Assembly: GCA_947494645.1 (NCBI GenBank)
Contig: CANLVO010000002.1
Coordinates: 676,359 to 740,358, forward strand
DNA: 64,000 bases
Source of the DNA: an uncultured Litoreibacter sp.
GTDB lineage: Bacteria > Pseudomonadota > Alphaproteobacteria > Rhodobacterales > Rhodobacteraceae
Direction of reading: 5' to 3'
Made by a program: the position numbers and the translations under genes. The notes beneath the pieces are model-generated. The model searched no databases, was not told the origin of the DNA, and was given only the letters and a program-made list of their open reading frames with translations. This document shows positions 1 to 64,000 of the stretch, piece after piece. Numbering within the stretch: the stretch's first letter is position 1; every line of letters begins with the position of its first letter.

Positions 1-435
1 CTCTGCGACCTCACCCAGCTCTACCATCGGCGTGAAGGGTCGCGCGAGGCGGGCCACAACCGGCGTTACCGTGAAGCCGGTTACCGTCTCATGTGGCGGC
101 AGGTGGCCGATGATCTGTGCCGCGCCGTCGGGCAGCGCGATTTCTTCATGTGCCTCTCGCAGGGCAGCGGCCTCCAGACTGGCATCGCCTTCATCCAACT
201 TGCCGCCCGGAAAGGCGATCTGGCCGGGATGATGCTTCAGCCCTGATGCACGTTTGGTCAGATAGACCGTGGGCGCACCACCTAAGTCGCTGATCAGGAT
301 CAGCACAGCAGCGTCTCGCAATTTGCGATCTTTGGGCAGAACCGTGCCGGGGTTCAGATCAAAATCAGAGGAGGCCGCGCCAGGTTGCCCAAGCGCGGCC
401 TCGATCCGGGTTATCAGTTCAAGCGGTCGGGTCAT
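1..435 (-). CDS. NUDIX hydrolase, CoA-pyrophosphatase type (partial, C-terminus off window)
   Basis: Only the first 145 codons are inside the window, starting from an ATG read on the minus strand at 435. The translation begins MTRPLELITRIEAALGQPG and contains a NUDIX box, GGKLDEGD followed by LREAHEEIAL, preceded by the HHPGQIAFPGG stretch seen in CoA/acyl-CoA diphosphatases of the YeaB/NudL type. Such enzymes cleave the diphosphate of CoA into 4'-phosphopantetheine and 3',5'-ADP in a metal-dependent reaction. The ORF track missed it because the gene is open at the window edge. Its start overlaps the last 17 bases of the Hsp33 gene on the same strand, so the two are probably co-transcribed. 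Confidence 0.88.
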   Translation of the reverse strand, partial: MTRPLELITRIEAALGQPGAASSDFDLNPGTVLPKDRKLRDAAVLILISDLGGAPTVYLTKRASGLKHHPGQIAFPGGKLDEGDASLEAAALREAHEEIALPDGAAQIIGHLPPHETVTGFTVTPVVARLARPFTPMVELGEVAE

Positions 436-1420
436 CGGCGCCTGCCGCCTCGAACCCCAATGTGGCGGGGTCCATCACGTAATGTGTCCCGCAAAACTGG
501 CAGTCTGCGGTCAACGTGCCCTCGTCAGTGGTCATATGCGCGATGTCACCTGCCGAATAGATCGACATGGACTGCCGCACTTTGTCTTCGGAGCAGGTGC
601 AACCAAACGTGACCGGCTGCGCGTCATAGACAATCGGCTGGTCCTCGTGAAACAGCCGCACCAGCAGGTCGGTCGGAGAAACAGACGGCCCGATCAGCTC
701 CATCTCCTCGACCGTGTCGAGCAGGATGTTGGCGCGGTTCCAGTTTTCGCTATCATCGCCTTCCAGCAGATCGGCGCCGTCCAGCAACCCCTTCTCGCCA
801 GTCGCGTCTTCCTTGGCCATCAGCGGCGAGGCTTTGGGCATATGCTGCAACATGATACCGCCAGCCCGCCAGCTTTCGTCCTGACCGGGCTCTTGGCTGC
901 GGCCATAGGTCAACGAGAAACGCGTAGGCAGCTGCTCGGATTGTGCAAAGTAAGTTCCCGCACAATAGGAGAGGCTTTCGCCCGCAATCGGCGTGATGCC
1001 TTGATAGGGTTTCATGTCGTTGCCCTGATCAATCAGAATCGCGAAATAGCCGCGGCCGATTTGCGGAAAATGCGGTGCGTTGGCGTCGATTTTTTCGGCA
1101 TCATAGCTGGCATAGGCGCGCATGCGGGCCGGGGCACCGTCCTTGCTGGGACCATAGTAATCGGTCGCAATCAGCCGCAGCGGGCCGTTGCCGCGAATTT
1201 GCACAGACAGCTTCCAGCGCAGATCAATCGTCTGGCCGATAAGGGCGGTCAGAAGTGCAGCTTCGGCCACCGCTGCTTCGACGGCGGGCGGGTAGTCATG
1301 CTGCGCCAGAACCTGATCCAGCACGCCGTCCAAACGCGCAACGCGTCCGCGAATATCGGAGCGATCCAGTTGAAAGGGCAGAACGGTGTCGTCCCACGCG
1401 ATTTTTTGTCCAAGTGTCAT
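419..1420 (-). CDS. hslO: Hsp33 redox-regulated holdase chaperone
   Basis: A 333-residue protein. The start is placed at MTLGQKIAWDDTVLPF rather than the longer ORF start, because the extra 24 N-terminal residues are not Hsp33-like. Four zinc-binding cysteines lie near the C-terminus: CTC at about 274-276 and CQFC at about 307-310. In the family these hold zinc in the reduced, inactive state; oxidation to disulfides activates holdase function in the cytoplasm. The C-terminal tail beyond the CxxC is about 23 residues, and the protein is some 40 residues longer than E. coli Hsp33, which is usual for alphaproteobacteria. Its stop overlaps the start of the NUDIX gene downstream. Confidence 0.95.
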   Translation of the reverse strand: MTLGQKIAWDDTVLPFQLDRSDIRGRVARLDGVLDQVLAQHDYPPAVEAAVAEAALLTALIGQTIDLRWKLSVQIRGNGPLRLIATDYYGPSKDGAPARMRAYASYDAEKIDANAPHFPQIGRGYFAILIDQGNDMKPYQGITPIAGESLSYCAGTYFAQSEQLPTRFSLTYGRSQEPGQDESWRAGGIMLQHMPKASPLMAKEDATGEKGLLDGADLLEGDDSENWNRANILLDTVEEMELIGPSVSPTDLLVRLFHEDQPIVYDAQPVTFGCTCSEDKVRQSMSIYSAGDIAHMTTDEGTLTADCQFCGTHYVMDPATLGFEAAGADDPTA

Positions 1421-1559
1421 TGGAGATACCTTTTGGCCTTGAGGTGGCATACCGCGTCTATATAGGCACGGCAATACTGGGACCAAGGGCAAGGCGGCTG
1501 TGCGGGTTTTGCATAGCTTCCGGCTCAGCTACGGTACTCGGAAGGCAAGGAGCGCAGCG

Positions 1560-2000
1560 ATGATCAGACGGTACGGCGAACCAGTTCGGCAGGGCCAGCA
1601 ATATACCCGACGGCCCGGAGCTTACGCGATCTTGTGGGACGGGGACGCGATGTTGACCACGTTTCAGTCCGAACCCATTCCAGAGTTGCAGCTGCCCGGT
1701 GGCGGCATTGATCCGGGCGAACACGCCGTGCAGGCGTTGCACCGCGAAGTGATGGAGGAAACGGGTTGGGCGATTTCCTCGCCCCGCCGCTTGGGGGCGT
1801 TTCGCCGCTTTGCCTATATGCCGGAATATGATCTTTGGGCCGAAAAGCTCTGCCATATTTACGTCGCGCGTCCTGTCGTCCGCCGCTCTGCCCCGACAGA
1901 GGCAGGTCACTCCGCGATTTGGACTTCGCCCGAAGGCGCGTTGGAGATGCTGGCCAATGAGGGCGATGCAGATTTTGTGCGGGCCTTCTTCGGTCTTTAG
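1560..2000 (+). CDS. NUDIX hydrolase
   Basis: A 146-residue protein. I use the ATG at 1560 (MIRRYGEP) because an AAGGAG ribosome site sits about 10 bases upstream; the ORF track start at 1500 adds 20 unsupported residues. A complete NUDIX box is visible: GGGIDPGEHAVQALHREVMEETGW, with the REVMEE metal-binding core. Substrate cannot be read from the sequence; the small single-domain form fits a nucleoside-diphosphate or dinucleoside-polyphosphate hydrolase. It is divergent from hslO and convergent with the REC-PP2C gene, sharing a four-base stop overlap with the latter. Confidence 0.88.
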   Translation: MIRRYGEPVRQGQQYTRRPGAYAILWDGDAMLTTFQSEPIPELQLPGGGIDPGEHAVQALHREVMEETGWAISSPRRLGAFRRFAYMPEYDLWAEKLCHIYVARPVVRRSAPTEAGHSAIWTSPEGALEMLANEGDADFVRAFFGL

Positions 2001-3316
2001 CAGTTCGGCTCCTTGGTCGAAGGGCCGTCATATTCAAACACCAGCGCAGAGACGTCGTCCTCGAAATCACCGCCGCCGTTAAACGCCGCCAGTTGGGCGT
2101 AGACATTGTCCAGAAACGCGCCGCGTCTGAGCGATTTGCGGCTGCGTAGAATTTTTCCAAGACCTTCGTCATCAAGCTGTGTGCCTGAGGCGTCCTCCGC
2201 CTCTGTCAGACCGTCAGAATGGAGGACCAGTCTGTCCCCGGGCGACAGGGTAAATTCAAATGTCTCGAACTTGGCATCTGGCAGCAGGCCAACGGGCATC
2301 CCGCCTGTCCCGCGTTTGATCAAAGTGCCGTCATGGCACATATGAAGCGGATGCGGGTGTCCGGCCTGCACGCAGCTGGTGTGTCCAGTGGCCAGGTCAA
2401 TGCAGGCCAATGCCAGGGTGAAATAAAGATCGGTGTTCATCTCCTGCAGCAATATTTCGTTGAGCTGACCGGCGGTCTGTCCGGGATCGCGCAGGTCAAA
2501 ATCGCCGCCGCCACGGTCAACCAACGCAATGTTTTGCGACGGAGAATACCCGCTCAAATAGCCAGCGAGCCGGGCAGTCATCAAAGCGGAGGCCACGCCG
2601 TGACCAGAGACATCCAATGAATACAATCCGATTTTGCTGTTGTTGGCAGAGAACTGCCCCACAAGGTCGCCGCCGATATGCCCGCTGGGATGCAGCATCA
2701 AGGTGGCGTGCCCGCCGATATAGGGCACACTCGTTTCCCGAACGAGCGATTGTTGCAGGCGCCGGGCCTCGGAAAGGTCGCGCTGGACGTTGTCGTAAAG
2801 CGACTGGATTGTGTCGAGCGCGTTGTTCACCACCCGGTTTTTCTGGATCAGCTGGGCGTGCATCTCGACGATACGTTCACCGGCGCGCAGTCGCGCTTTC
2901 AGCTCACCAAAGATGAAGGGTTTTGTCAGGAAGTCGTCCGCGCCGGAATTCAGCCCCTCAGCCACCTCCCTGCTTTCGCCTTTGCTGGTCAGCAGGATAA
3001 AGTAGCCGTACCCGAAGCGGTCAAGCTGCCGGAACGCATGGCAGAATTGCGGGCCATTCATGCCGGGCATGATCCAGTCGCTGATCACCATGGTCACGTC
3101 ATGGCTGCGACAAATCTCTAGCCCCGCCAAAGCGTTGTCGGCCTCCATCACCTCGTAGCCCCATTTGATCAGCGCTTTGGTCAGCATTTTCCGTTGCATG
3201 GCGCTGTCGTCGACCACCAGCACGAGGTGAGGCACCTCGGGATTGGTGACACCCTCATCATCCCATGTGTATGGGAGGTTGGGTTGCGGTTTGGGCAGTA
3301 GGTTAGATGCGGTCAT
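1997..3316 (-). CDS. Response regulator fused to PP2C-type (SpoIIE/RsbU) phosphatase; candidate RbaY
   Basis: About 439 residues from the start MTASNLLPKP at 3316; an in-frame ATG at 3346 is possible. Residues 30-150 form a receiver domain with acidic pocket VVDDS, phospho-acceptor D80 in MVISDWIMPGMNG, LLTSKG and K132 in FLTKPF. A helical linker (about 150-195) leads to a PP2C SpoIIE domain with metal ligands in GGDLVGQF and SLDVSGHGVASALMTA. The family dephosphorylates an anti-sigma-factor antagonist (STAS protein), so phosphorylation of the receiver would switch a partner-switching cascade. The same architecture is known for RbaY of Rhodobacter capsulatus, but no STAS protein or anti-sigma kinase lies nearby. 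It is divergent from a lone HPt gene, a plausible phosphodonor. The RbaY identity is inference. Confidence 0.88.
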   Translation of the reverse strand: MTASNLLPKPQPNLPYTWDDEGVTNPEVPHLVLVVDDSAMQRKMLTKALIKWGYEVMEADNALAGLEICRSHDVTMVISDWIMPGMNGPQFCHAFRQLDRFGYGYFILLTSKGESREVAEGLNSGADDFLTKPFIFGELKARLRAGERIVEMHAQLIQKNRVVNNALDTIQSLYDNVQRDLSEARRLQQSLVRETSVPYIGGHATLMLHPSGHIGGDLVGQFSANNSKIGLYSLDVSGHGVASALMTARLAGYLSGYSPSQNIALVDRGGGDFDLRDPGQTAGQLNEILLQEMNTDLYFTLALACIDLATGHTSCVQAGHPHPLHMCHDGTLIKRGTGGMPVGLLPDAKFETFEFTLSPGDRLVLHSDGLTEAEDASGTQLDDEGLGKILRSRKSLRRGAFLDNVYAQLAAFNGGGDFEDDVSALVFEYDGPSTKEPNC

Positions 3317-3446
3317 GGGGCTACATGACGTGCCGGTTCTTAACATGGTGTGAAGGTTAAAATGCGATGTAAACTTAGGTGCGTGACAAGGAAATGTTAA
3401 CGCAGCCGAGGCCAGATGACTGGCATGGAACACCATGGTGAGCGTG

Positions 3447-3761
3447 ATGATTGACTGGGACCGCGTGGCCGAACTGCGCCGCGATTTTGGGGAAGACGAC
3501 TTCGCCGAAATCGCCACCATGTTCCTGTCGGAAGTGCAAGCCAAGCTTGCTGCAATGCAAGCGCAACTCACCGATGATCTGGCAGAGGATTTTCATTTCG
3601 TGAAAGGCAGCGCCGCAAACCTAGGGTTCGAGCTGCTCTATAAGGAATGCTCATCCGCCGAGCTCAGGTCGCAATCCGACAGCGTGCAGACGTTAGTAAC
3701 GGTCTTCGAAGCCTCCAAAACAGAATTTCTGAATAAGACTGGGATCGAGTTAGCCGCCTAG
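3447..3761 (+). CDS. Single-domain histidine phosphotransfer (HPt) protein
   Basis: 104 residues from MIDWDRVAEL; I prefer the ATG at 3447 because GGTGAG precedes it by a few bases, although an in-frame ATG exists at 3435. The motif HFVKGSAANLG carries the phosphorylatable histidine (H50) and matches the HPt signature H-x-x-KGSA. The rest is predicted helical, as expected of the four-helix HPt fold. It lacks kinase and receiver domains, so it should shuttle phosphate between a remote hybrid kinase and a receiver. It lies head-to-head with the REC-PP2C gene, making that receiver its likely partner (inference). Confidence 0.85.
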   Translation: MIDWDRVAELRRDFGEDDFAEIATMFLSEVQAKLAAMQAQLTDDLAEDFHFVKGSAANLGFELLYKECSSAELRSQSDSVQTLVTVFEASKTEFLNKTGIELAA

Positions 3762-3768
3762 CTGAACC

Positions 3769-5016
3769 CTAAATCAAAAACTCCGACAGCACCGGGTCAT
3801 TGGTGATGTCGCGGTGATCAAAGCCCGCCTTTTTCATCCGGTCAAAGAGCGCGTCGAATGTCCCGGCTTCGCGGGTTTCGATCCCAATGAGCACGGTCCC
3901 GAAATTCCGAGCAGATTTCTTCAGATACTCGAACCGGGCGATGTCATCGTCAGGCCCAAGCAAGTCAAGAAACTCGCGCAACGCCCCGGGGCGCTGGGGC
4001 ATACGCAGCACAAAATATTTCTTGCGCCCCGCAAAGCGCATCGCCCTTTCCTTGACCTCCGGCAGGCGTTCAAAGTCAAAATTCCCGCCGGACGTGACGC
4101 AGACTACAGTCTTGCCAGCCACCTCGCTGCGCAGGTCTTCCAAAGCGTCCAGAACCAATGCGCCTGCAGGCTCCAGTACAATGCCTTCGATATTCAAGAA
4201 TTCCAGAATGGTGCCGCAAATCCTGTCTTCGGGAGCCAGATGCACGGCGCTGGGGGCCACGCCTTTCAGCTCAGCAAATGTGTGGGCCCCTATCCGGGCC
4301 ACCGCCGCGCCATCCACAAACGAATCGATATGAGGCAAGGTGACAGGTGCCCCGTCCTTTAACGCTGCCGTCAGGCTGGCCCCGCCGCTGGGTTCGATAT
4401 ACCGAAATTCCGTCTCCGGGGCGGCAACTGACATGAACTTGGTCATCCCCGCTGACAATCCGCCGCCGCCGACGGGCACCACAACCATGTCAGGTTTGCG
4501 GCCCAAGGCTTCCAGCATCTCCACCGCGACGGAGGCCTGCCCTTCGATCACGTCGGGGTCGTCAAAAGGTGAGAGGAAATGTGCTCCGATCTCGGCACAA
4601 TGGGATTGCGCGGCGGCAAGGGTCTGGTCGAAATAGTCCCCCGTCAGCCGGATCTTGATGCTGTCGCCCCCAAAAGCACGGGTCTTGTCGATCTTCTGTT
4701 GCGGCGTCGTGACGGGCATAAAAACTTCGCCCATCACGCCGAAATGGCGACACACAAAGGCAAAGCCCTGCGCATGATTGCCCGCGCTGGCGCAGACAAA
4801 GCGGTCCCTCTCGGTTTGGACATCACGCAGTTTGCGCATCGCGTTGAATGCACCCCTGATCTTGTAGGATCGCACCGGGGACAGGTCCTCCCGCTTGAGG
4901 TAGATCTCGGCATCGAACTTATCGGACAGGTAGTCGTTGCGCTGCAAGGGCGTCGGTTCAAACACGGCGCGCATCAGCGCGGTGGCGTCGCGGGCGGATG
5001 TCTCGAACTTGGTCAT
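3769..5016 (-). CDS. ilvA: Threonine ammonia-lyase (threonine dehydratase)
   Basis: 415 residues. The catalytic domain shows the PLP lysine in SYKIRGA (K52), the [10 protein letters not shown] loop and the glycine-rich phosphate-binding [10 protein letters not shown]. From about residue 335 follows an ACT-like regulatory domain ([20 protein letters not shown]), a single copy as in the roughly 400-residue forms of alphaproteobacteria and Gram-positives rather than the two copies of E. coli IlvA. It deaminates threonine to 2-oxobutanoate, the first committed step to isoleucine. The single ACT-like domain suggests allosteric control by branched-chain amino acids. It is convergent with the HPt gene, eight bases apart. 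Confidence 0.94.
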
Positions 5017-5172
5017 GATACGCGATGCCCTGCTTGCGGTTGCTTGATAGCGATTAGCGCAGCCATTTTGGCCCGGGTCAATCCAAGGTCAATCGAACGT
5101 CAATCCGGCAGCGGTCTTGCGCCCCGGCTGCAGCCGCGCTACCTCGCGGCAAACCAAATGGAGACCGCGCCC

Positions 5173-6402
5173 ATGTCCGCACCCAAGAAAGTTGTGCTCG
5201 CCTATTCGGGTGGCCTTGATACATCGATCATTCTCAAGTGGCTGCAGACTGAATATGGCTGCGAGGTCGTCACCTTCACCGCCGATCTTGGTCAGGGCGA
5301 AGAGCTGGAACCCGCGCGCCACAAGGCGGAGCTGCTGGGCATCAAGCCTGAGAATATCTTCATCGAAGATGTCCGCGAAGAGTTCGTACGCGACTTTGTC
5401 TTCCCGATGTTCCGGGCCAATTCGGTCTACGAGGGTCTGTACCTCTTGGGCACTTCGATCGCCCGGCCGTTGATTTCCAAACGCCTGGTTGAGATTGCGG
5501 AAGCAACTGGCGCAGATGCAGTGGCGCACGGGGCCACGGGCAAAGGCAACGATCAAGTGCGGTTCGAGCTGTCAGCTTACGCTCTGAACCCTGACATCAA
5601 GGTGATCGCGCCTTGGCGGGAATGGGACCTGTCGTCCCGGACAAAGCTTCTCGAGTTTGCCGAGGCGAACCAAATCCCGATTGCCAAGGACAAACGCGGT
5701 GAGGCTCCGTTCTCTGTCGATGCCAACCTGCTACATACGTCCTCCGAGGGCAAAGTGTTGGAAGACCCGGGCGAAGATGCGCCGGATTACGTCTATCAGC
5801 GGACAACCCATCCCGAAGACGCGCCCGATACGCCGGAATTCGTCGAGATCGGCTTTGAACGCGGCGACGCGGTCAGCATCAACGGCGAGGCGATGAGCCC
5901 GGCGACGATCCTGACCAAGCTGAATGAGCTGGGCGGCAAGCATGGCTGCGGGCGGCTTGATCTGGTCGAGGGGCGCTTTGTTGGGATGAAGTCGCGCGGT
6001 GTCTATGAAACGCCCGGCGGCACACTTCTTCTCGAGGCGCATCGCGGAATTGAATCGATCACGCTGGACCGCGGGGCTGCGCATCTCAAAGACGAGCTGA
6101 TGCCGCGCTACGCGGAGCTGATCTATAACGGCTTCTGGTTCTCGCCCGAGCGCGAGATGCTGCAGGCAGCGATTGATGCGTCACAGGCCTACGTTACAGG
6201 AACGGTTAAGCTGAAGCTCTACAAAGGCTCCGCACGCACGGTGGCGCGCTGGTCTGATCACTCGCTCTATTCAGAGGCGCATGTCACCTTTGAGGAGGAC
6301 GCGGGTGCCTATGACCAGACAGACGCAGCCGGGTTCATCCAACTCAACGCTTTGCGCTTAAAATTGCTGGCGGCGCGGGACAAGCGGGTTAAGAAGAGCT
6401 GA
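5173..6402 (+). CDS. argG: Argininosuccinate synthase
   Basis: 409 residues from [18 protein letters not shown]; the ATG at 5173 has TGGAGA about 9 bases upstream, while the ORF track start far upstream overlaps ilvA antisense and is not credible. The PP-loop ATP-binding motif AYSGGLDTS is at residues 10-18, and the citrulline/aspartate-binding segments [15 protein letters not shown] and [17 protein letters not shown] are intact. The enzyme joins citrulline and aspartate with ATP to make argininosuccinate in arginine biosynthesis. It stands alone, without other arg genes, as is common in alphaproteobacteria. It abuts the following minus-strand methyltransferase with no space between stops. 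Confidence 0.97.
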
Positions 6403-7116
6403 TTAGCGCTCCTTGACGAGCCGGGCCACGACGATACCGGGCTCAGTCTCGCTGTCGCGGGGCAGGGCATCAAAGACGGATGCATACATGTCGTGATCCT
6501 CGCGGGTCCGGTAGACGTTCTGCAGCTCCGTGCGGCAGCCCTCGAACTTGTCCATCACGTCAATCTTGAGACTGTGCGGCTCCGTGATGGTCGCGCGGTG
6601 ATTGATTTCGACAATCAAGAGCAACGTGCCGCCAACCTTGGTGACGCGCAGCGCCTCGGCGATGGCTGCGTCAACATTTTCGACATGATCAAGCGCGTTG
6701 AAGATCGACACGACATCGAAGGACTGGTCGTCAAACGGCATATCTTCTGCGCCCGTGTTCACATAGCGCATTGCCTGTTTGCCGCCGTTCAGCTTGACGT
6801 AGCTATCGGCCAACGGGTCAGCGCCCGTGCGGCTGGCAGCATTGTCGGCCCATTCCAGACTACCTGTCGGTCCGCACCCGATGTCGAGCATATGCTTGCC
6901 ATCGAAAAACGAGCGGTCCAGCGCAAAGCTTTCCGTAAAGGCTCGCAGCATATGGGCGTGCTGAAATTCACCTGTCTTGAAAAGATGCTTCTTCCAAAAC
7001 AACAGCTCGAACGACTTCTTGTACCATTCGCGCACGCCAACCGGGGCCACCTGCAAAACGACCGCGGCGCCGTTCTGAATCCCATTCGTCACAATTCTCA
7101 TCAATGAAACCTTCAT
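6403..7116 (-). CDS. Class I SAM-dependent methyltransferase
   Basis: 237 residues starting at MKVSLMRIVTNG (7116), chosen because AAAGAG lies a few bases upstream; the longer 298-residue ORF overlaps the neighbouring gene. Motif I is MLDIGCGPTGSLEW (about residues 76-89), followed by MRYVNTGAEDMPF and SFDVVSIFNALDHVENV, the usual Methyltransf_11 arrangement. The N-terminal 70 residues form a helical cap that may recognise the substrate. The acceptor cannot be predicted; a small-molecule, lipid or sugar substrate is typical of this subfamily. The gene follows the sulfotransferase-like gene on the same strand. Confidence 0.8.
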   Translation of the reverse strand: MKVSLMRIVTNGIQNGAAVVLQVAPVGVREWYKKSFELLFWKKHLFKTGEFQHAHMLRAFTESFALDRSFFDGKHMLDIGCGPTGSLEWADNAASRTGADPLADSYVKLNGGKQAMRYVNTGAEDMPFDDQSFDVVSIFNALDHVENVDAAIAEALRVTKVGGTLLLIVEINHRATITEPHSLKIDVMDKFEGCRTELQNVYRTREDHDMYASVFDALPRDSETEPGIVVARLVKER

Positions 7117-7238
7117 ATCTCTTTCGGCCCTCGGGAGTTGAAAGCCACCAGAATATGCGAAGATTCCTCTGAAATCTGCCGATATTATGGCATATGCCGC
7201 GAGCGCGGATATTTTGTGCGAAGACTTGCCGATTTGGC

Positions 7239-7937
7239 CTAGCCAGCCCGCAATCTTTGAGTGCGCAGTATCGCATAAGCAGGCAATGCGTCTTCGCACA
7301 GCTCGGCCAACGAACCTGATAGGTCAGGCAGTGGTCCCTCGCGACCTGCAAATCCGGTGCTTTGATGGGCGGCATTGTACCAATGCGAGGCCCAGATGCC
7401 GTCTGCTTCGTTTCCGCCCACGGGCCAGCTGAGCATTGCAGGATCAAAGGGCAGGTCCAGCGCAGCACAAAGTGCCATGAGCATGGTTTCAGGGTCATCC
7501 CGAACATCAGCACTGTCGAGGACGATGCCGCCAAACTCTTCATACAGGTCCAGTTGCTGCTCCACTCCGATATCGTCCAGCGTCACCTGTTCGCGTTTCT
7601 CATGGTAGCTGGACAGCACACGGGCTGGGTGGCGGATCAGGAAGACATGTTTGCAGTCCTCGGCCCAGTCCAGCGGGGTGTCTTCCAGGATGTGGTGACA
7701 CATATGCTTTTGGTAGACGTGAGCCGCACCATCTTTCGCACAGGTGGCCGCCGCAGAGTGCCAACGGGTGTCATGGGCGCGCATAATTTCAGCTGCCATC
7801 GGGTCGGGTCGGCCGGTTTCTTTCAGATATGCTGCGTAAAACGGTTCATCGAGCACGGTGAAATCGGAGCGGGCAGCGAAGCTGTACATCATCGCGGTCG
7901 ACAGGTTTCGCGGTCCAGACCAGCAGGCGATCTTCAT
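7239..7937 (-). CDS. Sulfotransferase-like P-loop protein
   Basis: 232 residues. The N-terminus KIACWSGPRNLSTAMMYSF (residues 2-20) resembles the 5'-phosphosulfate-binding loop of sulfotransferases, and VFLIRHPARVLSSYHEKR (about 98-115) resembles the 3'-phosphate-binding segment that contacts PAPS. AAAGGAG precedes the ATG. Short bacterial relatives of this kind are often annotated only as sulfotransferase-family, and their acceptors are unknown. The final residues are Arg/Leu rich without a localisation signal, so it is probably cytoplasmic. The methyltransferase gene begins about 120 bases beyond the stop on the same strand, so the two might act on one metabolite (inference). Confidence 0.7.
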   Translation of the reverse strand: MKIACWSGPRNLSTAMMYSFAARSDFTVLDEPFYAAYLKETGRPDPMAAEIMRAHDTRWHSAAATCAKDGAAHVYQKHMCHHILEDTPLDWAEDCKHVFLIRHPARVLSSYHEKREQVTLDDIGVEQQLDLYEEFGGIVLDSADVRDDPETMLMALCAALDLPFDPAMLSWPVGGNEADGIWASHWYNAAHQSTGFAGREGPLPDLSGSLAELCEDALPAYAILRTQRLRAG

Positions 7938-8100
7938 GGAAGCACGCTCCTTTGGGCGTCATTCAGCTATTGCTCACTAAACGGCGAAAAATGGCCACTT
8001 GGAAGCCACATTCGGTCGGTTTGTTCGTGGGGATTCACAAAAATGTGAGGCGGCACTATAAACGTGCCAAAAAAGAAATAAATCCAGAGGATGTATTGAG

Positions 8101-9276
8101 ATGAGCGATACTTCAATGAACGTAAACCCGGGCGAGACCCAGCAGGTCGTGTTTAACGGCAAGGCTGGCGAATGGTTCGGTATTTGGATCGTGAACCTGC
8201 TTCTGAGCATTGTGACGATCGGAATTTACTCGGCTTGGGCTAAAGTGCGCACCAAGAAATACTTCTACAACAACACGTTTATCGCAGGTCGCAACTTCGA
8301 CTACCACGCGACGGGCAAACAAATTCTGATCGGCCGGATCATCGTGATTGTGGGCTTTATCGCCTTCACCCTGCTTTCCGCGATCCCTTTTGTGAATATC
8401 ATTATGTTCCTGGCGCTGTTCGCTGCCTTGCCATGGTTGATCGTCAAATCCCTGCAATTCAACGCACGGCAGTCGAGCTTCTCGAATGTGCGGTTCAACT
8501 TTACCGGAAAGATGGGCCGGGCCTTTGTGGTCTACGTGCTTCTGCCGATTGTTCTTTACATCGCGATTGTAGCTGTTGGCGCTGGCGGCGGATTTTTGGC
8601 AGGACAAACCGGCTCTGTTGCGCTTGGCGCGCTGGCCGCTGTCGCGGTGCTGGTGATCTTGCTCTTTGCGATCCCAATCGTAGACCGCGCAATCAAGCGC
8701 TACGTGATCAACCATCACTGGCTTGGCAAAGCAGCATTTAGTTTCGATGCGGGCCTCAGCCCGTTCGTGAAAGCGCTGTCTCTGGCGCTGGCGTGGATCG
8801 TCTTGGTTGTTCTGGTCTCAGGCGTCTTGTTTGGCGCGTCCTTTGCCTCGCTGGCCGACATGTTCGTCAGCCTTGATGCAGGCGGGGAACCAACGCCGGG
8901 CCAACTTGGTCTGATCGGTCTAATCTACCTGCTGTTCTTTGTGGCCTTCCTGCCAGCGGGCTTCATCTACCAAGCACTGATCCGCAACGTGATGTATGAC
9001 AACACCCAGCTTGATGGGGGCCACAAGTTCCGCTCGACCGTGAAGGTCGGCAAGCTGATGTGGATCGCCATTTCCAACGCCTTTGTGGTCGCGATCAGCA
9101 TCGGTCTGATGTTGCCATGGGCCCAGATCCGGATGCAGTCCTATCTGGCGTCGCAAACCTTTGTTATCCCCGGCTCCTCGCTGGATGACTTCATCGGCGA
9201 GCAGCAGGCCGCAGGCAACGCTATTGGCGATGCGTATGGCGATCTTGAGGGTGTCGACTTCGGCGTCGGTATCTGA
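8101..9276 (+). CDS. DUF898 (YjgN-family) multi-pass membrane protein
   Basis: 391 residues. After a hydrophilic N-terminus, the segment FNGKAGEWFGIWIVNLLLSIVTIGIYSAWAKVRTKKYFYNNT is the diagnostic start of the DUF898/YjgN family. Six to seven hydrophobic spans follow, and the second half repeats the pattern (NVMYDNTQLDGGHKFRSTVKVGKLMWIAISN). The molecular function is unknown. The stop is three bases before the GTG of an M48 metallopeptidase gene, so the two are translationally linked. DUF898-M48 neighbours are known elsewhere in proteobacteria, which suggests that the membrane protein and the protease cooperate. The 163-base gap upstream should hold the operon promoter. Confidence 0.88.
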   Translation: MSDTSMNVNPGETQQVVFNGKAGEWFGIWIVNLLLSIVTIGIYSAWAKVRTKKYFYNNTFIAGRNFDYHATGKQILIGRIIVIVGFIAFTLLSAIPFVNIIMFLALFAALPWLIVKSLQFNARQSSFSNVRFNFTGKMGRAFVVYVLLPIVLYIAIVAVGAGGGFLAGQTGSVALGALAAVAVLVILLFAIPIVDRAIKRYVINHHWLGKAAFSFDAGLSPFVKALSLALAWIVLVVLVSGVLFGASFASLADMFVSLDAGGEPTPGQLGLIGLIYLLFFVAFLPAGFIYQALIRNVMYDNTQLDGGHKFRSTVKVGKLMWIAISNAFVVAISIGLMLPWAQIRMQSYLASQTFVIPGSSLDDFIGEQQAAGNAIGDAYGDLEGVDFGVGI

Positions 9277-9279
9277 CGC

Positions 9280-10356
9280 GTGGCCACGGACCCCTATGCA
9301 CGGTTTGGCCTGACCCTCCGGGGTTGGGCCTTTCCAGGTGGAAGCTCTCGTAAAGTACCTGCCAAGCTGGTCACCCGTGCGCCGCTGGATGGCCGAGGGG
9401 ATGCGCCGTTCGTCGACATCGTAGACGAGGCTGACCGGGTCATTGCTGCTGCGCAATTTGACGAGATCACCATCGACCCGCCTCTGGGGCGCTCCCCCAG
9501 ACGGATGCATTTTCCCGACGAGGCCATGTTCGAAACCGAAGACCATGACGGTGTTCGGTCACTGACAGGTCAGACGCGAGGTGACTTGCTCAGCAGCTAC
9601 GAGGCCTTCCGCCCCCGGCTTGTCGCGGTCATCGCAGCACTAGCGGTCTGCTGCTGGGTTCTGTGGCGCTACGGGCTGGACCTCATGGTCACTGCCGCAA
9701 TCGCGCTGACGCCCGCAGGCCTGCTGGGCTATATGGACCAGGGGACATTGCAAACCATTGACCTGACAATGGCCGATGACACCGAGCTGGACGACGCAGA
9801 GCGTGACCGCGTGCGCCAGATCTTCTCGACCCTTTTGGCAGAGCTGCCCGCCTCCAAAATCAACGACCGCGATTTCAAGCTTCTGTTCCGCAATATGGAG
9901 CGGATCGGCCCCAACGCTTTTGCCATGCCCGGTGGAACGATTGTGATGACCGACCAGTTTGTCGAAAAATTCCCGCAAGAAGACGTCTTGGCCGGGGTTC
10001 TTGGGCACGAAATTGGCCATGTGGTCGAAAGCCACGGCTTGCGCCAGACCTACCGGTCGCTCGGAATGTATTTCCTGATCGGCTTTCTGGCGGGCGATAC
10101 TGGACCCATCATCGACGAGATCCTACTGGAGGGGAATTTGCTCTTGTCGCTGCAATTCTCTCGCAAGCACGAAGCCTCCGCCGATGAGTTCGGCGTGAAG
10201 CTTACGGCAGATGCGGGATATGATCCGGCAGGTCTGCAGATGTTCTTCCGCGAAATTGCCAAAGGCGGATTGACCCCGCCTGAATGGCTGTCGACCCATC
10301 CGTCCAGCGAAGAGCGGGTCGAGCAGATCGAAGGCTATATCGACGCGCTCGACTGA
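9280..10356 (+). CDS. M48-family membrane metallopeptidase
   Basis: 358 residues with a GTG start three bases after the DUF898 stop. The N-terminal ~100 residues are a soluble lead domain, then two close hydrophobic segments (about 113-151) anchor it in the inner membrane. The catalytic zinc motif HEIGH is at 243-247 within VLAGVLGHEIGHVVESHG, and the third ligand is the glutamate in HEASADEFG (about 298). The MPGGTIVMTD strand is typical of HtpX/Ste24/BepA-class M48 enzymes. It probably performs membrane or envelope protein quality control. Pairing with DUF898 is the main clue to its role. Confidence 0.9.
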   Translation: MATDPYARFGLTLRGWAFPGGSSRKVPAKLVTRAPLDGRGDAPFVDIVDEADRVIAAAQFDEITIDPPLGRSPRRMHFPDEAMFETEDHDGVRSLTGQTRGDLLSSYEAFRPRLVAVIAALAVCCWVLWRYGLDLMVTAAIALTPAGLLGYMDQGTLQTIDLTMADDTELDDAERDRVRQIFSTLLAELPASKINDRDFKLLFRNMERIGPNAFAMPGGTIVMTDQFVEKFPQEDVLAGVLGHEIGHVVESHGLRQTYRSLGMYFLIGFLAGDTGPIIDEILLEGNLLLSLQFSRKHEASADEFGVKLTADAGYDPAGLQMFFREIAKGGLTPPEWLSTHPSSEERVEQIEGYIDALD

Positions 10357-10443
10357 TCACCGATTGGTGAGTTCACGGGCAGTTTGGTTGATCTGCGCCG
10401 CACCGTGCTAGATCAGGAGGCAATTCTTTGCAGGAGAAATGCC

Positions 10444-11082
10444 ATGATGACGCCCCTCAAACGGATCCTCACCGCCGCCGCCCTCAGCTGCCTTAGCATG
10501 GCCGCCTATGCCGACACGCGGACGATCACCGTCGCTGGTGGCTGTTTCTGGTGTGTAGAGCATGACTTTGAAAGCGTGCGCGGCGTGAAGGATGCCGTGT
10601 CGGGCTTTGCGGGCGGGTCCACGGCCAACCCAACCTACAAGCAGGTCACGAAGGGCGGAACCGGGCATTACGAGGCGGTCCGGATCACCTATGACGATGC
10701 AGCGCTGCCATTGCCACAACTGTTCGACATGTTCTTCCGCTCGGTTGATCCAACCGATGCGGGCGGGCAATTTTGTGACCGGGGCGATAGCTACCGTACC
10801 GCGATTTTCGTCAGCAACGCGGCAGAGCAAGCCGCCGCAGAGGCCGCGAAAGAGCGGGCACAAGCAGAACTCGGCAAGCTGATTGTCACACCGATATTGC
10901 GGGCGGGGCCGTTCTATCCCGCAGAAGCTTACCATCAAGACTATGCCAAGAAGATAGACAAGGTGCTCACGCGTTTTGGTCTGATCTCCAAAGCGAAGGC
11001 CTATAAGCGCTATCGCGACGCCTGCGGAAGGGATCAGCGGGTACGCCAGCTCTGGGGCAGCGCGGCACCGTTTGCCAGCTAG
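10444..11082 (+). CDS. msrA: Peptide-methionine (S)-S-oxide reductase, exported form
   Basis: 212 residues from the ATG at 10444, preceded by AGGAG at a 6-base spacing. The first 23 residues ([23 protein letters not shown]) form a Sec signal peptide. The mature enzyme begins with the MsrA signature [14 protein letters not shown], where C34 is the catalytic cysteine. The central [10 protein letters not shown] and the [10 protein letters not shown] segment fit MsrA. It reduces the S-epimer of methionine sulfoxide in proteins; the signal peptide places it in the periplasm. No msrB is adjacent. Candidate recycling cysteines are in GQFCDRG and DACGRD. Confidence 0.92.
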
Positions 11083-11085
11083 GGC

Positions 11086-11373
11086 CTACAGGAACGCAGC
11101 CGCGTTGTTGCGCAGAACAATCTCAAACGCATAGACGCCTAACAGGGCGACCAACGGGCTTAGATCCAGCCCACCCATCTGCGGCAAAACGCGGCGGATG
11201 GGGCCGTAAATGGGCTCCAACAGCCGAGTCAGCCCGTCCCAGATTTGCGCGACAAGAGGCTGACGCAGGTTCAGCACCTGAAAGCTGAGCAGCCAGCTCA
11301 TGATGAAGTGGATCAAGATAACCGTACGCACGACGCCGATCAGCATCAGCAGGATTTGAAAAAGAGAAGTCAT
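11086..11373 (-). CDS. YggT-family membrane protein
   Basis: 95 residues with two hydrophobic regions, one at each end, and the family pattern FIMSWLLSF, then EPIYGPIRRVLPQMGGLDLSPLVALLGVYAFE. This is half the length of E. coli YggT, which duplicates the unit; single-unit forms are normal in alphaproteobacteria. The family has been linked to osmotic tolerance and, in chloroplast homologues (CCB3), to cofactor assembly, but no activity is fixed. CGGAG precedes the ATG. It is convergent with msrA, four bases apart. Confidence 0.88.
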   Translation of the reverse strand: MTSLFQILLMLIGVVRTVILIHFIMSWLLSFQVLNLRQPLVAQIWDGLTRLLEPIYGPIRRVLPQMGGLDLSPLVALLGVYAFEIVLRNNAAAFL

Positions 11374-11490
11374 CAGGCGCTCCGGTTATCAGCTATGTTG
11401 CAAACAGGTAGTGTGCGCTGCGGTTCCACGCAAGGTCCCATGCCTGAGACCACGCTTGTTGTTCTTTAGGCCCGCTTCATCCAAAAAATT

Positions 11491-11503
11491 TTCCAAATTG
11501 GAA
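11491..11503. promoter_or_regulatory. 13-base palindrome TTCCAAATTGGAA
   Basis: Perfect inverted repeat TTCCAA-A-TTGGAA, with a third TTGGAA half-element immediately to the right (11506-11511). Its position 155-168 bases upstream of the UMF1 transporter start, and about 120 bases upstream of yggT, is suitable for an operator. No regulator can be named from the sequence. Confidence 0.35.
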
Positions 11504-11520
11504 GATTGGAAGGCTCTCGT

Positions 11521-11536
11521 TTAACAGCCCCTTAAC
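11521..11536 (+). promoter_or_regulatory. CtrA-type box TTAA-N7-TTAAC
   Basis: The sequence TTAACAGCCCCTTAAC matches the full CtrA consensus TTAA-N7-TTAAC with no mismatch. It lies about 122 bases upstream of the UMF1 transporter start, in the orientation of that gene. The operon includes mepA, a peptidoglycan endopeptidase, consistent with CtrA-linked envelope control. A chance match is possible in one region, but a second perfect box occurs upstream of the DivL-like gene at 60182. Confidence 0.55.
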
Positions 11537-11570
11537 AGGAAAGATGCTAAGCGATTCGGGCCAGCCATTG

Positions 11571-11584
11571 TGACGTAAACGTCA
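11571..11584. promoter_or_regulatory. 14-base palindrome TGACGT-AA-ACGTCA
   Basis: Perfect inverted repeat 75-88 bases upstream of the transporter ATG, in the zone where a promoter core would be expected. The symmetry suggests binding by a dimeric repressor or activator. No family assignment is made. Confidence 0.4.
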
Positions 11585-11658
11585 AAAAATAAAGTAAGTT
11601 TTACCTTGCCTCTGCACAATTCTTGGTGATTAAACCGTTTGGTAGACTGGGGAAAATA

Positions 11659-13065
11659 ATGTCGGTTGTTCCGATAAGGAAGCGCGTTGTCGGTTGGATG
11701 ATGTTTGACTGGGCCAGTCAACCATACAATACGTTGCTGCTTACCTTCATTTTCGGACCCTATTTCGCCGAAATCGTTTCCAACATGTATATTGACGAAG
11801 GCCTGTCTGCCGGGGAAGCGAACGCGCATGCTCAGAGCGTCTGGGGCTTCGGTCAGGCAGTGATTGGCCTCATTATCGCGCTGGCTGCGCCGGTTCTAGG
11901 TGCGCTTGCCGACAATACCGGGCGCAGGTTGCCGTTTATCTGGGTGTTTTCGCTGCTCTACGTCGCTGGTGCTGCCGGGCTCTGGTGGGCGCTGCCCGAC
12001 GATTTCAACGTTGTTTTCGTCCTCATCGTTTTCGGTATCGGCTTCATCGGGATGGAGTTCGCCACCACATTCACCAACGCGATGCTGCCCGATCTCGGTC
12101 CGCCCAAGGAGACGGGCCGCTTGTCCGGCACAGGTTGGGCCGTTGGCTACTTGGGCGGGCTCGTGGCGTTGGTGATCATGCTGCTGTTCTTTGCCGAGAG
12201 CAGCGTAGGTCGCACGTTACTGGGAACACCGCCCCTGTTCGGGCTTGACCCAGAGCAGCGCGAAGGTACGCGGCTCGTGGGACCGTTTGCGGCACTTTGG
12301 TATATCGTCTTCATGATCCCCTTTTTCCTGTGGGTGCGCGAAAAGAAGCCGTTGCATGTGAAAGCGCCGGGTGGGGTGTCGAAAGCCCTGATCGAGCTGA
12401 AGCGCACAATCATGAAGCTGCCCCAAACACCGAGCCTGTCTGCTTATCTGGCCTCCTCAATGATCTACCGCGACGCGCTCAATGGGCTCTATGCCTTTGG
12501 CGGGGTCTACGCCAAGCTGGTGCTTGGGTGGAGCGTCATAGATATCGGGATCTTTGGCATTCTGGCGGTGATCACGGGCGCGATTTTTGCGTGGCTTGGC
12601 GGACGTGCAGATCGCCGATACGGCTCGAAACCAGTGATCGTCTGGTCGATCCTCGTGTTGATCTTTGCGACCGTCGGCATCGCTTCCATCGCACCCGGCG
12701 AAGTTGCTTGGTTGCCGGTCAGCGACGCGCCAATTCTGCTCAGCCGCACGATCTCAGATATCGCGTTTTACCTCTGCGGTGCGATGGTCGGGGCGGCGGG
12801 AGGCACGGTGCAGGCTGCATCGCGAGCAATGCTGGTTAAACAGGGCAACCCATACCGCATGACAGAGGCCTTCGGGCTTTATGCTCTGGCAGGCAAGGCC
12901 ACCGCCTTCCTAGCACCTGCGTTAATCGCGCTTGTCACGTCCATGTCCGACAGTCAGCGGATTGGCGTCACTCCGGTGATCGGCCTCTTCCTTTTGGGTC
13001 TCATCCTGTTAATCTGGGTGAAACCACAGGGAGAGGATAAGTCGGTATGGGCATCCGCACGCTAA
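11659..13065 (+). CDS. UMF1-family MFS transporter
   Basis: 468 residues from MSVVPIRKRVVGWMMFDWASQPYNT at 11659, preceded by GGGGA; the ORF track start at 11623 adds a poor leader. FDWASQPYNTLLLTFIFGPYF and LADNTGRRLPFIW are typical of the UMF1/Atg22-like branch of the major facilitator superfamily, with about twelve membrane spans. Bacterial substrates are unknown; the family name comes from vacuolar amino-acid effluxers of fungi. It heads a three-gene run: mepA starts 19 bases inside its 3' end and a phytase-esterase-like gene overlaps mepA. The upstream region carries a CtrA-type box and two palindromes. Confidence 0.88.
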   Translation: MSVVPIRKRVVGWMMFDWASQPYNTLLLTFIFGPYFAEIVSNMYIDEGLSAGEANAHAQSVWGFGQAVIGLIIALAAPVLGALADNTGRRLPFIWVFSLLYVAGAAGLWWALPDDFNVVFVLIVFGIGFIGMEFATTFTNAMLPDLGPPKETGRLSGTGWAVGYLGGLVALVIMLLFFAESSVGRTLLGTPPLFGLDPEQREGTRLVGPFAALWYIVFMIPFFLWVREKKPLHVKAPGGVSKALIELKRTIMKLPQTPSLSAYLASSMIYRDALNGLYAFGGVYAKLVLGWSVIDIGIFGILAVITGAIFAWLGGRADRRYGSKPVIVWSILVLIFATVGIASIAPGEVAWLPVSDAPILLSRTISDIAFYLCGAMVGAAGGTVQAASRAMLVKQGNPYRMTEAFGLYALAGKATAFLAPALIALVTSMSDSQRIGVTPVIGLFLLGLILLIWVKPQGEDKSVWASAR

Positions 13066-13964
13066 TCACGTTTCTCTGTTTCTTTGCGCTTGGCAGCTGT
13101 GCCGGACAGTCCGGTGGTGATCTAAGCTCCACGCCGCAGGTCCGCAAAGACCTTGGGCCGCAAGGTCAACTGGTCGCCAAGACACTATTCGGCGCGAAAC
13201 GAAACGGGTCCCGCCAAGCGGCGGCTGCCTATGGCTCCTACGCCAATGGCTGCGCTGCCGGGCTGGTGCAACTGCCCGAAACCGGGCCAACATGGCAGGC
13301 CATGCGCCTGTCGCGCAATCGCAACTGGGGCCATCCTGAAACGGTGGATTTCGTGCAAGACCTCAGCCGGGCTGCAGTGCGTCAAGGTTGGGCCGGGCTC
13401 TATGTGGGTGACATGAGCCAACCGCGCGGCGGGCCGATGCTGACCGGCCACCGCTCGCACCAAATCGGGCTGGACGCCGATATCTGGATGAACCCCGCGC
13501 AAGATATGACGTTGAACCGGACGCAACGGGAGAACATCTCCGCCATTTCCATGCGCCGCTCCAACGGCGCGTTTGTGAATTCCAGCTGGACGCGTGGCCA
13601 TCACGAGGTGCTCAAGGCGGCAGCCTCAGACAAGCGAGTGGCGCGGATTTTCGTCTTTCCTGGCGCAAAGGTTCAGATGTGCAAGGATGCCAAGGGCGAT
13701 CGCTCCTGGTTGCGCAAAATTCGGCCCTGGTGGGGGCACCACTATCATTTCCACGTGCGGCTGGCTTGCCCCAAAGGCGCGCGTGGGTGTGTTGATCAGG
13801 CGGCTCCACCGGCGGGCGACGGATGCGCGGATGCCCAGCAATGGGTCAATAACATCCTGAACCCGCCACCCCCGGATCCCAACGCCCCTGCAGCAAAACC
13901 GCGCCGCGAATTGCGGCTGGCCGATCTGCCAACCCAATGCGTGGGGGTTCTGCAATCCGACTAA
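13047..13964 (+). CDS. mepA: Penicillin-insensitive murein endopeptidase (MepA), putative lipoprotein
   Basis: 305 residues. The N-terminus [18 protein letters not shown] resembles a lipoprotein signal with C18 in the lipobox LGSC. The catalytic zinc region [18 protein letters not shown] (about 133-150) and the later [15 protein letters not shown] are the M74/LAS signatures of MepA. The enzyme cleaves D-Ala-meso-DAP cross-links in peptidoglycan in the periplasm and is not inhibited by beta-lactams. A Pro-rich C-terminal tail ([17 protein letters not shown]) extends beyond the catalytic domain. The gene overlaps the transporter gene upstream and the esterase-like gene downstream, so the three are surely co-transcribed. 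Confidence 0.93.
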
Positions 13965-14827
13965 TCGCGGCCTTTCTGGCCGGTCTGTTCTGGGCACCCT
14001 TTGCGCATGCGCAGAGCCTGGAGCTGGTCGGCAGCTACACTTGGAGCGAAGCGGTCGAGGGGTTCGGCGGCTTCTCTTCGATCGAGGTGTCACGCAATGG
14101 CACGTCCTTTCTGGCGACCACAGACAAGGGGCTGTTCGGCGAAGGCGTCTTTGTGCGCCGCGGCGGGCGGATCGTGGGCGTGGACAACGCAAAATTCCGA
14201 CCGATCCTTGGCACGGAAGGCGAGCCGCTCGTCAGCTACCGGACTGATGCCGAAGGGCTGGCGGTGCTGGTGGACAGCCAGATTTTCGTCTCCTTTGAGG
14301 GTCAGCACGTGATCCGTAAATTCGCAGCACTTGATGGCCCATCTGAGGTTCTGAAAATGCCAAACTGGGTGCGCAACCTGCAAGCCAACTCCGCACTTGA
14401 AGCGCTGGCTGTCGACGAAGACGGGGTGCTCTATACCATGCCCGAACGCTCCGGGCGGCTGGATCGGCCCTTTCCTGTCTGGCGCAACAAGCAAGGCGTT
14501 TGGGACAGCAAACTTACGGTAAGTCGCAGCAACGGATTTCTCGTTGTTGGTGCTGATTTCGGGCCGGATGGACGGCTCTACGTGCTTGAGCGCTTCTTCA
14601 ACGGGGTGTCGGCTTTCGCCACACGCGTGCGCAGTTTCGAAGTGGGCGCGGACGCGCTGACAGACGAGCAAGTGCTGCTGACCACAACCACTGGCACGCA
14701 TGACAATCTCGAAGGCATCTCGGTCTGGCGCAATGAGGCGGGCAACATCCGGGTCACCTTGATCTCAGACGACAATTTTCGGTTCCTGCAACGGACCGAG
14801 TTCGTCGAATACCGCCTGATCCCCTGA
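13937..14827 (+). CDS. Exported esterase-like activity of phytase family protein
   Basis: 296 residues. An N-terminal signal peptide ([18 protein letters not shown]) targets it to the periplasm. The remainder looks like a beta-propeller with [34 protein letters not shown] and DNLEGISVW repeats, and ends [18 protein letters not shown], the hallmark end of the phytase-like esterase family (PF13449). Biochemical substrate is uncertain despite the family name. Its ATG lies 28 bases inside mepA, implying translational coupling with the endopeptidase. Confidence 0.8.
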
Positions 14828-14831
14828 CGCG

Positions 14832-15668
14832 CTAACGCCCCGGAATGCCGTCGCGTTTGGTGGCGGGCTCCCAGTTGTCGATGATCTCCATCGCCTGTTC
14901 GCCGGTTTCCACAAACTTGAAGAGCGACAGGTCTTCCTCTGAGATTGTGCCGGCATCGGCCAGGGTTTCCCAGTTGATGATCGACCGCCAGAAGGCCTCC
15001 CCAAACAGCAGGAACGGGACCCGCTCCATGCGGCCCGTCTGGATCAAGGTCAGCGCCTCGAAGGTTTCGTCCAGCGTGCCAAAACCGCCGGGAAAGACAG
15101 CGACCGCGCGGGCGCGCATCAGGAAATGCATTTTGCGGATCGCAAAATAGTGGAAGTTGTAGCACAGCTCGGGCGTGACATATTCGTTCGGGGCCTGCTC
15201 ATGAGGAAGCACGATGTTCAGCCCGATGGACCGCCCGCCTGCATCCATCGCGCCGCGGTTGCCAGCCTCCATCACACCGGGGCCGCCACCGGTGACGATC
15301 ACGTCTTCATGCCCGTCAGACCGCTCCGTCATCAGACGGGCAAATTCGCGCGCTTCGGCATAGTATTTCGACAGGTCGGCCAAGGTCTTGGTGCGGGCGG
15401 TGTCTTTCTTGGCAGGTTCAGGGATCCGCGCACCGCCAAACAGCACAATGGTCGAGCGGATGTCTTCTTCGTCCATCCCCATCTCGGGTTTGAGCAGTTC
15501 AAGCTGCAGCCGCACCGGGCGCAGCGCGTCCTGGCAGAGAAACTCGTTGTCGGCAAAGGCCAGACGGTAGGCAGAGGACCGGGTTTGCGGCGTGTCGGGC
15601 ACGTGGTGGGACGCTTCAACATCCTGACCAGAATTGCGGAGCGGATGCTTGCGGTTGTCGTCTTTCAC
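14832..15668 (-). CDS. LOG-family protein (TIGR00730; nucleoside-monophosphate phosphoribohydrolase-like)
   Basis: 278 residues if translation begins at the GTG at 15668 (VKDDNRKHPLRN), which is preceded by AAGAGG; the longer ORF start would overlap dapD. The core has the LOG motifs GGPGVMEAGNRGA and PGGFGTLDETFEAL. Proteins with this PGGxGTxxE pocket split cytokinin riboside or other nucleoside 5'-monophosphates into base and ribose 5-phosphate and are often misnamed lysine decarboxylase. An N-terminal extension of about 80 residues precedes the Rossmann core. It is divergent from dapD. Confidence 0.85.
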   Translation of the reverse strand: MKDDNRKHPLRNSGQDVEASHHVPDTPQTRSSAYRLAFADNEFLCQDALRPVRLQLELLKPEMGMDEEDIRSTIVLFGGARIPEPAKKDTARTKTLADLSKYYAEAREFARLMTERSDGHEDVIVTGGGPGVMEAGNRGAMDAGGRSIGLNIVLPHEQAPNEYVTPELCYNFHYFAIRKMHFLMRARAVAVFPGGFGTLDETFEALTLIQTGRMERVPFLLFGEAFWRSIINWETLADAGTISEEDLSLFKFVETGEQAMEIIDNWEPATKRDGIPGR

Positions 15669-15757
15669 GGGCGTGCCTCTTGATTGCGTCTTACACTCCC
15701 TTCGGTTTATAGCCAGAGCACGCGCGACGCCACATATGATTGAAGGACCTGTAACCC

Positions 15758-16585
15758 ATGTCAAAAGCCCAGCTTGAGACCGCCATCGAAGCCGCTTGGG
15801 AAGGCCGCGATGCGATCACCTCCGCCACCACTGGCGAGACACGCGATGCGATCGAAGACACGCTGAACGCGCTCGACAGTGGCACGTTGCGGGTGGCTGA
15901 AAAGCAAGATGATGGCAGTTGGCATGTGAACCAATGGGCCAAGAAAGCGGTCCTCCTGGGTTTCCGCATTAAGGATATGGAGCAGCACGAGGGCGGCCCG
16001 CAAGGTACTGGCTGGTGGGACAAGGTCGACAGCAAATTCAAAGGTTGGGGCGAGGCGCAATGGAAAGCCGCAGGCTTCCGCGCCGTGCCGAACTGCGTGG
16101 TGCGCAAGTCAGCCTATATTGCGCCCGGCGTGGTTTTGATGCCGTCTTTCGTGAACCTTGGCGCGCATGTCGATGAGGGCACCATGGTCGATACATGGGC
16201 CACGGTCGGCTCCTGTGCGCAGATCGGCAAAAACGTGCACTTGTCGGGCGGCGTCGGCATTGGCGGGGTTCTTGAGCCGATGCAAGCCGGCCCCACAATC
16301 ATCGAGGATAATTGCTTCATCGGCGCCCGTTCCGAGGTGGTCGAAGGCTGCATCTTGCGCGAGGGCTCGGTTCTGGGCATGGGCGTCTTTATCGGCCAGT
16401 CCACCAAAATCGTGGATCGCGACACTGGCGAGGTCATGTATGGCGAGGTGCCGCCTTATTCCGTGGTCGTCGCAGGCTCCATGCCGTCCAAGAACGGCGT
16501 GAACCTTTATTGCGCGGTGATCGTGAAACGTGTCGATGCGAAGACACGCTCGAAGACCGGCATCAACGACCTGCTGCGGGACTAA
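15758..16585 (+). CDS. dapD: 2,3,4,5-tetrahydropyridine-2,6-dicarboxylate N-succinyltransferase
   Basis: 275 residues. The N-terminal helical domain ([12 protein letters not shown]) is followed by [63 protein letters not shown], a left-handed beta-helix of hexapeptide repeats diagnostic for DapD. It transfers succinyl from succinyl-CoA to tetrahydrodipicolinate in the succinylase branch of lysine and meso-diaminopimelate synthesis. The partner dapE lies 3 kb downstream on the same strand, so the pathway is locally clustered though interrupted by three other genes. Confidence 0.97.
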
Positions 16586-16620
16586 GGGTCGCGCAACTCA
16601 AAAGCTGAGCGGAGGATCAC

Positions 16621-16869
16621 ATGGGTATCGGATTTATTGGCGGCATTATCGTAGGCGGATTGGCTGGCTGGGTGGCCAGCATGATCATGAAGGCGCAAAC
16701 CGGGGTGCTCGGGAATATCGCGCTCGGTGTGCTTGGCGCCGTTGTCTTGAACCTGCTGCTATCCTTCGTTGGCATCTACGCTGAAAATGCATGGATGCCG
16801 CAGCTGATCGTTGGCGCGGCAGGCGCGTGCCTCTTGATCTGGGCCTATCGCGCGATCAAAAGCCGCTAA
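16621..16869 (+). CDS. GlsB/YeaQ/YmgE-family small membrane protein
   Basis: 82 residues preceded by a strong GGAGG site. GFIGGIIVGGLAGWVASMIMK with the GVLGNIALGVLGAVVLNLLL span is typical of the transglycosylase-associated / GlsB family, with three membrane segments. The family is stress-induced in several bacteria, but its activity is not known. It follows dapD by 35 bases and may be read with it. Its TAA overlaps the TAG of the convergent receptor-like gene within the four bases CTAA. Confidence 0.85.
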   Translation: MGIGFIGGIIVGGLAGWVASMIMKAQTGVLGNIALGVLGAVVLNLLLSFVGIYAENAWMPQLIVGAAGACLLIWAYRAIKSR

Positions 16870-17924
16870 TTGCCCGCACCAAACCATTTTGCCCGCAAGG
16901 CGCTATAGCGACCGTCTTCGCGCAGCCGCAGCAGGCCTTGATTGATCTGCTCGCGCAGCGGGCTGCCGGTGGGCAGAGCCATGCCGTAATTCTCGGGTTT
17001 GAACACGCGAGGCACCATCCGGGCAATGCCGCTGCCGCGCGTGGTGGCGTAATACGACAGGATCGGGCCATCGAAGAACACCGCGTCCAAGGCGCTGTCT
17101 TCAAAGTCCTGTAGCATCAGATCCAACCCATCATAGGAAATCGAGGCAATCTCGCGCTGGTCCAGAAACTGCTCTGCGGTCGAACCCGCGATGGTGCCCA
17201 CACGCCGTCCGTCCAAATCGTTGATTGACTCGACGCTGCTTTGCAACGCGTCCACGGTCATAGCGGCGGTGATCTTCGCCACAAATACTGAGACTAAAAA
17301 CAGGCTGGCGAAGACCAGCGTAACGGCAAAGAACCGACCGGGGCGGGAGATCGGCATGCGTTCCTCAAAACCGCCATTGACCACCAGATTGAGCGCCCAC
17401 CAGAAAGACGGAAAAAGCGCGTCCTTTGCATCTCGGTCAAAAAATGGTTGGCGGCGCCTTTCAAACACCCACATCAGCATTCCGCCGCCAAACAACAATC
17501 CGATGGCAACCAGCACCGCCACGGCGATGTCGCGGGTCAAAAGCGCGTTCAAGATCGAGCCGGTCGAATTGTCAAAAGGCAGCATGATCTGCAGCCCGCT
17601 GTCGAATATCGGCTGCGAGAAATCCATGATCCCCTCGCGCTCCGCCGTGATCGAAATATTGGCGATGGCGCCATCCACCTGCCGGGCGACAACCAGATCA
17701 AGCATGTCCTGAAAGTTCTCGGTACGGACGAAGTCCGTTTGCAGCCCAAGGTCGGCGGCCAACATGGACCACAGCTCAATGCTGAAGCCAACGCTTTCGT
17801 CGTTCTCTTCCATCGAGAACGGAGCGCGGGTCACGGTGGAAATGGTGATGGAGCCGTCCTGGGCTACGACAGGTTGCGCCCATGGCAAAAGGGCCAGCGT
17901 GGCCAGAAAAAACAGTCGGTACAT
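16866..17924 (-). CDS. Prokaryotic ionotropic glutamate-receptor-like channel (S1-TM1-P-TM2-S2)
   Basis: 352 residues. Residues 1-22 are a signal peptide. A periplasmic solute-binding lobe S1 (about 23-125, ending in PFDNS) is interrupted by TM1 (about 132-152), a re-entrant loop FPSFWWALNLVVNGGFEERMP (about 171-191) and TM2 (about 196-217); the second lobe S2 resumes with INDLDGRRVGTIAGSTAEQFL and ends at the C-terminus. This is the GluR0 plan, not that of a soluble ABC binding protein. FVAKITAAMTV at the end of TM2 resembles the gate motif of iGluRs. The pore loop lacks TVGYG; the aligned segment reads VNGGFE, so potassium selectivity is not predicted. The ligand is probably an amino acid. 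Confidence 0.82.
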   Translation of the reverse strand: MYRLFFLATLALLPWAQPVVAQDGSITISTVTRAPFSMEENDESVGFSIELWSMLAADLGLQTDFVRTENFQDMLDLVVARQVDGAIANISITAEREGIMDFSQPIFDSGLQIMLPFDNSTGSILNALLTRDIAVAVLVAIGLLFGGGMLMWVFERRRQPFFDRDAKDALFPSFWWALNLVVNGGFEERMPISRPGRFFAVTLVFASLFLVSVFVAKITAAMTVDALQSSVESINDLDGRRVGTIAGSTAEQFLDQREIASISYDGLDLMLQDFEDSALDAVFFDGPILSYYATTRGSGIARMVPRVFKPENYGMALPTGSPLREQINQGLLRLREDGRYSALRAKWFGAGN

Positions 17925-18033
17925 GGTTTGATCACCCTTCCCCCGGATCGTCGCGCTTACCTATCTGCTTGCGTGGCGTGGCTCAATGGGTTTGACACAT
18001 GTCACCCAGACCCTCGCAATTGTCGGAGCGGAC

Positions 18034-18438
18034 ATGCCCAAAACTGAAAGCAAGCATCAAGTCTATACCCTTCTTGTGCAGGTGGGTCGCAGCGCCGATG
18101 ACGGGATGCCCGAAGGGGCCTCTGGTGCCGCGATGGTCTGTTATTCGACCGGGATCGACGAGGCAGAGGCCGTTCGCGAATGCGTCGCCCTTCTCAAGCG
18201 CGCCGGGCTCGCGCCGCTTGATGTCACGGGCTATGGCAGCCTGTCTGAACGTCTGGCAGAGGGGCATGACATCCCCGAAGAAGAGACAGAGTTGATGCAG
18301 CGCGCGCTTGATGAGAATTCCGTGGTCGTGGCGCAAACGACAACTCTCTACGATGAAGAGGATAGCAACGGGGCAGAGGCAAAGGCCTTAAAGCCGGGCA
18401 AACCTGCCGGATCAAAGAAGGGCAGTAAGAAAGGTTAG
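18034..18438 (+). CDS. Conserved-looking hypothetical protein with Lys-rich tail
   Basis: 134 residues from MPKTESKHQVYTLLVQVG; GGAG lies 6 bases before this ATG, which is why I reject the ORF track start at 17986. The first 115 residues have an alternating strand/helix pattern that would fit a small alpha/beta fold, and the end is a basic low-complexity tail (KPGKPAGSKKGSKKG) that may bind nucleic acid or membrane. No family is recognised. It is divergent from the receptor-like gene and convergent with the Hint gene through a four-base stop overlap (TTAG). Confidence 0.65.
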   Translation: MPKTESKHQVYTLLVQVGRSADDGMPEGASGAAMVCYSTGIDEAEAVRECVALLKRAGLAPLDVTGYGSLSERLAEGHDIPEEETELMQRALDENSVVVAQTTTLYDEEDSNGAEAKALKPGKPAGSKKGSKKG

Positions 18439-19094
18439 CTTTGGTAGCCGGATTTATGTTCGGCCGCGAAACAGCGCGCTTCTTCCTGAGAAAGAACCTT
18501 GCCGATGGACTGGCCGGATTTCGGCATGCTTTCGACCGCACATTTTCCGATGCTCAACGCCGCCGCATGTTCCAGCTGCACTTGGTACAGGTCCGTGTTG
18601 GGGGCCATTTCCCAATGCTGCGCCTTGCGTCCGTCTTTCAAAGCCCAGATCGGGACCAGCACAGTTTCAGCACCGAAAAGATACTCAGCAATGTCGGAAG
18701 TGACGGCGATGCGGTGATCCGGGCCAACGACAAGGTCCTGATCCAAACCGTAGTAGGGCGCGCGAATACATATCGCGGTCTTCGCCGTCGGGGTCTTCAG
18801 AATATGGCGCACAGCGACTGCGGCCCCTGACGGGTCCAGCACCATGTCGCCGGGATTGAGGTCTTGCACCGCGACCTGACCCGTCGGCGTTGCCACACGC
18901 GTGCTGCCCAAAAGCCCGGTTTCCGGACGTGCTTGCGGCGTATCATTGGTGTTGGCATGGTCGAGACCCGGAGTGGCATAGGCGGTTTGGGTGCCATTAA
19001 CCTGTGCCAGATCCGCCTTGATCCGCGACGACAACAGCTCTGCACGGCCCAAAAAGCCGAGGCTGCTTCCGTTCTGGATCGTAATACGGGTCAT
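18435..19094 (-). CDS. Hint-domain protein (Hedgehog/intein fold)
   Basis: 219 residues. After about 60 N-terminal residues the segment LLGSTRVATPTGQVAVQDLNPGDMVLDPSG matches the opening of bacterial Hint domains (usually CFARGTRIATPxG...VExLxPGDxVL). VVGPDHRIAVTS matches the second block with its conserved histidine. The nucleophilic cysteine expected at the start of the domain is replaced by glycine, and no C-terminal His-Asn is evident, so self-splicing or autoproteolysis looks unlikely. Similar stand-alone Hint proteins are abundant in roseobacters, with unknown function. GGAAGA precedes the ATG. Confidence 0.8.
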   Translation of the reverse strand: MTRITIQNGSSLGFLGRAELLSSRIKADLAQVNGTQTAYATPGLDHANTNDTPQARPETGLLGSTRVATPTGQVAVQDLNPGDMVLDPSGAAVAVRHILKTPTAKTAICIRAPYYGLDQDLVVGPDHRIAVTSDIAEYLFGAETVLVPIWALKDGRKAQHWEMAPNTDLYQVQLEHAAALSIGKCAVESMPKSGQSIGKVLSQEEARCFAAEHKSGYQS

Positions 19095-19578
19095 CGTTGA
19101 TCTTCCTGACGCGGGCGGTGAGTGTCGCTCGCGTGTGAAGATTTAGGCAAAAACCGTAGCCAATTCATGAATGCCGGGGGGCGATTTATGGCTAATTTTA
19201 AGACAACCTTGCCCAATTCCCGCGTGAGTTCTGCGCAAATGTGGCACGCGCAGCCGAAAAGCCGCCCAAAAGGCGCATTTCCAAGTGTCGCGATCAGCGG
19301 TGCCGCTGCCATATTTGCCTCCGTGGCCTTGGGCAGACGAGCATAACCGGCGCGCCCCAATTTCGGGGGCTGGCTTCCGTGAGTTTATTTTGCTCTTGCG
19401 ACCCTTTGCGCGCCGCATACCCTGCCTCGGGCTTATTTATTGTGGATAATTATTGTGTTACCGAGCTCAAAAGGAAGCCTTGCTTGCGGGCGGCTGCCAC
19501 ATCCGGGCGCTATTGCGTCTTTTTTGCCGCAACGGCTTTCGGCCGTGATCTGGTCCATACTCGTGCGAAGGAGCACCC
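19095..19578. other. 484-base region without a secure gene
   Basis: The region lies between the divergent Hint gene and dapE. One small plus-strand ORF, 19188-19346 (52 codons, MANFKTTLPNSR...), follows a run of G and ends in an alanine-rich stretch, but it has no recognisable family and could be noise. The right part is A+T-richer (TTATTTATTGTGGATAATTATTG, 19433-19455) and is the likely promoter zone for dapE. No tRNA or other structured RNA is recognised. Confidence 0.5.
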
Positions 19579-20727
19579 ATGACACAGCCGGTTGACCCCG
19601 TCTCTTTGACTGCCGATCTGGTCAAATGCGCCTCGGTGACGCCTGATGAAGGTGGCGCATTGAGCGTGCTGTCCGCGCTGCTCGAAGGTGCCGGGTTTGA
19701 ATGCCACCGGGTGGATCGCGGCGCTGTCAGCAATCTTTACGCGCGCTGGGGCCCACGTGGCGCAAACCGCAGTTTTGGGTTCAATGGGCACACAGATGTG
19801 GTCCCTGTGGGCGATCTCGACGCATGGAGCGTCGATCCATTCGGAGCCGAAATTCGCGATGGCTGGCTCTATGGCCGCGGAGCGACGGACATGAAGTCAG
19901 GCGTCGCAGCCTTTGCCGCTGCCGCCGTGGATTTTGTGCGCGAGACGCCCCCCAACGGTGCGGTGATCCTTGCCATCACAGGGGACGAAGAAGGCGACGC
20001 GGTCGATGGCACAAGGGCGTTGTTGGATTGGATGAAGACCCAGGGCGAGGTGATGACCGACTGTCTGGTGGGGGAGCCGACCTGCCCCGAAACCATGGGC
20101 GAGATGATCAAAATCGGGCGGCGCGGCTCGATGACCGTGTTCTTCACGGTGAAAGGCAAGCAAGGCCACGCGGCGTATCCACATCGCGCGCTGAACCCGA
20201 TGCCGATCATGGCGCGGTTGATCAGCCGGTTATCAACGCATGAGATGGACCAAGGCACAGAGCATTTCGACCCCTCCACTTTGCAATGCACCACAATCGA
20301 CGCGGGCAACCCGGCCACCAACGTGATCCCGGCAGAGTGCCGCGCGACGGTGAATATCCGCTTCAACGATGCCCATAGCTCGGACAGTGTCACCGCTTGG
20401 CTGCAAGGTGAGGCTGACGCCTTGGCTCTCGAGACCGGCGCTGTGATCGAGATGCGCGTCAGGGTCTCAGGCGAAAGCTTCGTGACGCCTCCAGGTCCGT
20501 TGTCAGCTTTGGTGGCAGACGCGGTGAAGGCCGAAACCGGCGTCACACCCGAGATGTCGACCACGGGAGGTACGTCAGACGCACGGTTCGTCAAAGACCA
20601 CTGCCCGGTTGTGGAGTTCGGCCTCGTCGGCAAGACCATGCACGCCGTTGATGAGCGGGTCGAGGTCGCCCAAATCCATCAACTTAAAGCCGTCTACAGC
20701 CGCATCTTGCGGGATTACTTTGCGTAG
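19579..20727 (+). CDS. dapE: Succinyl-diaminopimelate desuccinylase
   Basis: 382 residues with AAGGAG upstream of the ATG. Metal-site motifs of the M20 family are intact: [22 protein letters not shown] and [12 protein letters not shown]. The dimerisation lid domain begins around [22 protein letters not shown]. The enzyme hydrolyses N-succinyl-LL-diaminopimelate to LL-DAP and succinate, downstream of DapD. Its last codons overlap the start of the DUF2064 gene, implying coupling. Confidence 0.96.
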
Positions 20728-21289
20728 AACGCTGGTCGTCATGCTCAAAGAGCCGCATCCGGGACGGGTCAAAACCCGGCTGGGGCGGGGCCTCGGTATG
20801 GTCGGTGCGGCATGGTGGTTTCGCCATCAGGTACGTCGCCTGCTGCGCGAGGTCGAGGACCCGCGCTGGCGGCTGGTGCTGGCGGTTTCGCCCGATCACG
20901 AGGGGTTGGCCAGCCGCGTCTGGCCGTCGCATCTGCCGCGCATCGCGCAAGGCCGTGGTGATCTTGGGGACCGGATGGGCCGGGTGTTTCGCGACCTGCC
21001 GCCGGGCCCGGTCTGCATCATCGGCGCAGACATCCCGGGGGTGAGGGCCTACCACATCGCAAAGGCTTTTGCCGCGCTTGGGGATCATGACGCGGTGTTT
21101 GGTCCGTCGGAAGACGGTGGCTATTGGCTAGTGGGTCTCAAACGCATGGCGGCCCAGCCTGCGGGCATGTTTGCCAGCGTGCGCTGGTCCAGCGCGGACG
21201 CTTTGGCTGATACGCAGCGCAGCTTGGGGCGGCTGCGCATCGCTCATGTAGAGACCCTGCGCGACGTCGACGAGGTCGGCGATCTTTGA
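20720..21289 (+). CDS. DUF2064 / TIGR04282-family glycosyltransferase-like protein
   Basis: About 189 residues if the TTG at 20720, which overlaps the dapE stop, is the start; an ATG at 20741 would cut off the first beta-strand ([19 protein letters not shown]) that the family conserves. Further motifs are [22 protein letters not shown] and [14 protein letters not shown]. The fold is a nucleotide-diphosphosugar transferase A type; some members work in arsenosugar synthesis, but no ars or sugar genes are nearby. The start codon assignment is the main uncertainty. Confidence 0.78.
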
Positions 21290-21363
21290 GCCCAGAACCT
21301 CTGCATGCCCAAAGCAGAAAGAAGCCGGGTGCGCCGCGCCGTGACGCATGTTAGGCCTTGGGC

Positions 21364-23613
21364 ATGAGCAAATTTCCCTCCCGAGACGACATTCTGAACT
21401 GGCTCAATGACAACCCGACCAAGGGCTCCAAACGCGATATCGCGCGGGCTTTTGGCATCAAGGGCCAAGCCCGGATCGAGCTGAAGCGCCTGTTGAAAGA
21501 GCTGCAGGGCGAGGGGCTGCTGGAAAAACGCCGCAAAACCTATCGCGACCGCGACGGGTTGCCGCCAGTCTCTGTCTGCCGGGTTATGGCCGCAGATAGC
21601 GACGGCGATTTGTTTCTTGGCCCCGTGGAATGGGAGGGCGAGGGGGACGCGCCGCGTATTCTGTTCATCGCCAAAAAGGGCGATCCTGCCTTGGCCGAGG
21701 GGGACCGGGTTCTGGCGCGGCTGACGAAGGTATCCGGCGAGGGCTATGCCTATGAGGCCCGGCTGATCCGGCGCATCGGCACGGGGCCGCAAAAGCTGTT
21801 GGGCCTCTTCAAAGCGGGCTCTGACGGCGGGCGGATCACGCCGATAGACAAAGGCTCGGACCGCGAGTGGCGCGTTCCGGCAGGCGCCGAAGAGGGCGCG
21901 CGCGACGGCGAGCTGGTCGAGGCTGAACAGACCGGTCCGAAGTCGCGCATGGGGCTTCCTCTGGCGCGGATTACGGCGCGGTTGGGGGACCCGGGAGCAG
22001 CGAGGGCGGTATCGTTGATTGCCATCCACCAGCATGACATCCCGGATGCGTTTCCGAGCGACGTGGTGGCGGAGGCAGAGGCCGCAAAGCCTGTGACACT
22101 CGGCAAGCGCGAGGACCTGCGCGACCTGCCGTTGATCACGATTGATCCCTCCGATGCCCGTGACCATGATGATGCGTGTTTTGCCCATGCGGATGACGAC
22201 CCCAAGAACAAGGGCGGCCATGTGGTGTGGGTGGCGATTGCCGATGTGGCGCATTACGTGCGGCCCGGCTCGAAACTGGATCGCGAGGCCCGCAAACGTG
22301 GCAATTCCACGTATTTCCCTGACCGGGTGGTGCCCATGCTGCCTGACGCGCTGTCGGGCGATCTGTGCTCCCTGCATGAGGGGGTGGAGCGGGCCTGCAT
22401 CGCCGTGCGTATGGTGCTGGACGCGGATGGCAATAAGCTGGGGCACCGGTTCGTGCGCGGGCTGATGAACTCTCCGGCGGCGCTGAATTATGAAGAAGTA
22501 CAGGCGGGTCAGGACGGGCGGCCCAACGATAAGGTGGCGCCTTTGGTGAAAGGGGTCATCGCGCCGCTTTACGCCGCCTATGATGCCCTGAAATCAGCAC
22601 GCGCCCGTCGCCAACCGCTGGAATTGGACCTGCCGGAGCGCAAGATCGTTCTGGACGATGCGGGCCAGGTGACAAGTGTCGCGTTTCGCGACCGGCTGGA
22701 TGCTCATAAGCTGATCGAGGAGTTTATGGTGCTGGCCAATGTCGCTGCCGCCGAGACGCTGAAAGAGGCCAAGGTCCCGTTGCTCTACCGGGTGCATGAG
22801 GAGCCGAGCCCAGAAAAGCTCGAAAGCCTGCGGGAGGTCGCGGGGGCGTCGGGTTTCAATCTGGCCAAAGGGCAGGTGTTGGAAACCCGGCACCTGAACC
22901 GGCTGCTGGATCAGGCGAAGGACACGGAGCATGCGGAGTTGATGAACATATCCGCGCTGCGCTCGATGACGCAGGCCTACTATGCGCCCGAAAATTTCGG
23001 GCATTTCGGGTTGGCCTTGAAGAATTACGCGCATTTTACGTCTCCCATACGGCGTTATGCCGACCTGATCGTGCACCGGGCGCTAATCACCGCGCACGGC
23101 TGGGGCAAGGACGGTCTGGACGCTGCCGCACAAGAGGGGCTGAAAGAGACCGGCGAGCATATCTCGACCACAGAGCGCCGCTCCATGGAGGCGGAGCGCG
23201 ACACGACCGACCGTTATCTGGCCAGCTATCTGGCAGACCGGGTTGGCTCGGAAATTGGCGGGCGCATTTCGGGCGTGGTCAGCTTCGGGGTGTTTGTGAA
23301 GCTCGACGAGACAGGGGCGGATGGGCTGGTGCCGGTGCGGACGCTTGGGCGAGAATACTATCAGTTTGACCGCGAGGCCCAGACCCTGCGAGGCGAGCAA
23401 AGCGGTCGGGTGCTGGGCCTTGGCCAGCGCGTGCTGGTGCGCATCGCCGAGGCCACGCCGCAAACCGGCGGGTTGGTGCTGGAACTGCTGGAGCTTGAAG
23501 GCAAAGCGATGCCGCAAGGCGGCCGCGAACGCAGGTCTGGCGGGCCGAAGCGCAAGCTGGTGAAACACCGCAAAAAGGGATCCAAACTACGTAAAAAGGC
23601 GGCGCGGAAATGA
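21364..23613 (+). CDS. rnr: Ribonuclease R
   Basis: 749 residues from the ATG at 21364 (an in-frame TTG is two codons upstream). An N-terminal helix-turn-helix (SKRDIARAFGIKGQARIELKRLLKEL) and cold-shock domains lead to the RNB catalytic core, where TIDPSDARDHDDA carries the metal-binding aspartates. A C-terminal S1 domain (GGRISGVVSFGVFVKLDETGADGLVPV) and a basic tail (KRKLVKHRKKGSKLRKKAARK) complete the RNase R plan. It is a 3'-to-5' exoribonuclease that degrades structured RNA. The stop overlaps the ATG of the lytic transglycosylase gene. Confidence 0.96.
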   Translation: MSKFPSRDDILNWLNDNPTKGSKRDIARAFGIKGQARIELKRLLKELQGEGLLEKRRKTYRDRDGLPPVSVCRVMAADSDGDLFLGPVEWEGEGDAPRILFIAKKGDPALAEGDRVLARLTKVSGEGYAYEARLIRRIGTGPQKLLGLFKAGSDGGRITPIDKGSDREWRVPAGAEEGARDGELVEAEQTGPKSRMGLPLARITARLGDPGAARAVSLIAIHQHDIPDAFPSDVVAEAEAAKPVTLGKREDLRDLPLITIDPSDARDHDDACFAHADDDPKNKGGHVVWVAIADVAHYVRPGSKLDREARKRGNSTYFPDRVVPMLPDALSGDLCSLHEGVERACIAVRMVLDADGNKLGHRFVRGLMNSPAALNYEEVQAGQDGRPNDKVAPLVKGVIAPLYAAYDALKSARARRQPLELDLPERKIVLDDAGQVTSVAFRDRLDAHKLIEEFMVLANVAAAETLKEAKVPLLYRVHEEPSPEKLESLREVAGASGFNLAKGQVLETRHLNRLLDQAKDTEHAELMNISALRSMTQAYYAPENFGHFGLALKNYAHFTSPIRRYADLIVHRALITAHGWGKDGLDAAAQEGLKETGEHISTTERRSMEAERDTTDRYLASYLADRVGSEIGGRISGVVSFGVFVKLDETGADGLVPVRTLGREYYQFDREAQTLRGEQSGRVLGLGQRVLVRIAEATPQTGGLVLELLELEGKAMPQGGRERRSGGPKRKLVKHRKKGSKLRKKAARK

Positions 23614-24791
23614 GGCTGATCTGGGTGGTATTGGCGCTGGTCTGGACCGGTGTGGCGCAGGCGCAGGACGGGTTTTCCGAATGGCTCGTCGAATTTGAGG
23701 CCCGCGCGGTTGAGGCTGGGATATCCGCACCCGTGGTCAGCGCGGCGCTGAACGGTGTGACCTATGACCCGGAGGTCATCAAGCGGGACCGCAACCAGTC
23801 GGAATTTACCAAAACGATCTGGGATTATCTGGGTACGGCGGTCAGCGACGCGCGGATTGCCAATGGGCGCAAGGCATTGTCGCGTGAACAGGCGGCACTG
23901 GACCGGATCGAGGCGCAATACGGCGTCGACAAGCATATCGTGACCGCCATCTGGGGGCTGGAAAGCGCCTATGGCACGTTTCGTGGCAGCAAGGACGTGA
24001 TCCGTTCGTTGGCCACTCTGGCCTTTGACGCACGCCGCGCCGCGTTTTTTGAAGGTCAGCTGATGGATGCGCTGCGCATTCTCGATGCGGGCGATGTCAG
24101 CGCGCGGGCGATGACGGGGTCTTGGGCGGGTGCGATGGGGCATACGCAGTTCATGCCGGGATCCTATCTGAGCTACGCAGTTGATTTCGACGGCGACGGC
24201 AAGCGGAGCATCTGGGGCGATGTGGCGGTGGACGCCCTGGCCTCCACCGCGAATTACCTGTCGGAATTCGGCTGGGTCACCGGCCAGCCTTGGGGCGTCG
24301 AGATCAAGATCCCCGACGGGTTCGACTACCGGCTGGCGGATCGCGACGTGCTGAAATCCCCCGCCGATTGGGCGGCGCTGGGGGTGTTGGATGTGGCTGG
24401 CCGCGTTGTGCCGGATCATGGCATGGCCTCGATCCTGTTGCCTGCAGGGGCGCAAGGCGCAGGGTTCATGATCTTCGACAATTTCGCCGTGCTGGAACGC
24501 TATAATACCGCGGATGCCTATGTGATCGGTGTGGGCCATCTGGCGGACCGGTTGCGCGGCGGTGGGGCGTTTGAAGGCGGCTGGCCTTTGGGCGACAGAG
24601 CCCTGAGTTTTGACGAGCGGATCGAGTTGCAGGAGCGGCTGACAGCGCTTGGGTTTGATACCCAGAAGATCGACGCCAAGATCGGGCCGCTGACGATCAA
24701 TGCCGTGCGCGGGTTTCAGGCCAGCGTCGGGCTGGTGCCTGACGGATATGCTTCTCCCGCGCTGCTTGAGCGGTTGCGCGACGCCAATTGA
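23610..24791 (+). CDS. Lytic murein transglycosylase, MltB type, with peptidoglycan-binding domain
   Basis: 393 residues, coupled to rnr by an ATGA overlap. A signal peptide (RLIWVVLALVWTGVAQA) is followed by an SLT_2 domain with catalytic Glu in WGLESAYGTF (E118) and GAMGHTQFMPGSY. The last 65 residues (FDERIELQERLTALGFDTQKIDAKIGPLTINAVRGFQ) form a PG_binding_1 domain. It cleaves the MurNAc-GlcNAc bond with formation of 1,6-anhydroMurNAc in the periplasm. Its products fit the AmgK/MurU recycling genes found near 57 kb. Confidence 0.92.
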   Translation: MRLIWVVLALVWTGVAQAQDGFSEWLVEFEARAVEAGISAPVVSAALNGVTYDPEVIKRDRNQSEFTKTIWDYLGTAVSDARIANGRKALSREQAALDRIEAQYGVDKHIVTAIWGLESAYGTFRGSKDVIRSLATLAFDARRAAFFEGQLMDALRILDAGDVSARAMTGSWAGAMGHTQFMPGSYLSYAVDFDGDGKRSIWGDVAVDALASTANYLSEFGWVTGQPWGVEIKIPDGFDYRLADRDVLKSPADWAALGVLDVAGRVVPDHGMASILLPAGAQGAGFMIFDNFAVLERYNTADAYVIGVGHLADRLRGGGAFEGGWPLGDRALSFDERIELQERLTALGFDTQKIDAKIGPLTINAVRGFQASVGLVPDGYASPALLERLRDAN

Positions 24792-24995
24792 GCGCCTGCG
24801 GCCGCAGATTTCTTATTGGCGCTTGTGGCTGGCGCGAGCCCGTACTGGCCTGCGTTTCGACGTGTTTCGCGGTTATTTGAGTATTTTTTGACCAAATGGA
24901 GAGGGGCGCATGGCGTGCGGCCTCGAATGTGGGTGGTCATTAGGGGGGAGGTGCGGTAGTGCGCCCTCGATACCTCCGTTTAAAGGCAAGACGTT

Positions 24996-26813
24996 ATGGA
25001 CCTTCGCAACATTGCGATCATCGCACACGTGGACCACGGCAAGACGACGCTGGTGGATGAGCTGCTGAAGCAATCGGGCTCGTTCCGGGAAAATCAGGCT
25101 GTGGCCGAGCGGGCCATGGACAGCAACGACTTGGAGCGGGAACGCGGGATCACCATTCTTGCGAAGGCCACATCAGTGGAGTGGAAGGGCATCCGTATTA
25201 ATATCGTCGACACGCCCGGCCACGCCGATTTCGGTGGCGAGGTGGAGCGTATCTTGTCGATGGTGGACGGCGTGGTCTTGCTGGTGGATGCCGCAGAGGG
25301 CCCGATGCCGCAGACAAAGTTCGTGACCTCGAAGGCGCTGGCCTTGGGGCTACGTCCGATCGTTGTGCTGAACAAGGTCGACAAGCAAGATGCCGAGCCG
25401 GACCGGGCATTGGACGAGTGTTTTGACCTGTTTGCCAACCTTGGCGCGAATGATGACCAGCTGGATTTTCCGTCCATGTACGCCTCTGGCCGGTCCGGCT
25501 GGGCGGATATGGAACTCGATGGCCCGCGCAAGGATCTGACGGCCCTACTGGATCTGATCGTGGATCACGTGCCCGCGCCTGCGCAGATTGAAGCGCGCGA
25601 CGCGCCGTTTCGGATGTTGGCGACGACTTTGGGGTCTGACCCGTTCATTGGCCGGTTGCTGACAGGCCGGGTGGAAAGCGGCACGTTGAAAGCCGGGGAA
25701 ACTGTGAAAGCGCTGTCGCGCGACGGCACCAAGATCGAGCAGTTCCGCTGCACCAAGATCATGGCGTCGCGGGGCCTGAATTTTGAGGCGATCGATGCGG
25801 CCGAGGCGGGCGATATCGTGTCGCTGGCGGGTATGTCGAAAGCGACCGTGGCGGACACGATCTGCGCGGTGGATGTCGACGAGGCGATCCCGGCGCAGCC
25901 GATTGATCCGCCGACGATAACGGTGACCTTCGGGATCAACGACAGCCCGCTCGCGGGTAAGGACGGCAAGAAAGTGCAGAGTCGTGTGATCCGGGACCGG
26001 CTGATGAAAGAGGCCGAGAGCAACGTCGCGATCAAGGTGACGGACACGCCCGGCGGTGATGCGTTTGAAGTGGCGGGGCGCGGCGAATTGCAGATGGGCG
26101 TGTTGATCGAAAACATGCGCCGCGAAGGGTTCGAGCTGAGTATCTCCCGCCCGCAGGTGCTGTTTCAGGAGATCGACGGTGTGCGCCATGAGCCCATCGA
26201 AGAGGTGACGATTGATGTGGATGACGACTATTCCGGCTCGGTGATTGAAAAAATCACCGGGGTACGGAAGGGCGAGCTGACGGAGATGAAATCTGCTGGT
26301 GCGGGCAAGACGCGGATCATCGCGCATGTGCCGTCGCGCGGGTTGATCGGCTATCACGGCGAGTTTCTGACCGATACGCGCGGCACGGGTGTTTTGAACC
26401 GCGTCTTCCACGAATGGGCCCCGCATAAGGGCGATATTCCGGGTCGTCGTGCGGGCGTATTGATCTCGATGGAGAACGGCGTTTCAGTGGCCTATGCAAT
26501 CTTCAACCTTGAGGACCGGGGCAAGTTTTTCATCGGCTCTCAGGAGGCGGTGTATCAGGGGATGATCATCGGCGAGCACAGCCGTGAAAATGATCTGGAA
26601 GTGAACCCGCTGAAGGGCAAGAAGCTGACCAATGTGCGGGCGTCTGGGACGGATGAGGCGGTGCGGCTGACCACGCCGGTGCGCATGTCGCTGGAAGAGG
26701 CGATTGCCTATATCGACAATGACGAGCTGGTTGAGGTGACGCCAAACGCCATCCGTTTGCGCAAGCGCCATCTGGACCCGCATGAGCGGAAACGGGCATC
26801 CCGGGCAGGTTAG
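24996..26813 (+). CDS. typA: Translational GTPase TypA/BipA
   Basis: 605 residues. G1 AHVDHGKTT, switch [24 protein letters not shown] and [11 protein letters not shown] are intact, and the C-terminal half has the EF-G-like domains and the BipA-specific end ([23 protein letters not shown]). It is a ribosome-associated GTPase needed for 50S assembly and growth under stress and cold. It is monocistronic, with a 204-base leader region, and convergent with the MOSC gene. Confidence 0.96.
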
Positions 26814-26849
26814 AACCGCAGGCTTTCGAGCATTCCTACTGAGACGAAA

Positions 26850-27326
26850 CTAAGACGTGCTTGCAACCGTGAGCGCGTCTTTTTCTTTGATCAGACCGGG
26901 GTGGATCACCTCGGCATACCAGCCGCCATGGCCGCGCATGGCGTTGTAGCCGCCGGGTCCGATGACCTTCTCCATCCGCGAGCAGGGCGCGCAGGGTTTG
27001 GTGAGTTTCAGCTGCGCGGTGCCGATGTGCAGGACGTCGTGGCGCAGTGCCGTGAGGTTGATGCCGGAGATGACGATGTTGCGGCGCAGCATCTCGGGCG
27101 TGACGGTCTGGCCGGTGAGGGCTGCGATGACGGGCAGATGCTCCGCTTGAATAAGGGTCACGGCGCGGGGGCCACCGGAGGTGTAGTGATCGCCTGCGAG
27201 ACCTTTTTCGGTGACCTCGACCTCTGTGACGATATGTATTGTCGCAAGTCGGGCGGGGCGCAGGCCGATCCAATCGACGGAGCCCGGTCGCGGATGGGAG
27301 CGCATGAGGGTGCGCAGCTCAGACAT
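26850..27326 (-). CDS. MOSC-domain protein
   Basis: 158 residues. VTEKGLAGDHYTSGG, AVTLIQAEHLPVIA and the cysteine motif KPCAPCSRM match the MOSC (molybdenum cofactor sulfurase C-terminal) family. Members bind the molybdenum cofactor or handle its sulfur, as in YiiM and mARC-type proteins; the exact substrate is unknown. It is the last gene of a five-gene overlapping run; its ATG overlaps the previous stop by 8 bases. Confidence 0.85.
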   Translation of the reverse strand: MSELRTLMRSHPRPGSVDWIGLRPARLATIHIVTEVEVTEKGLAGDHYTSGGPRAVTLIQAEHLPVIAALTGQTVTPEMLRRNIVISGINLTALRHDVLHIGTAQLKLTKPCAPCSRMEKVIGPGGYNAMRGHGGWYAEVIHPGLIKEKDALTVASTS

Positions 27327-27585
27327 TTTGCAGGTTCAGGCAGGTTTTCTTGCGGGCGGGCAGGACCAGTTTGACGCCTGATTTGTAGAGGTTGCGGACG
27401 TAGTCGGGGTCTTCGGAATAGACGATCAGCAGCGGGCCTTTTGTTCCAATGACGGCGACGTTCTCCGGCAAGGCCTGAGTGGTCGCGGGGATGAATGCCG
27501 TGTTGATTGATCCCGGCCACATCGCTGCGGCAGCGATGGCGAGCCATGCCAGCAGGGCGGCGCAGGGGATCAGGAGCTGTTTCAT
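27319..27585 (-). CDS. Small exported hypothetical protein
   Basis: 88 residues from MKQLLIPCAALLAWLAIAAAAMW at 27585, whose first ~22 residues form a signal peptide or anchor. An ATG at 27645, overlapping the stop of the upstream gene, would add 20 residues and is possible by coupling. The mature part (ENVAVIGTKGPLLIVYSEDPDYVRNLYKSGVKLVLPARKKTCL) has no recognisable family; its single cysteine is near the end. It sits inside the FAD-oxidase operon and probably acts in the periplasm. Confidence 0.65.
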   Translation of the reverse strand: MKQLLIPCAALLAWLAIAAAAMWPGSINTAFIPATTQALPENVAVIGTKGPLLIVYSEDPDYVRNLYKSGVKLVLPARKKTCLNLQNV

Positions 27586-27634
27586 CTTTGAGAGCGGCCC
27601 TTCGGGGAGGATATTTTGAAACATGGGAAGCGGA

Positions 27635-28687
27635 TCAGTAGTCATAGATATGTTCCAGAGTGCCGCTTTGGGTGGCGAGGGCGTCCAGCGTTGCTGTGAG
27701 TTCTGGAACCTTTATGGCGATGAGGGAGCGGCTCTGGTCAGAGAACCCGAAACGGGAGGTGGTTGAGATGATCTTGGCAGCGCCTGTGAGCGCAGGCGGG
27801 GTCGCGCCGAGATAGGAGAGCAATATGTCGTCATTGCCTGCGATTTCCACAAACTGACCGCCTGCGCGAGCGACGTCTTTGGCGAGGGTGGCGAAGATGC
27901 GGTAGCGGGGGACCTCAGCGATGATGATATCACCGGATTGGTCGATGAGTGTGACGTCAGGCAGGCGGGCCAGATCGGCAGGGTCGATATTCTGGATCGC
28001 GACTTGCATCCGCAATTCGTCCGCGCCGAGGCCCGCGGCGGCGTTTGCGATGACCTTGGCGTATTGGGTTTTGGCGCCCCATTCGAGGCCAAGCGCGATG
28101 CGGCGTTCCCAGCCTCGGACGCCGACAGGTTCAGCCGCCCAGAGTTTCTCAACCCAAGCGGGGAAATCGTAATTGTACCATGGGATCTGCTGCAGGAAGG
28201 TGGCGTAATCGGTCGCCATGTCTGCCTCGACCTTGTCTTGGGGGGAGGGGGCGAAGGCTGTGAAGAGCCGTCCGATGGTTTCCTCGTAGGCAGCTTTGAA
28301 CAGCATCTCCAGCGTGAAGGACGCGCCGATGGTGTAGATCGTGGCTTTTGAGTTGAAGCCCGCCTCCCCCAATTGGTCGGCTTGCTCAGTAAGGCCGCAG
28401 GTGGCTGACCAGAAACCTTTGATGGCGCTCAAATAGGGAAAGGTGTGGGGGTGGCCTGATTTCAGCGTCTCGGCATAGCCCTCATAGGCGTAGACGATGT
28501 GCCATTCGGGGTAGACCATGTAGGTCCGGGCCTCGGGCCGCTGGTTGGCCGGGTCGGTGACGTACTGCGCCTCAGCCTGCGTCAGCGCTTCGCCGCGGCA
28601 CATGGTTTCGACATAAAGGATGGGCCCCGCGATGATGGCAATCAGCAGCAGAAGCGACAGACCCAGCCATTTCAGCAGGCGCTTCAT
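27635..28687 (-). CDS. Membrane-anchored protein of unknown function
   Basis: 350 residues from MKRLLKWLGLSLLLLIAIIAGPILYVETMC at 28687; the start overlaps the stop of the 136-residue gene (ATGA), and the longer ORF is a frame artefact. One N-terminal membrane anchor places the rest in the periplasm. Notable features are RTYMVYPEWHIVYAYEGYAETLKSG and WYNYDFPAWVEKLWA, rich in aromatics, and a C-terminal half with regular strand-helix alternation. I do not recognise the family. Tight coupling to the FAD oxidase genes suggests a shared process. Confidence 0.75.
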   Translation of the reverse strand: MKRLLKWLGLSLLLLIAIIAGPILYVETMCRGEALTQAEAQYVTDPANQRPEARTYMVYPEWHIVYAYEGYAETLKSGHPHTFPYLSAIKGFWSATCGLTEQADQLGEAGFNSKATIYTIGASFTLEMLFKAAYEETIGRLFTAFAPSPQDKVEADMATDYATFLQQIPWYNYDFPAWVEKLWAAEPVGVRGWERRIALGLEWGAKTQYAKVIANAAAGLGADELRMQVAIQNIDPADLARLPDVTLIDQSGDIIIAEVPRYRIFATLAKDVARAGGQFVEIAGNDDILLSYLGATPPALTGAAKIISTTSRFGFSDQSRSLIAIKVPELTATLDALATQSGTLEHIYDY

Positions 28688-29094
28688 TTGCGGTCGAACA
28701 TGAAGGCGGAAAACAGGGCGAAGCCGCCGAGAAAGATGTGCGGGATGTTGGCGGCAAGTTTGATCAGGAAGCTGGGGTATTCGTACCAGCCATAAACGAA
28801 GATGCCGAAATCCAGGTAGCCGGAGCCGGTGACGAGGCCCATGGCACCATCGAGCAGATAAAGCGCCCCGAACCATGTCAGGAAGATTTTCGAGGCGCGG
28901 TGGGAGATCAGGCCCGCAGCCAGCGCCCATAGCCCGGAGGCGACATGCAGCGAGTCGTCGAACAGATCAAGGGCGAAGACCCCAAAAGCGTTGCCGTTCT
29001 CGTCGATGATGCCGGGGATGGGCAGGTAGTTGAGCGATGCCGCGATAAACAAAACGGCGGCGTAGCCGAAAGCGATGATGCGGAGGGTGGTCAT
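28684..29094 (-). CDS. Four-span membrane protein, DUF4383-like
   Basis: 136 residues with four hydrophobic segments (about 5-24, 40-62, 68-87 and 108-131). The pattern LFDDSLHVASGLWALAAGL followed by FGALYLLDGAMGLVTG resembles the DUF4383 family of small integral membrane proteins. Function is unknown. It lies 15 bases downstream of the FAD-oxidase gene and overlaps the next gene, so it is co-translated with both. Confidence 0.72.
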   Translation of the reverse strand: MTTLRIIAFGYAAVLFIAASLNYLPIPGIIDENGNAFGVFALDLFDDSLHVASGLWALAAGLISHRASKIFLTWFGALYLLDGAMGLVTGSGYLDFGIFVYGWYEYPSFLIKLAANIPHIFLGGFALFSAFMFDRK

Positions 29095-29109
29095 GTCTGG
29101 GTGCTCCCT

Positions 29110-30597
29110 TCAGGCGCGCGCGATGTAGCTGTCCCACAGGGCGTTGCGGAACAGAAGTTTGGGGTCCATCGCCCGCTTTTTGGCTGCAAAGGGCCTAAGC
29201 CCGGCGTAACCGGCGGCGAACTGGTCGGGGCGGGCATGCAGGCGGTAGGGCAGGTAATATGTCCCACCCAAACGGATGGCCGCATCAATCAGGTCCTGGG
29301 TCATGCGCCTTGCGTCTTCTTCCGCGCGCAGCGATTTTTCTTGGCTGAACAACATGACGGCGGCGATGCGGTCGACCGGCGCGTAGCCCAGCCAGCTTTC
29401 ATTGTCAGGCATGACGTAGCGCAGGGTGATGTTCAGCAGCTCTTGGTAGGAGGACGGGATGATCTGGCGGCAGGCGGCGATGAAGGCGCCGAAATTGTCG
29501 GGCGAGATGAAGTACTCGTGCAAGATGTCGGTGCGGGTCGGGTCGCGGTCATCAAGGGTGACCACCGGCTCGTTCAGAAGCGCGTTGCGGGTGGTGTCCC
29601 CGCCGCCAATGCGCGGCCCGAGCGAGGATTCAAACCACCAGCGGCCGTGTTTCGCGATGTCGGAGCCAAGCTGCGCCCGGAAAATGTCGCGGGCGCGTTT
29701 GGACAGCCAGCCAGAACCCGGCGCGGGCGGCAGATCGGACTGATCCGAGGTTGGGCGATACGTGATCATCATCGCGTCCTCGAGGAACCGGTCCTTGGAA
29801 ATATCCATCCGGCCATAGGCCATCTGCACATTCGGGGTGCCCTTGATCATGCGCACAAATTCGGGCCCGAAATTCATCGGGTCGAGATGTGTGAAAGTGG
29901 GCTCCAGCCGCGCGTTAGGGACCATGCGGACCTCTAGCTCGGTGATGATGCCTATCAGGCCGTAGCCGCCCATGGCCGACAGGAAGATGTCAGCGTTTTC
30001 CTCGCGAGAACAGGTGACCAACTGACCGTCGGCCAGCATGATCTGGATCGACACCACGGTGGAGCCCATCGGCCCGAACGGGACCGGCCACCCATGCGCG
30101 TTGACCGAGTAGGTCGCGGCGACGCCGAAATCGTTGTTCGATTGCATGACCGCCGGAGAGAAGCCCGCAGCGTCCAGCACTCTGATGATGGTGGACCATC
30201 TGGTGCCCGCGCCTGTGCGGTAGGTCAGATTGGTAGTGTCCAGCTCGACCCAGTCATGGGCCATTGTGTAGGTTGTGCCACCCTGGGCAATGGATTGCCC
30301 GCCCATCGAATGGCGCGCGGCAGAGGCGATGACGGGGCGGCGATTGGCTTCGGCGTCTTTCAGTTCCGCGCGCAGGGCGGCGGTGGATTGGGCGTCGAAT
30401 TTATCTGATACGGTGATATGTTTGGCGACCCGGGTGGGCGACAGCTCCGAGGCGTCATTGAGGATCAGCGGGTCGGCTGTTGGCGTGACATAGTTGGTGC
30501 CAATGGGGACAGGGTCGGTGTAATAGCGCCGCGTGGCCCAGCCGCCGATGACGGCTCCGGTGCCCAGAAGGAAGGCTCTGCGGGTGTTTTTGCTCAT
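29110..30597 (-). CDS. TAT-exported FAD-binding oxidase, aldonolactone-oxidase-like
   Basis: 495 residues. The N-terminus KNTRRAFLLGTGAVIGGWA is a twin-arginine signal, implying export already folded with its flavin. The FAD-binding PCMH domain spans about 75-250 (RPVIASAARHSMGGQSIAQGG; GYGLIGIITELEVRMVPN), and the C-terminal substrate domain ends RAMDPKLLFRNALWDSYI, as in the L-gulono-/D-arabinono-1,4-lactone oxidase class. It should oxidise a sugar, lactone or alcohol in the periplasm; the true substrate is unknown. It heads a five-gene operon with two membrane proteins, a small exported protein and MOSC. Confidence 0.82.
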   Translation of the reverse strand: MSKNTRRAFLLGTGAVIGGWATRRYYTDPVPIGTNYVTPTADPLILNDASELSPTRVAKHITVSDKFDAQSTAALRAELKDAEANRRPVIASAARHSMGGQSIAQGGTTYTMAHDWVELDTTNLTYRTGAGTRWSTIIRVLDAAGFSPAVMQSNNDFGVAATYSVNAHGWPVPFGPMGSTVVSIQIMLADGQLVTCSREENADIFLSAMGGYGLIGIITELEVRMVPNARLEPTFTHLDPMNFGPEFVRMIKGTPNVQMAYGRMDISKDRFLEDAMMITYRPTSDQSDLPPAPGSGWLSKRARDIFRAQLGSDIAKHGRWWFESSLGPRIGGGDTTRNALLNEPVVTLDDRDPTRTDILHEYFISPDNFGAFIAACRQIIPSSYQELLNITLRYVMPDNESWLGYAPVDRIAAVMLFSQEKSLRAEEDARRMTQDLIDAAIRLGGTYYLPYRLHARPDQFAAGYAGLRPFAAKKRAMDPKLLFRNALWDSYIARA

Positions 30598-30902
30598 CGT
30601 CCCCGAATTCCTTTTCTTTGTCCCTTTTTGCGTTTGCTCTTGTCCTGATCTGGGGGCGGCCGGATCAGGTTGAAAGGGTTAGACGGAGATTAATGGCAAT
30701 TTGGGGTGCGGGTCAAAGCCTGTCTGGCTTTTGAGCCATGCACGGGTAGTGTGATGAAAGAAAATGGAAATATCCGCCTCTGCGCCTTGGGCTGAGCTGT
30801 GTTTAGCAACGCCTGCGCCGCGCCGACAGGTTGTGGGTTTCACCCCCAGATCCGCAATTTATTCTGAGGCTTCGTCCGAGGGGATTTCCGCCAGAACGCT
30901 GC
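30598..30902. other. 305-base intergenic region upstream of the FAD-oxidase operon
   Basis: This region lies between the stop of yaaA and the start of the FAD oxidase, both on the minus strand. It contains no supported ORF. The inverted repeat CCTGATC (30644-30650) / GATCAGG (30663-30669) with a 12-base centre lies 47-72 bases before the oxidase ATG and is a candidate operator or leader hairpin. I see no clear intrinsic terminator after yaaA. Confidence 0.5.
30644..30669 (-). promoter_or_regulatory. Inverted repeat CCTGATC-N12-GATCAGG
   Basis: Seven-base perfect arms around a G+C-rich centre, just upstream of the FAD-oxidase start. It could be an operator for the operon or form a leader hairpin. 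There is no flanking T-run on the minus strand, so a terminator role is not favoured. Confidence 0.35.
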
Positions 30903-31697
30903 TCAGGAGGCTTTGCGGACGGCGTTAAGGGCTGCCTCGGATCGGAAGAAGACCGGGTTGTCGGGGGTGGATTGATCGGGCTGGTAGTTGTAGCCGCCCG
31001 TGTCGAAATCCTTCAGCCCATCGACGTTTGCGATGCGGTTCTGAATGATAAACCGCGCCATGGCCCCGCGGGCCTGTTTGGCAAAAAAGCTGACGATCTT
31101 GGGGCCGCCGGGTTTGTCTTCGAGGAAGGTCGGCGTGACCACTTTCAGCTTAAGCGCTTTGGGATCAACCGCCCCGAAATACTCCTGACTGGCGCAGTTG
31201 ATCAACGTGTCCGTTCCCTGCGCCTCGGCCTCTGCGTTCAGCTTCAGCGCGATCTTGTCGCCCCAATAGGCATAAAGCGACGGTTTGCGCCCGGTTTTCA
31301 GGCGGCTGCCCATCTCCAGCCGGTAAGGCTGGATTGCATCAAGCGGTTTCAGCAGGCCGTAGAGACCTGACAGGATGCGCAAGTGGTTCTGCGCATAGGC
31401 CAGCTCGTCTGCGTCAAGCGAGGCGGCCTCGAGACCCGTATAGGTGTCCCCCGCGAAGCTGAGCGCAGCAGGCTTCGAGTTGTCAGGCGTAGAGGCGGGT
31501 TCAAACGCCTTGAACCGGTCGTAATTCAGCTTGGCGAGGCTGTCTGAGATCGACATCAACGCGCCCAGTTTCTTGGCACTGAGCCGGGCGGCGGATTTGG
31601 CCAGGATGTTGGCGTCGTCCTGAAACTCCGGCAAAGTAGGGGTCAGGTCCGTCGCGGACATATCGAGCTTTTTGGCGGGGGAGATGACGATCAGCAT
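30903..31697 (-). CDS. yaaA: Peroxide stress protein YaaA
   Basis: 264 residues. MLIVISPAKKLDMS at the start, LRILSGLYGLLKPLDAIQPYRLEMG in the middle and FFAKQARGAMARFIIQNRI near the end are the signatures of the YaaA/DUF328 family. In E. coli YaaA limits free iron and damage under hydrogen peroxide stress. It is cytoplasmic, of the usual length, and follows recQ by 55 bases on the same strand. Confidence 0.93.
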   Translation of the reverse strand: MLIVISPAKKLDMSATDLTPTLPEFQDDANILAKSAARLSAKKLGALMSISDSLAKLNYDRFKAFEPASTPDNSKPAALSFAGDTYTGLEAASLDADELAYAQNHLRILSGLYGLLKPLDAIQPYRLEMGSRLKTGRKPSLYAYWGDKIALKLNAEAEAQGTDTLINCASQEYFGAVDPKALKLKVVTPTFLEDKPGGPKIVSFFAKQARGAMARFIIQNRIANVDGLKDFDTGGYNYQPDQSTPDNPVFFRSEAALNAVRKAS

Positions 31698-31752
31698 GCG
31701 GGTCCCTTCTTCATGGGGCGTAATCTAGCGGGGCGGGTGGCGGCGTCCAGTG

Positions 31753-33792
31753 CTATGCGTCTGCCAGCACCTCAAGGAATGCGTCGGCAAAGCGGTCTGC
31801 GCGTCGCTCCCCCAAAAGCCTTGTCATGGCGGCGTGGTCGCGGGGGCGGGTTTCGGCCACTTTGGCCAGCAGCGACGCAGAACAACTCACCGGTTTGTCA
31901 AAGCCGCCTTCGCCGTTTTTCAGGCGGTTCTGGGCCTCCATCAACTGATCATAGACCGCGCCTGCATTGCCGCCCGCAAGCTTGCGGCGCGCGGGATGGG
32001 GCACCTCGGCCTCCGCCCCGGTGATGACTTCCAAAAACCCGGTGCCGTAGTTTTCCAGCTTCTTGGCCCCCACGCCGCTGATCTGGGCAAATGCGTCCAG
32101 CGTGGCAGGGCGTTTCTCGGCCATTTCGATCAGGGTCTTGTCGTTGAAAATAATATAGGCGGGGACGCCCTGTGCCTCTGCAAAGGCGCGGCGCTTGGCC
32201 TTGAGCGCGGACAAAAGCGGCGCGTCTTCGTCCGAGACCAGCGTGCGCACGCGCGGTCCAGAGCGGCCCTTGCTGATCGTGTCGCGGCGCAGGGTGATCG
32301 TGGCCTCGTCCTTCAAAATGGGCCGGGCCTTGTCTGTCATGAACAGCGCGCCGTGGCGGTCGGGGTTGGGGCGGATCAGGTCATGGCCCTGCATCTGCCG
32401 AAACACCGCGCCCCATTCGCGCTTGTCCAGATCGTCGCCCACCCCGAATGTCGGCAGCTGGTCATGGCCGCGTTGTTGCACCTTGTCAGTCATCTGTCCG
32501 CGCAGGATGTCGATCAGGTGTCCCGCGCCAAACCACGCATCCGTCCGCAAAATGGCCGACAGCGCTTTGCGCACATGCACCGTTCCGTCGAACGTCTTGG
32601 GTGGGGTGTCACACAGATCGCATTTGCCGCAGCTGATCTCCGTCTCGCCAAAATAGCTCAAAAGCGCATGGCGGCGGCATTCCAAGGCCTCCGCCAGTCC
32701 CAACAGCGCGTTCAGACGCGCGTGGTCCGCGCCTTTGCGCTCCGCGTCGGCCAGCCCTTCGTCAATCTGCTGGCGACGGAAGCGGATGTCGTCGGCGCTA
32801 TACAGCGTGAGCGTGTCGGCAGGCGCCCCGTCGCGGCCCGCACGGCCGATTTCCTGATAATACCCCTCGATGGTCTTGGGCAGGTCGGCATGGGCGACCC
32901 AGCGCACATCCGGCTTGTCGACCCCCATCCCGAAGGCAATCGTGGCCACCACGACCAGCCCGTCCTCGCGAGAGAACCGCGCCTCGACCTCCCGGCGCAG
33001 CTCTGGGTCCATGCCGCCATGGTAGTGGCAGGCGGCGTGGCCATCCTCCGCCAAGGCGCGGGCAAGGCTTTCGGTTTTGGCGCGCGTGCCGCAATAGACA
33101 ATCCCCGATTGGCCGCGTCTTGCATTGGCAAACTCAAGGATTTGCTTGCGTGGCGAGTCCTTCGCCTGAAAGGCCAGATGCAGGTTGGGGCGGTCAAAGC
33201 CGTGCAGAAATGTCGTCGGCTGAACCCCGTCAAACAGCCGCGCCACGATTTCTGCGCGGGTTTCCTCGTCGGCGGTGGCGGTGAAGGCGGCCAGAGGTAC
33301 ATCCAGCGCTTTGCGCAACTGCCCGATGCGCAGGTAATCCGGGCGGAAATCATGTCCCCATTGGCTGACGCAATGCGCCTCGTCCACCGCAATCATGGTG
33401 ACATGCGCCCGACGCAGCATGTCTTGTGTGGCGGTTTTGGCAAGGCGCTCAGGCGCGAGGTAGAGCAGCTTCAGATGCCCTTCGCGCAGGGCCGCAAACA
33501 CCGCGTCGCTTTCCTCTTCCGTGTTGCCTGAGGTCAGACACCCCGCGCTGACACCCGCGGCCCTCAAGGCCCGCACCTGATCCCGCATCAAGGCGATCAG
33601 CGGCGAGATCACCACCGTCAGCCCTTCCCGACACAAGGCAGGCAGTTGGAAGCACAGCGACTTGCCGCCCCCCGTGGGCATGATGGCCAACGTGTTCTGG
33701 CCCGCGCAGACGGCCTCCACGATCTCCTCCTGACCGGGGCGGAAGGCGTCGAATCCGAAGATGTCGGAAAGCAGATCTGTGGCGTCCAGCAT
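31753..33792 (-). CDS. recQ: ATP-dependent DNA helicase RecQ
   Basis: 679 residues. Walker A MPTGGGKS (K44), DEAHC box AVDEAHCVSQWGHDFRPDY and helicase motif GRAGRDG are present. Zinc-binding cysteines occur in CRRHALLSYFGE...CGKCDLCDTP, followed by a winged-helix RQC domain and an HRDC domain (AFAQISGVGAKKLENYG). It is a 3'-to-5' helicase acting in recombination and replication repair. About 80 residues extend past the HRDC domain. The large plus-strand ORF 31750-33531 is only its antisense shadow. Confidence 0.96.
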   Translation of the reverse strand: MLDATDLLSDIFGFDAFRPGQEEIVEAVCAGQNTLAIMPTGGGKSLCFQLPALCREGLTVVISPLIALMRDQVRALRAAGVSAGCLTSGNTEEESDAVFAALREGHLKLLYLAPERLAKTATQDMLRRAHVTMIAVDEAHCVSQWGHDFRPDYLRIGQLRKALDVPLAAFTATADEETRAEIVARLFDGVQPTTFLHGFDRPNLHLAFQAKDSPRKQILEFANARRGQSGIVYCGTRAKTESLARALAEDGHAACHYHGGMDPELRREVEARFSREDGLVVVATIAFGMGVDKPDVRWVAHADLPKTIEGYYQEIGRAGRDGAPADTLTLYSADDIRFRRQQIDEGLADAERKGADHARLNALLGLAEALECRRHALLSYFGETEISCGKCDLCDTPPKTFDGTVHVRKALSAILRTDAWFGAGHLIDILRGQMTDKVQQRGHDQLPTFGVGDDLDKREWGAVFRQMQGHDLIRPNPDRHGALFMTDKARPILKDEATITLRRDTISKGRSGPRVRTLVSDEDAPLLSALKAKRRAFAEAQGVPAYIIFNDKTLIEMAEKRPATLDAFAQISGVGAKKLENYGTGFLEVITGAEAEVPHPARRKLAGGNAGAVYDQLMEAQNRLKNGEGGFDKPVSCSASLLAKVAETRPRDHAAMTRLLGERRADRFADAFLEVLADA

Positions 33793-33894
33793 GTGTAAGA
33801 AGGCCTGTTTGGGTCGTGTTGTTGTGCTCGATTTTTATGGAGCATCCCATATTACCAATGGGTGAACAACCGCCCTCGGCCACAAGATATAGCG

Positions 33895-34455
33895 TTAATC
33901 GGCCCTCAAGAGCGTGATCGTGGCCGTGCCATAGGTTTTGTGCTCCAGATGCGTAAAGCCTGCGGGCGGCAGTTGGGCAGAGGCTTCCTCCCACACGACC
34001 AGAGCTTCCGGCGCGATCCAGCCGTTCTCACGGGCGCAAGTCAGGGCCTTTTCGCCCATGGATTTGCCATAAGGCGGGTCAAGAAACACCAGATCAAACG
34101 GTGCATAGGGGTTCGCAGCCAGCCGCGTGGCGTCTTGGGTCAGCACCGTCGCGGTCTCTGCCGCACGCAGCTTGGCGAGGTTTTTGGTGATCAGCTTGAA
34201 CCCGGCCCTGCCGTTCTCCACAAAACACACCCGGTCCGCGCCGCGCGACAGAGCCTCAAGCCCCAAAGCCCCGGTGCCGGCAAACAGGTCCAGAACGCGG
34301 GCGCCTGCCACGGGCGCACCAAACCGCCCGCCGGTCAGCATGTTGAACAGGCTTTCGCGCACCCGATCAGAGGTGGGGCGCAGATGGGCGCTCACATCGC
34401 CTTTGCCGACCTCAGCCAGCGCCGTGCCGCGATGTTTGCCCGCGATGATCCTCAT
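33895..34455 (-). CDS. rsmD: 16S rRNA (guanine(966)-N2)-methyltransferase
   Basis: 186 residues from MRIIAGKHRGTALAEVG at 34455. The start overlaps the flavoprotein stop by 4 bases (ATGA), and the longer ORF is rejected. RPTSDRVRESLFNML, VLDLFAGTGALGLEALSRGA and the catalytic LVFLDPPYG are classical RsmD motifs. It methylates G966 of 16S rRNA during 30S maturation. The product is co-expressed with the flavoprotein upstream. Confidence 0.95.
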   Translation of the reverse strand: MRIIAGKHRGTALAEVGKGDVSAHLRPTSDRVRESLFNMLTGGRFGAPVAGARVLDLFAGTGALGLEALSRGADRVCFVENGRAGFKLITKNLAKLRAAETATVLTQDATRLAANPYAPFDLVFLDPPYGKSMGEKALTCARENGWIAPEALVVWEEASAQLPPAGFTHLEHKTYGTATITLLRAD

Positions 34456-35657
34456 GCTTTCAAAAGCGCCTTCATGTCGGTCGCGGGGTCGGCGATCACG
34501 TCGGGGCTGGGGTGTTTCCCCGCCTCGATCAGCCGTTTGCCGATCATGTAGCTGCGCGGGTCGTTCAGCGCGTCCACCGCCAGTAAATGCGCGCCCGAAT
34601 AGTACCAATGCGAAACCGCGTCGCCGTCGCGGCGCACCACCACGCGGTCATGGCCGCCACCTAACCCGGCGATCTGCAGCTTCAGGTCATATTGATCCGA
34701 CCAGAACCATGGGCGGGGCGTGTAGGTCTTGCCCGCCCCCATGATGTTTTCGGCGACCAGTTCGGCGTGATCAATCGCATGGCCGACGCTTTCCAGCCGC
34801 ATCTGAACGCCGCCGTGCGGGAAAGAGGCGCAGTCGCCTGCGGCCCACACGCCCTCTACGCTGGTCTGGCCCAGTGCATCCGTGGCAATCCCGTTTTCCA
34901 GCGCCACGCCAGCCGCACCCGCCAAGGCGTCGCCCGGCACGATGCCCACGCCTGCAATGACGAAATCGACCTCCAACTCGGTGCCGTCGCTCAGCACCGC
35001 GCCGGTCACGGCGTCCTCGCCCAACAGCTGATCCAGCCCGACGCCTTCGCGGACATCCACGCCTTGGCTCACATGCAGCGCGCGCACAAAATCGGAGGTT
35101 TCCTGGCAGGCGACGCGTTGCAAAATCCGCTCCGCCATCTCGACCACGGTGACGGAGACGCCCAGCTTGCGGGCCACGGCGGCGGCCTCAAGGCCGATAT
35201 ATCCACCCCCCACGATCAGCGCCCTTGCGCCGTCGCGGAATGCGGCCTCCATCGTGTCCACGTCGGCCAGGCTGCGCACCACATGCACGCCCGCCAGATC
35301 GCCGCCAATCGCGGCAGGCAAACGGCGCGGGGAAGACCCAGTGGTGAACACCAGATGGTCGTAGCTGATCAGATCGCCGCCCACAGAAACCGTCTTCGCG
35401 GCCACGTCAACGGCGTCAACGGCAGCGCCCAGACGCAAGGATATCCCGTTCTCGTCGTAAAACTCCCGAGGCCGCAGGTAGAGCCGTTCTTCCTCCATCT
35501 CGCCCAGCAGGTAGGCCTTAGACAGCGGAGGCCGCTGGTAAGGCGGAACAGGCTCTTCGCCAATCAGGGTGATCTCGCCGTCAAACTCTGAATTTCGCAG
35601 CTTTGCGGTCAGCGCGCACCCGGCCTGCCCGGCGCCGATCACTACAATATGGGTCAT
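34452..35657 (-). CDS. FAD-dependent ferredoxin/rubredoxin reductase-type oxidoreductase
   Basis: 401 residues from MTHIVVIGAGQAGCALTAKLR at 35657. There are two dinucleotide-binding folds, FAD at VIGAGQAG and NAD(P)H at ALIVGGGYIGLEAAAVARKLG, plus GVWAAGDCASFPH for the second FAD contact. PPYQRPPLSKAYL and the C-terminal FWSDQYDLKLQIAGL are typical of putidaredoxin/rhodocoxin reductase-type enzymes that feed electrons to a 2Fe-2S ferredoxin. No ferredoxin or P450 gene is adjacent, so the partner is unknown. It is divergent from the Prx5 peroxiredoxin. Confidence 0.86.
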   Translation of the reverse strand: MTHIVVIGAGQAGCALTAKLRNSEFDGEITLIGEEPVPPYQRPPLSKAYLLGEMEEERLYLRPREFYDENGISLRLGAAVDAVDVAAKTVSVGGDLISYDHLVFTTGSSPRRLPAAIGGDLAGVHVVRSLADVDTMEAAFRDGARALIVGGGYIGLEAAAVARKLGVSVTVVEMAERILQRVACQETSDFVRALHVSQGVDVREGVGLDQLLGEDAVTGAVLSDGTELEVDFVIAGVGIVPGDALAGAAGVALENGIATDALGQTSVEGVWAAGDCASFPHGGVQMRLESVGHAIDHAELVAENIMGAGKTYTPRPWFWSDQYDLKLQIAGLGGGHDRVVVRRDGDAVSHWYYSGAHLLAVDALNDPRSYMIGKRLIEAGKHPSPDVIADPATDMKALLKA

Positions 35658-35739
35658 GTCTGCTTGGCTTCCCGTTGGTCTTTTCGTGGCTGACCCTATA
35701 TGAGCAGGAGGGAGAAACTCAATCAGGGAAAGAACCGTC

Positions 35740-36228
35740 ATGACACTATCTGTAGGCGACACGCTGCCAAATGCTGATCTGTACCGCATGGGGTCCGAGG
35801 GGCCGGAAAGCGTGGCATTGGACAGCCTCACCAAAGGCCGCAAGGTGGTGATCTTCGGGCTGCCCGGTGCCTATACCGGGACCTGCACCTCGGCGCATGT
35901 GCCCAGCTTCATGCGGACCAAAGGTGATTTCGATGCCAAGGGCGTGGACGAGATCATCTGCCTGTCGGTCAACGACCCGTTTGTGATGGATGCTTGGGGC
36001 AAAAGCACCGGTGCGGCGGATGCCGGGCTGACATTTCTGGGCGATCCGGCCTCAGAGCTGACCAAGGCCATCGGCATGGACTTCGACGCGCCACCAGCGG
36101 GGCTGCATGGCCGTTCCAAACGCTACGCGCTTTATGCCGAAGACGGTGTCGTAAAGGTGCTGCAGGCCGAAGAAAACCCGGGCGTTTGCGAAACCTCCGG
36201 CGGGGAGGCTTTGCTCGCCTCGATCTAG
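35740..36228 (+). CDS. Peroxiredoxin, Prx5 type
   Basis: 162 residues. LPGAYTGTCTSAHVPSF carries the peroxidatic cysteine (C49) in the Prx5 active-site context, and GLHGRSKRYALYAEDGVVKVL is family-typical. A second cysteine (C150, in NPGVCETSGGEALL) near the C-terminus may resolve the sulfenate. It reduces hydrogen peroxide and alkyl peroxides using thioredoxin or glutaredoxin. A strong rho-independent terminator follows 24 bases after the stop. Confidence 0.93.
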   Translation: MTLSVGDTLPNADLYRMGSEGPESVALDSLTKGRKVVIFGLPGAYTGTCTSAHVPSFMRTKGDFDAKGVDEIICLSVNDPFVMDAWGKSTGAADAGLTFLGDPASELTKAIGMDFDAPPAGLHGRSKRYALYAEDGVVKVLQAEENPGVCETSGGEALLASI

Positions 36229-36251
36229 CCCAAGAAACAAACGCATTGAAG

Positions 36252-36282
36252 AAGGCGGCTCCTGAACCGGGGCCGCCTTTTG
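36252..36282 (+). terminator. Intrinsic terminator after the peroxiredoxin gene
   Basis: The stem GGCGGCTCC (36254-36262) pairs with GGGGCCGCC (36269-36277) over 9 base pairs, including one G-U, around the loop TGAACC, and is followed by TTTT. It stops transcription of the plus-strand peroxiredoxin just before the end of the convergent mscS gene. Confidence 0.85.
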
Positions 36283-37137
36283 CTATTCTGCCGCTTGGAT
36301 AACGGTCCGGGTCGGGAAGGGGATGTCGATCCCGCCTGCGTCCAGCGCCTCTTTGACCTTGCGTTTCATGTCGGCCTGATACTGGAAATATTCCGAGCTG
36401 TCGCACCAGACCCGCACCAGAAAATCCACGGATGAGGCGTTCAGGTTGTTGACCTGAACGAATGGCTCAGGGTCCGCGTGGCTGCGCTCGTCGGCCATGA
36501 TGGTGTCGCGGATGATCTTCTCTGCATCCGCCAGATTTGCGCCGTAGCCCACGCCAAACTCCCATTCCGCCCGCCGCGTCGGGTAGACTGAATAGTTGAT
36601 GATCGTGTTCCCCCACACTTCCGAGTTCGGAACGATGATCTGGAAATTACCCACCGCCGCGAGTTCCGTGAAATTCAGCGAGATGTCTTTAACGGTGCCC
36701 ATCTTGTCATTGATGACGACGAAATCGCCCAGCTTGATCGGACGAAACAGGATAATCATCACGCCCGCCGCCACGTTGGACAGCGTGCCTTGCAGCGCCA
36801 GACCAATGGCCAGACCTGCGGCACCGATAACGGCCACCACAGATGTGGTCTGCACTCCGAACGTGTTCAGGATGAACAGCGCGGCAAAGGCCAGAATGAT
36901 GTAGCGGGCAATGTTGGACAGGAAGTTGAAAAGCGTGTCGTCCAGCCTCCGGTGACGCTGAGCCAACCGCCGGATGCGTCCTGCAACCCAGGCTGAAATG
37001 ATGAAGGCCGCCAGCACGATCAACAAAGCGGTGACAAGGTTGCCCGCCGCGCTGATCAGAAATTCCAGCGTCACCAGTTCGGACAGGCTGCGCCCGTTCC
37101 AGACCTCTGCGCTCATCAGCGATTGTAGATATTCCAT
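36283..37137 (-). CDS. mscS: Small-conductance mechanosensitive channel (MscS family)
   Basis: 284 residues. Three membrane spans lie in the first ~125 residues, ending in the glycine/alanine-rich pore helix VVAVIGAAGLAIGLALQGTLSNVAAGVMIILFRPIKLGDFV, which is the MscS signature. A beta domain (MGTVKDISLNFTELAAVGNFQIIVPNSEVWGNTIINYS) and the alpha/beta cage follow. It opens on membrane tension to relieve hypo-osmotic shock. It is the compact E. coli MscS size. phhB lies just upstream on the same strand. Confidence 0.93.
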   Translation of the reverse strand: MEYLQSLMSAEVWNGRSLSELVTLEFLISAAGNLVTALLIVLAAFIISAWVAGRIRRLAQRHRRLDDTLFNFLSNIARYIILAFAALFILNTFGVQTTSVVAVIGAAGLAIGLALQGTLSNVAAGVMIILFRPIKLGDFVVINDKMGTVKDISLNFTELAAVGNFQIIVPNSEVWGNTIINYSVYPTRRAEWEFGVGYGANLADAEKIIRDTIMADERSHADPEPFVQVNNLNASSVDFLVRVWCDSSEYFQYQADMKRKVKEALDAGGIDIPFPTRTVIQAAE

Positions 37138-37144
37138 TGCGTGC

Positions 37145-37411
37145 TCAGCCTGCCAGTTTGTCCATGACGCCCGCCAATTTCACATCCAGCTCGGAAAGGC
37201 CACCGGTGTCATGCGTGGTCAGCTTTACCTCTACCTTGTTGTAGACATTGAACCATTCGGGGTGGTGGTTCAGCTTTTCGGCATGGATGGCGGCGCGGGT
37301 CATGAAGCCAAACGCCTCCACGAAGTTGGAGAATTTGAACGTCTTCTCCAGCGCCTTGCCGTCGCCGGTCTTTGCCCAGCCATTGTTTTCCAGTTCCGCT
37401 GTGTCAGTCAT
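37145..37411 (-). CDS. phhB: 4a-hydroxytetrahydrobiopterin dehydratase (PCD/DCoH)
   Basis: 88 residues with the active-site motif [29 protein letters not shown], including the paired histidines, and the N-terminal [26 protein letters not shown]. It dehydrates the pterin carbinolamine made by aromatic hydroxylases; in bacteria lacking those it may serve pterin recycling or molybdopterin-related roles. No phenylalanine hydroxylase is nearby. Its start overlaps the end of the FemAB-like gene by 8 bases. Confidence 0.93.
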
Positions 37412-38588
37412 GGTCGTCTCCTTGAAGTTTCTTGAAGGGTCCGTATTCGGTCATCACCTCGATCTCCTCGGTGATCGCGTCCCGTTCGGCGTCGAGATAT
37501 CGCGCGATGGCGTCGCGGAACCCGGCGTCGCGCATCCAGTGCAGCGAATGCGTCACCACCGGCAGATACCCCCGCGCCAGCTTATGGGCGCCTTGTGCGC
37601 CGGCCTCGACCTTCGACAGCCCATGCGCGATGGCAAATTCGATGGCGCGGTAATAGCACAGCTCGAAATGCAGCGCGGGGTGATCCTCGCGGCAGCCCCA
37701 GTAGCGGCCAAACAGCGTGTCGCGCCCAATAAAATTCAGTGCGCCCGCCACGTAACGCCCGTCGCATTCTGCGAGCACCAATAGCATGTCGTCGCGCATC
37801 GTGGCCTGCGCCTCGTCAAAGAACGCGCGGGTCAGGTAAGGCGTCCCCCATTTCCGCGCGCCGGTGTCTTGGTAAAACACCCAGAACGCGTCCCAATGCT
37901 CGGGCTGAATCTCGTCGCCCGTCAGGCACAGGATTTGCCCGCCGAACCCGCTGGCCTGTTTGCGCTCCTTGCGGATGTTCTTGCGTTTGCGGGCCGCAAG
38001 GCTGGCCAGGAACCCGTCAAAATCGGCGTAGCCGTCGTTAAACCAGTGAAACTGCTGGCTGGCGCGGCGCATCAGCCCCATCTGCTCGCCCGCCTCGGCC
38101 TCCGCTTCCGTGCAAAACGTCACATGAAAAGACGACAGCTCGTTGTTGCTGGTCAGCTGCACCGCCCCTTGCACAAGTGCTGCGGTGCCGGTCTCTTCCC
38201 AGCCGGGCTTGGTCAAAAATCTGCGGCCAGTGGCAGGCGTAAACGGCACTGACAGTTGCAGCTTGGGGTAGTACCGCCCGCCCGCGTTCTCATAGGCATG
38301 GGCCCAGTTGTAATCGAAGATATATTCGCCCTGACTGTGGCTTTTCAGGTAAAGCGGTGCGGCGGCGATCATCTCTCCCGCGGCCCGTGCGATCAGGTAT
38401 TGCGGCTGCCATCCGGTGCCCCGCCCAACCGATCCAGAGCGCTCCAGCGCCCATAAAAACCGATGCGTGGTAAACGGATCACTCGGCCTGCCATCTGCGG
38501 CTTCAGGGCAGGCGCAGGCGTCCCAATCGGCGGCGGAAACCTCCTCAAGCGACCCGATCACGGTGATTTCTATCTCTTGCTGGGTCAT
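37404..38588 (-). CDS. GNAT/FemAB-like protein (COG3146, DUF482 family)
   Basis: 394 residues. [37 protein letters not shown] and [33 protein letters not shown] are the diagnostic stretches of the DUF482 peptidogalycan-biosynthesis-like family. The end [27 protein letters not shown] is also conserved. The double GNAT fold suggests transfer of an acyl or aminoacyl group, but the substrate is unknown despite the family label. It is coupled to phhB downstream. Confidence 0.85.
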
Positions 38589-38641
38589 CGGGGTCCGCGC
38601 GCTTGCACTCTGGCTCTAAGATGGGGCGGGGCGGCTGCGGG

Positions 38642-39397
38642 TCAAGCGGGCCGGAACCCCTCGAATGTGATGTTTTGGGCGATGGTCAGCGCCTCATCTG
38701 CCTGCGCTTGGCTGCGCACCGTCCAGCACAGGATCGCCGCCCCCTGCGCCTTCAGCTCCGCCACGCGCGGGCGTTCCAGATCCGCCACTTCGTGAGAGAT
38801 AAAACTAGCCCCGCTCGCCTCGTAGTCAGGTATGCCGCGCAACCGGTCGCAGACCGGCGCGGGCAGAGGCCACACCTCCGGGTCATAGGCGCTGGTCACG
38901 ATCCCACACGCCAGATCAGGGCACAGCTCAGCCATTCTCGCCGCGCTATGCGGGTTGAAGGACATCAGCGCCACCGGGCCGTCATAGCCTGCCACGGCAT
39001 GGGCTACCTGATCCTCTAATGAACCAATGTTTTCGCCCATTGCGCCGTCTTGGTCCTTCAACTCGATCAGCAGCGGCACCCGGCCTGCGATCTGCTCCAG
39101 AATGGCGGGGAGGGTCTCGACCGTGTTGGCGCTGTCGGTCAGCCGCATGCGCCCCAGATCAGCGGCGCTGGTTTGCTGGATCACGCCGTTTTGCCCGGTC
39201 AGTCGCGCCAGATCATAGTCGTGAAACACCATCGCCTGGCCATCGCCTGACAGCTGCACGTCGCACTCAATCCCGTAGCCCGCCGCAATCGCGGCCTCGA
39301 ACGCGTCGCGCGAGTTTTCCACCACCCCCGCGGCGCGATCATGCAAGCCGCGATGCGCCAAAGGAGCGGCCAGAAATGCAGCGGGCAGCGCCGTCAT
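38642..39397 (-). CDS. Glycerophosphodiester phosphodiesterase
   Basis: 251 residues from MTALPAAFLAAPLAHRGLHD at 39397, where the start overlaps the ridA stop by 4 bases. AHRGLHDRAAGVVENSRDAFEAAIAAGYGIECDVQLSGDGQAMVFHDYDLARLTG contains the catalytic histidines and metal-binding Glu/Asp of the GDPD TIM barrel. It hydrolyses glycerophosphodiesters to glycerol 3-phosphate and an alcohol. No signal peptide is evident, so it is likely cytoplasmic, recycling phospholipid head groups. Confidence 0.93.
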   Translation of the reverse strand: MTALPAAFLAAPLAHRGLHDRAAGVVENSRDAFEAAIAAGYGIECDVQLSGDGQAMVFHDYDLARLTGQNGVIQQTSAADLGRMRLTDSANTVETLPAILEQIAGRVPLLIELKDQDGAMGENIGSLEDQVAHAVAGYDGPVALMSFNPHSAARMAELCPDLACGIVTSAYDPEVWPLPAPVCDRLRGIPDYEASGASFISHEVADLERPRVAELKAQGAAILCWTVRSQAQADEALTIAQNITFEGFRPA

Positions 39398-39861
39398 GAT
39401 TTCAACTGAAAGATGCCTTCGATCTCGACCGCGACGCCGAAGGGCAAGGCGCCCGCGCTGACGGCGGATCGGGCGTGACGGCCTGCGTCGCCCAAAGCCT
39501 CCACCAGAAAGTCCGAGCAGCCATTGACCACGGCGGGCTGCTCCCCGAACTCCTTGGTCGAATTGACGAAGGCGGTCAGCTTGACCACCCGTGCCAGCTT
39601 GTCCAGATCGCCGCCGCAGGCCGCTTTCACCTGTGCCAGCAGGCTGATGCCGCACAGTCGCGCGGCGGCGGCGCCTTCCTCGACGCTCATGGTGTCGCCC
39701 AGAACGCCGGTGACGAACCCGTCTGGGCCGTTGGAAATCTGGCCGGAGACATACAGCGTGTCGCCCACCTGCACCGAGGGTACATAGTTCGCGGCAGGCG
39801 CCGGGGCGTCGGGCAGGGTGACGCCCAGTTCGGCGAGTTTGGTCTCAAATTGTCCGGCCAT
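39394..39861 (-). CDS. RidA-family protein (YjgF/UK114)
   Basis: 155 residues from MAGQFETKLAELGVTLPDAP; a strong GAAGGAG lies before this ATG, so I reject the ORF track start 18 codons upstream. YVPSVQVGDTLYVSGQISNGPDG, VVKLTAFVNSTKEF and SAVSAGALPFGVAVEIEGIFQL match the longer YjgF/Rid group. RidA deaminates reactive enamine/imine intermediates made by PLP enzymes such as IlvA. The expected arginine contact may be the R in GRHARSAVS. It is coupled to the phosphodiesterase gene. Confidence 0.88.
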   Translation of the reverse strand: MAGQFETKLAELGVTLPDAPAPAANYVPSVQVGDTLYVSGQISNGPDGFVTGVLGDTMSVEEGAAAARLCGISLLAQVKAACGGDLDKLARVVKLTAFVNSTKEFGEQPAVVNGCSDFLVEALGDAGRHARSAVSAGALPFGVAVEIEGIFQLKS

Positions 39862-39937
39862 GGCGGGCTCCTTCGCGTCTGTGAAAGTGGTTTCCACTGA
39901 CGCTAACTTGGCCATCCGGCAGGGGCAACCGCAGAGC

Positions 39938-41245
39938 TTAGGTTTCGCGAAACGCCCGGTTGAAATAGTCGGCCAAGGGCTTGATCAGGTAGGCCAAGGG
40001 CGTCCGTTTGGCGGTCTGGATGAACGCGTCCACCGGCATGCCGGGCACCAGTACCACGTCACCCAGTCGGGCTGCTTCGCCGTCGTTCAGGGCCATCTCG
40101 ATGCGGTAGAAGCTCTGGCCGGTCCCCTCGTCAGTGAACACGTCGCCCGAGATGCCGGTGACGCGGCCAAACACCTCAGGCGTGCTGCGCGCGTCAAAGG
40201 TCGAGAAATGCAGCGTGACGTCCTGGCCCAGATGCACCTCGTCGATATTGATCGGGCTGATCTGCCCGGTGATGGTCAGCGGGCGGTCTTGTGGGACGAT
40301 GTAAAGCAGCGGTTCAGCCGCGCGGATCACGGCGCGTTCTGCAAAGACGGTCAGCCCGAACACCTGCCCTGTCATGGGCGCGTTGATGCTCAGCCGCGAC
40401 AGCTGCTCGCGCAGGGTCACCCGCTGCTCACGCAGCTCAAAGGCCCGGGATTGCAGGTCGCGCAGCTGGGTGATTGCGTCCTCCTCGCGCTGGGTTTTAA
40501 GGCGCAAGATCTCCAGATCGATCTCCGTGATCCGGCCAGCGCTTTCGGCGGCATTTGCCGCCAGCTCCCCCAACTGACCCTGCAAGCGGGCGTCTTCGCG
40601 GCGCAGTGACAGCACCCGGCCGGCCTGCGCCAGACCTTTGTCCAACAGCACTTGTTGCGCCTCCAGTTCCTCCTGCAGCAGGGCCGCTTGCTGGGAAATC
40701 GCCTCCTTCTGGGCGGCCACGCCGTCCATCTGGTTGATGATCTGGGATTGCCGCTTCGTCAGTTGCTCCACCGCCTGCGCGGCAGAGGCCATCCGCGTGC
40801 GAAACAGCCGCTCCTGCCCGTCGATCAATGTCTCGAGCGACGGCGTCTCTTTCATAGCCTCCGCCAGCAGCGGGTCTATCTGCAGCGCCTCCAAGCCGTC
40901 GCGTTCGGCGGTCAGCCGGGCGATGCGGGCGAGGATCTCGAACAGTTGGCTTTCGGTGATGCTGAGCTGCGATTGCAGCTGGCTTGATTCCAGCGCAATC
41001 AATGGCGCGCCCGCCTGCACCACGTCGCCTTCTCTGACGTCAACGCGGGCCACCACCCCGCCATCGGGGTGCTGGATAACTTGCCGGTGCTGGGCCAGCT
41101 CGAGCGTGCCGGGCGCGATGATCGCACCTGCGATATTGGCGTTGACCGCCCAGCCGCCGAAGCCGGTGACCAGCAGCAGGATCGCAATGATCCCTGTGAG
41201 CATCGGACGCTTTACGGGCCAGTCTTGCGCGGGTTTTGCGGTCAC
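39938..41245 (-). CDS. HlyD-family type I secretion periplasmic adaptor
   Basis: 435 residues. There is one N-terminal membrane span (LTGIIAILLLVTGFGGWAVNANIAGAIIAPGTLE), then a lipoyl/barrel half (VIQHPDGGVVARVDVREGDVVQAG), a long coiled coil (about 85-285) and a closing barrel with INAPMTGQVFGLTVFAERAVI. This is the membrane-fusion subunit that links an ABC exporter to a TolC-type outer-membrane channel. Its start overlaps the ABC gene stop by 4 bases. No TolC homologue or RTX-type substrate occurs in the window. Confidence 0.94.
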   Translation of the reverse strand: MTAKPAQDWPVKRPMLTGIIAILLLVTGFGGWAVNANIAGAIIAPGTLELAQHRQVIQHPDGGVVARVDVREGDVVQAGAPLIALESSQLQSQLSITESQLFEILARIARLTAERDGLEALQIDPLLAEAMKETPSLETLIDGQERLFRTRMASAAQAVEQLTKRQSQIINQMDGVAAQKEAISQQAALLQEELEAQQVLLDKGLAQAGRVLSLRREDARLQGQLGELAANAAESAGRITEIDLEILRLKTQREEDAITQLRDLQSRAFELREQRVTLREQLSRLSINAPMTGQVFGLTVFAERAVIRAAEPLLYIVPQDRPLTITGQISPINIDEVHLGQDVTLHFSTFDARSTPEVFGRVTGISGDVFTDEGTGQSFYRIEMALNDGEAARLGDVVLVPGMPVDAFIQTAKRTPLAYLIKPLADYFNRAFRET

Positions 41246-42978
41246 GTGATCCCCCCCATATTGGTTTTGCGGCCGATGGAGGCGTGGTTCTTCACGGTGC
41301 TTTTCAGCACTTCGTCGCGCGGGCCAAAGGCGCGTCGCATGCCGTTTTCAATGACCAGCAAGGTCTCGCATTCGCGGATCGCAGAGGGGCGGTGGGCCAT
41401 GATGATCACCGCGCGGCCGTCTTGCTTCATGGTGCGGATCGCGGTGTTCAGCGCGTTCGACCCTTCATTGTCGAGATTGGCGTTGGGTTCATCCAGCACC
41501 AGAATGGCCGGGGCCCCATACAAGGCGCGGGCCAGCCCGACGCGTTGCAGCTCGCCGCCCGATAACCGTCCCCGGGCCGAGGCTACGGGCGTGTCATAGC
41601 CTTGCGGCTGGCGCAGGATCAGATCGTGGGCGGCGGCCTTCTTGGCGGCGTTGATGATGTCGGCGGGGTTCGCCCGCGGGTCGAGGCGTGCGATATTTTC
41701 GCCAATGGTGCCGTCAAAGAGGGTCACCTTTTGCGGCAGATACCCGATATGGTCGCCCAGCTTGTCGGGGTCATATTGGTCAATCGCCGCCCCATCGAGC
41801 CGGATTTTGCCGCCCGCCGTGGGCCAGACGCCCGTCAGCGCCTTGGCCAGCGTCGATTTCCCAGCCCCCGAAGGGCCAATGACGCCCATGGCCTGACCCG
41901 GTTTCAGCTCAAAGGACAGCATGCGCAACGTGGCCTGTGCCTCTCCGGGCGGGATGACGGTGATTTGCTCGGCCACCAGTTTGGCGGCGGGTTTGGGCAG
42001 GGGCAGCCGCGACGGCGGCTCCGAGATTTCCGACAACAGCCCGCAAAGGTTCTGCCAGCCAAGATGCGCGCGCTGGATCAGGGCCCATTGGCCGACGGCC
42101 AGCTCAATCGGGGCTAACGCGCGGCCCAGCAGGATGGAGCCCGCAATCATTGCGCCCGCCGTCATCTCGCCCCGCAACACCAGATAAGCGCCAAGCCCCA
42201 ACATCGCCGATTGTAGAAACAGCCGCATGGTCTTGGTGGTGGCCGTGACCCCGCCCGAACGGTCGCTTTTCGACAAAGCACTTTGCAGGGCGCGTTTGCG
42301 CACAGATTGCCAGCGGTCAAAGCTGGCCTTGCGCATGCCGAGGCCCTGAATGATCTCTGTCTCGTCCATGATTTCATCGCTCAGGCGATGCGCCTGCAGC
42401 GCGTTCAGGCTGGCGTCCAGCTGCGGTTGTCTGGTGATGCGTTGGTTCAGAATGGCCAGCAACACCAACACCGCGCCCCCCGCCATCGCCAAAGCGCCCA
42501 GCCAGGGGTGAAAGATGAAAATCGCCGCCAGAAACAGCGGGGTCCATGGCATGTCGAACAGCGCCAACAGCGCGGGGGAGGCCATCAGGGCCTGCACCGT
42601 TTCAAGGTCGCGCAGCCCGGTCTTGGTGTCGTCCTTGTCGGGCGTCAGGTTTGATTTGCGCAGCATCGCGGTGAACACGCGCCGGTCCAGCTTGTCTTGA
42701 AACCGCGCGCCCATGCGGGCCAGCACCCGGCCGCGGGCAAAATCGAGGATGCCCATCATCGCAAACAGAAAGGCCGCAAGGATCGACAGCGCCAGCAGGG
42801 TCTCTTCCGAGCGGCTGCCAAGCACGCGGTCATAGACCTGCAGCATGTAAAGCGGGCCGGTCAGCATCAGCAGGTTCACGAACACGCTGAACAAGGCGGC
42901 GGCCCAAAACAGGTGCCGGCTGTCGCTGCGGGCGGCGGCCAGCTCGCGGCGGCCTCTATGCATTGGGTCTTGTCTCAC
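41242..42978 (-). CDS. Type I secretion system permease/ATPase
   Basis: About 578 residues from the GTG at 42978 (VRQDPMHRGRRELA), which has GGAGA upstream; the next ATG is at 42963. The transmembrane domain (about 20-300) lacks an N-terminal peptidase C39, and the nucleotide-binding domain has Walker A GPSGAGKSTLAKAL, signature LSGGELQRVGLARAL and Walker B ILVLDEPNANLD. It is of the PrtD/LapB-like exporter class that moves unprocessed proteins with C-terminal signals. It is co-translated with the HlyD adaptor. Confidence 0.94.
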   Translation of the reverse strand: MRQDPMHRGRRELAAARSDSRHLFWAAALFSVFVNLLMLTGPLYMLQVYDRVLGSRSEETLLALSILAAFLFAMMGILDFARGRVLARMGARFQDKLDRRVFTAMLRKSNLTPDKDDTKTGLRDLETVQALMASPALLALFDMPWTPLFLAAIFIFHPWLGALAMAGGAVLVLLAILNQRITRQPQLDASLNALQAHRLSDEIMDETEIIQGLGMRKASFDRWQSVRKRALQSALSKSDRSGGVTATTKTMRLFLQSAMLGLGAYLVLRGEMTAGAMIAGSILLGRALAPIELAVGQWALIQRAHLGWQNLCGLLSEISEPPSRLPLPKPAAKLVAEQITVIPPGEAQATLRMLSFELKPGQAMGVIGPSGAGKSTLAKALTGVWPTAGGKIRLDGAAIDQYDPDKLGDHIGYLPQKVTLFDGTIGENIARLDPRANPADIINAAKKAAAHDLILRQPQGYDTPVASARGRLSGGELQRVGLARALYGAPAILVLDEPNANLDNEGSNALNTAIRTMKQDGRAVIIMAHRPSAIRECETLLVIENGMRRAFGPRDEVLKSTVKNHASIGRKTNMGGIT

Positions 42979-43155
42979 AATCGGGTCTCCGGGCGGGTCT
43001 CCGGGGCGCGACCTCGTGCCACGCCCGCCCGGTCTCCCGGGCGCTCCATGTGGTGTTACACCCAAAAGATTATCAGTTTATGTCTTGAAGTCCGGACGCG
43101 GTAAAAGGACTGTAGCGACAGGGTTCGCCGCCGCATCAATTGTGACGAGGGTAGA

Positions 43156-43923
43156 ATGAAAATCGCGTTTATATTGAGCAATTTCAGTAATTTGGTTGGC
43201 CGATTTGGCGCGGTTTTGGTGGCCGGAATGCTTGCGGCCTGCACGCCCGCGCCGACCCCCACGGGGTTCGATGATCCAAATGAGGCGCAGAATCGCGAGG
43301 TTCACGCGGTCAATCGTTCGCTGGATCGCCGGGTATTGCGCCCCGTATCGGCGGCTTATGGCACATCGGCGCCGGGCCCCGCGCGCAAGGCGCTCAGCAA
43401 CTTTTCCGAGAACCTCAGCCTGCCCGGCGTGGTGGTCAACAACCTGCTGCAATTCCGTATTGAGGAGGCCGGGGCCAACACGTTCCGCTTCCTGCTGAAC
43501 ACAACATTCGGGTTTGGGGGGCTGATGGATGTGGCCACAGAAGCTGGCATCGCAGAAGATAGCTCGGATTTCGGCGAGACGCTCTATGTCTGGGGCGTGG
43601 GGGAGGGCAAATATGTCGAGCTGCCCTTGCTGGGGCCAAGCACGTCGCGGGCGGTGGCCGGGCGTTTCGTTGATCTGGCAATCAACCCGCTCAATCTGGT
43701 CTCTGAGACTGGCCTGCGCGTGGCCGGGGGGGTGTCAGGCGGGTTTGCCCGCGTGGATGATCGGTTTACCTTCGGCGATCTGGTCGATCAGGTGCTTTAC
43801 GAAAGCGCGGACAGCTACGCTCAGGCACGACTTCTTTATTTGCAGAACCGCCGCTTCCAACTAAGTGGAGAAACACAGCTCGACGATTTCGACCCGTATG
43901 AGGATATTTATGACCTACAATAA
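43156..43923 (+). CDS. mlaA: MlaA-family outer-membrane lipoprotein
   Basis: 255 residues. A lipoprotein signal ends at lipobox LAAC (C29). DDPNEAQNREVHAVNRSLDRRVLRPVSAAYGTSAPGPARKALSNFSENLSLPGVVVNNLLQ and FRFLLNTTFGFGGLMDVATEAGI are conserved MlaA/VacJ segments. MlaA removes mislocalised phospholipid from the outer leaflet of the outer membrane and passes it to MlaC. mlaC follows with a 14-base overlap. The mlaFED transporter genes are not in the window. Confidence 0.95.
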   Translation: MKIAFILSNFSNLVGRFGAVLVAGMLAACTPAPTPTGFDDPNEAQNREVHAVNRSLDRRVLRPVSAAYGTSAPGPARKALSNFSENLSLPGVVVNNLLQFRIEEAGANTFRFLLNTTFGFGGLMDVATEAGIAEDSSDFGETLYVWGVGEGKYVELPLLGPSTSRAVAGRFVDLAINPLNLVSETGLRVAGGVSGGFARVDDRFTFGDLVDQVLYESADSYAQARLLYLQNRRFQLSGETQLDDFDPYEDIYDLQ

Positions 43924-44536
43924 GCATCGCATAACGCATCTCGATCGCCGCCTGTTTGTTGCAGGCCTTGCTGCCGCTGGGGCCGTCGGGGCCGTTGGCG
44001 TCAGCCCGGCGCAGGCGTTGACCGGCAAACAGGCAGAGCAGCTGGTGACCTCGGCGGTAGCCGATATCAACGCGATCATCGCGGCGGGCAAGTCGCAGGC
44101 CTCAATGTTGCGCGACTTCGACAAGGTGTTCGGCCGCTATGCAGACGTCAACATCATCGCGCTCACTACGCTGGGTGCGGCCCGCCGCACCGCATCTCAG
44201 GCCGAAGTGCGAGCCTATGTGTCGGCCTTCCGTGGGTATTTCACGCGTAAATACGGCAAGCGATTCAACGAATTTGTAGGAGGGCAGATCAACGTCACCG
44301 GGTCGCGTCCGTCAAAAAGCAACATAGAGGTGCGCTCCACCGCCAAGCTGCGTGGCTCTGCGCCGTTCAATGTCAGTTGGCTGGTGTCGGATCGCAGCGG
44401 CAGCCCGAAGATCTTCAACATCATCATCGAAGGTGTAAACACGCTGACTTCGGAGCGCGCCGAAATCGGCGCCTTGCTCGACCGCCGCGGCGGCTCCGTG
44501 GCACGCCTGACCGCCGATCTCAAAACCCTCGGCTAA
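43910..44536 (+). CDS. mlaC: MlaC-family periplasmic phospholipid-binding protein
   Basis: 208 residues from MTYNKHRITHLDRRLFVAG at 43910, with AGGA a few bases upstream inside the mlaA coding sequence. The signal has a DRR-LF motif (DRRLFVAGLAAAGAVGAVGVSPAQA), which may be TAT or Sec. The mature part (FDKVFGRYADVNIIALTTLGAARRTASQAEVRAYVSAFRGYFTRKYGKRFNEFVG) is the MlaC/Tol-Pal-associated Ttg2 fold. It ferries phospholipid between MlaA and the inner-membrane MlaFEDB complex. A short hairpin followed by T-rich sequence lies just after it. Confidence 0.92.
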   Translation: MTYNKHRITHLDRRLFVAGLAAAGAVGAVGVSPAQALTGKQAEQLVTSAVADINAIIAAGKSQASMLRDFDKVFGRYADVNIIALTTLGAARRTASQAEVRAYVSAFRGYFTRKYGKRFNEFVGGQINVTGSRPSKSNIEVRSTAKLRGSAPFNVSWLVSDRSGSPKIFNIIIEGVNTLTSERAEIGALLDRRGGSVARLTADLKTLG

Positions 44537-44558
44537 CCCGCAGACCTGATCCAAAGGG

Positions 44559-44582
44559 GCGCCTCCCGGCGCGTTTCTTTTT
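44559..44582 (+). terminator. Likely intrinsic terminator of mlaA-mlaC
   Basis: The hairpin GCGCC-TCCC-GGCGC (44559-44572) is followed by GTTTCTTTTTC. The stem is short (5 bp) but the loop is stable and the T-rich tract is in the right place, about 20 bases after the mlaC stop. Confidence 0.6.
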
Positions 44583-44712
44583 CTCCTCCTCCGCCTGCGG
44601 CTCCGTCCTCGGCCGCCTCCCAGCGCCGCGCCGTCTTATTGGGCGCCGTCATTCCCCTCATCGACTGCCCGCCCGTGATAGCTTCTCGCCTATCACTGCT
44701 TCAGAAATACTC

Positions 44713-44775
44713 CGGGGGTTTGGGGGCAGAGCCCCCATAGAAAAACGGGGGGTCCGGGGGCGGAGCCCCCGGCCG
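44713..44775. repeat. Tandem REP-like palindromic repeat (two copies)
   Basis: Two imperfect copies of a G/C palindromic unit lie in tandem: CGGGGGTTTGGGGGCAGAGCCCCC (44713-44736) and CGGGGGGTCCGGGGGCGGAGCCCCC (about 44746-44770), separated by ATAGAAAAA. Each contains a GGGGGC-NGA-GCCCCC hairpin. Units of this sort (GGGTCCGGGGGCGGAGCCCCCGG) occur as dispersed intergenic repeats in Rhodobacteraceae genomes. It sits between convergent mlaC and the PBP1A gene. Confidence 0.75.
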
Positions 44776-44803
44776 GTCGGCGCATGAAATGCGTCGATAC
44801 AAG

Positions 44804-46978
44804 TTAGTTTCCGAATATCCGCCCCAACACGTCGAGGATCACGTCTTCTGTGGTCTGCCGTCTTTGCTGCCGTGGTTGTCTGCGGGTGGTTGTGGTCTGG
44901 CCCTGCGGCGCAATCGGGACCACGCGTGGCGGCTGTGCGGGTCGGATCATCGGCAAGGGTTGGGGCGGCAGCTCTGCGCTCACCCGGGTCATGGTTTCGC
45001 GCCAGATATCTGCCGGAAGCCCGCCGCCGGTGACGCCCTTCAGCGGCGTATTGTCGTCATATCCCATCCAGACGCCCACCACATATTCAGCCGTGAAACC
45101 AATGAACCACGCGTCCTTCGCCGCACTTGTGGTCCCGGTCTTGCCTGCCGCCTCGCGGCTGTCGAGCCGGGCGCGGGTGCCTGTGCCATCTGTAACCACA
45201 CGGTACATCATATAGGTCAGTTGCTGGGCCGCTTGCGGGGTGATTACCCGCTCGCCGATGCCGCCCTCTTTGCCCATCAGCGGGTCGTTGTCGCCTTTCA
45301 GGCGCAGCTCGGTCAGACCGTAGGGTTCAACCGCGTGGCCGCCATTCAGGATGCCCGCATAGGCCCCGGTCATCTCCAGCAAAGTGCTCTCGGAGGCGCC
45401 CAGCGCCAGGGCCGGACCGTCAGCCAAGGCGTTGTCGATGCCGAACCGGGTTGCCACGTCGCGCACGTTGTCGCGGCCTACGGCTTCAGACACTTTCACG
45501 GCAACGGTGTTGATCGATTGGCGCAGCGCGTCGGTCAGGGTCATCATGCCCTTAAAGTCACGCGAGTAGTTTTTCGGCGTGTAGGGCCCGGAGCCGGGAA
45601 TATCGATGGTAAAGGGCGCGTCTTCCACGGTGCTGTCATATTGAAAGCCCAGATCCATGGCCGCCGCATAGACAAAAGGTTTGAAGGCGGAGCCCGTTTG
45701 GCGTCGCGCATCTGTCGCGCGGTTGAAGCCGCCAGTCACCTTCTCGCGGCCCCCCACCATGGCCCGCACAGCGCCGTCAGCGGACATCACCACGATGGCG
45801 GCCTGCGCCTCAGAGCCTTTGCTGACCTTGGTCTCGAACACATAGTCCAGCGCTTCTTCGGCGGCGGTCTGCAGGCGGTTGTCGAAGGTGGTGGTGATCA
45901 CCACGTCTTCGGTGGTGTCGCTGGTCAGGAAGGACGGCGCTGACGACATGACCCAGTCCACGAAGAACCCGCCCGCCCGGGCGCTGGCGGCTTTCGACAG
46001 GCTGGCCGGCTGTGCGTTGGCCTGCGCCTCATCCGCGCTGGAAATGTAACCCTGTTCGCGCATCAATTTCAGCACGGTGGCGGCGCGATCGCGGGCGCGT
46101 TGCAGGTTGTTGGTCGGCGCATAGGTAGAGGGGGCTTTCAACAGCCCCGCCATCATCGCGGCCTCTGGCAGCGCCACTTCGCGTGCGCTTTTGCCGAAAT
46201 ACAGCTCGGATGCCGCCTCGAACCCGCGTGCCCCGCCGCCCAGATAGGCGCGGTTCATGTAGATCGACAGGATGTCGTCCTTGGAATACTTGGCCTCCAT
46301 CGCCAAGGCATAGAGCGCCTCCTTGCCTTTGCGGGCCAGCGTGGTGCGACGGCAATCGGCCTCGTATTCGCGCTCCGTCTTCCATTTGGTCTGGTCATAT
46401 TCGACGCCGAGACAGAGCAGTTTGGCGGTTTGCTGGGTGATGGTCGAGCCGCCATTGCCGCGCCAGGGTTTGCGGCCTTCGCGCATGTTGATGCGCATCG
46501 CCGAAGCAATGCCGCGCGGGCTGATGCCCAGGTGGCGGTAGAAGCGCTTGTCCTCGGTGGCGACGATGGCGTTCTTCAGATCAGGAGCCACGGAGGTGGC
46601 CGAGATCGCGCCGCCAAACTGGTCGCCGCGCCAGGCATAGACCACGCCCTCGCGGTCGAGCAGCGTCACGGAGCCACGGGTGCGGCCGTCCAGCAACTCT
46701 TCCAGATCGGGCAAGCCGACATAGGTATAGGCCACCGCGCCGCCCAGAAGCAGCAGTGCCACCGCGCTGACGCGCCATGTCAGGCCCCAGATCATGCGAA
46801 ACAGAAAGCGGAACGGGGTCAGCAGCCAGCCGATCACGCCGCGCTTTCTGGGGGCACGCTTTCTGGAGGGCTTGCGCGGGGCTGGTTTGCTTTTGGCAGG
46901 CTTGCCGGAGGCGGGCTTCGCCTTGGCATAGCGTTTGTCAGCCACCAGCGGCGGCTTGCGGTTGCCCGAATTGCTCAT
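44804..46978 (-). CDS. Bifunctional penicillin-binding protein, PBP1A family
   Basis: 724 residues. A basic N-terminal cytoplasmic tail (about 1-48, rich in Lys/Pro/Arg) precedes one membrane span (about 66-86). The glycosyltransferase domain has EDKRFYRHLGISPRGIASAM and GGSTITQQTAKLL. The transpeptidase domain has the SxxK motif in TGSAFKPFVYAAAMD, SIN in LRQSINTVAVK and KTGTTSAAKDAWFIG. It polymerises and cross-links peptidoglycan at the inner membrane. The C-terminus ends in a short Gln/Arg-rich tail. It is convergent with mlaC and divergent from glnK. Confidence 0.95.
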   Translation of the reverse strand: MSNSGNRKPPLVADKRYAKAKPASGKPAKSKPAPRKPSRKRAPRKRGVIGWLLTPFRFLFRMIWGLTWRVSAVALLLLGGAVAYTYVGLPDLEELLDGRTRGSVTLLDREGVVYAWRGDQFGGAISATSVAPDLKNAIVATEDKRFYRHLGISPRGIASAMRINMREGRKPWRGNGGSTITQQTAKLLCLGVEYDQTKWKTEREYEADCRRTTLARKGKEALYALAMEAKYSKDDILSIYMNRAYLGGGARGFEAASELYFGKSAREVALPEAAMMAGLLKAPSTYAPTNNLQRARDRAATVLKLMREQGYISSADEAQANAQPASLSKAASARAGGFFVDWVMSSAPSFLTSDTTEDVVITTTFDNRLQTAAEEALDYVFETKVSKGSEAQAAIVVMSADGAVRAMVGGREKVTGGFNRATDARRQTGSAFKPFVYAAAMDLGFQYDSTVEDAPFTIDIPGSGPYTPKNYSRDFKGMMTLTDALRQSINTVAVKVSEAVGRDNVRDVATRFGIDNALADGPALALGASESTLLEMTGAYAGILNGGHAVEPYGLTELRLKGDNDPLMGKEGGIGERVITPQAAQQLTYMMYRVVTDGTGTRARLDSREAAGKTGTTSAAKDAWFIGFTAEYVVGVWMGYDDNTPLKGVTGGGLPADIWRETMTRVSAELPPQPLPMIRPAQPPRVVPIAPQGQTTTTRRQPRQQRRQTTEDVILDVLGRIFGN

Positions 46979-47055
46979 GTTGACCTGCTCTTAATGGGGT
47001 CCTGCTCTCACCATTCGAAGATAGAGGCAGCGCGTCGGTATATGTAGGGGGAATT

Positions 47056-47070
47056 TGCACCTGCGGCGCA
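47056..47070. promoter_or_regulatory. Imperfect dyad TGCACC-TGC-GGCGCA upstream of glnK
   Basis: TGCACCTGCGGCGCA is an interrupted palindrome (TGCnCCnnnGGnGCA) about 190 bases upstream of the glnK start. It resembles NtrC binding sites in its TGCACC/GG-GCA arms but is two bases shorter than the enteric consensus. The assignment is tentative. Confidence 0.25.
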
Positions 47071-47260
47071 CATTGATCGCTCAAAATTTAGGCAATGACT
47101 AATAATTGTGCAAATAAACTAGTTTTGATCCGGATTCCCGGCCAATTTCTCGGCCCGACTCGTTGAATGCTGCAGGTGCAGCGCTGTTTGTTCACCCATC
47201 GCCTTCCAACCGACGCCCGGCGGGGTGTCGGCGCGAGGGAGCCTCAAGAAGGGAAGAACA

Positions 47261-47599
47261 GTGAAACTGATTATTGCTGCAATCAAACCATTCAAGCTGG
47301 AGGAGGTCCGCGAGGCGCTGACCTCCATCGGGGTGCGCGGGATGATGGTGACCGAGATCAAGGGCTTCGGCTCTCAGTCGGGCCATACAGAGATCTACCG
47401 CGGTGCCGAATATGCCGTGAACTTCGTGCCGAAGGTGAAGCTGGAGATCGTCGTCTCCGCCGCAATGGCCGATCAGGTGGTCGAAACCATCACCACAACC
47501 GCCAAGACCGACAAGATCGGCGACGGCAAAATCTTTGTGCTCGACGTGAGCCAGGCGGTGCGTGTGCGGACCGGCGAAACCAATGATGACGCGATCTGA
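47261..47599 (+). CDS. glnK: P-II nitrogen regulatory protein (GlnK)
   Basis: 112 residues from a GTG at 47261, preceded by AAGGGA; this start gives exactly the family's length. The T-loop GHTEIYRGAEYAVNFVPK holds uridylylation site Y51, and TDKIGDGKIFVLDVSQAVRVRTGE is the ATP-binding B/C region. It senses 2-oxoglutarate and ATP/ADP and blocks the adjacent ammonium channel when nitrogen is plentiful. The amtB gene follows within 16 bases, the standard glnK-amtB pair. Expression is expected to be NtrC-dependent. Confidence 0.95.
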   Translation: MKLIIAAIKPFKLEEVREALTSIGVRGMMVTEIKGFGSQSGHTEIYRGAEYAVNFVPKVKLEIVVSAAMADQVVETITTTAKTDKIGDGKIFVLDVSQAVRVRTGETNDDAI

Positions 47600-47615
47600 A
47601 CGGGGATATATCAAA

Positions 47616-48929
47616 ATGACGCTCAAACATCTTCTCACACTCAGCGCGGCGGCGGCCATGTTGCCCGCCAGCGCTGCTTTCGCGCAGGACGCGGCTCCGG
47701 GCTTCGATGAAATCGGCCCCTATATCATGACAACCCTGCTGTTCTGCATGGCGGGCTTCCTCGTTTTCTTCATGGCGGCCGGGTTTGCCATGCTCGAGGG
47801 CGGGCTGGTGCGGTCCAAAAACGTCACCATGCAAATGACCAAGAACATCGCGCTCTACTCCACTGCGGCCATCATGTACTGGCTGGTGGGCTTCAACACG
47901 ATGTATCCGGGCGACTTCAACGGCTACTTCGCCATCGGCGGCCAAACCGTTCTGGATGCGGTGGGTGTCTCTGCTGCCGATGCGGCGCTGGATTATGCCT
48001 CCGTTGGTTCTGACTTCTTCTTCCAACTCGTCTTCGTGGCGGCCACGGCCTCCATCGTGTCTGGCGCGCTGGCGGAGCGGATCAAGCTGTGGCCCTTCCT
48101 CTTCTTCGTCGTCGTGCTGACAGGCCTGATGTACCCGATCTCCGGGTCGTGGAAATGGGGCGGCGGCTGGCTCGATGCGATGGGCTTCCAGGACTTCGCG
48201 GGTTCGACCGTTGTGCACTCTGTGGGCGGCTGGGCCGCGCTGGCTGGTGCGATCATCCTTGGGCCACGTCTTGGCAAATACAAAGACGGCCGCGTCAACC
48301 CGATGCCGGGCTCTAACCTTGCGCTGGCCACTTTGGGGACGTTCATCCTGTGGCTCGGCTGGTTTGGCTTCAATGGCGGCTCGCAGTTGGCCATGGGTAC
48401 GGTCGGCGATGTCTCTGACGTCTCGCGTATCTTTGCCAACACCAACATGGCGGCTGCTGCCGGTGCCATTACGGCGCTGATCCTGACGCAGCTGCTCTAC
48501 AAAAAGCCTGACCTCACCATGGTGCTGAACGGTGCACTAGCGGGCCTCGTGTCCATCACGGCTGAGCCGCTGGCGCCAACGCTGTTCGGTGCGCTGTGGA
48601 TCGGTGCAGTGGGCGGTGTGATCGTGGTCCTGACAGTTCCGATGCTGGACAAGTTCAAGATCGACGATGTGGTCGGTGCAATCCCGGTCCACCTGTTTGC
48701 AGGTATCTGGGGCACCATCGCGGTCTGCTTCTACAACTCTGACGCTGCTTTCGGAACGCAGATCACGGGCATCTTTGCCTACGGTGTGTTCACCTTCGTG
48801 GCCTCTGCGATCATCTGGTTCGTCCTCAAGATGACAGTGGGCATCCGGGTCGGCGAAGAAGAAGAGATCACAGGTCTCGATACAACCGAACTGGGTATGG
48901 AAGCATATCCTGAGTTCTCCAAAGGCTGA
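47616..48929 (+). CDS. amtB: Ammonium transporter
   Basis: 437 residues from MTLKHLLTLSAAAAMLPASAAFA at 47616, a cleavable signal peptide. Eleven spans follow with Amt signatures: MAAGFAMLEGGLVRSKNVT, FAGSTVVHSVGGWAALAGA (first pore histidine) and IPVHLFAGIWGTIAV (second). It conducts ammonium across the inner membrane under nitrogen limitation and is gated by GlnK. A very strong terminator follows the stop. Confidence 0.96.
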   Translation: MTLKHLLTLSAAAAMLPASAAFAQDAAPGFDEIGPYIMTTLLFCMAGFLVFFMAAGFAMLEGGLVRSKNVTMQMTKNIALYSTAAIMYWLVGFNTMYPGDFNGYFAIGGQTVLDAVGVSAADAALDYASVGSDFFFQLVFVAATASIVSGALAERIKLWPFLFFVVVLTGLMYPISGSWKWGGGWLDAMGFQDFAGSTVVHSVGGWAALAGAIILGPRLGKYKDGRVNPMPGSNLALATLGTFILWLGWFGFNGGSQLAMGTVGDVSDVSRIFANTNMAAAAGAITALILTQLLYKKPDLTMVLNGALAGLVSITAEPLAPTLFGALWIGAVGGVIVVLTVPMLDKFKIDDVVGAIPVHLFAGIWGTIAVCFYNSDAAFGTQITGIFAYGVFTFVASAIIWFVLKMTVGIRVGEEEEITGLDTTELGMEAYPEFSKG

Positions 48930-48956
48930 GTCTCCCTCCTCATCCTTTGCGAACCC

Positions 48957-48990
48957 AAGCCCGGCACCCTCAAGGTGCCGGGCTTTTTCT
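48957..48990 (+). terminator. Strong intrinsic terminator of glnK-amtB
   Basis: A 12-bp perfect stem, AAGCCCGGCACC / GGTGCCGGGCTT, with loop CTCAA, followed by TTTCTTT. It begins 28 bases after the amtB stop and ends the glnK-amtB transcript. Confidence 0.93.
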
Positions 48991-49142
48991 TTGGTACCAA
49001 AGCCGCGGGGCTTGTCGATCAACTCACCGGGAGTTGCCGCTGTCTTCCCTTAACAAGACCCTCCGGTGGTTTTATGCATGAGACGGGGCGCGCAGATTGC
49101 GCGGACGATGCAGGATCATCAGCAGCGAAGGGAAGAAGCGGT

Positions 49143-49517
49143 ATGAGCGATGTGGTTGTCTGGCAGCGTGTCGAAGGGCTGATCGTTTTCGCCGCAGGTC
49201 TGCTGGTCCTTATGATGGATCACGCAGGTCTGCCCTGGTGGGGGCTCCTTTTGATCTTCTTCGCGCCCGATCTCAGCTTCGCTGGATATGCGCTGGGCAA
49301 CAAACTCGGCGCATTTTTCTACAACGCCGTTCACGTCTACGGGCTGGGAGCAGCACTATTTGCGGTCGGGACGCTTTTGGGTCACCCGGTCATGACCACC
49401 GTCGGCATCCTCTGGCTGGCACATTCCGGTTTCGACCGTATGCTTGGTTACGGGTTAAAGACCACCGAAGGATTTACGAAGACCCATCTCGGAGAGGTGG
49501 GAAAGAAGGACGCATAG
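49143..49517 (+). CDS. DUF4260-family membrane protein
   Basis: 124 residues from MSDVVVWQRVEGLIVFAAG at 49143, preceded by AGGGAAG; the ORF track start runs back through the amtB terminator and is wrong. Three to four hydrophobic spans and the end LWLAHSGFDRMLGYGLKTTEGFTKTHLG identify the DUF4260 family. Function is unknown. It lies alone between the amtB terminator and a repeat-rich convergent region before trxA. Confidence 0.85.
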   Translation: MSDVVVWQRVEGLIVFAAGLLVLMMDHAGLPWWGLLLIFFAPDLSFAGYALGNKLGAFFYNAVHVYGLGAALFAVGTLLGHPVMTTVGILWLAHSGFDRMLGYGLKTTEGFTKTHLGEVGKKDA

Positions 49518-49558
49518 ATCGAGCTCTGACCCGGTCTACCAATCGCAAAAAAAACCGA

Positions 49559-49646
49559 CCCCAAAAGTTAACAAAACCCCAACAGATCCCTGCTGGAGTT
49601 TTGTACATTTTGGGTTTTGGGCCAAAAAGTTTTGTACAATTTGGGG
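49559..49646. repeat. Three related AT-rich elements between the DUF4260 gene and trxA
   Basis: GTTTTGTACATTTTGGG (49598-49614) and GTTTTGTACAATTTGGGG (49629-49646) are near-identical direct copies 31 bases apart. CCCCAAAAGTTAACAAAACCCC (about 49559-49580) is a related copy in the opposite orientation. The inverted pair can fold into a long imperfect hairpin between the convergent gene ends, so a bidirectional terminator is one reading and a protein-binding array another. Confidence 0.6.
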
Positions 49647-49651
49647 TAAAA

Positions 49652-49975
49652 CTAGGCGACGGTCTCGTCAATCCAGCTTGCCAGCGCCGCCTTGGGTGCT
49701 GCGCCCACTTTGTTGGAAACAACCTCGCCATCTTTGAACATAAACAGCGCCGGAATCCCGCGAACACCCATCTGAGCAGGCGAATTCGGGTTCTCGTCGA
49801 CGTTCACTTTGACGATCTTGACCTTGCCGTCATACTCCGCAGACAGCTCTTCCAATGCGGGGCCGATCTGTTTGCACGGGCCGCACCATTCTGCCCAAAA
49901 GTCAACAATAACAGGGACTTCCGAGTTGCGAACTTCGGCGTCAAACGTGGCATCGGTAACGGCAACAGTGGCCAT
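49652..49975 (-). CDS. trxA: Thioredoxin
   Basis: 107 residues. The active site WCGPC at 30-34 lies in [23 protein letters not shown], and the cis-proline loop is [13 protein letters not shown]. It is the general cytoplasmic disulfide reductant; local clients may include the Prx5 peroxiredoxin and the MsrA family. It follows addA by 67 bases on the same strand, a neighbourhood typical for Rhodobacterales. Confidence 0.97.
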
Positions 49976-50042
49976 GAGCTTCCCTCCAGGGGTTGTGAAA
50001 AATCGCGTCAGAGTACGAACCTATGGATGGCTAGCGTGCGCG

Positions 50043-53000
50043 TCAAGATGTATGGGCGCGCAACAGAGCCTGCCTCACGATGTCGTGCGGTACTGTCATA
50101 AGTTGCGCGGTTTGGGTCCACAAAACTGCCGTTTCCACCCGTTTGTCAGGGTAAATCTGCGTCAGCGCCGACGCATAGGCCCCAAGTTGCCGCAACACCC
50201 CTTCAGGCGTGTCTTCCACCCGCTCGGGAACCACCCGGTTGGATTTGAAATCTACAGCTAAAACAATGTCTTGGCCGATGACCAGTCGATCAACCGTGCC
50301 GCTCATCAGCGCACCGTCCAACTCTGGAAGCGCGGCGGAAATCGGCGCCTCGACCAAAGCATCGCGCGACCACAGATGTTTCAGCTCCGGTGCATCCAGG
50401 ACGCGGGCAGCATGCGCCAGAAGGTCCTCCCCGAGCGGGTTGTCATACCGCGCCAGCAGCCGCTCTGCCACCGCGGTGCGCTCGGAAATGTCTTTATTTG
50501 CAAGGGTTTCCAGCAAAAGATGGATCGCCGTCCCGCGTGCTTTGGCATCGGTTTCCGTCAGACCTTCAGGTTGCCCGGACACCACCTTTGCGCCGCCCAA
50601 ATGCGATGGCGACACCGGTTCCCCCGGTTTGATCGGCATCTCCGCCACCTGACGCGCCCAGTCCGGAAGCGGTTTTGCAGCCACTACATCTTGTGCCCCA
50701 CGCGGCGCGGTCTCTGCGGGCCAGTCGCCATGCTCCAGACGCAGTTTTACACCGTCTTTTTCGCACGCCCCAAGCCTTTGCAGGGCATGTTCCGCGATCT
50801 CATACCACGTCTCCCCCTTGCTCGGAGGGTCACCGGAGCCGCAGATGATCAACCAGCTTTCAGCGCGGGTGAGCGCGACATATAGTAACCGCATACGTTC
50901 TTGAAATTGAAGGTTTTTCTTGATGTCGATGAGGTCTGTTTGAAGCTCTGTTGCCTCCGTTGCGCGGGCTTTCCACAGGGCGCGTCCACCGGCATCAAGG
51001 ATGTCGCCGCGCACGTCATTCTTGGTGGTCCCGGTCTGGGGCAAGATCACAATCGGCGCCTCCAGCCCCTTGGCCCCATGCACTGTCATGACCCGGATAA
51101 AATCCCCCCCACTGTCCATCTGCCGCTTGATCGTCACATCATCCGTCGCCAACCAAGTCAGAAACCCCGTCAAACTCGGCGCCTCCACCCGCTCATATTG
51201 CAGCGCTTGATCCAGCAAAGCTGTGATCCCATCCTCAGCTTCCAACCCCAGCCGGTCGAGCAGTCTTTCCCGCCCGCCATGGACCGTCAACGCACGTTCA
51301 AGCAGTTCGTAGGGGCGTTCGAAATCGGCCTTGTCACGCAGGTCGCTGAGCATCGCGTGAAGCTCTGGGAATTCCGCTTGCCGCGCATCGAGCTGATCCC
51401 AAAGTAAGCCAGCACGGTTGTAAGATATTGAAAACAAATCGTTTTCCGAGATGCAGCCCAAGGGAGAACGCATCACTTCGGCCAAGGCCAGATCGTCTTG
51501 CGGGGTCTCCAGAAAGGACAGAAGCGCCAGCAAATCGCGTACGCCCATCTCTCCGCCAACCCGCAACCGATCGGCCCCGGCCATGGGCAAACCACGCTCC
51601 TTGCAGGCCCGGATGATCTCGTGAAACAGCCCACCTTGGGCGGATCGGGATTGCACCAGAATGAGAAAATCGCTGGCCTGAATGCCCCGCGTGACGGTCT
51701 TGTCGACGCCGTCTTCCCGGACGACCTGCGTGATCTGCCCGCATTGGATCTGATGCAAAATTTGCCCTGCGATATCATTGGCCAAGATCACCGAGTGGTG
51801 GTTCGAGCCAACCGTGTCGACCGGATCGAACCAATCTAGATCGGAAGTCTCTTTTTCCGTTTCAATCCAATCCCATAGGTCCACACGACCGGGTAGGTCG
51901 GATTTGAACGCCTTATGTTCTAAAGGCCCGCCCATGCCATCCCGCAAATCCTCGGTGAAGACCGCGTCCACCATCTGCAAGACCGGCGCAGCGGAGCGGA
52001 AGGAATAGAGCAACTCACGATTGCCAAAAGGCGCATTGATCTGCGCAAGTCGCGTCTCGAAGAAGTCGCGCAGGCGGTCAAACTCCGCCGGATCCGCACC
52101 TTGAAACGAGTATATCGATTGCTTCTTGTCGCCCACCACAAAGATTGTGCGCTGCTTGTCGCTGGCGGACTCTCCGCTGAAAAACTCCTCAGATAACAGT
52201 CGGATAACCTCCCATTGCACGGGGGAGGTATCCTGCGCCTCGTCTACCAGAATGTGGTCGATGCCGCCATCAAGGCGGAACAGAACCCAAGACGCCACGG
52301 ACGGGTTGGTCAACAACTTGCGTGCCTTGCGGATCAGGTCGTCAAAATCCAGCCAAGAGCGCTGCTGCTTGGCCGTCGCCATGCGGTCGAGGAAGGGTTT
52401 CGCGAAGCCGTACAGCGCCGCGTTGCGTTCATATGAGGCCAACGCAATCCGCAAAGGCCGCGCTTCCGCGACCCGCGCTTTCAGCGCGTTCCAACCGTCC
52501 TTCAAGGCCCCCATCGCTTCCGCAATGGCCTTCGTCGGCGGGTTCGGTTTGGGTGCGAACGGCGTCTTGGCTCCGGCACCCAACAGGCACAAAGGCTCTA
52601 GTGCTTGCACAAGGGAAAGCGAGGGAGCGCCGAGATCCAGCGCCGACAGGTTCTGCGCCAAGGCTACGTCCGTCTTCCCGCCTTGCTGCAAAAACGGCAC
52701 CATTTCGCGAGCCAGTGCCGCCTCACCGCCGTCAAAGGCGTCGCGTAGGATCGTGTCTTCAGTCACCCCTTCAGGCAGGTCGGCCATCTGGCGTAGCTCT
52801 GCCTCCGTGGGGTTTTCATCGAACAGCTCTGCGTGGCGCGAGATTTCTGCCAGCAGGGCGTCGGGTGCCTCACCGGTGAACTTGTCGGCGAGATTGCGCA
52901 CCAATTGCGGCGTGCCCTCGGCCATGGCCTCCAAGACATCCGCGCGCAGCAATCGGGCGGAGCGGTCGTCCATTTCAGCAAACCCAGGAGAGACCTTTGC

Positions 53001-53411
53001 CTCCAATGGAAAACGTCGCAGGAGCGAGGCGCAGAAAGAGTGGATCGTCTGGATTTTCAACCCGCCCGGCGTCTCGATTGCCTTGGCAAACAGCCTGCGC
53101 GCATCGCGCAGCTTCTCTGAGTTGACGGTGCCGCGCGCCACGCCCAATTCAAGCAGACTGACGGTCAGGGCCTCGTCGGGCATCATCGCCCAAGTGCCCA
53201 ACCGTTTGAACAATCGGTTCTGCATCTCCGAGGCAGCGGCCTTGGTGTAGGTCAGGCAGAGGATGCGTTGAGGCATCACGCCTTGCAACAGCAGCAGCGC
53301 CACGCGGTCGGTCAGCACTCGAGTCTTGCCAGAACCCGCATTGGCCGACAGCCAAGTGGAGCGGTTTGGCAAGGCTGCGTCAATCTGGGCGCGGGTGGCG
53401 TCGTCGGTCAT
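50043..53411 (-). CDS. addA: Double-strand break repair helicase AddA
   Basis: 1122 residues from MTDDATRAQIDAALPNRSTWLSANAGSGKT at 53411, overlapping the addB stop by 4 bases. UvrD-type motifs include ANAGSGKTRVLTDRV (Walker A), HILVDEAQDTSPVQWEVI and RVMTVHGAKGLEAPIVIL. The C-terminal nuclease domain shows LAVDFKSNRVVPE. With AddB it forms the alphaproteobacterial counterpart of RecBCD, processing broken ends to 3' tails for RecA. It is part of the tsaE-amgK-murU-addB-addA overlapping block. Confidence 0.95.
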   Translation of the reverse strand: MTDDATRAQIDAALPNRSTWLSANAGSGKTRVLTDRVALLLLQGVMPQRILCLTYTKAAASEMQNRLFKRLGTWAMMPDEALTVSLLELGVARGTVNSEKLRDARRLFAKAIETPGGLKIQTIHSFCASLLRRFPLEAKVSPGFAEMDDRSARLLRADVLEAMAEGTPQLVRNLADKFTGEAPDALLAEISRHAELFDENPTEAELRQMADLPEGVTEDTILRDAFDGGEAALAREMVPFLQQGGKTDVALAQNLSALDLGAPSLSLVQALEPLCLLGAGAKTPFAPKPNPPTKAIAEAMGALKDGWNALKARVAEARPLRIALASYERNAALYGFAKPFLDRMATAKQQRSWLDFDDLIRKARKLLTNPSVASWVLFRLDGGIDHILVDEAQDTSPVQWEVIRLLSEEFFSGESASDKQRTIFVVGDKKQSIYSFQGADPAEFDRLRDFFETRLAQINAPFGNRELLYSFRSAAPVLQMVDAVFTEDLRDGMGGPLEHKAFKSDLPGRVDLWDWIETEKETSDLDWFDPVDTVGSNHHSVILANDIAGQILHQIQCGQITQVVREDGVDKTVTRGIQASDFLILVQSRSAQGGLFHEIIRACKERGLPMAGADRLRVGGEMGVRDLLALLSFLETPQDDLALAEVMRSPLGCISENDLFSISYNRAGLLWDQLDARQAEFPELHAMLSDLRDKADFERPYELLERALTVHGGRERLLDRLGLEAEDGITALLDQALQYERVEAPSLTGFLTWLATDDVTIKRQMDSGGDFIRVMTVHGAKGLEAPIVILPQTGTTKNDVRGDILDAGGRALWKARATEATELQTDLIDIKKNLQFQERMRLLYVALTRAESWLIICGSGDPPSKGETWYEIAEHALQRLGACEKDGVKLRLEHGDWPAETAPRGAQDVVAAKPLPDWARQVAEMPIKPGEPVSPSHLGGAKVVSGQPEGLTETDAKARGTAIHLLLETLANKDISERTAVAERLLARYDNPLGEDLLAHAARVLDAPELKHLWSRDALVEAPISAALPELDGALMSGTVDRLVIGQDIVLAVDFKSNRVVPERVEDTPEGVLRQLGAYASALTQIYPDKRVETAVLWTQTAQLMTVPHDIVRQALLRAHTS

Positions 53412-56356
53412 GGGCCCACCCTTATCTGTCTTGGTTTCTGGGTGATGTCCCATTCGCCGTAGCGGGCCAGCTGGTCGTAATCCTGGTCCCAGCGTTCCTC
53501 GTAGACGGCTCTGCGGGCGGCATAGCCTTGGTCTGGATCTTGGTATTCGGCGATGAGCTCTTCCAGCTCAGCCCAGACTTTGGCGATCTCTTGGGCGTCC
53601 GCATCGACGGAGGCCTCACCGGGTGTAGAGCCCAGCCCTATATAGCTGGCCTGCCGCACTACGGTGCTGGGAAAATCTTCAAACCCGTTTGCGGCCCCGA
53701 TGGCGGCCAGCAGAGGCAGTTGTTTGTTGAAGTTTTTCTGCACCTTGTCGGTCGGCAGGGTGCCGCTCTTGTAGTCATAAAGCACCAGCGCGCCGCTGTC
53801 ATCGCGGTCCACCCGGTCGGCAAAACCGCGCAGGGTGAAGCCAAGCTTGGCGCTGGTACGAAACCCTTCCGCCTCAAACCCGATTGGCGTCGCAATGGCA
53901 CGCCGAGCGCGTTCGGTCTGAATAAACCAAGGCAAGGCGCGGGCGAGCTTGGACAGCCAGAAGCTCCGCGTGGCGGGCCATGCGATATGGCGGGCAAAGA
54001 CTTGTTCGGCAAGCTCCATAAAGGCCGCCTCGGGCGCGTCAGGCAGGGCTTCCGGGTGCTGTTCGACGAACTGATGCAGTACCTTGTGGATGATCTCGCC
54101 CCGCAACGCGGCATCGGCTTCTGGCAGCAACGGCTTCAGCGGGCGCAGCTTCAGGATATGGCGGGCATAGACCGCATAGGGGTCGCGGATCAGCGTCTCG
54201 ATATGGGTGACCGAGAGCTGCTTTGGCCGTGCGTCCGCAGGGGGTTGCGGTGCAGGGCGGAGCGCTTTGGACAGCCCTAATGTCGGTGTGTCATAGCTAT
54301 GTGCCATCGCAATCCATGCATTGCCGCGCGCCTGCATGTCGGCATAGGCCTCGTTGCCCTCACCAGGCAAACCGGTCAGCAGATTGGCGATGCGGTTCAG
54401 CCAACGCGACGGCACGGTTTCCGCCTCGCTGTCGCGAATGGAGCGGGTCAGCCAGACCTCGCCTGCGGCAACGCCTTGCTGAAAATCATGCGCTGACAGG
54501 CCGATACGCGCCTCTGGCAGGCGCAGCCCTGCATCGCGCCGCATGTCGCGGTTCAGCCAAGGGTCGGGCTCCGGCATTGCAGGCCAAGTGCCGTCGTTCA
54601 GCCCGGCGAGGATCACCAGATCCGCGCCTTGCACGCGCGCCTCCAGCGTGCCCCAGATCATGATGTCTGGGTGGGAGAAGAACGGATCACGCGTCTCTTC
54701 GCGTGACAAGAGGGCCGCAATGAGGTCGCGGTATTCGGCGGGGCTGTAACGGCCAGCATGTGAGGCGGCGTTGATCAGCGACGCCATGATCTCTTGTGCC
54801 TTCTCGCCAGCAGACTTGAGCCAAAGATGTGCCATGTCGTCCGGGTCTGGCCCTTTGGTCAGCTGCTCGGTCAGGGCAACATGATCGGCGGTAATTCGGG
54901 TGAGGTCGCCACTGCTGAGCGCTGAAAGCGCCTCGAGATTTGTCCAGATCCAGTCGTGCCACGCGACAGTGCCGGGATCATCTGCCTCGCGCTTCTGCGC
55001 CCAGTTTTCGGTATGCGCTCGCCGCAACGCCGGAGGGCCGCCGCGAAGGACCTTCATCTCAAGGTCGCGAGTGCGCGAAAGATGGGCAGAACGGTGATCG
55101 CCACAAACCAGCGGATGTTTCAGAAGCGAAAGCAGCGCGTTTGGGGCTGGTTCCCGGTTGATCAACTCAGCTGTCTGACGCAGCAGCCGGCCCGGCGGGC
55201 TAAGGTCCAGCCTTGCACCCGCACTGTCATTGGCGTCGATGCGCCAAGCCTGCAACGCGGCAGAGACCTGCCGTGTCAGCGTCTGATCCGTGGTGATCAG
55301 GGCCGCGCGGGTGCCCTCTGCCGCCGCTTGCCGAAGACGCAGTGCAATGGCCAGGGCTTCAAGACGCGGAGTGGGGGCCTCGAGTAGTGTGAGGCCTTCG
55401 GTGGCTTGAGCAATACCGCCCAGCGCCGGACCCTCTTCCAGCCAAGCGTCGGTGACCGGGGCGGGGCGCAGAGCCAGCGACACCAGCGCATTGCGCTTTG
55501 GACTGGCGGGTTGGGCATCGGTCCAAACGCCTATATCCCGCGGACGAAGGTCAAGATCCTGCATCAACTTGGCATATCTGAACTGCGGGTGATCCTCGCT
55601 TGGGGCAGGTCCGTCGGGGTCGCCTGCAAGGCTGGTCCAAAGATCGTCGGGCATTTCAGCATCAAACCCGGGCAGCAGCAACGCGCCCTGAGGCAGTAGC
55701 GACACCGCGCGCATGAACGCCCGTGTTGTGCCGCGCGATCCGGTGGACCCTGCGACCAAGATGGGATGGTCGGGCGGATCAGCCTGCCATTTCAGGGCCA
55801 TCGCCTCGACAACAGCGCGTTGACGCCCTTCGGCGTCCAGCTGCGCGTCTGGTCCCAGATAGTCCTTCACCAAAGCGATGAATCGCTGGCTCCGCGCCCA
55901 GTGCTCAGAGTGTCGACCGACGTCTAAGCCAGCAATTGCTTCGACGGAAACGTCCTCGCTTTGCATTTCTTCGAACAGGGCGGCCAGCGTATCGGCCAGA
56001 TCGTAGGCCGCAGTCGTGGCTGCGAAATCCCTGTCGGCCTCAATCAGCTTGCGGACCAACTGCGCCAAGTCCAATCGGCGTGCCAAACCGTCGATGGGCA
56101 AAGGCAAATCCGGTACCGGGTCGTGGGCCAGATCGGTGATCAGGTTGATGCGCGGCAAAAGCAATGCACCTTGCGCCTCAAACAACTGCTTGATCCGGCG
56201 TTGCATGCGCGAGGTGTTGACGTAGATCACCACCCGGGCCAGTGCCTCCGGTGGTGTGCCCGCCAACCGCTGCGTGACACCGTCGGCCAGGGCGCTGGCG
56301 AAATCGACGCCCATTGGCAGCCCGAAGACGCGAGGCTTTGGCTGCGGGTCAAACAT
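53408..56356 (-). CDS. addB: Double-strand break repair protein AddB
   Basis: 982 residues from MFDPQPKPRVFGLPMGVDFASALADGV at 56356, overlapping the murU stop by 8 bases. LPRINLITDLAHDPVPDLPLP, the ARVQGADLVILAGLNDGTWPAMPEPDPWLNRDMR stretch and the C-terminal nuclease motif ALVLYDYKSG are characteristic of the alphaproteobacterial AddB. The N-terminal helicase-like part has no Walker A, as expected. It is the structural and second nuclease subunit of the AddAB complex. Confidence 0.94.
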   Translation of the reverse strand: MFDPQPKPRVFGLPMGVDFASALADGVTQRLAGTPPEALARVVIYVNTSRMQRRIKQLFEAQGALLLPRINLITDLAHDPVPDLPLPIDGLARRLDLAQLVRKLIEADRDFAATTAAYDLADTLAALFEEMQSEDVSVEAIAGLDVGRHSEHWARSQRFIALVKDYLGPDAQLDAEGRQRAVVEAMALKWQADPPDHPILVAGSTGSRGTTRAFMRAVSLLPQGALLLPGFDAEMPDDLWTSLAGDPDGPAPSEDHPQFRYAKLMQDLDLRPRDIGVWTDAQPASPKRNALVSLALRPAPVTDAWLEEGPALGGIAQATEGLTLLEAPTPRLEALAIALRLRQAAAEGTRAALITTDQTLTRQVSAALQAWRIDANDSAGARLDLSPPGRLLRQTAELINREPAPNALLSLLKHPLVCGDHRSAHLSRTRDLEMKVLRGGPPALRRAHTENWAQKREADDPGTVAWHDWIWTNLEALSALSSGDLTRITADHVALTEQLTKGPDPDDMAHLWLKSAGEKAQEIMASLINAASHAGRYSPAEYRDLIAALLSREETRDPFFSHPDIMIWGTLEARVQGADLVILAGLNDGTWPAMPEPDPWLNRDMRRDAGLRLPEARIGLSAHDFQQGVAAGEVWLTRSIRDSEAETVPSRWLNRIANLLTGLPGEGNEAYADMQARGNAWIAMAHSYDTPTLGLSKALRPAPQPPADARPKQLSVTHIETLIRDPYAVYARHILKLRPLKPLLPEADAALRGEIIHKVLHQFVEQHPEALPDAPEAAFMELAEQVFARHIAWPATRSFWLSKLARALPWFIQTERARRAIATPIGFEAEGFRTSAKLGFTLRGFADRVDRDDSGALVLYDYKSGTLPTDKVQKNFNKQLPLLAAIGAANGFEDFPSTVVRQASYIGLGSTPGEASVDADAQEIAKVWAELEELIAEYQDPDQGYAARRAVYEERWDQDYDQLARYGEWDITQKPRQIRVGP

Positions 56357-57029
56357 CGCGCAGCATCTTTTCGGCAAGCGGGATGCCCGCGGGCGTGCCG
56401 ACATCAGCCCAGTGGCCGGGATAGTCGATACCAAAGAGCGTGCCGCGTTCCAGCAGTCGATCCCAGATGACGTTCAACGAAAATATGCGGTCGGTGACAT
56501 TGTCAAAGACCGAGCGCCTGACCAGCTGCACGCCGGTATAGACCGCGCCGTCTTTGCTGCGGCTGATGCGGCCTTGCGCATCACGTTGAAAATCACCTGT
56601 GCCTTTGAAACCAACCGTTTGGGCCAACGGCACCAGAAGGACCAAAGCGTCCATCTCCGCGCGCCAAGCGTCTCGCAACAGCCCAAGTGGATTTGGCCCG
56701 CGCCAGATGGCATCAGAATTCAGGGTTGCGACGGGGTCGCCTGTCATGCGGGGCAGCGCCGCTTTCAGTCCGCCGCCGGTCTCCAGAATGTCCGGAGCCT
56801 CAATGTGCAGCGTGACGTCGGCGGGCAGATGGTCGCGCATTTGCGCGGCCCGGTAATGCGCGTTGACGTGCGGGTTCAGGCCTTCCTCTCTGGCGAGGTC
56901 CAGCGCGTGGTCGATCAGCGGCTTGCCCGCGACCGGCACCAAAGGTTTGGGCATCGTGTCAGTGAGGGGGGCCATGCGGGTGCCGAAGCCCGCGCCAAAG
57001 ATCAGGATATCGCTCAGCGCCTCAGACAT
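56349..57029 (-). CDS. murU: N-acetylmuramate alpha-1-phosphate uridylyltransferase (MurU-like)
   Basis: 226 residues. ILIFGAGFGTRMAPLTDTMPKPLVPVAGKPLIDHALD is the nucleotidyltransferase signature, and NSDAIWRG carries the metal-binding aspartate. Adjacent to an AmgK-type sugar kinase, it most likely makes UDP-MurNAc from MurNAc 1-phosphate in the anabolic peptidoglycan recycling route known from Pseudomonas. That route bypasses MurA and gives intrinsic fosfomycin tolerance. Start and stop overlap both neighbours. Confidence 0.88.
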   Translation of the reverse strand: MSEALSDILIFGAGFGTRMAPLTDTMPKPLVPVAGKPLIDHALDLAREEGLNPHVNAHYRAAQMRDHLPADVTLHIEAPDILETGGGLKAALPRMTGDPVATLNSDAIWRGPNPLGLLRDAWRAEMDALVLLVPLAQTVGFKGTGDFQRDAQGRISRSKDGAVYTGVQLVRRSVFDNVTDRIFSLNVIWDRLLERGTLFGIDYPGHWADVGTPAGIPLAEKMLRDV

Positions 57030-58029
57030 GGGTGGCCTTAATCTTTGCGATCAATGGGGGTTCAGGTGGTGGCATATGGGCGTCGACCCAAGACCTAAGC
57101 TCCGCCAAGGCTGGATGGGTCAGGTCGTCTTGCAGGTTGCGCCAAACCCGGGGGAGCAAGTCAGGATAATGCTGCTTTCTGTCGCGGATGCAGAGCCTGG
57201 TGAACACGCCGATGATGCGAAGATTTCGTTGGGCGCTGCAGAGAGCATATGTGCTTCTGAATGGCTCAGCGTCCGTCCCGCTTCGCTCAAGGTAAGCCGC
57301 GAAGGCTGCTTGTTGCACCTCGGGGGTGACGTCCCTGCGGGCGTCTTTCAAGAGCGAGGCCAAATCGTAAGCGTCGGGTCCGAGCATGGCGTCTTGAAAG
57401 TCCAGAAGTCCAACGCGTGCGGGTCCCTCGCGTTGCGGAAGCCAGAGCAGGTTTTCGGCGTGGTAGTCCCGTTGAACCAACACAAATGGCGAGGTCAGAT
57501 GATGATGAAGCAGTCCGCTGATCAGATCGGAATACTCGTTGCATCGTGCGTCGCTGACAGGCCGGGTGAACGCCAGATACCAGTCCGTCGCCAGCATCGC
57601 GGTTTGCGCCATTTCATCAGCACCGTAATGCGCCAGCCCCTCGGGCGGGGTTTGTCGCTGGGCAGTCAAAAGCGCGTCAATCGCCGCATCGTAGAGCGTT
57701 GACTCGAGGCTGTTATCGTTCTCAAGCACCCGCGCAAACAAGTCATCACCGAGGTCTTCGAGGATCATGAAGCCGTGTTCTGCGTCCCGGGCCAGAATTT
57801 GCGGGGCGCTTAGGGACGCGCTGCGCAGATGGTTGGCGATCTTGACAAAGGGCCGAATGTCTTCGCCCTTTTCAGGCGGGGCGTCCATCAAGACCGCCCG
57901 GCCCAGTTCAGGGTGCGTAAGCCGGTCATAGCGGCGGTTGGATGCATCCCCCACCAGCACCTCGCGCCGCGCGTCTCCCCATCCGGAAAGGTGGAGAAAG
58001 ACCTCCAGAGCCTTCTCGCGAGCAGTCAT
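57022..58029 (-). CDS. amgK: Anomeric MurNAc/GlcNAc kinase (AmgK-like, APH fold)
   Basis: 335 residues from MTAREKALEVFLHLSGW at 58029, overlapping the tsaE stop by 4 bases. The aminoglycoside-phosphotransferase fold is clear: GFMILEDLGDDLFA (hinge), LVQRDYHAENLLWLP (catalytic loop) and VGLLDFQDAMLGPDAYDLASLLKD (metal site). Next to murU, it should phosphorylate MurNAc and GlcNAc at the anomeric carbon rather than act on antibiotics. Together they feed recycled MurNAc back to UDP-MurNAc. Confidence 0.88.
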   Translation of the reverse strand: MTAREKALEVFLHLSGWGDARREVLVGDASNRRYDRLTHPELGRAVLMDAPPEKGEDIRPFVKIANHLRSASLSAPQILARDAEHGFMILEDLGDDLFARVLENDNSLESTLYDAAIDALLTAQRQTPPEGLAHYGADEMAQTAMLATDWYLAFTRPVSDARCNEYSDLISGLLHHHLTSPFVLVQRDYHAENLLWLPQREGPARVGLLDFQDAMLGPDAYDLASLLKDARRDVTPEVQQAAFAAYLERSGTDAEPFRSTYALCSAQRNLRIIGVFTRLCIRDRKQHYPDLLPRVWRNLQDDLTHPALAELRSWVDAHMPPPEPPLIAKIKATHV

Positions 58030-58517
58030 TGCGACAGACTTTCTTGCAGGCGATCCAATACTGCCGCCGCGTTGCCGGTAGCAGAAATATCGGCGGTGCG
58101 AGTGCCCTCCGAGGGACCATAGCCTAGCGTGATCGTCAGCGCGTCGGTGCTGCTTTCTCCCATCCGGTCGGGCCATTCCACTAGGCAAAAGGCGGTGTCG
58201 AAGGCCGCATCCAAACCCAGCTCATTCAGCTCCGCGGTAGAGGTCAGACGGTAAAGATCCGCGTGCCAGATTTCGAGCGGGCCCGCCTCGTAGGTTTGCA
58301 CGATCGTGAAGGTGGGCGAAGGGACGTCTTCAAGCTGGCCATGTTCGGCCAACAGATGCTGGATCGTCTGCCGCGCCACGGTTGTTTTGCCAGCGCCTAC
58401 GGGACCGTCGAGTAGAACCGTTAAGCCGGGGGCCGCCAGCTTGGCCAGTGACGTGGCAAGCTGCAGCGTCTCCTGTTCGGAGGCAAGGTCGATGGTCAAG
58501 GGCGCGCCGGACGTCAT
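58026..58517 (-). CDS. tsaE: tRNA threonylcarbamoyladenosine biosynthesis ATPase TsaE
   Basis: 163 residues. Walker A LDGPVGAGKTTVARQTI, then DVPSPTFTIVQTYE and LYRLTSTAELNELGLDAAF, and VEWPDR are the YjeE/TsaE family landmarks. It is the ATPase that regenerates the TsaBD complex making t6A37 in ANN-decoding tRNAs, an essential modification. It opens the tsaE-amgK-murU-addB-addA block and is preceded by the DivL-like gene on the same strand. Confidence 0.95.
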   Translation of the reverse strand: MTSGAPLTIDLASEQETLQLATSLAKLAAPGLTVLLDGPVGAGKTTVARQTIQHLLAEHGQLEDVPSPTFTIVQTYEAGPLEIWHADLYRLTSTAELNELGLDAAFDTAFCLVEWPDRMGESSTDALTITLGYGPSEGTRTADISATGNAAAVLDRLQESLSQ

Positions 58518-58559
58518 CGGGCGAGTTTTACCGCACCGCGCCCCGCCCGCAAGGACCGA

Positions 58560-60128
58560 TCAGTTGTTCAGGCTGGCAAGCGGAGAAAAGTCGGCCGGCA
58601 ATGCATTGGCAGGCTCGAAGCTCACAAGTGTCGCGCCGCCCGCAAGCGGCAGAAACCTGCATGCCAATTGACCACCATCTTCCAGATCGGCTGAACCAAA
58701 CCACTCAACCCGTTCGCCAGCATGGGACACAAATTCGCGAACATCGCCCCAAAGCGGCGTCGGCAGGCTTTTGGTTTGCCAATGGCTGGAGGCGTCGACG
58801 ATATTTGTTTGCTCCAGCACCAGCTCGGGATCCGTGCCCCAAAGCGTTGAATAAGCCTCGTTGGACAAGGTCAAATTGCCGGATGCGTCAAACACAGCAA
58901 TGGCTTGGGGCAGGTTGTCCAGCAATGATTGGCTGACTTCCAGCTCACGGCGAAACTTGCGGGTGAGCGAAATTTCAGCGCTGACATCTTCGATCAGGAA
59001 GGCCACGGCCCCTTCGGGATGCGGGCGACCGGTGACCTTGTAGGTTTGGCCGGTGGGCAGCACCCAGGTTTCCAGATAAGTGCCGTTCACGGCAGAGTTC
59101 TCCAACTCGACCAGCTTGCGCCGCCAGTCTTTGAAATCCTTGCGCTCAGGCAACATGCGCTTTTCGCGCATCCGGTTGATCACATCATACAGCGTGGGAC
59201 GGGCGGCGAGCCATTCGGGTTCCAGCGTGGTGAGCTCCATCAATGCGGGATTGAACAGTTGCAGCTGGCGAGAGCGGTCGAAAATCGCGAGCCCCACGGG
59301 CAGGGCCGCGAAGGTCTGGGTCAGGGTCTGCATGAAATTGCGCAGCGTCTCTTCGGCCTGCACGGTTTTCGAGCTGTCACAGGCGTAGTGCACCGTCGCG
59401 TTGCCGTGGCCGTGGGAGGTGATGTCAAACCATCTGGTGGTACCGTCTTGCAAGGTCAGCGGTGCACGGCGGGCATGTGGGGTCTCGCCCGGCGGGGTGA
59501 TCGCCGCGCCGTCAAACAGGCGTTTGGGCGGCCAGAGTGTACAGTCATTTGGATCCACGCCTTCTGCCAACTCAAGATAGGCGCTATTGACCCAGTCAAT
59601 GTCGCCCGCGCTGCTTTCGCGCCAAATCACGGCTGGGGAGGTCGAGACGGTGTTGCGCAGCACCGTCAGCTCTCGCTCATTGGCATCTGTGACGGCCCGG
59701 TCGACCAGAACTTTGCGGGCCAGCAGATGTGGCAGGCCGGTGACCACGAAGCGGGTGCGTTTCGGTTGGCAATCTACTTTGACAGAAATGGGCCCGTCGG
59801 TGGTGACATCTGATAGCTCGAACCGGGCGCTCTCAGTTTGGGCTGCAGCAAAAGAATGTGCAAAGCCGGGGAAAATGTCGGCCAGCCGCTCGCTCAACCG
59901 CGTGAGAGGACCTTCTTCCAGGTCTTCATGGGACAGAGCCGCGCGGGCGCGGGGGCAGGCATCGACCAGCATGTCGCCTTCAAAGGTCAGCTCGTGACGG
60001 TCGTCTGAGCCTCCGGATTGCGCTGGTTTTGAGACTACAGTGAGGCGCAGAGCGAACAGGCCAATAAGGCTTAATGCGAGGCCTCCGAGAAACAAAAGCG
60101 GGATGGGTTGCACAAAAAGAAGCGTCAC
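58560..60128 (-). CDS. Membrane-anchored PAS-domain protein, candidate DivL
   Basis: 522 residues. One N-terminal membrane span (about 8-27) is followed by three PAS-like repeats: about 150-240 (TSPAVIWRESSAGDIDWVNSAYLEL), about 270-385 (LPVGLAIFDRSRQLQLFNPALMELTTLEPEWL) and about 395-500 (LPQAIAVFDASGNLTLSNEAYSTLWG). A short helix (RKFRRELEVSQSLLD) lies between the last two. There is no HisKA or HATPase domain. The gene precedes tsaE, a neighbourhood I associate with divL in alphaproteobacteria, and Rhodobacter DivL is described as a PAS protein without kinase output. A perfect CtrA box lies 54 bases upstream. The DivL assignment is inference. Confidence 0.72.
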   Translation of the reverse strand: MTLLFVQPIPLLFLGGLALSLIGLFALRLTVVSKPAQSGGSDDRHELTFEGDMLVDACPRARAALSHEDLEEGPLTRLSERLADIFPGFAHSFAAAQTESARFELSDVTTDGPISVKVDCQPKRTRFVVTGLPHLLARKVLVDRAVTDANERELTVLRNTVSTSPAVIWRESSAGDIDWVNSAYLELAEGVDPNDCTLWPPKRLFDGAAITPPGETPHARRAPLTLQDGTTRWFDITSHGHGNATVHYACDSSKTVQAEETLRNFMQTLTQTFAALPVGLAIFDRSRQLQLFNPALMELTTLEPEWLAARPTLYDVINRMREKRMLPERKDFKDWRRKLVELENSAVNGTYLETWVLPTGQTYKVTGRPHPEGAVAFLIEDVSAEISLTRKFRRELEVSQSLLDNLPQAIAVFDASGNLTLSNEAYSTLWGTDPELVLEQTNIVDASSHWQTKSLPTPLWGDVREFVSHAGERVEWFGSADLEDGGQLACRFLPLAGGATLVSFEPANALPADFSPLASLNN

Positions 60129-60181
60129 AGGCAGGGATTCCTTTTCCGGCGGCAGACCCGGGGAAAGGAACCATATGCTGG

Positions 60182-60197
60182 TTAATGCGCCGTTAAA
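60182..60197 (-). promoter_or_regulatory. CtrA-type box TTAA-N7-TTAAC upstream of the DivL-like gene
   Basis: On the minus strand the sequence reads TTTAACGGCGCATTAACC, a perfect TTAA-N7-TTAAC in the direction of the gene. It is 54-69 bases before the start codon, within the promoter region between the regB stop and the PAS gene. Together with the box at 11521 it suggests that a CtrA regulon operates in this organism. Confidence 0.6.
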
Positions 60198-60229
60198 TCG
60201 TGGGCTGACTAATTGAGCCTAGGCCGCTC

Positions 60230-61618
60230 TCAGATCTGGATCGGCTGGTTTTGCCCCAGCGCATCGGAGGGTCCGTCCTGCGTGCTGACCAAAGCAGACA
60301 AGGGCCAAGTAACCTCTGCGATGGCGCCACGTCTTTCTAGCTGTTGGCCGGACTCAGCGGCGCCATTCTCGAAGCTGACTTTCGCGCCGCTGCGTTCCAG
60401 CAGGGTTTTTGCGATAAACAGCCCCAGCCCCATGCCTTCATATTCCGGGCGGGCGATTGCGTCTTGCAGCGATTTTCTGCGGCGGACGAAAGGCTCGCCT
60501 ATGCGGCCCAGCATGTCCACCGGATAGCCTGGGCCGTCATCCATCACCCGGATCGTGATGTGGTTTTCGGCCCAGCTGGCGTCGAGCCAGACCTCTTGAG
60601 CCGCGAAATCGACAGCATTCTGGATCAGGTTGCGCAGCCCGTGGATCACTTCGGGTTTGCGCAGGATCACCGGCATGCGGGCGTCATCTTGCGTATCCCC
60701 AGCGGCGTCGAAATGCAGCGACTTGCCACGGTCTTTATGCGGCTCGGCGGCCTCTTCGATGAGGGTGATCAAGGGTGCGCTGCGCAAGTGAAGGTCCTCT
60801 TTCCCAGCGCGGCCCATAGAATGCAGGATGTCGCGGCAGCGGTCAGCCTGCTCGCTGATCAGCATGGTGTCCTCGTGCAGGTCTGGCTGGTCCTGCAGTT
60901 CTTCCTGTAGCTCCGCACTGGCAAGCTTGATGGTCGCCAGTGGCGTACCAAGTTCGTGGGCGGCGGCGGCGACAACCCCGCCCAGATCGGTTAGCTTTTG
61001 CTCGCGCGCCAGCGCCATTTGCGTGGCCATCAGGGCTTGGCTCATCGAGTACGTCTCGGATGTCACTCGGCCTGCATATATTGCCAAGAACACGATCCCA
61101 ATCATGATGGCGACCCAAAAACCGGCGACAAAGAGCGGGGGCATCTCGAGGATTGCACCCTGCACGGTGCGCAGAGGCAGGTGGTAGACTGACAAGGCTG
61201 AGATCAAGATCACGGCCAGCCCTCCGACCAACATGGTAGACCGGGTCCGCAAAGTCATTGCTGAAACCGTCACGGGGGCGAGAATGAGCAGCGCAAAAGG
61301 GTTGTTCAGCCCGCCGGTCAAGTAGACCAGCAAGGCCAGTTGAGAGAGGTCAAACAACAAGGTCAGCAGCACCTCGCGTTCCGCCAGCCAGCGGTTATCG
61401 GGATAGAAAACGATCGCTAGAACATTCGAAACGATCAAAGCGCCCACCGCCGCGGCGCAGAGGCCCACCGGGATTGCCAGCTCAAGCGACTGGCTTGCTG
61501 CAAAGATCGCGGCGCCTTGGCCAAGGATTGCGAGCCAGCGCAGGATGATCAGCGTGCGCAGGCGCACCACACCTTGGCGGGCGCTGGACACGCCAATGCC
61601 AGTGGACATGTCGCTCAT
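60230..61618 (-). CDS. regB: Redox-sensing histidine kinase RegB/PrrB
   Basis: 462 residues. Six membrane spans fill about 25-182, with the quinone-sensing heptapeptide GGLNNPF at 102-108. The H-box AAAHELGTPLATI has phosphorylatable H221, and the redox-active cysteine is conserved in EQADRCRDILHSM (C261). The ATPase region shows NLIQNAVDFA and MGLGLFIAKTLLERSG. RegB phosphorylates RegA as oxygen falls, to control photosynthesis, respiration, carbon and nitrogen fixation genes. It is divergent from senC-regA, the canonical arrangement. Confidence 0.96.
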   Translation of the reverse strand: MSDMSTGIGVSSARQGVVRLRTLIILRWLAILGQGAAIFAASQSLELAIPVGLCAAAVGALIVSNVLAIVFYPDNRWLAEREVLLTLLFDLSQLALLVYLTGGLNNPFALLILAPVTVSAMTLRTRSTMLVGGLAVILISALSVYHLPLRTVQGAILEMPPLFVAGFWVAIMIGIVFLAIYAGRVTSETYSMSQALMATQMALAREQKLTDLGGVVAAAAHELGTPLATIKLASAELQEELQDQPDLHEDTMLISEQADRCRDILHSMGRAGKEDLHLRSAPLITLIEEAAEPHKDRGKSLHFDAAGDTQDDARMPVILRKPEVIHGLRNLIQNAVDFAAQEVWLDASWAENHITIRVMDDGPGYPVDMLGRIGEPFVRRRKSLQDAIARPEYEGMGLGLFIAKTLLERSGAKVSFENGAAESGQQLERRGAIAEVTWPLSALVSTQDGPSDALGQNQPIQI

Positions 61619-61713
61619 GATGTAAACGTGATGGGCAGCGTCATAATGGCCGATTGATACTGGAGTAGAGATGGCGGATCAACGTGGCAACGTATCGTAA
61701 GTGGAGAGCTCTG

Positions 61714-62334
61714 ATGAAGACATCCTATGTTTGGCTGGCCGGCGGGGTTCTTGCTGCCTTGATCGCGTTCACGGTCGGAATGATCGTCTTTTCGGACTCC
61801 CCGGAAGACCAGTTCGCGCAGTGCAGCCAAGGGTCGGTCGCAGGTGGCGACATAGGCGGGCCATTCACGCTGGTCTCAGGTGAAGGCGTCGAGGTGACCG
61901 AGAAAGACGTCATCACAGAGCCATCGCTGGTTTACTTTGGGTACACTTATTGCCCGGATGTCTGTCCGCTGGATGCGGCCCGAAATGCTGAGGCCGTAGA
62001 TCTACTTGATGGGCTCGGTGTCGCTGCAACGCCGCTCTTTATCTCTGTCGACCCTGAGCGCGACACGCCAGAGGTTGTTGCCGAGTTTGCAGATGTGATG
62101 CATCCCAAGATGATCGGGCTGACGGGCTCTCCAGCACAAGTCAAGGCTGCCAGCCAAGCTTACCGGACATTCTACAAAAAGCAGCCGGGTGGGGGTGACG
62201 ATTATTTGGTGGACCATTCCACATTTACCTACCTTGTGCTGCCTGAGCAGGGTTTCGTAGATTTCTTCCGCCGTGATGCGACCCCTGACCAGATTGCAGA
62301 GACGGTGGCGTGCTACGCGAATGCGACCTCCTAG
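61714..62334 (+). CDS. senC: SCO-family protein SenC/PrrC
   Basis: 206 residues from MKTSYVWLAGGVLAALIAF at 61714, with GGAG 7 bases upstream. One membrane anchor is followed by a thioredoxin-like domain whose copper site is YTYCPDVCPLDAARN (CxxxC), with the later histidine in YLVDHSTFTYLV. SCO proteins deliver copper to the CuA centre of cytochrome c oxidase; in Rhodobacter PrrC/SenC also influences the RegBA signal. It is first of the senC-regA pair. Confidence 0.95.
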   Translation: MKTSYVWLAGGVLAALIAFTVGMIVFSDSPEDQFAQCSQGSVAGGDIGGPFTLVSGEGVEVTEKDVITEPSLVYFGYTYCPDVCPLDAARNAEAVDLLDGLGVAATPLFISVDPERDTPEVVAEFADVMHPKMIGLTGSPAQVKAASQAYRTFYKKQPGGGDDYLVDHSTFTYLVLPEQGFVDFFRRDATPDQIAETVACYANATS

Positions 62335-62415
62335 AGTTGAATCGTCCTGAAGATTTGACCGCAAGGTCGGCGCACCCTACCTAAGAGGCAACAATTGCTC
62401 AGAAAGGTCGGTGCA

Positions 62416-62970
62416 ATGGCTGACAGCACACTTGCCAAGATTGGGGAGGACCGCTCCCTGCTGATCGTCGATGATGACGAGCCGTTCCTGCGCCGTCTCG
62501 CCCGCGCTATGGAAAAGCGGGGCTTCGAGCCAGAGGCGGTGGAAACCGTCGCGGCTGGGAAGGCTATCGCTACGGCGCGGCCTCCGGCCTATGCGGTCAT
62601 CGACTTGCGGCTTGAGGATGGCAATGGGCTGGATGTGGTTGAGGTGCTCCGCGAACGCCGCCCCGATGCGCGGGTTGTGGTGCTGACAGGCTACGGCGCG
62701 ATTGCGACGGCGGTGGCGGCAGTCAAGATCGGGGCCACAGATTATCTGTCCAAACCCGCAGATGCCAATGACGTCACCAACGCGCTTTTGGCCAGCAGCG
62801 ACGAGCGCCCGCCACCACCCGAGAATCCGATGTCGGCGGACCGCGTGCGCTGGGAACACATTCAGAGGGTCTATGAGCTGTGCGACCGCAACGTCTCAGA
62901 GACTGCGCGGCGGCTTAACATGCACCGCCGGACCTTGCAGCGGATTCTGGCCAAGCGGAGCCCGCGCTAA
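62416..62970 (+). CDS. regA: Redox response regulator RegA/PrrA/ActR
   Basis: 184 residues from MADSTLAKIGEDRSLLIVDDDEPF. The receiver has D63 in VIDLRLEDGNGLDV and K113 in YLSKPAD. A four-proline linker (ERPPPPENP, about 130-138) and a Fis-type helix-turn-helix (NVSETARRLNMHRRTLQRILAKR) follow, exactly the RegA plan. It is the DNA-binding partner of RegB. The lipoprotein gene starts directly at its stop. Confidence 0.97.
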   Translation: MADSTLAKIGEDRSLLIVDDDEPFLRRLARAMEKRGFEPEAVETVAAGKAIATARPPAYAVIDLRLEDGNGLDVVEVLRERRPDARVVVLTGYGAIATAVAAVKIGATDYLSKPADANDVTNALLASSDERPPPPENPMSADRVRWEHIQRVYELCDRNVSETARRLNMHRRTLQRILAKRSPR

Positions 62971-63318
62971 ATGCGCTTTAAGGCCGGGGCTTATCTGGGT
63001 ATCTTCTTAGCGCTTGCCGCCTGCGCTTCAACTGAGCCAAACAGCGCTCCAGCGTCAGAACCCATAGCCTTCCTGCTGGATGCGCGCGGCATTCAGGTCA
63101 CCGGCCAGCCGGGCCGCGTGGATTTTGGACGCACAGATCATTCCGCCATCTCTGCCATGTCGAAGCTGGTGGGCGCGGGAGCTGTGTCGCAAGGGTCCTG
63201 CGGCGTTGTCAGCTATGCCACTTGGCCTGACCAGACCGTTTTGTACTTCGAGGCTGGCGACTTTCGCGGGTGGTCCAGCCCGACCGGGAGCGCCGGGCTG
63301 ACCTGCGGCGCGGTCTGA
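62971..63318 (+). CDS. Small lipoprotein of unknown function
   Basis: 115 residues starting immediately after the regA stop, so it is co-transcribed. The signal MRFKAGAYLGIFLALAAC ends in lipobox LAAC (C18). The mature part contains FLLDARGIQVTGQPGRVDFGRTDHSAISAMSKLVG and two further cysteines (CGVVSY, LTCGAV) that could form a disulfide. I do not recognise a named family. Location after regA suggests a link to redox-controlled envelope functions, without proof. Confidence 0.78.
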   Translation: MRFKAGAYLGIFLALAACASTEPNSAPASEPIAFLLDARGIQVTGQPGRVDFGRTDHSAISAMSKLVGAGAVSQGSCGVVSYATWPDQTVLYFEAGDFRGWSSPTGSAGLTCGAV

Positions 63319-63462
63319 ACCGGGCCACTACCTTCTACCAGAACGTTCTGATCAAAGGCACATGGCTTACACCGTGGCGGCGTTGTGCGCGGTGCGAAGG
63401 TGGTGAAGGTTTCTCTTTGCGGGATTTAGCGAATGGGCTGAACATAAGACCTCCTCTCTAAG

Positions 63463-63624
63463 TTATTGAAAGAATGAGTAGGGGTTGTGACGCCGCGCGC
63501 GTTCTGTCTCACGCCGTTTGGGGTCGGCGACGAAACGGTCTGCGAACTGGCCCTTCGGGTCCTGCCATTGCTGAGGATCCTGCCGAGTTGCGGTCATCAT
63601 CATATCTGCAATAATTGAAAGCAT
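63463..63624 (-). CDS. Short 53-residue protein divergent from the LysR gene
   Basis: Not in the ORF track. From the ATG at 63624, with GGAGAA about 7 bases upstream, the frame reads MLSIIADMMMTATRQDPQQW and continues to a TAA at 63463. The residues are Gln/Asp/Arg rich, ending ETERARRHNPYSFFQ. A good ribosome site, a clean stop and the divergent position 99 bases from a LysR-type start support it as real. No family is recognised. It may be a target of the adjacent LysR regulator. Confidence 0.65.
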   Translation of the reverse strand: MLSIIADMMMTATRQDPQQWQDPKGQFADRFVADPKRRETERARRHNPYSFFQ

Positions 63625-63723
63625 GGCTTTGTTCTCCGTTTGGGTTTCTTGCCTCTTTATGCCAGTATGAATGCAGAATACCGAGTCACTATGATTTCTA
63701 AGATGTAAGTAGGACTTTCATAT

Positions 63724-64000
63724 ATGGATTGGCGGGACGTCCCCTCCCTATCTGCGCTGCGTGCGTTTGAGGCTATGTCGCGCCTTGGCGGCTTCTCCGC
63801 CGCCGCCCGCGAGTTGAATGTGACCCATGCCGCAATCGCCCAACATGTGCGGGGGCTTGAGGGGGAGCTTGGCCAGACGCTTGTCACACGAGAAGGCCGC
63901 GGTATGGCGTTGACAGAGGCAGGTCGCATCCTCGCGACTGCTCTGTCTGACGGTTTTGCGGAGATATCGGCTGGCGTGGCTCAAACGCGGAGCTACGGCG
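63724..64000 (+). CDS. LysR-family transcriptional regulator (partial)
   Basis: The first 92 codons are present before the window ends, so the gene is truncated at the 3' side. MDWRDVPSLSALRAFEAMSRLGGFSAAARELNVTHAAIAQHVRGLEGELGQTLVTREGRGMALTEAGR is a typical LysR winged helix-turn-helix, close to the GcvA-like branch. The effector domain lies outside. The 99 bases upstream, shared with the 53-residue gene, should contain its operator. Confidence 0.9.
   Translation, partial: MDWRDVPSLSALRAFEAMSRLGGFSAAARELNVTHAAIAQHVRGLEGELGQTLVTREGRGMALTEAGRILATALSDGFAEISAGVAQTRSYG

Follow-up and report, generated by a model that had tools for sequence, protein, structure and literature searches.

A Litoreibacter glutamate receptor homologue with a conserved NGGFEE pore loop: a candidate amino-acid-gated channel without K+ selectivity

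The experimental literature that we found on bacterial glutamate receptors concerns GluR0 of Synechocystis (slr1257), a Group 1 prokaryotic ionotropic glutamate receptor (iGluR) whose filter is of the K+ type and which acts as a K+ channel; an iGluR topology, in which the P loop faces the cytoplasm, has been demonstrated for it, and it rescues K+-uptake-deficient E. coli (PMC13099474). Ger et al. (2010) catalogued ten further prokaryotic iGluR homologues (Group 2, including YP_168531.1), whose P regions resemble those of no channel of known selectivity, which were noted to be nearer to eukaryotic receptors, and whose pore type was left undefined (PMC2950845). For the Nostoc punctiforme GluR0, the ligand-binding core alone has been solved, with L-glutamate (2pyy). 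Animal receptors with Asn or Gln at the Q/R/N site are more permeable to Ca2+ and discriminate little among monovalent cations, and polyamine block in them is controlled by an acidic residue four positions past that site (PMC12226733); in GluA2, Ca2+ sites have been modelled at Q586 and at G588/C589/D590 (PMC9976283).

Here we describe a homologue of these receptors from a marine bacterium, an uncultured Litoreibacter sp. (Rhodobacteraceae), encoded in a window of 64,000 nucleotides (the whole stretch of DNA that was analysed), which we think is rather probably an amino-acid-gated cation channel of the prokaryotic iGluR family, without K+ selectivity. Its features and conserved neighbours, in window positions, are:

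15758-16585, plus strand: dapD, conserved flank (Pfam)
16866-17924 exactly, minus strand: prokaryotic ionotropic glutamate receptor homologue (NGGFEE subfamily), coding sequence, 352 aa, start codon ATG (ORF; Pfam Lig_chan, Lig_chan-Glu_bd and SBP_bac_3)
17862-17924, minus strand: signal peptide for periplasmic export, residues 1-21 (hydrophobic N-terminus to QPVVAQ, by eye)
17574-17861, minus strand: S1 half of the ligand-binding domain, residues 22-117, including Arg96 (alignment to 2pyy and GlnBP)
17460-17534, minus strand: TM1, residues 131-155 (hydropathy; model helix)
17358-17414, minus strand: re-entrant pore helix and filter, residues 171-189, FPSFWWALNLVVNGGFEER (top-residue frequency, pN/pS)
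17361-17378, minus strand: NGGFEE filter signature, residues 183-188, replacing TVGYGD (HMMER to GluA1; MAFFT to TVGYGD homologues)
17238-17345, minus strand: TM2, residues 194-229, with the gate-like end FVAKITAAMTV (model helix; gapless alignment to SYTANLAAFLTV)
16878-17237, minus strand: S2 half of the ligand-binding domain, residues 230-349, including Ser248/Thr249 and Asp285 (alignment to 2pyy)
17986-18438, plus strand: conserved 150-aa hypothetical gene, divergent neighbour
19579-20727, plus strand: dapE, conserved flank (Pfam)

Three Pfam families match the 352-aa protein: SBP_bac_3, the best-scoring (90.8 bits), Lig_chan (PF00060; 48.9 bits, cut-off 30.8) and Lig_chan-Glu_bd (39.1 bits, cut-off 30), and all three were matched in 41/41 aligned relatives. 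An AF2 model of the monomer, built on an alignment of 41 relatives (pLDDT 82.7, pTM 0.60), has helices for TM1 (131-155), the pore helix (166-183) and a long TM2 (194-229); AMPA and NMDA receptors, together with the 2pyy ligand-binding domain, make up the best 50 solved structures that Foldseek found with it (E about 1e-21 to 1e-20). The closest PDB sequence is also 2pyy (E 7e-41; profile 2.6e-63), and the profile matches the ligand-binding domain of GluR0 itself (1iit, 1ii5). Residues 1-21 are poorly conserved and modelled with low confidence; the signal-peptide-like start seen there by eye, and the Arg-rich stretches on either side of the P loop (the ERRR loop directly after TM1, taken as cytoplasmic, and another following the filter), agree with iGluR topology and a cytoplasmic-side P loop. 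An earlier note, made from the sequence alone, had proposed the order S1-TM1-P-TM2-S2, a gate-like stretch after TM2 and a kinship with GluR0-like receptors; the order is upheld by Pfam, by the relatives and by the model helices, the gate by the gapless alignment to the GluA1 gate region, and the kinship by the Lig_chan score, the whole-receptor fold match and the closeness of the Nostoc core. The two central hydrophobic segments, on whose forming a pore domain that proposal depended, are a pore domain in the predicted fold (AF2, Foldseek).

The protein thus has the S1 and S2 halves flanking two transmembrane helices and a P loop (Pfam, model helices) that define GluR0-like prokaryotic iGluRs, and shares with GluR0 the domain order and the absence of an N-terminal domain and of M4. 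With animal NMDA and AMPA receptors (about 20% identity) it has in common the ligand-binding domain and pore fold, the gate segment and an acidic residue just below the filter, and with NMDA receptors also an Asn at the Q/R/N position; unlike these receptors, it has no N-terminal domain, M4 or C-terminal domain, stopping at residue 352 directly after S2. It is therefore NMDA-type in filter resemblance only, and not an NMDA-receptor member.

The amino-acid-binding Arg of S1 and Asp of S2 expected of a GluR0-like receptor are both present: Arg96 is found in 148/156 homologues and Asp285 in 146/156, and within the clade Arg96, Ser248, Thr249 and Asp285 each stand at 99-100%. The position of Asp10 of GlnBP is taken by Val31, and, set against GlnBP and 2pyy, the residues of the pocket would point away from glutamine as ligand. 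The Nostoc protein has an Arg at the Val31 position (profile alignment), so the side-chain pocket probably differs from that of the Nostoc receptor.

The pore loop reads FPSFWWALNLVVNGGFEERMP. In MAFFT alignment, VNGGFEER occupies the K+ signature position of K+-type homologues, as the earlier note had noticed for VNGGFE, and the replacement is common to the whole clade; GluR0, by comparison, has its K+-type filter, and the TVGYGD-type filter of Group 1 is absent here, which, as in Group 2, leaves a protein of iGluR topology lacking any recognised K+ filter. In the HMMER alignment Asn183 falls on the Q/R site of GluA1 (MQQGCD) and Glu187 on the GluA1 Asp, the acidic site just below the Q/R/N site, with a one-residue gap near the filter relative to AMPA receptors (the extra residue being in the bacterial protein). 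NMDA receptor GluN1 has LNSGIGEGAP at the corresponding place (peptide checked against the PDB), and by eye, though not by profile alignment, VNGGFEERMP can be set against it with no gap. A pore-only search gave GLR3.4 (4e-4) and GluA1 (0.004) ahead of KcsA-type chains (0.025 or worse). No GGFEE was found among the animal pores compared, and NGGFEE is identical to no animal filter there. This filter looks like one of the animal Q/R/N-site kind, and not merely like a missing TVGYGD.

Is NGGFEE a peculiarity of one genome? A whole-protein search (E <= 1e-30) gave a match in 46/199 genomes of the family (one genome per genus almost throughout), a few of them being paralogues with other filters; the NGGFEE subfamily is thus present in about a fifth of the sampled Rhodobacteraceae genera, and the main-clade members in this survey have NGGFEE in all but three cases. 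The contig search was biased, with NGGFEERM among its six seeds, and the 199-genome survey is independent of it. When the clade was delimited by ligand-binding-domain identity alone, the filter not being used, 117/120 relatives had NGGFEE, many more than chance would give, and the other three differed from it by one to three residues. Within a phylum-wide sample, the form occurred only in Rhodobacteraceae, other families having TVGYGD, TQAGAAQ, TQA-D and further filters. On a binding-domain tree, NGGFEE requires two changes, versus 24.8 with shuffled labels (by a quick method, with several forks open). NGGFEE is a subfamily mark, neither an isolated oddity nor a decay product.

Other filters were met along the way. 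Further non-K+ loops occur in plasmid homologues with 26-32% identity, one being TSGRxxxRKNLFGW in Paracoccus. One alphaproteobacterial genome has four iGluR-like genes in tandem (L170, G706:C64:1000-13000, about 3069-9059, reverse), with filters LNEAGD, SANIDE and SENVVD and with neither TVGYGD nor NGGFEE. In L092 and L093 (same class, family f8) and on a Kovacikia plasmid (L184) the filter is shorter by two residues (TQA-DQMPR, GQDVTMPR) and comes close in length and layout to the AMPA QQGCDISPR loop. A homologue with the non-K+ loop TTGKTSHK lies on the conjugative IncFII plasmid pCFSAN024579 of Salmonella enterica (L185, 2926-3981), downstream of an ISNCY transposase, and is annotated as a substrate-binding protein. 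Lastly L108 (G436, same class), a near outgroup of the NGGFEE clade, has TMGGFEKE, apparently an intermediate between TVGYGD and NGGFEE, which would be of use in tracing the filter change.

No other segment of the protein is as constrained as the pore loop. Its mean top-residue frequency (residues 171-189) is 0.97, versus 0.65 for S1 and 0.64 for S2, in 97 sequences less than 85% identical and picked partly by filter, and the 13 loop residues outside NGGFEE are mostly at 0.94-1.00 as well. The ratio pN/pS, usable only as a comparison between segments as pS is about 0.6 and close to saturation, is 0.010 for the pore loop, 0.081 for TM2, 0.126 for TM1, 0.189 for S2 and 0.204 for S1; pS is not reduced in the loop, and there is synonymous variation at each filter codon. 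This strongest constraint, together with a signature common to the whole clade, argues against a relaxed, dead pore and leads us to reject a decayed K+ filter; given its near-invariance across many related bacteria, the NGGFEE loop probably does a job.

The same evidence bears on the first of the rival explanations, that the protein is a membrane-anchored amino-acid sensor which has lost conduction and signals via conformational change. Some animal receptors do signal without flux, and the NGGFEE protein has no K+ signature; however, relaxation would be expected of a non-conducting loop, where we see the reverse, and the homologous loci showed no signalling gene conserved beside the receptor gene. 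We regard such a sensor as unlikely, and of the two options in the earlier note, different selectivity or a sensor that lost conduction, the constraint on the loop favours the former. More doubtful again is a ligand-gated channel that still prefers K+, the GGFE backbone retaining enough of the GYG geometry: Gly185-Phe186, lined up with TVGYGD, do retain the Gly and the aromatic residue of GYG, and the pore fold is common to K+ channels (weak KcsA-type matches), but within TVGYG the Thr, the Val and the second Gly have given way to Asn, Gly and Glu, and in two genomes holding an NGGFEE gene (L150 in G003, L139 in G104) a separate TVGYGD paralogue persists (L166 and L167, respectively). Hardly credible, finally, is an ABC-transporter substrate-binding protein carrying an odd membrane insert, which has in its favour the best Pfam match and the label 'transporter substrate-binding domain-containing protein' given to homologues, but is rejected on genome position and neighbours: family 3 binding proteins are soluble, with a permease/ATPase partner, whereas this protein has two transmembrane helices, a Lig_chan match above that family's own cut-off and a fold matching whole receptors, the closest BPD_transp_1 permease gene is about 96 kb off in the same genome, and the 672 ORFs neighbouring the gene in related loci contain no permease motif, so that the association with ABC subunits which would have spoken against a receptor did not materialise. 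The annotation itself hides the receptor, as had been foreseen; the plasmid homologues, where annotated, bear that transporter label only.

Returning to an amino-acid-gated channel without K+ selectivity, we propose, by analogy with the family, that four copies of the protein would assemble around a pore in the inner membrane. A periplasmic amino acid, bound between S1 and S2 by Arg96, Ser248, Thr249 and Asp285 (as homology suggests), would close the clamshell, which would pull on the TM2 gate and open the path. The narrowest ring would be that of the four Asn183 side chains, with rings of Glu187 and Glu188 at the cytoplasmic mouth, and such a filter would be expected to let Na+, and probably Ca2+, through instead of selecting K+. 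The effect of opening would then be a depolarised cell or a signal carried by incoming cations. Judged by the animal receptors the channel is possibly Ca2+/Na+-permeable; that it is a bacterial amino-acid-gated channel with an NMDA-like Asn filter, admitting both Na+ and Ca2+, we suggest tentatively, as a reading that may well not hold in full.

The receptor gene is flanked by dapD and dapE, both of them on the other strand. Among 128 homologous loci, many of which are short contigs, so that flank counts are affected, dapD is near the gene in 96, the 150-aa gene in 110 and dapE in 78. The 150-aa protein has no Pfam match; its gene accompanies the dapD-dapE block in most relatives, whether the receptor gene is present or absent. 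Several genomes without the receptor gene (e.g. L171, of the same genus) retain dapD, the 150-aa gene and dapE, so the receptor gene was likely lost or gained at a fixed site. A functional link to dapD and dapE was considered and rejected, as the gene runs opposite to the two dap genes and the dap neighbourhood is unchanged in genomes without it; we treat the conserved placement as one of position, not pathway. Six diverged paralogues (L164-L169) stand without dapD, the 150-aa gene or dapE, and five of their filters are clearly different, the sixth being NASFTI. Adjoining the 150-aa gene in the window (18435-19094) is a gene for a Hint-domain protein (PF13403), and a related Hint gene is close by in 60/128 related loci, about half.

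How far is this receptor new? With Group 2 it shares the S1-TM1-P-TM2-S2 order, the signal peptide (in most Group 2 members), the S1 Arg and S2 Asp, the lack of a recognised K+ filter and mis-annotation as an ABC binding protein. YP_168531.1, of that group, is presumably a Ruegeria pomeroyi protein. What goes beyond the Group 2 account is one defined pore class, with its extreme constraint, its locus and its Q/R/N placement. The earlier note was right in reading a non-K+ filter, but the kind is not new, non-K+ prokaryotic iGluRs having been catalogued already (PMC2950845); the additions to this known kind are the NGGFEE subfamily, the constraint, the locus and the Q/R/N-type reading. We found nothing in the literature on a roseobacter glutamate receptor, and no paper on the NGGFEE subfamily in a search covering few subscription journals.

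The NGGFEE subfamily is broadly kept and usually single-copy, and it supplies a minimal receptor of 352 aa with two transmembrane helices, a setting for testing how iGluR pores may be non-selective among cations or Ca2+-permeable without M4 or an N-terminal domain. It bears on whether the Asn-tipped pore type predates eukaryotes or arose separately, and it represents a class of likely ion channels concealed by transporter annotation in many marine bacteria. If our reading is true, glutamate-receptor pores that are not K+-selective, and are possibly Ca2+-permeable, exist and persist in bacteria.
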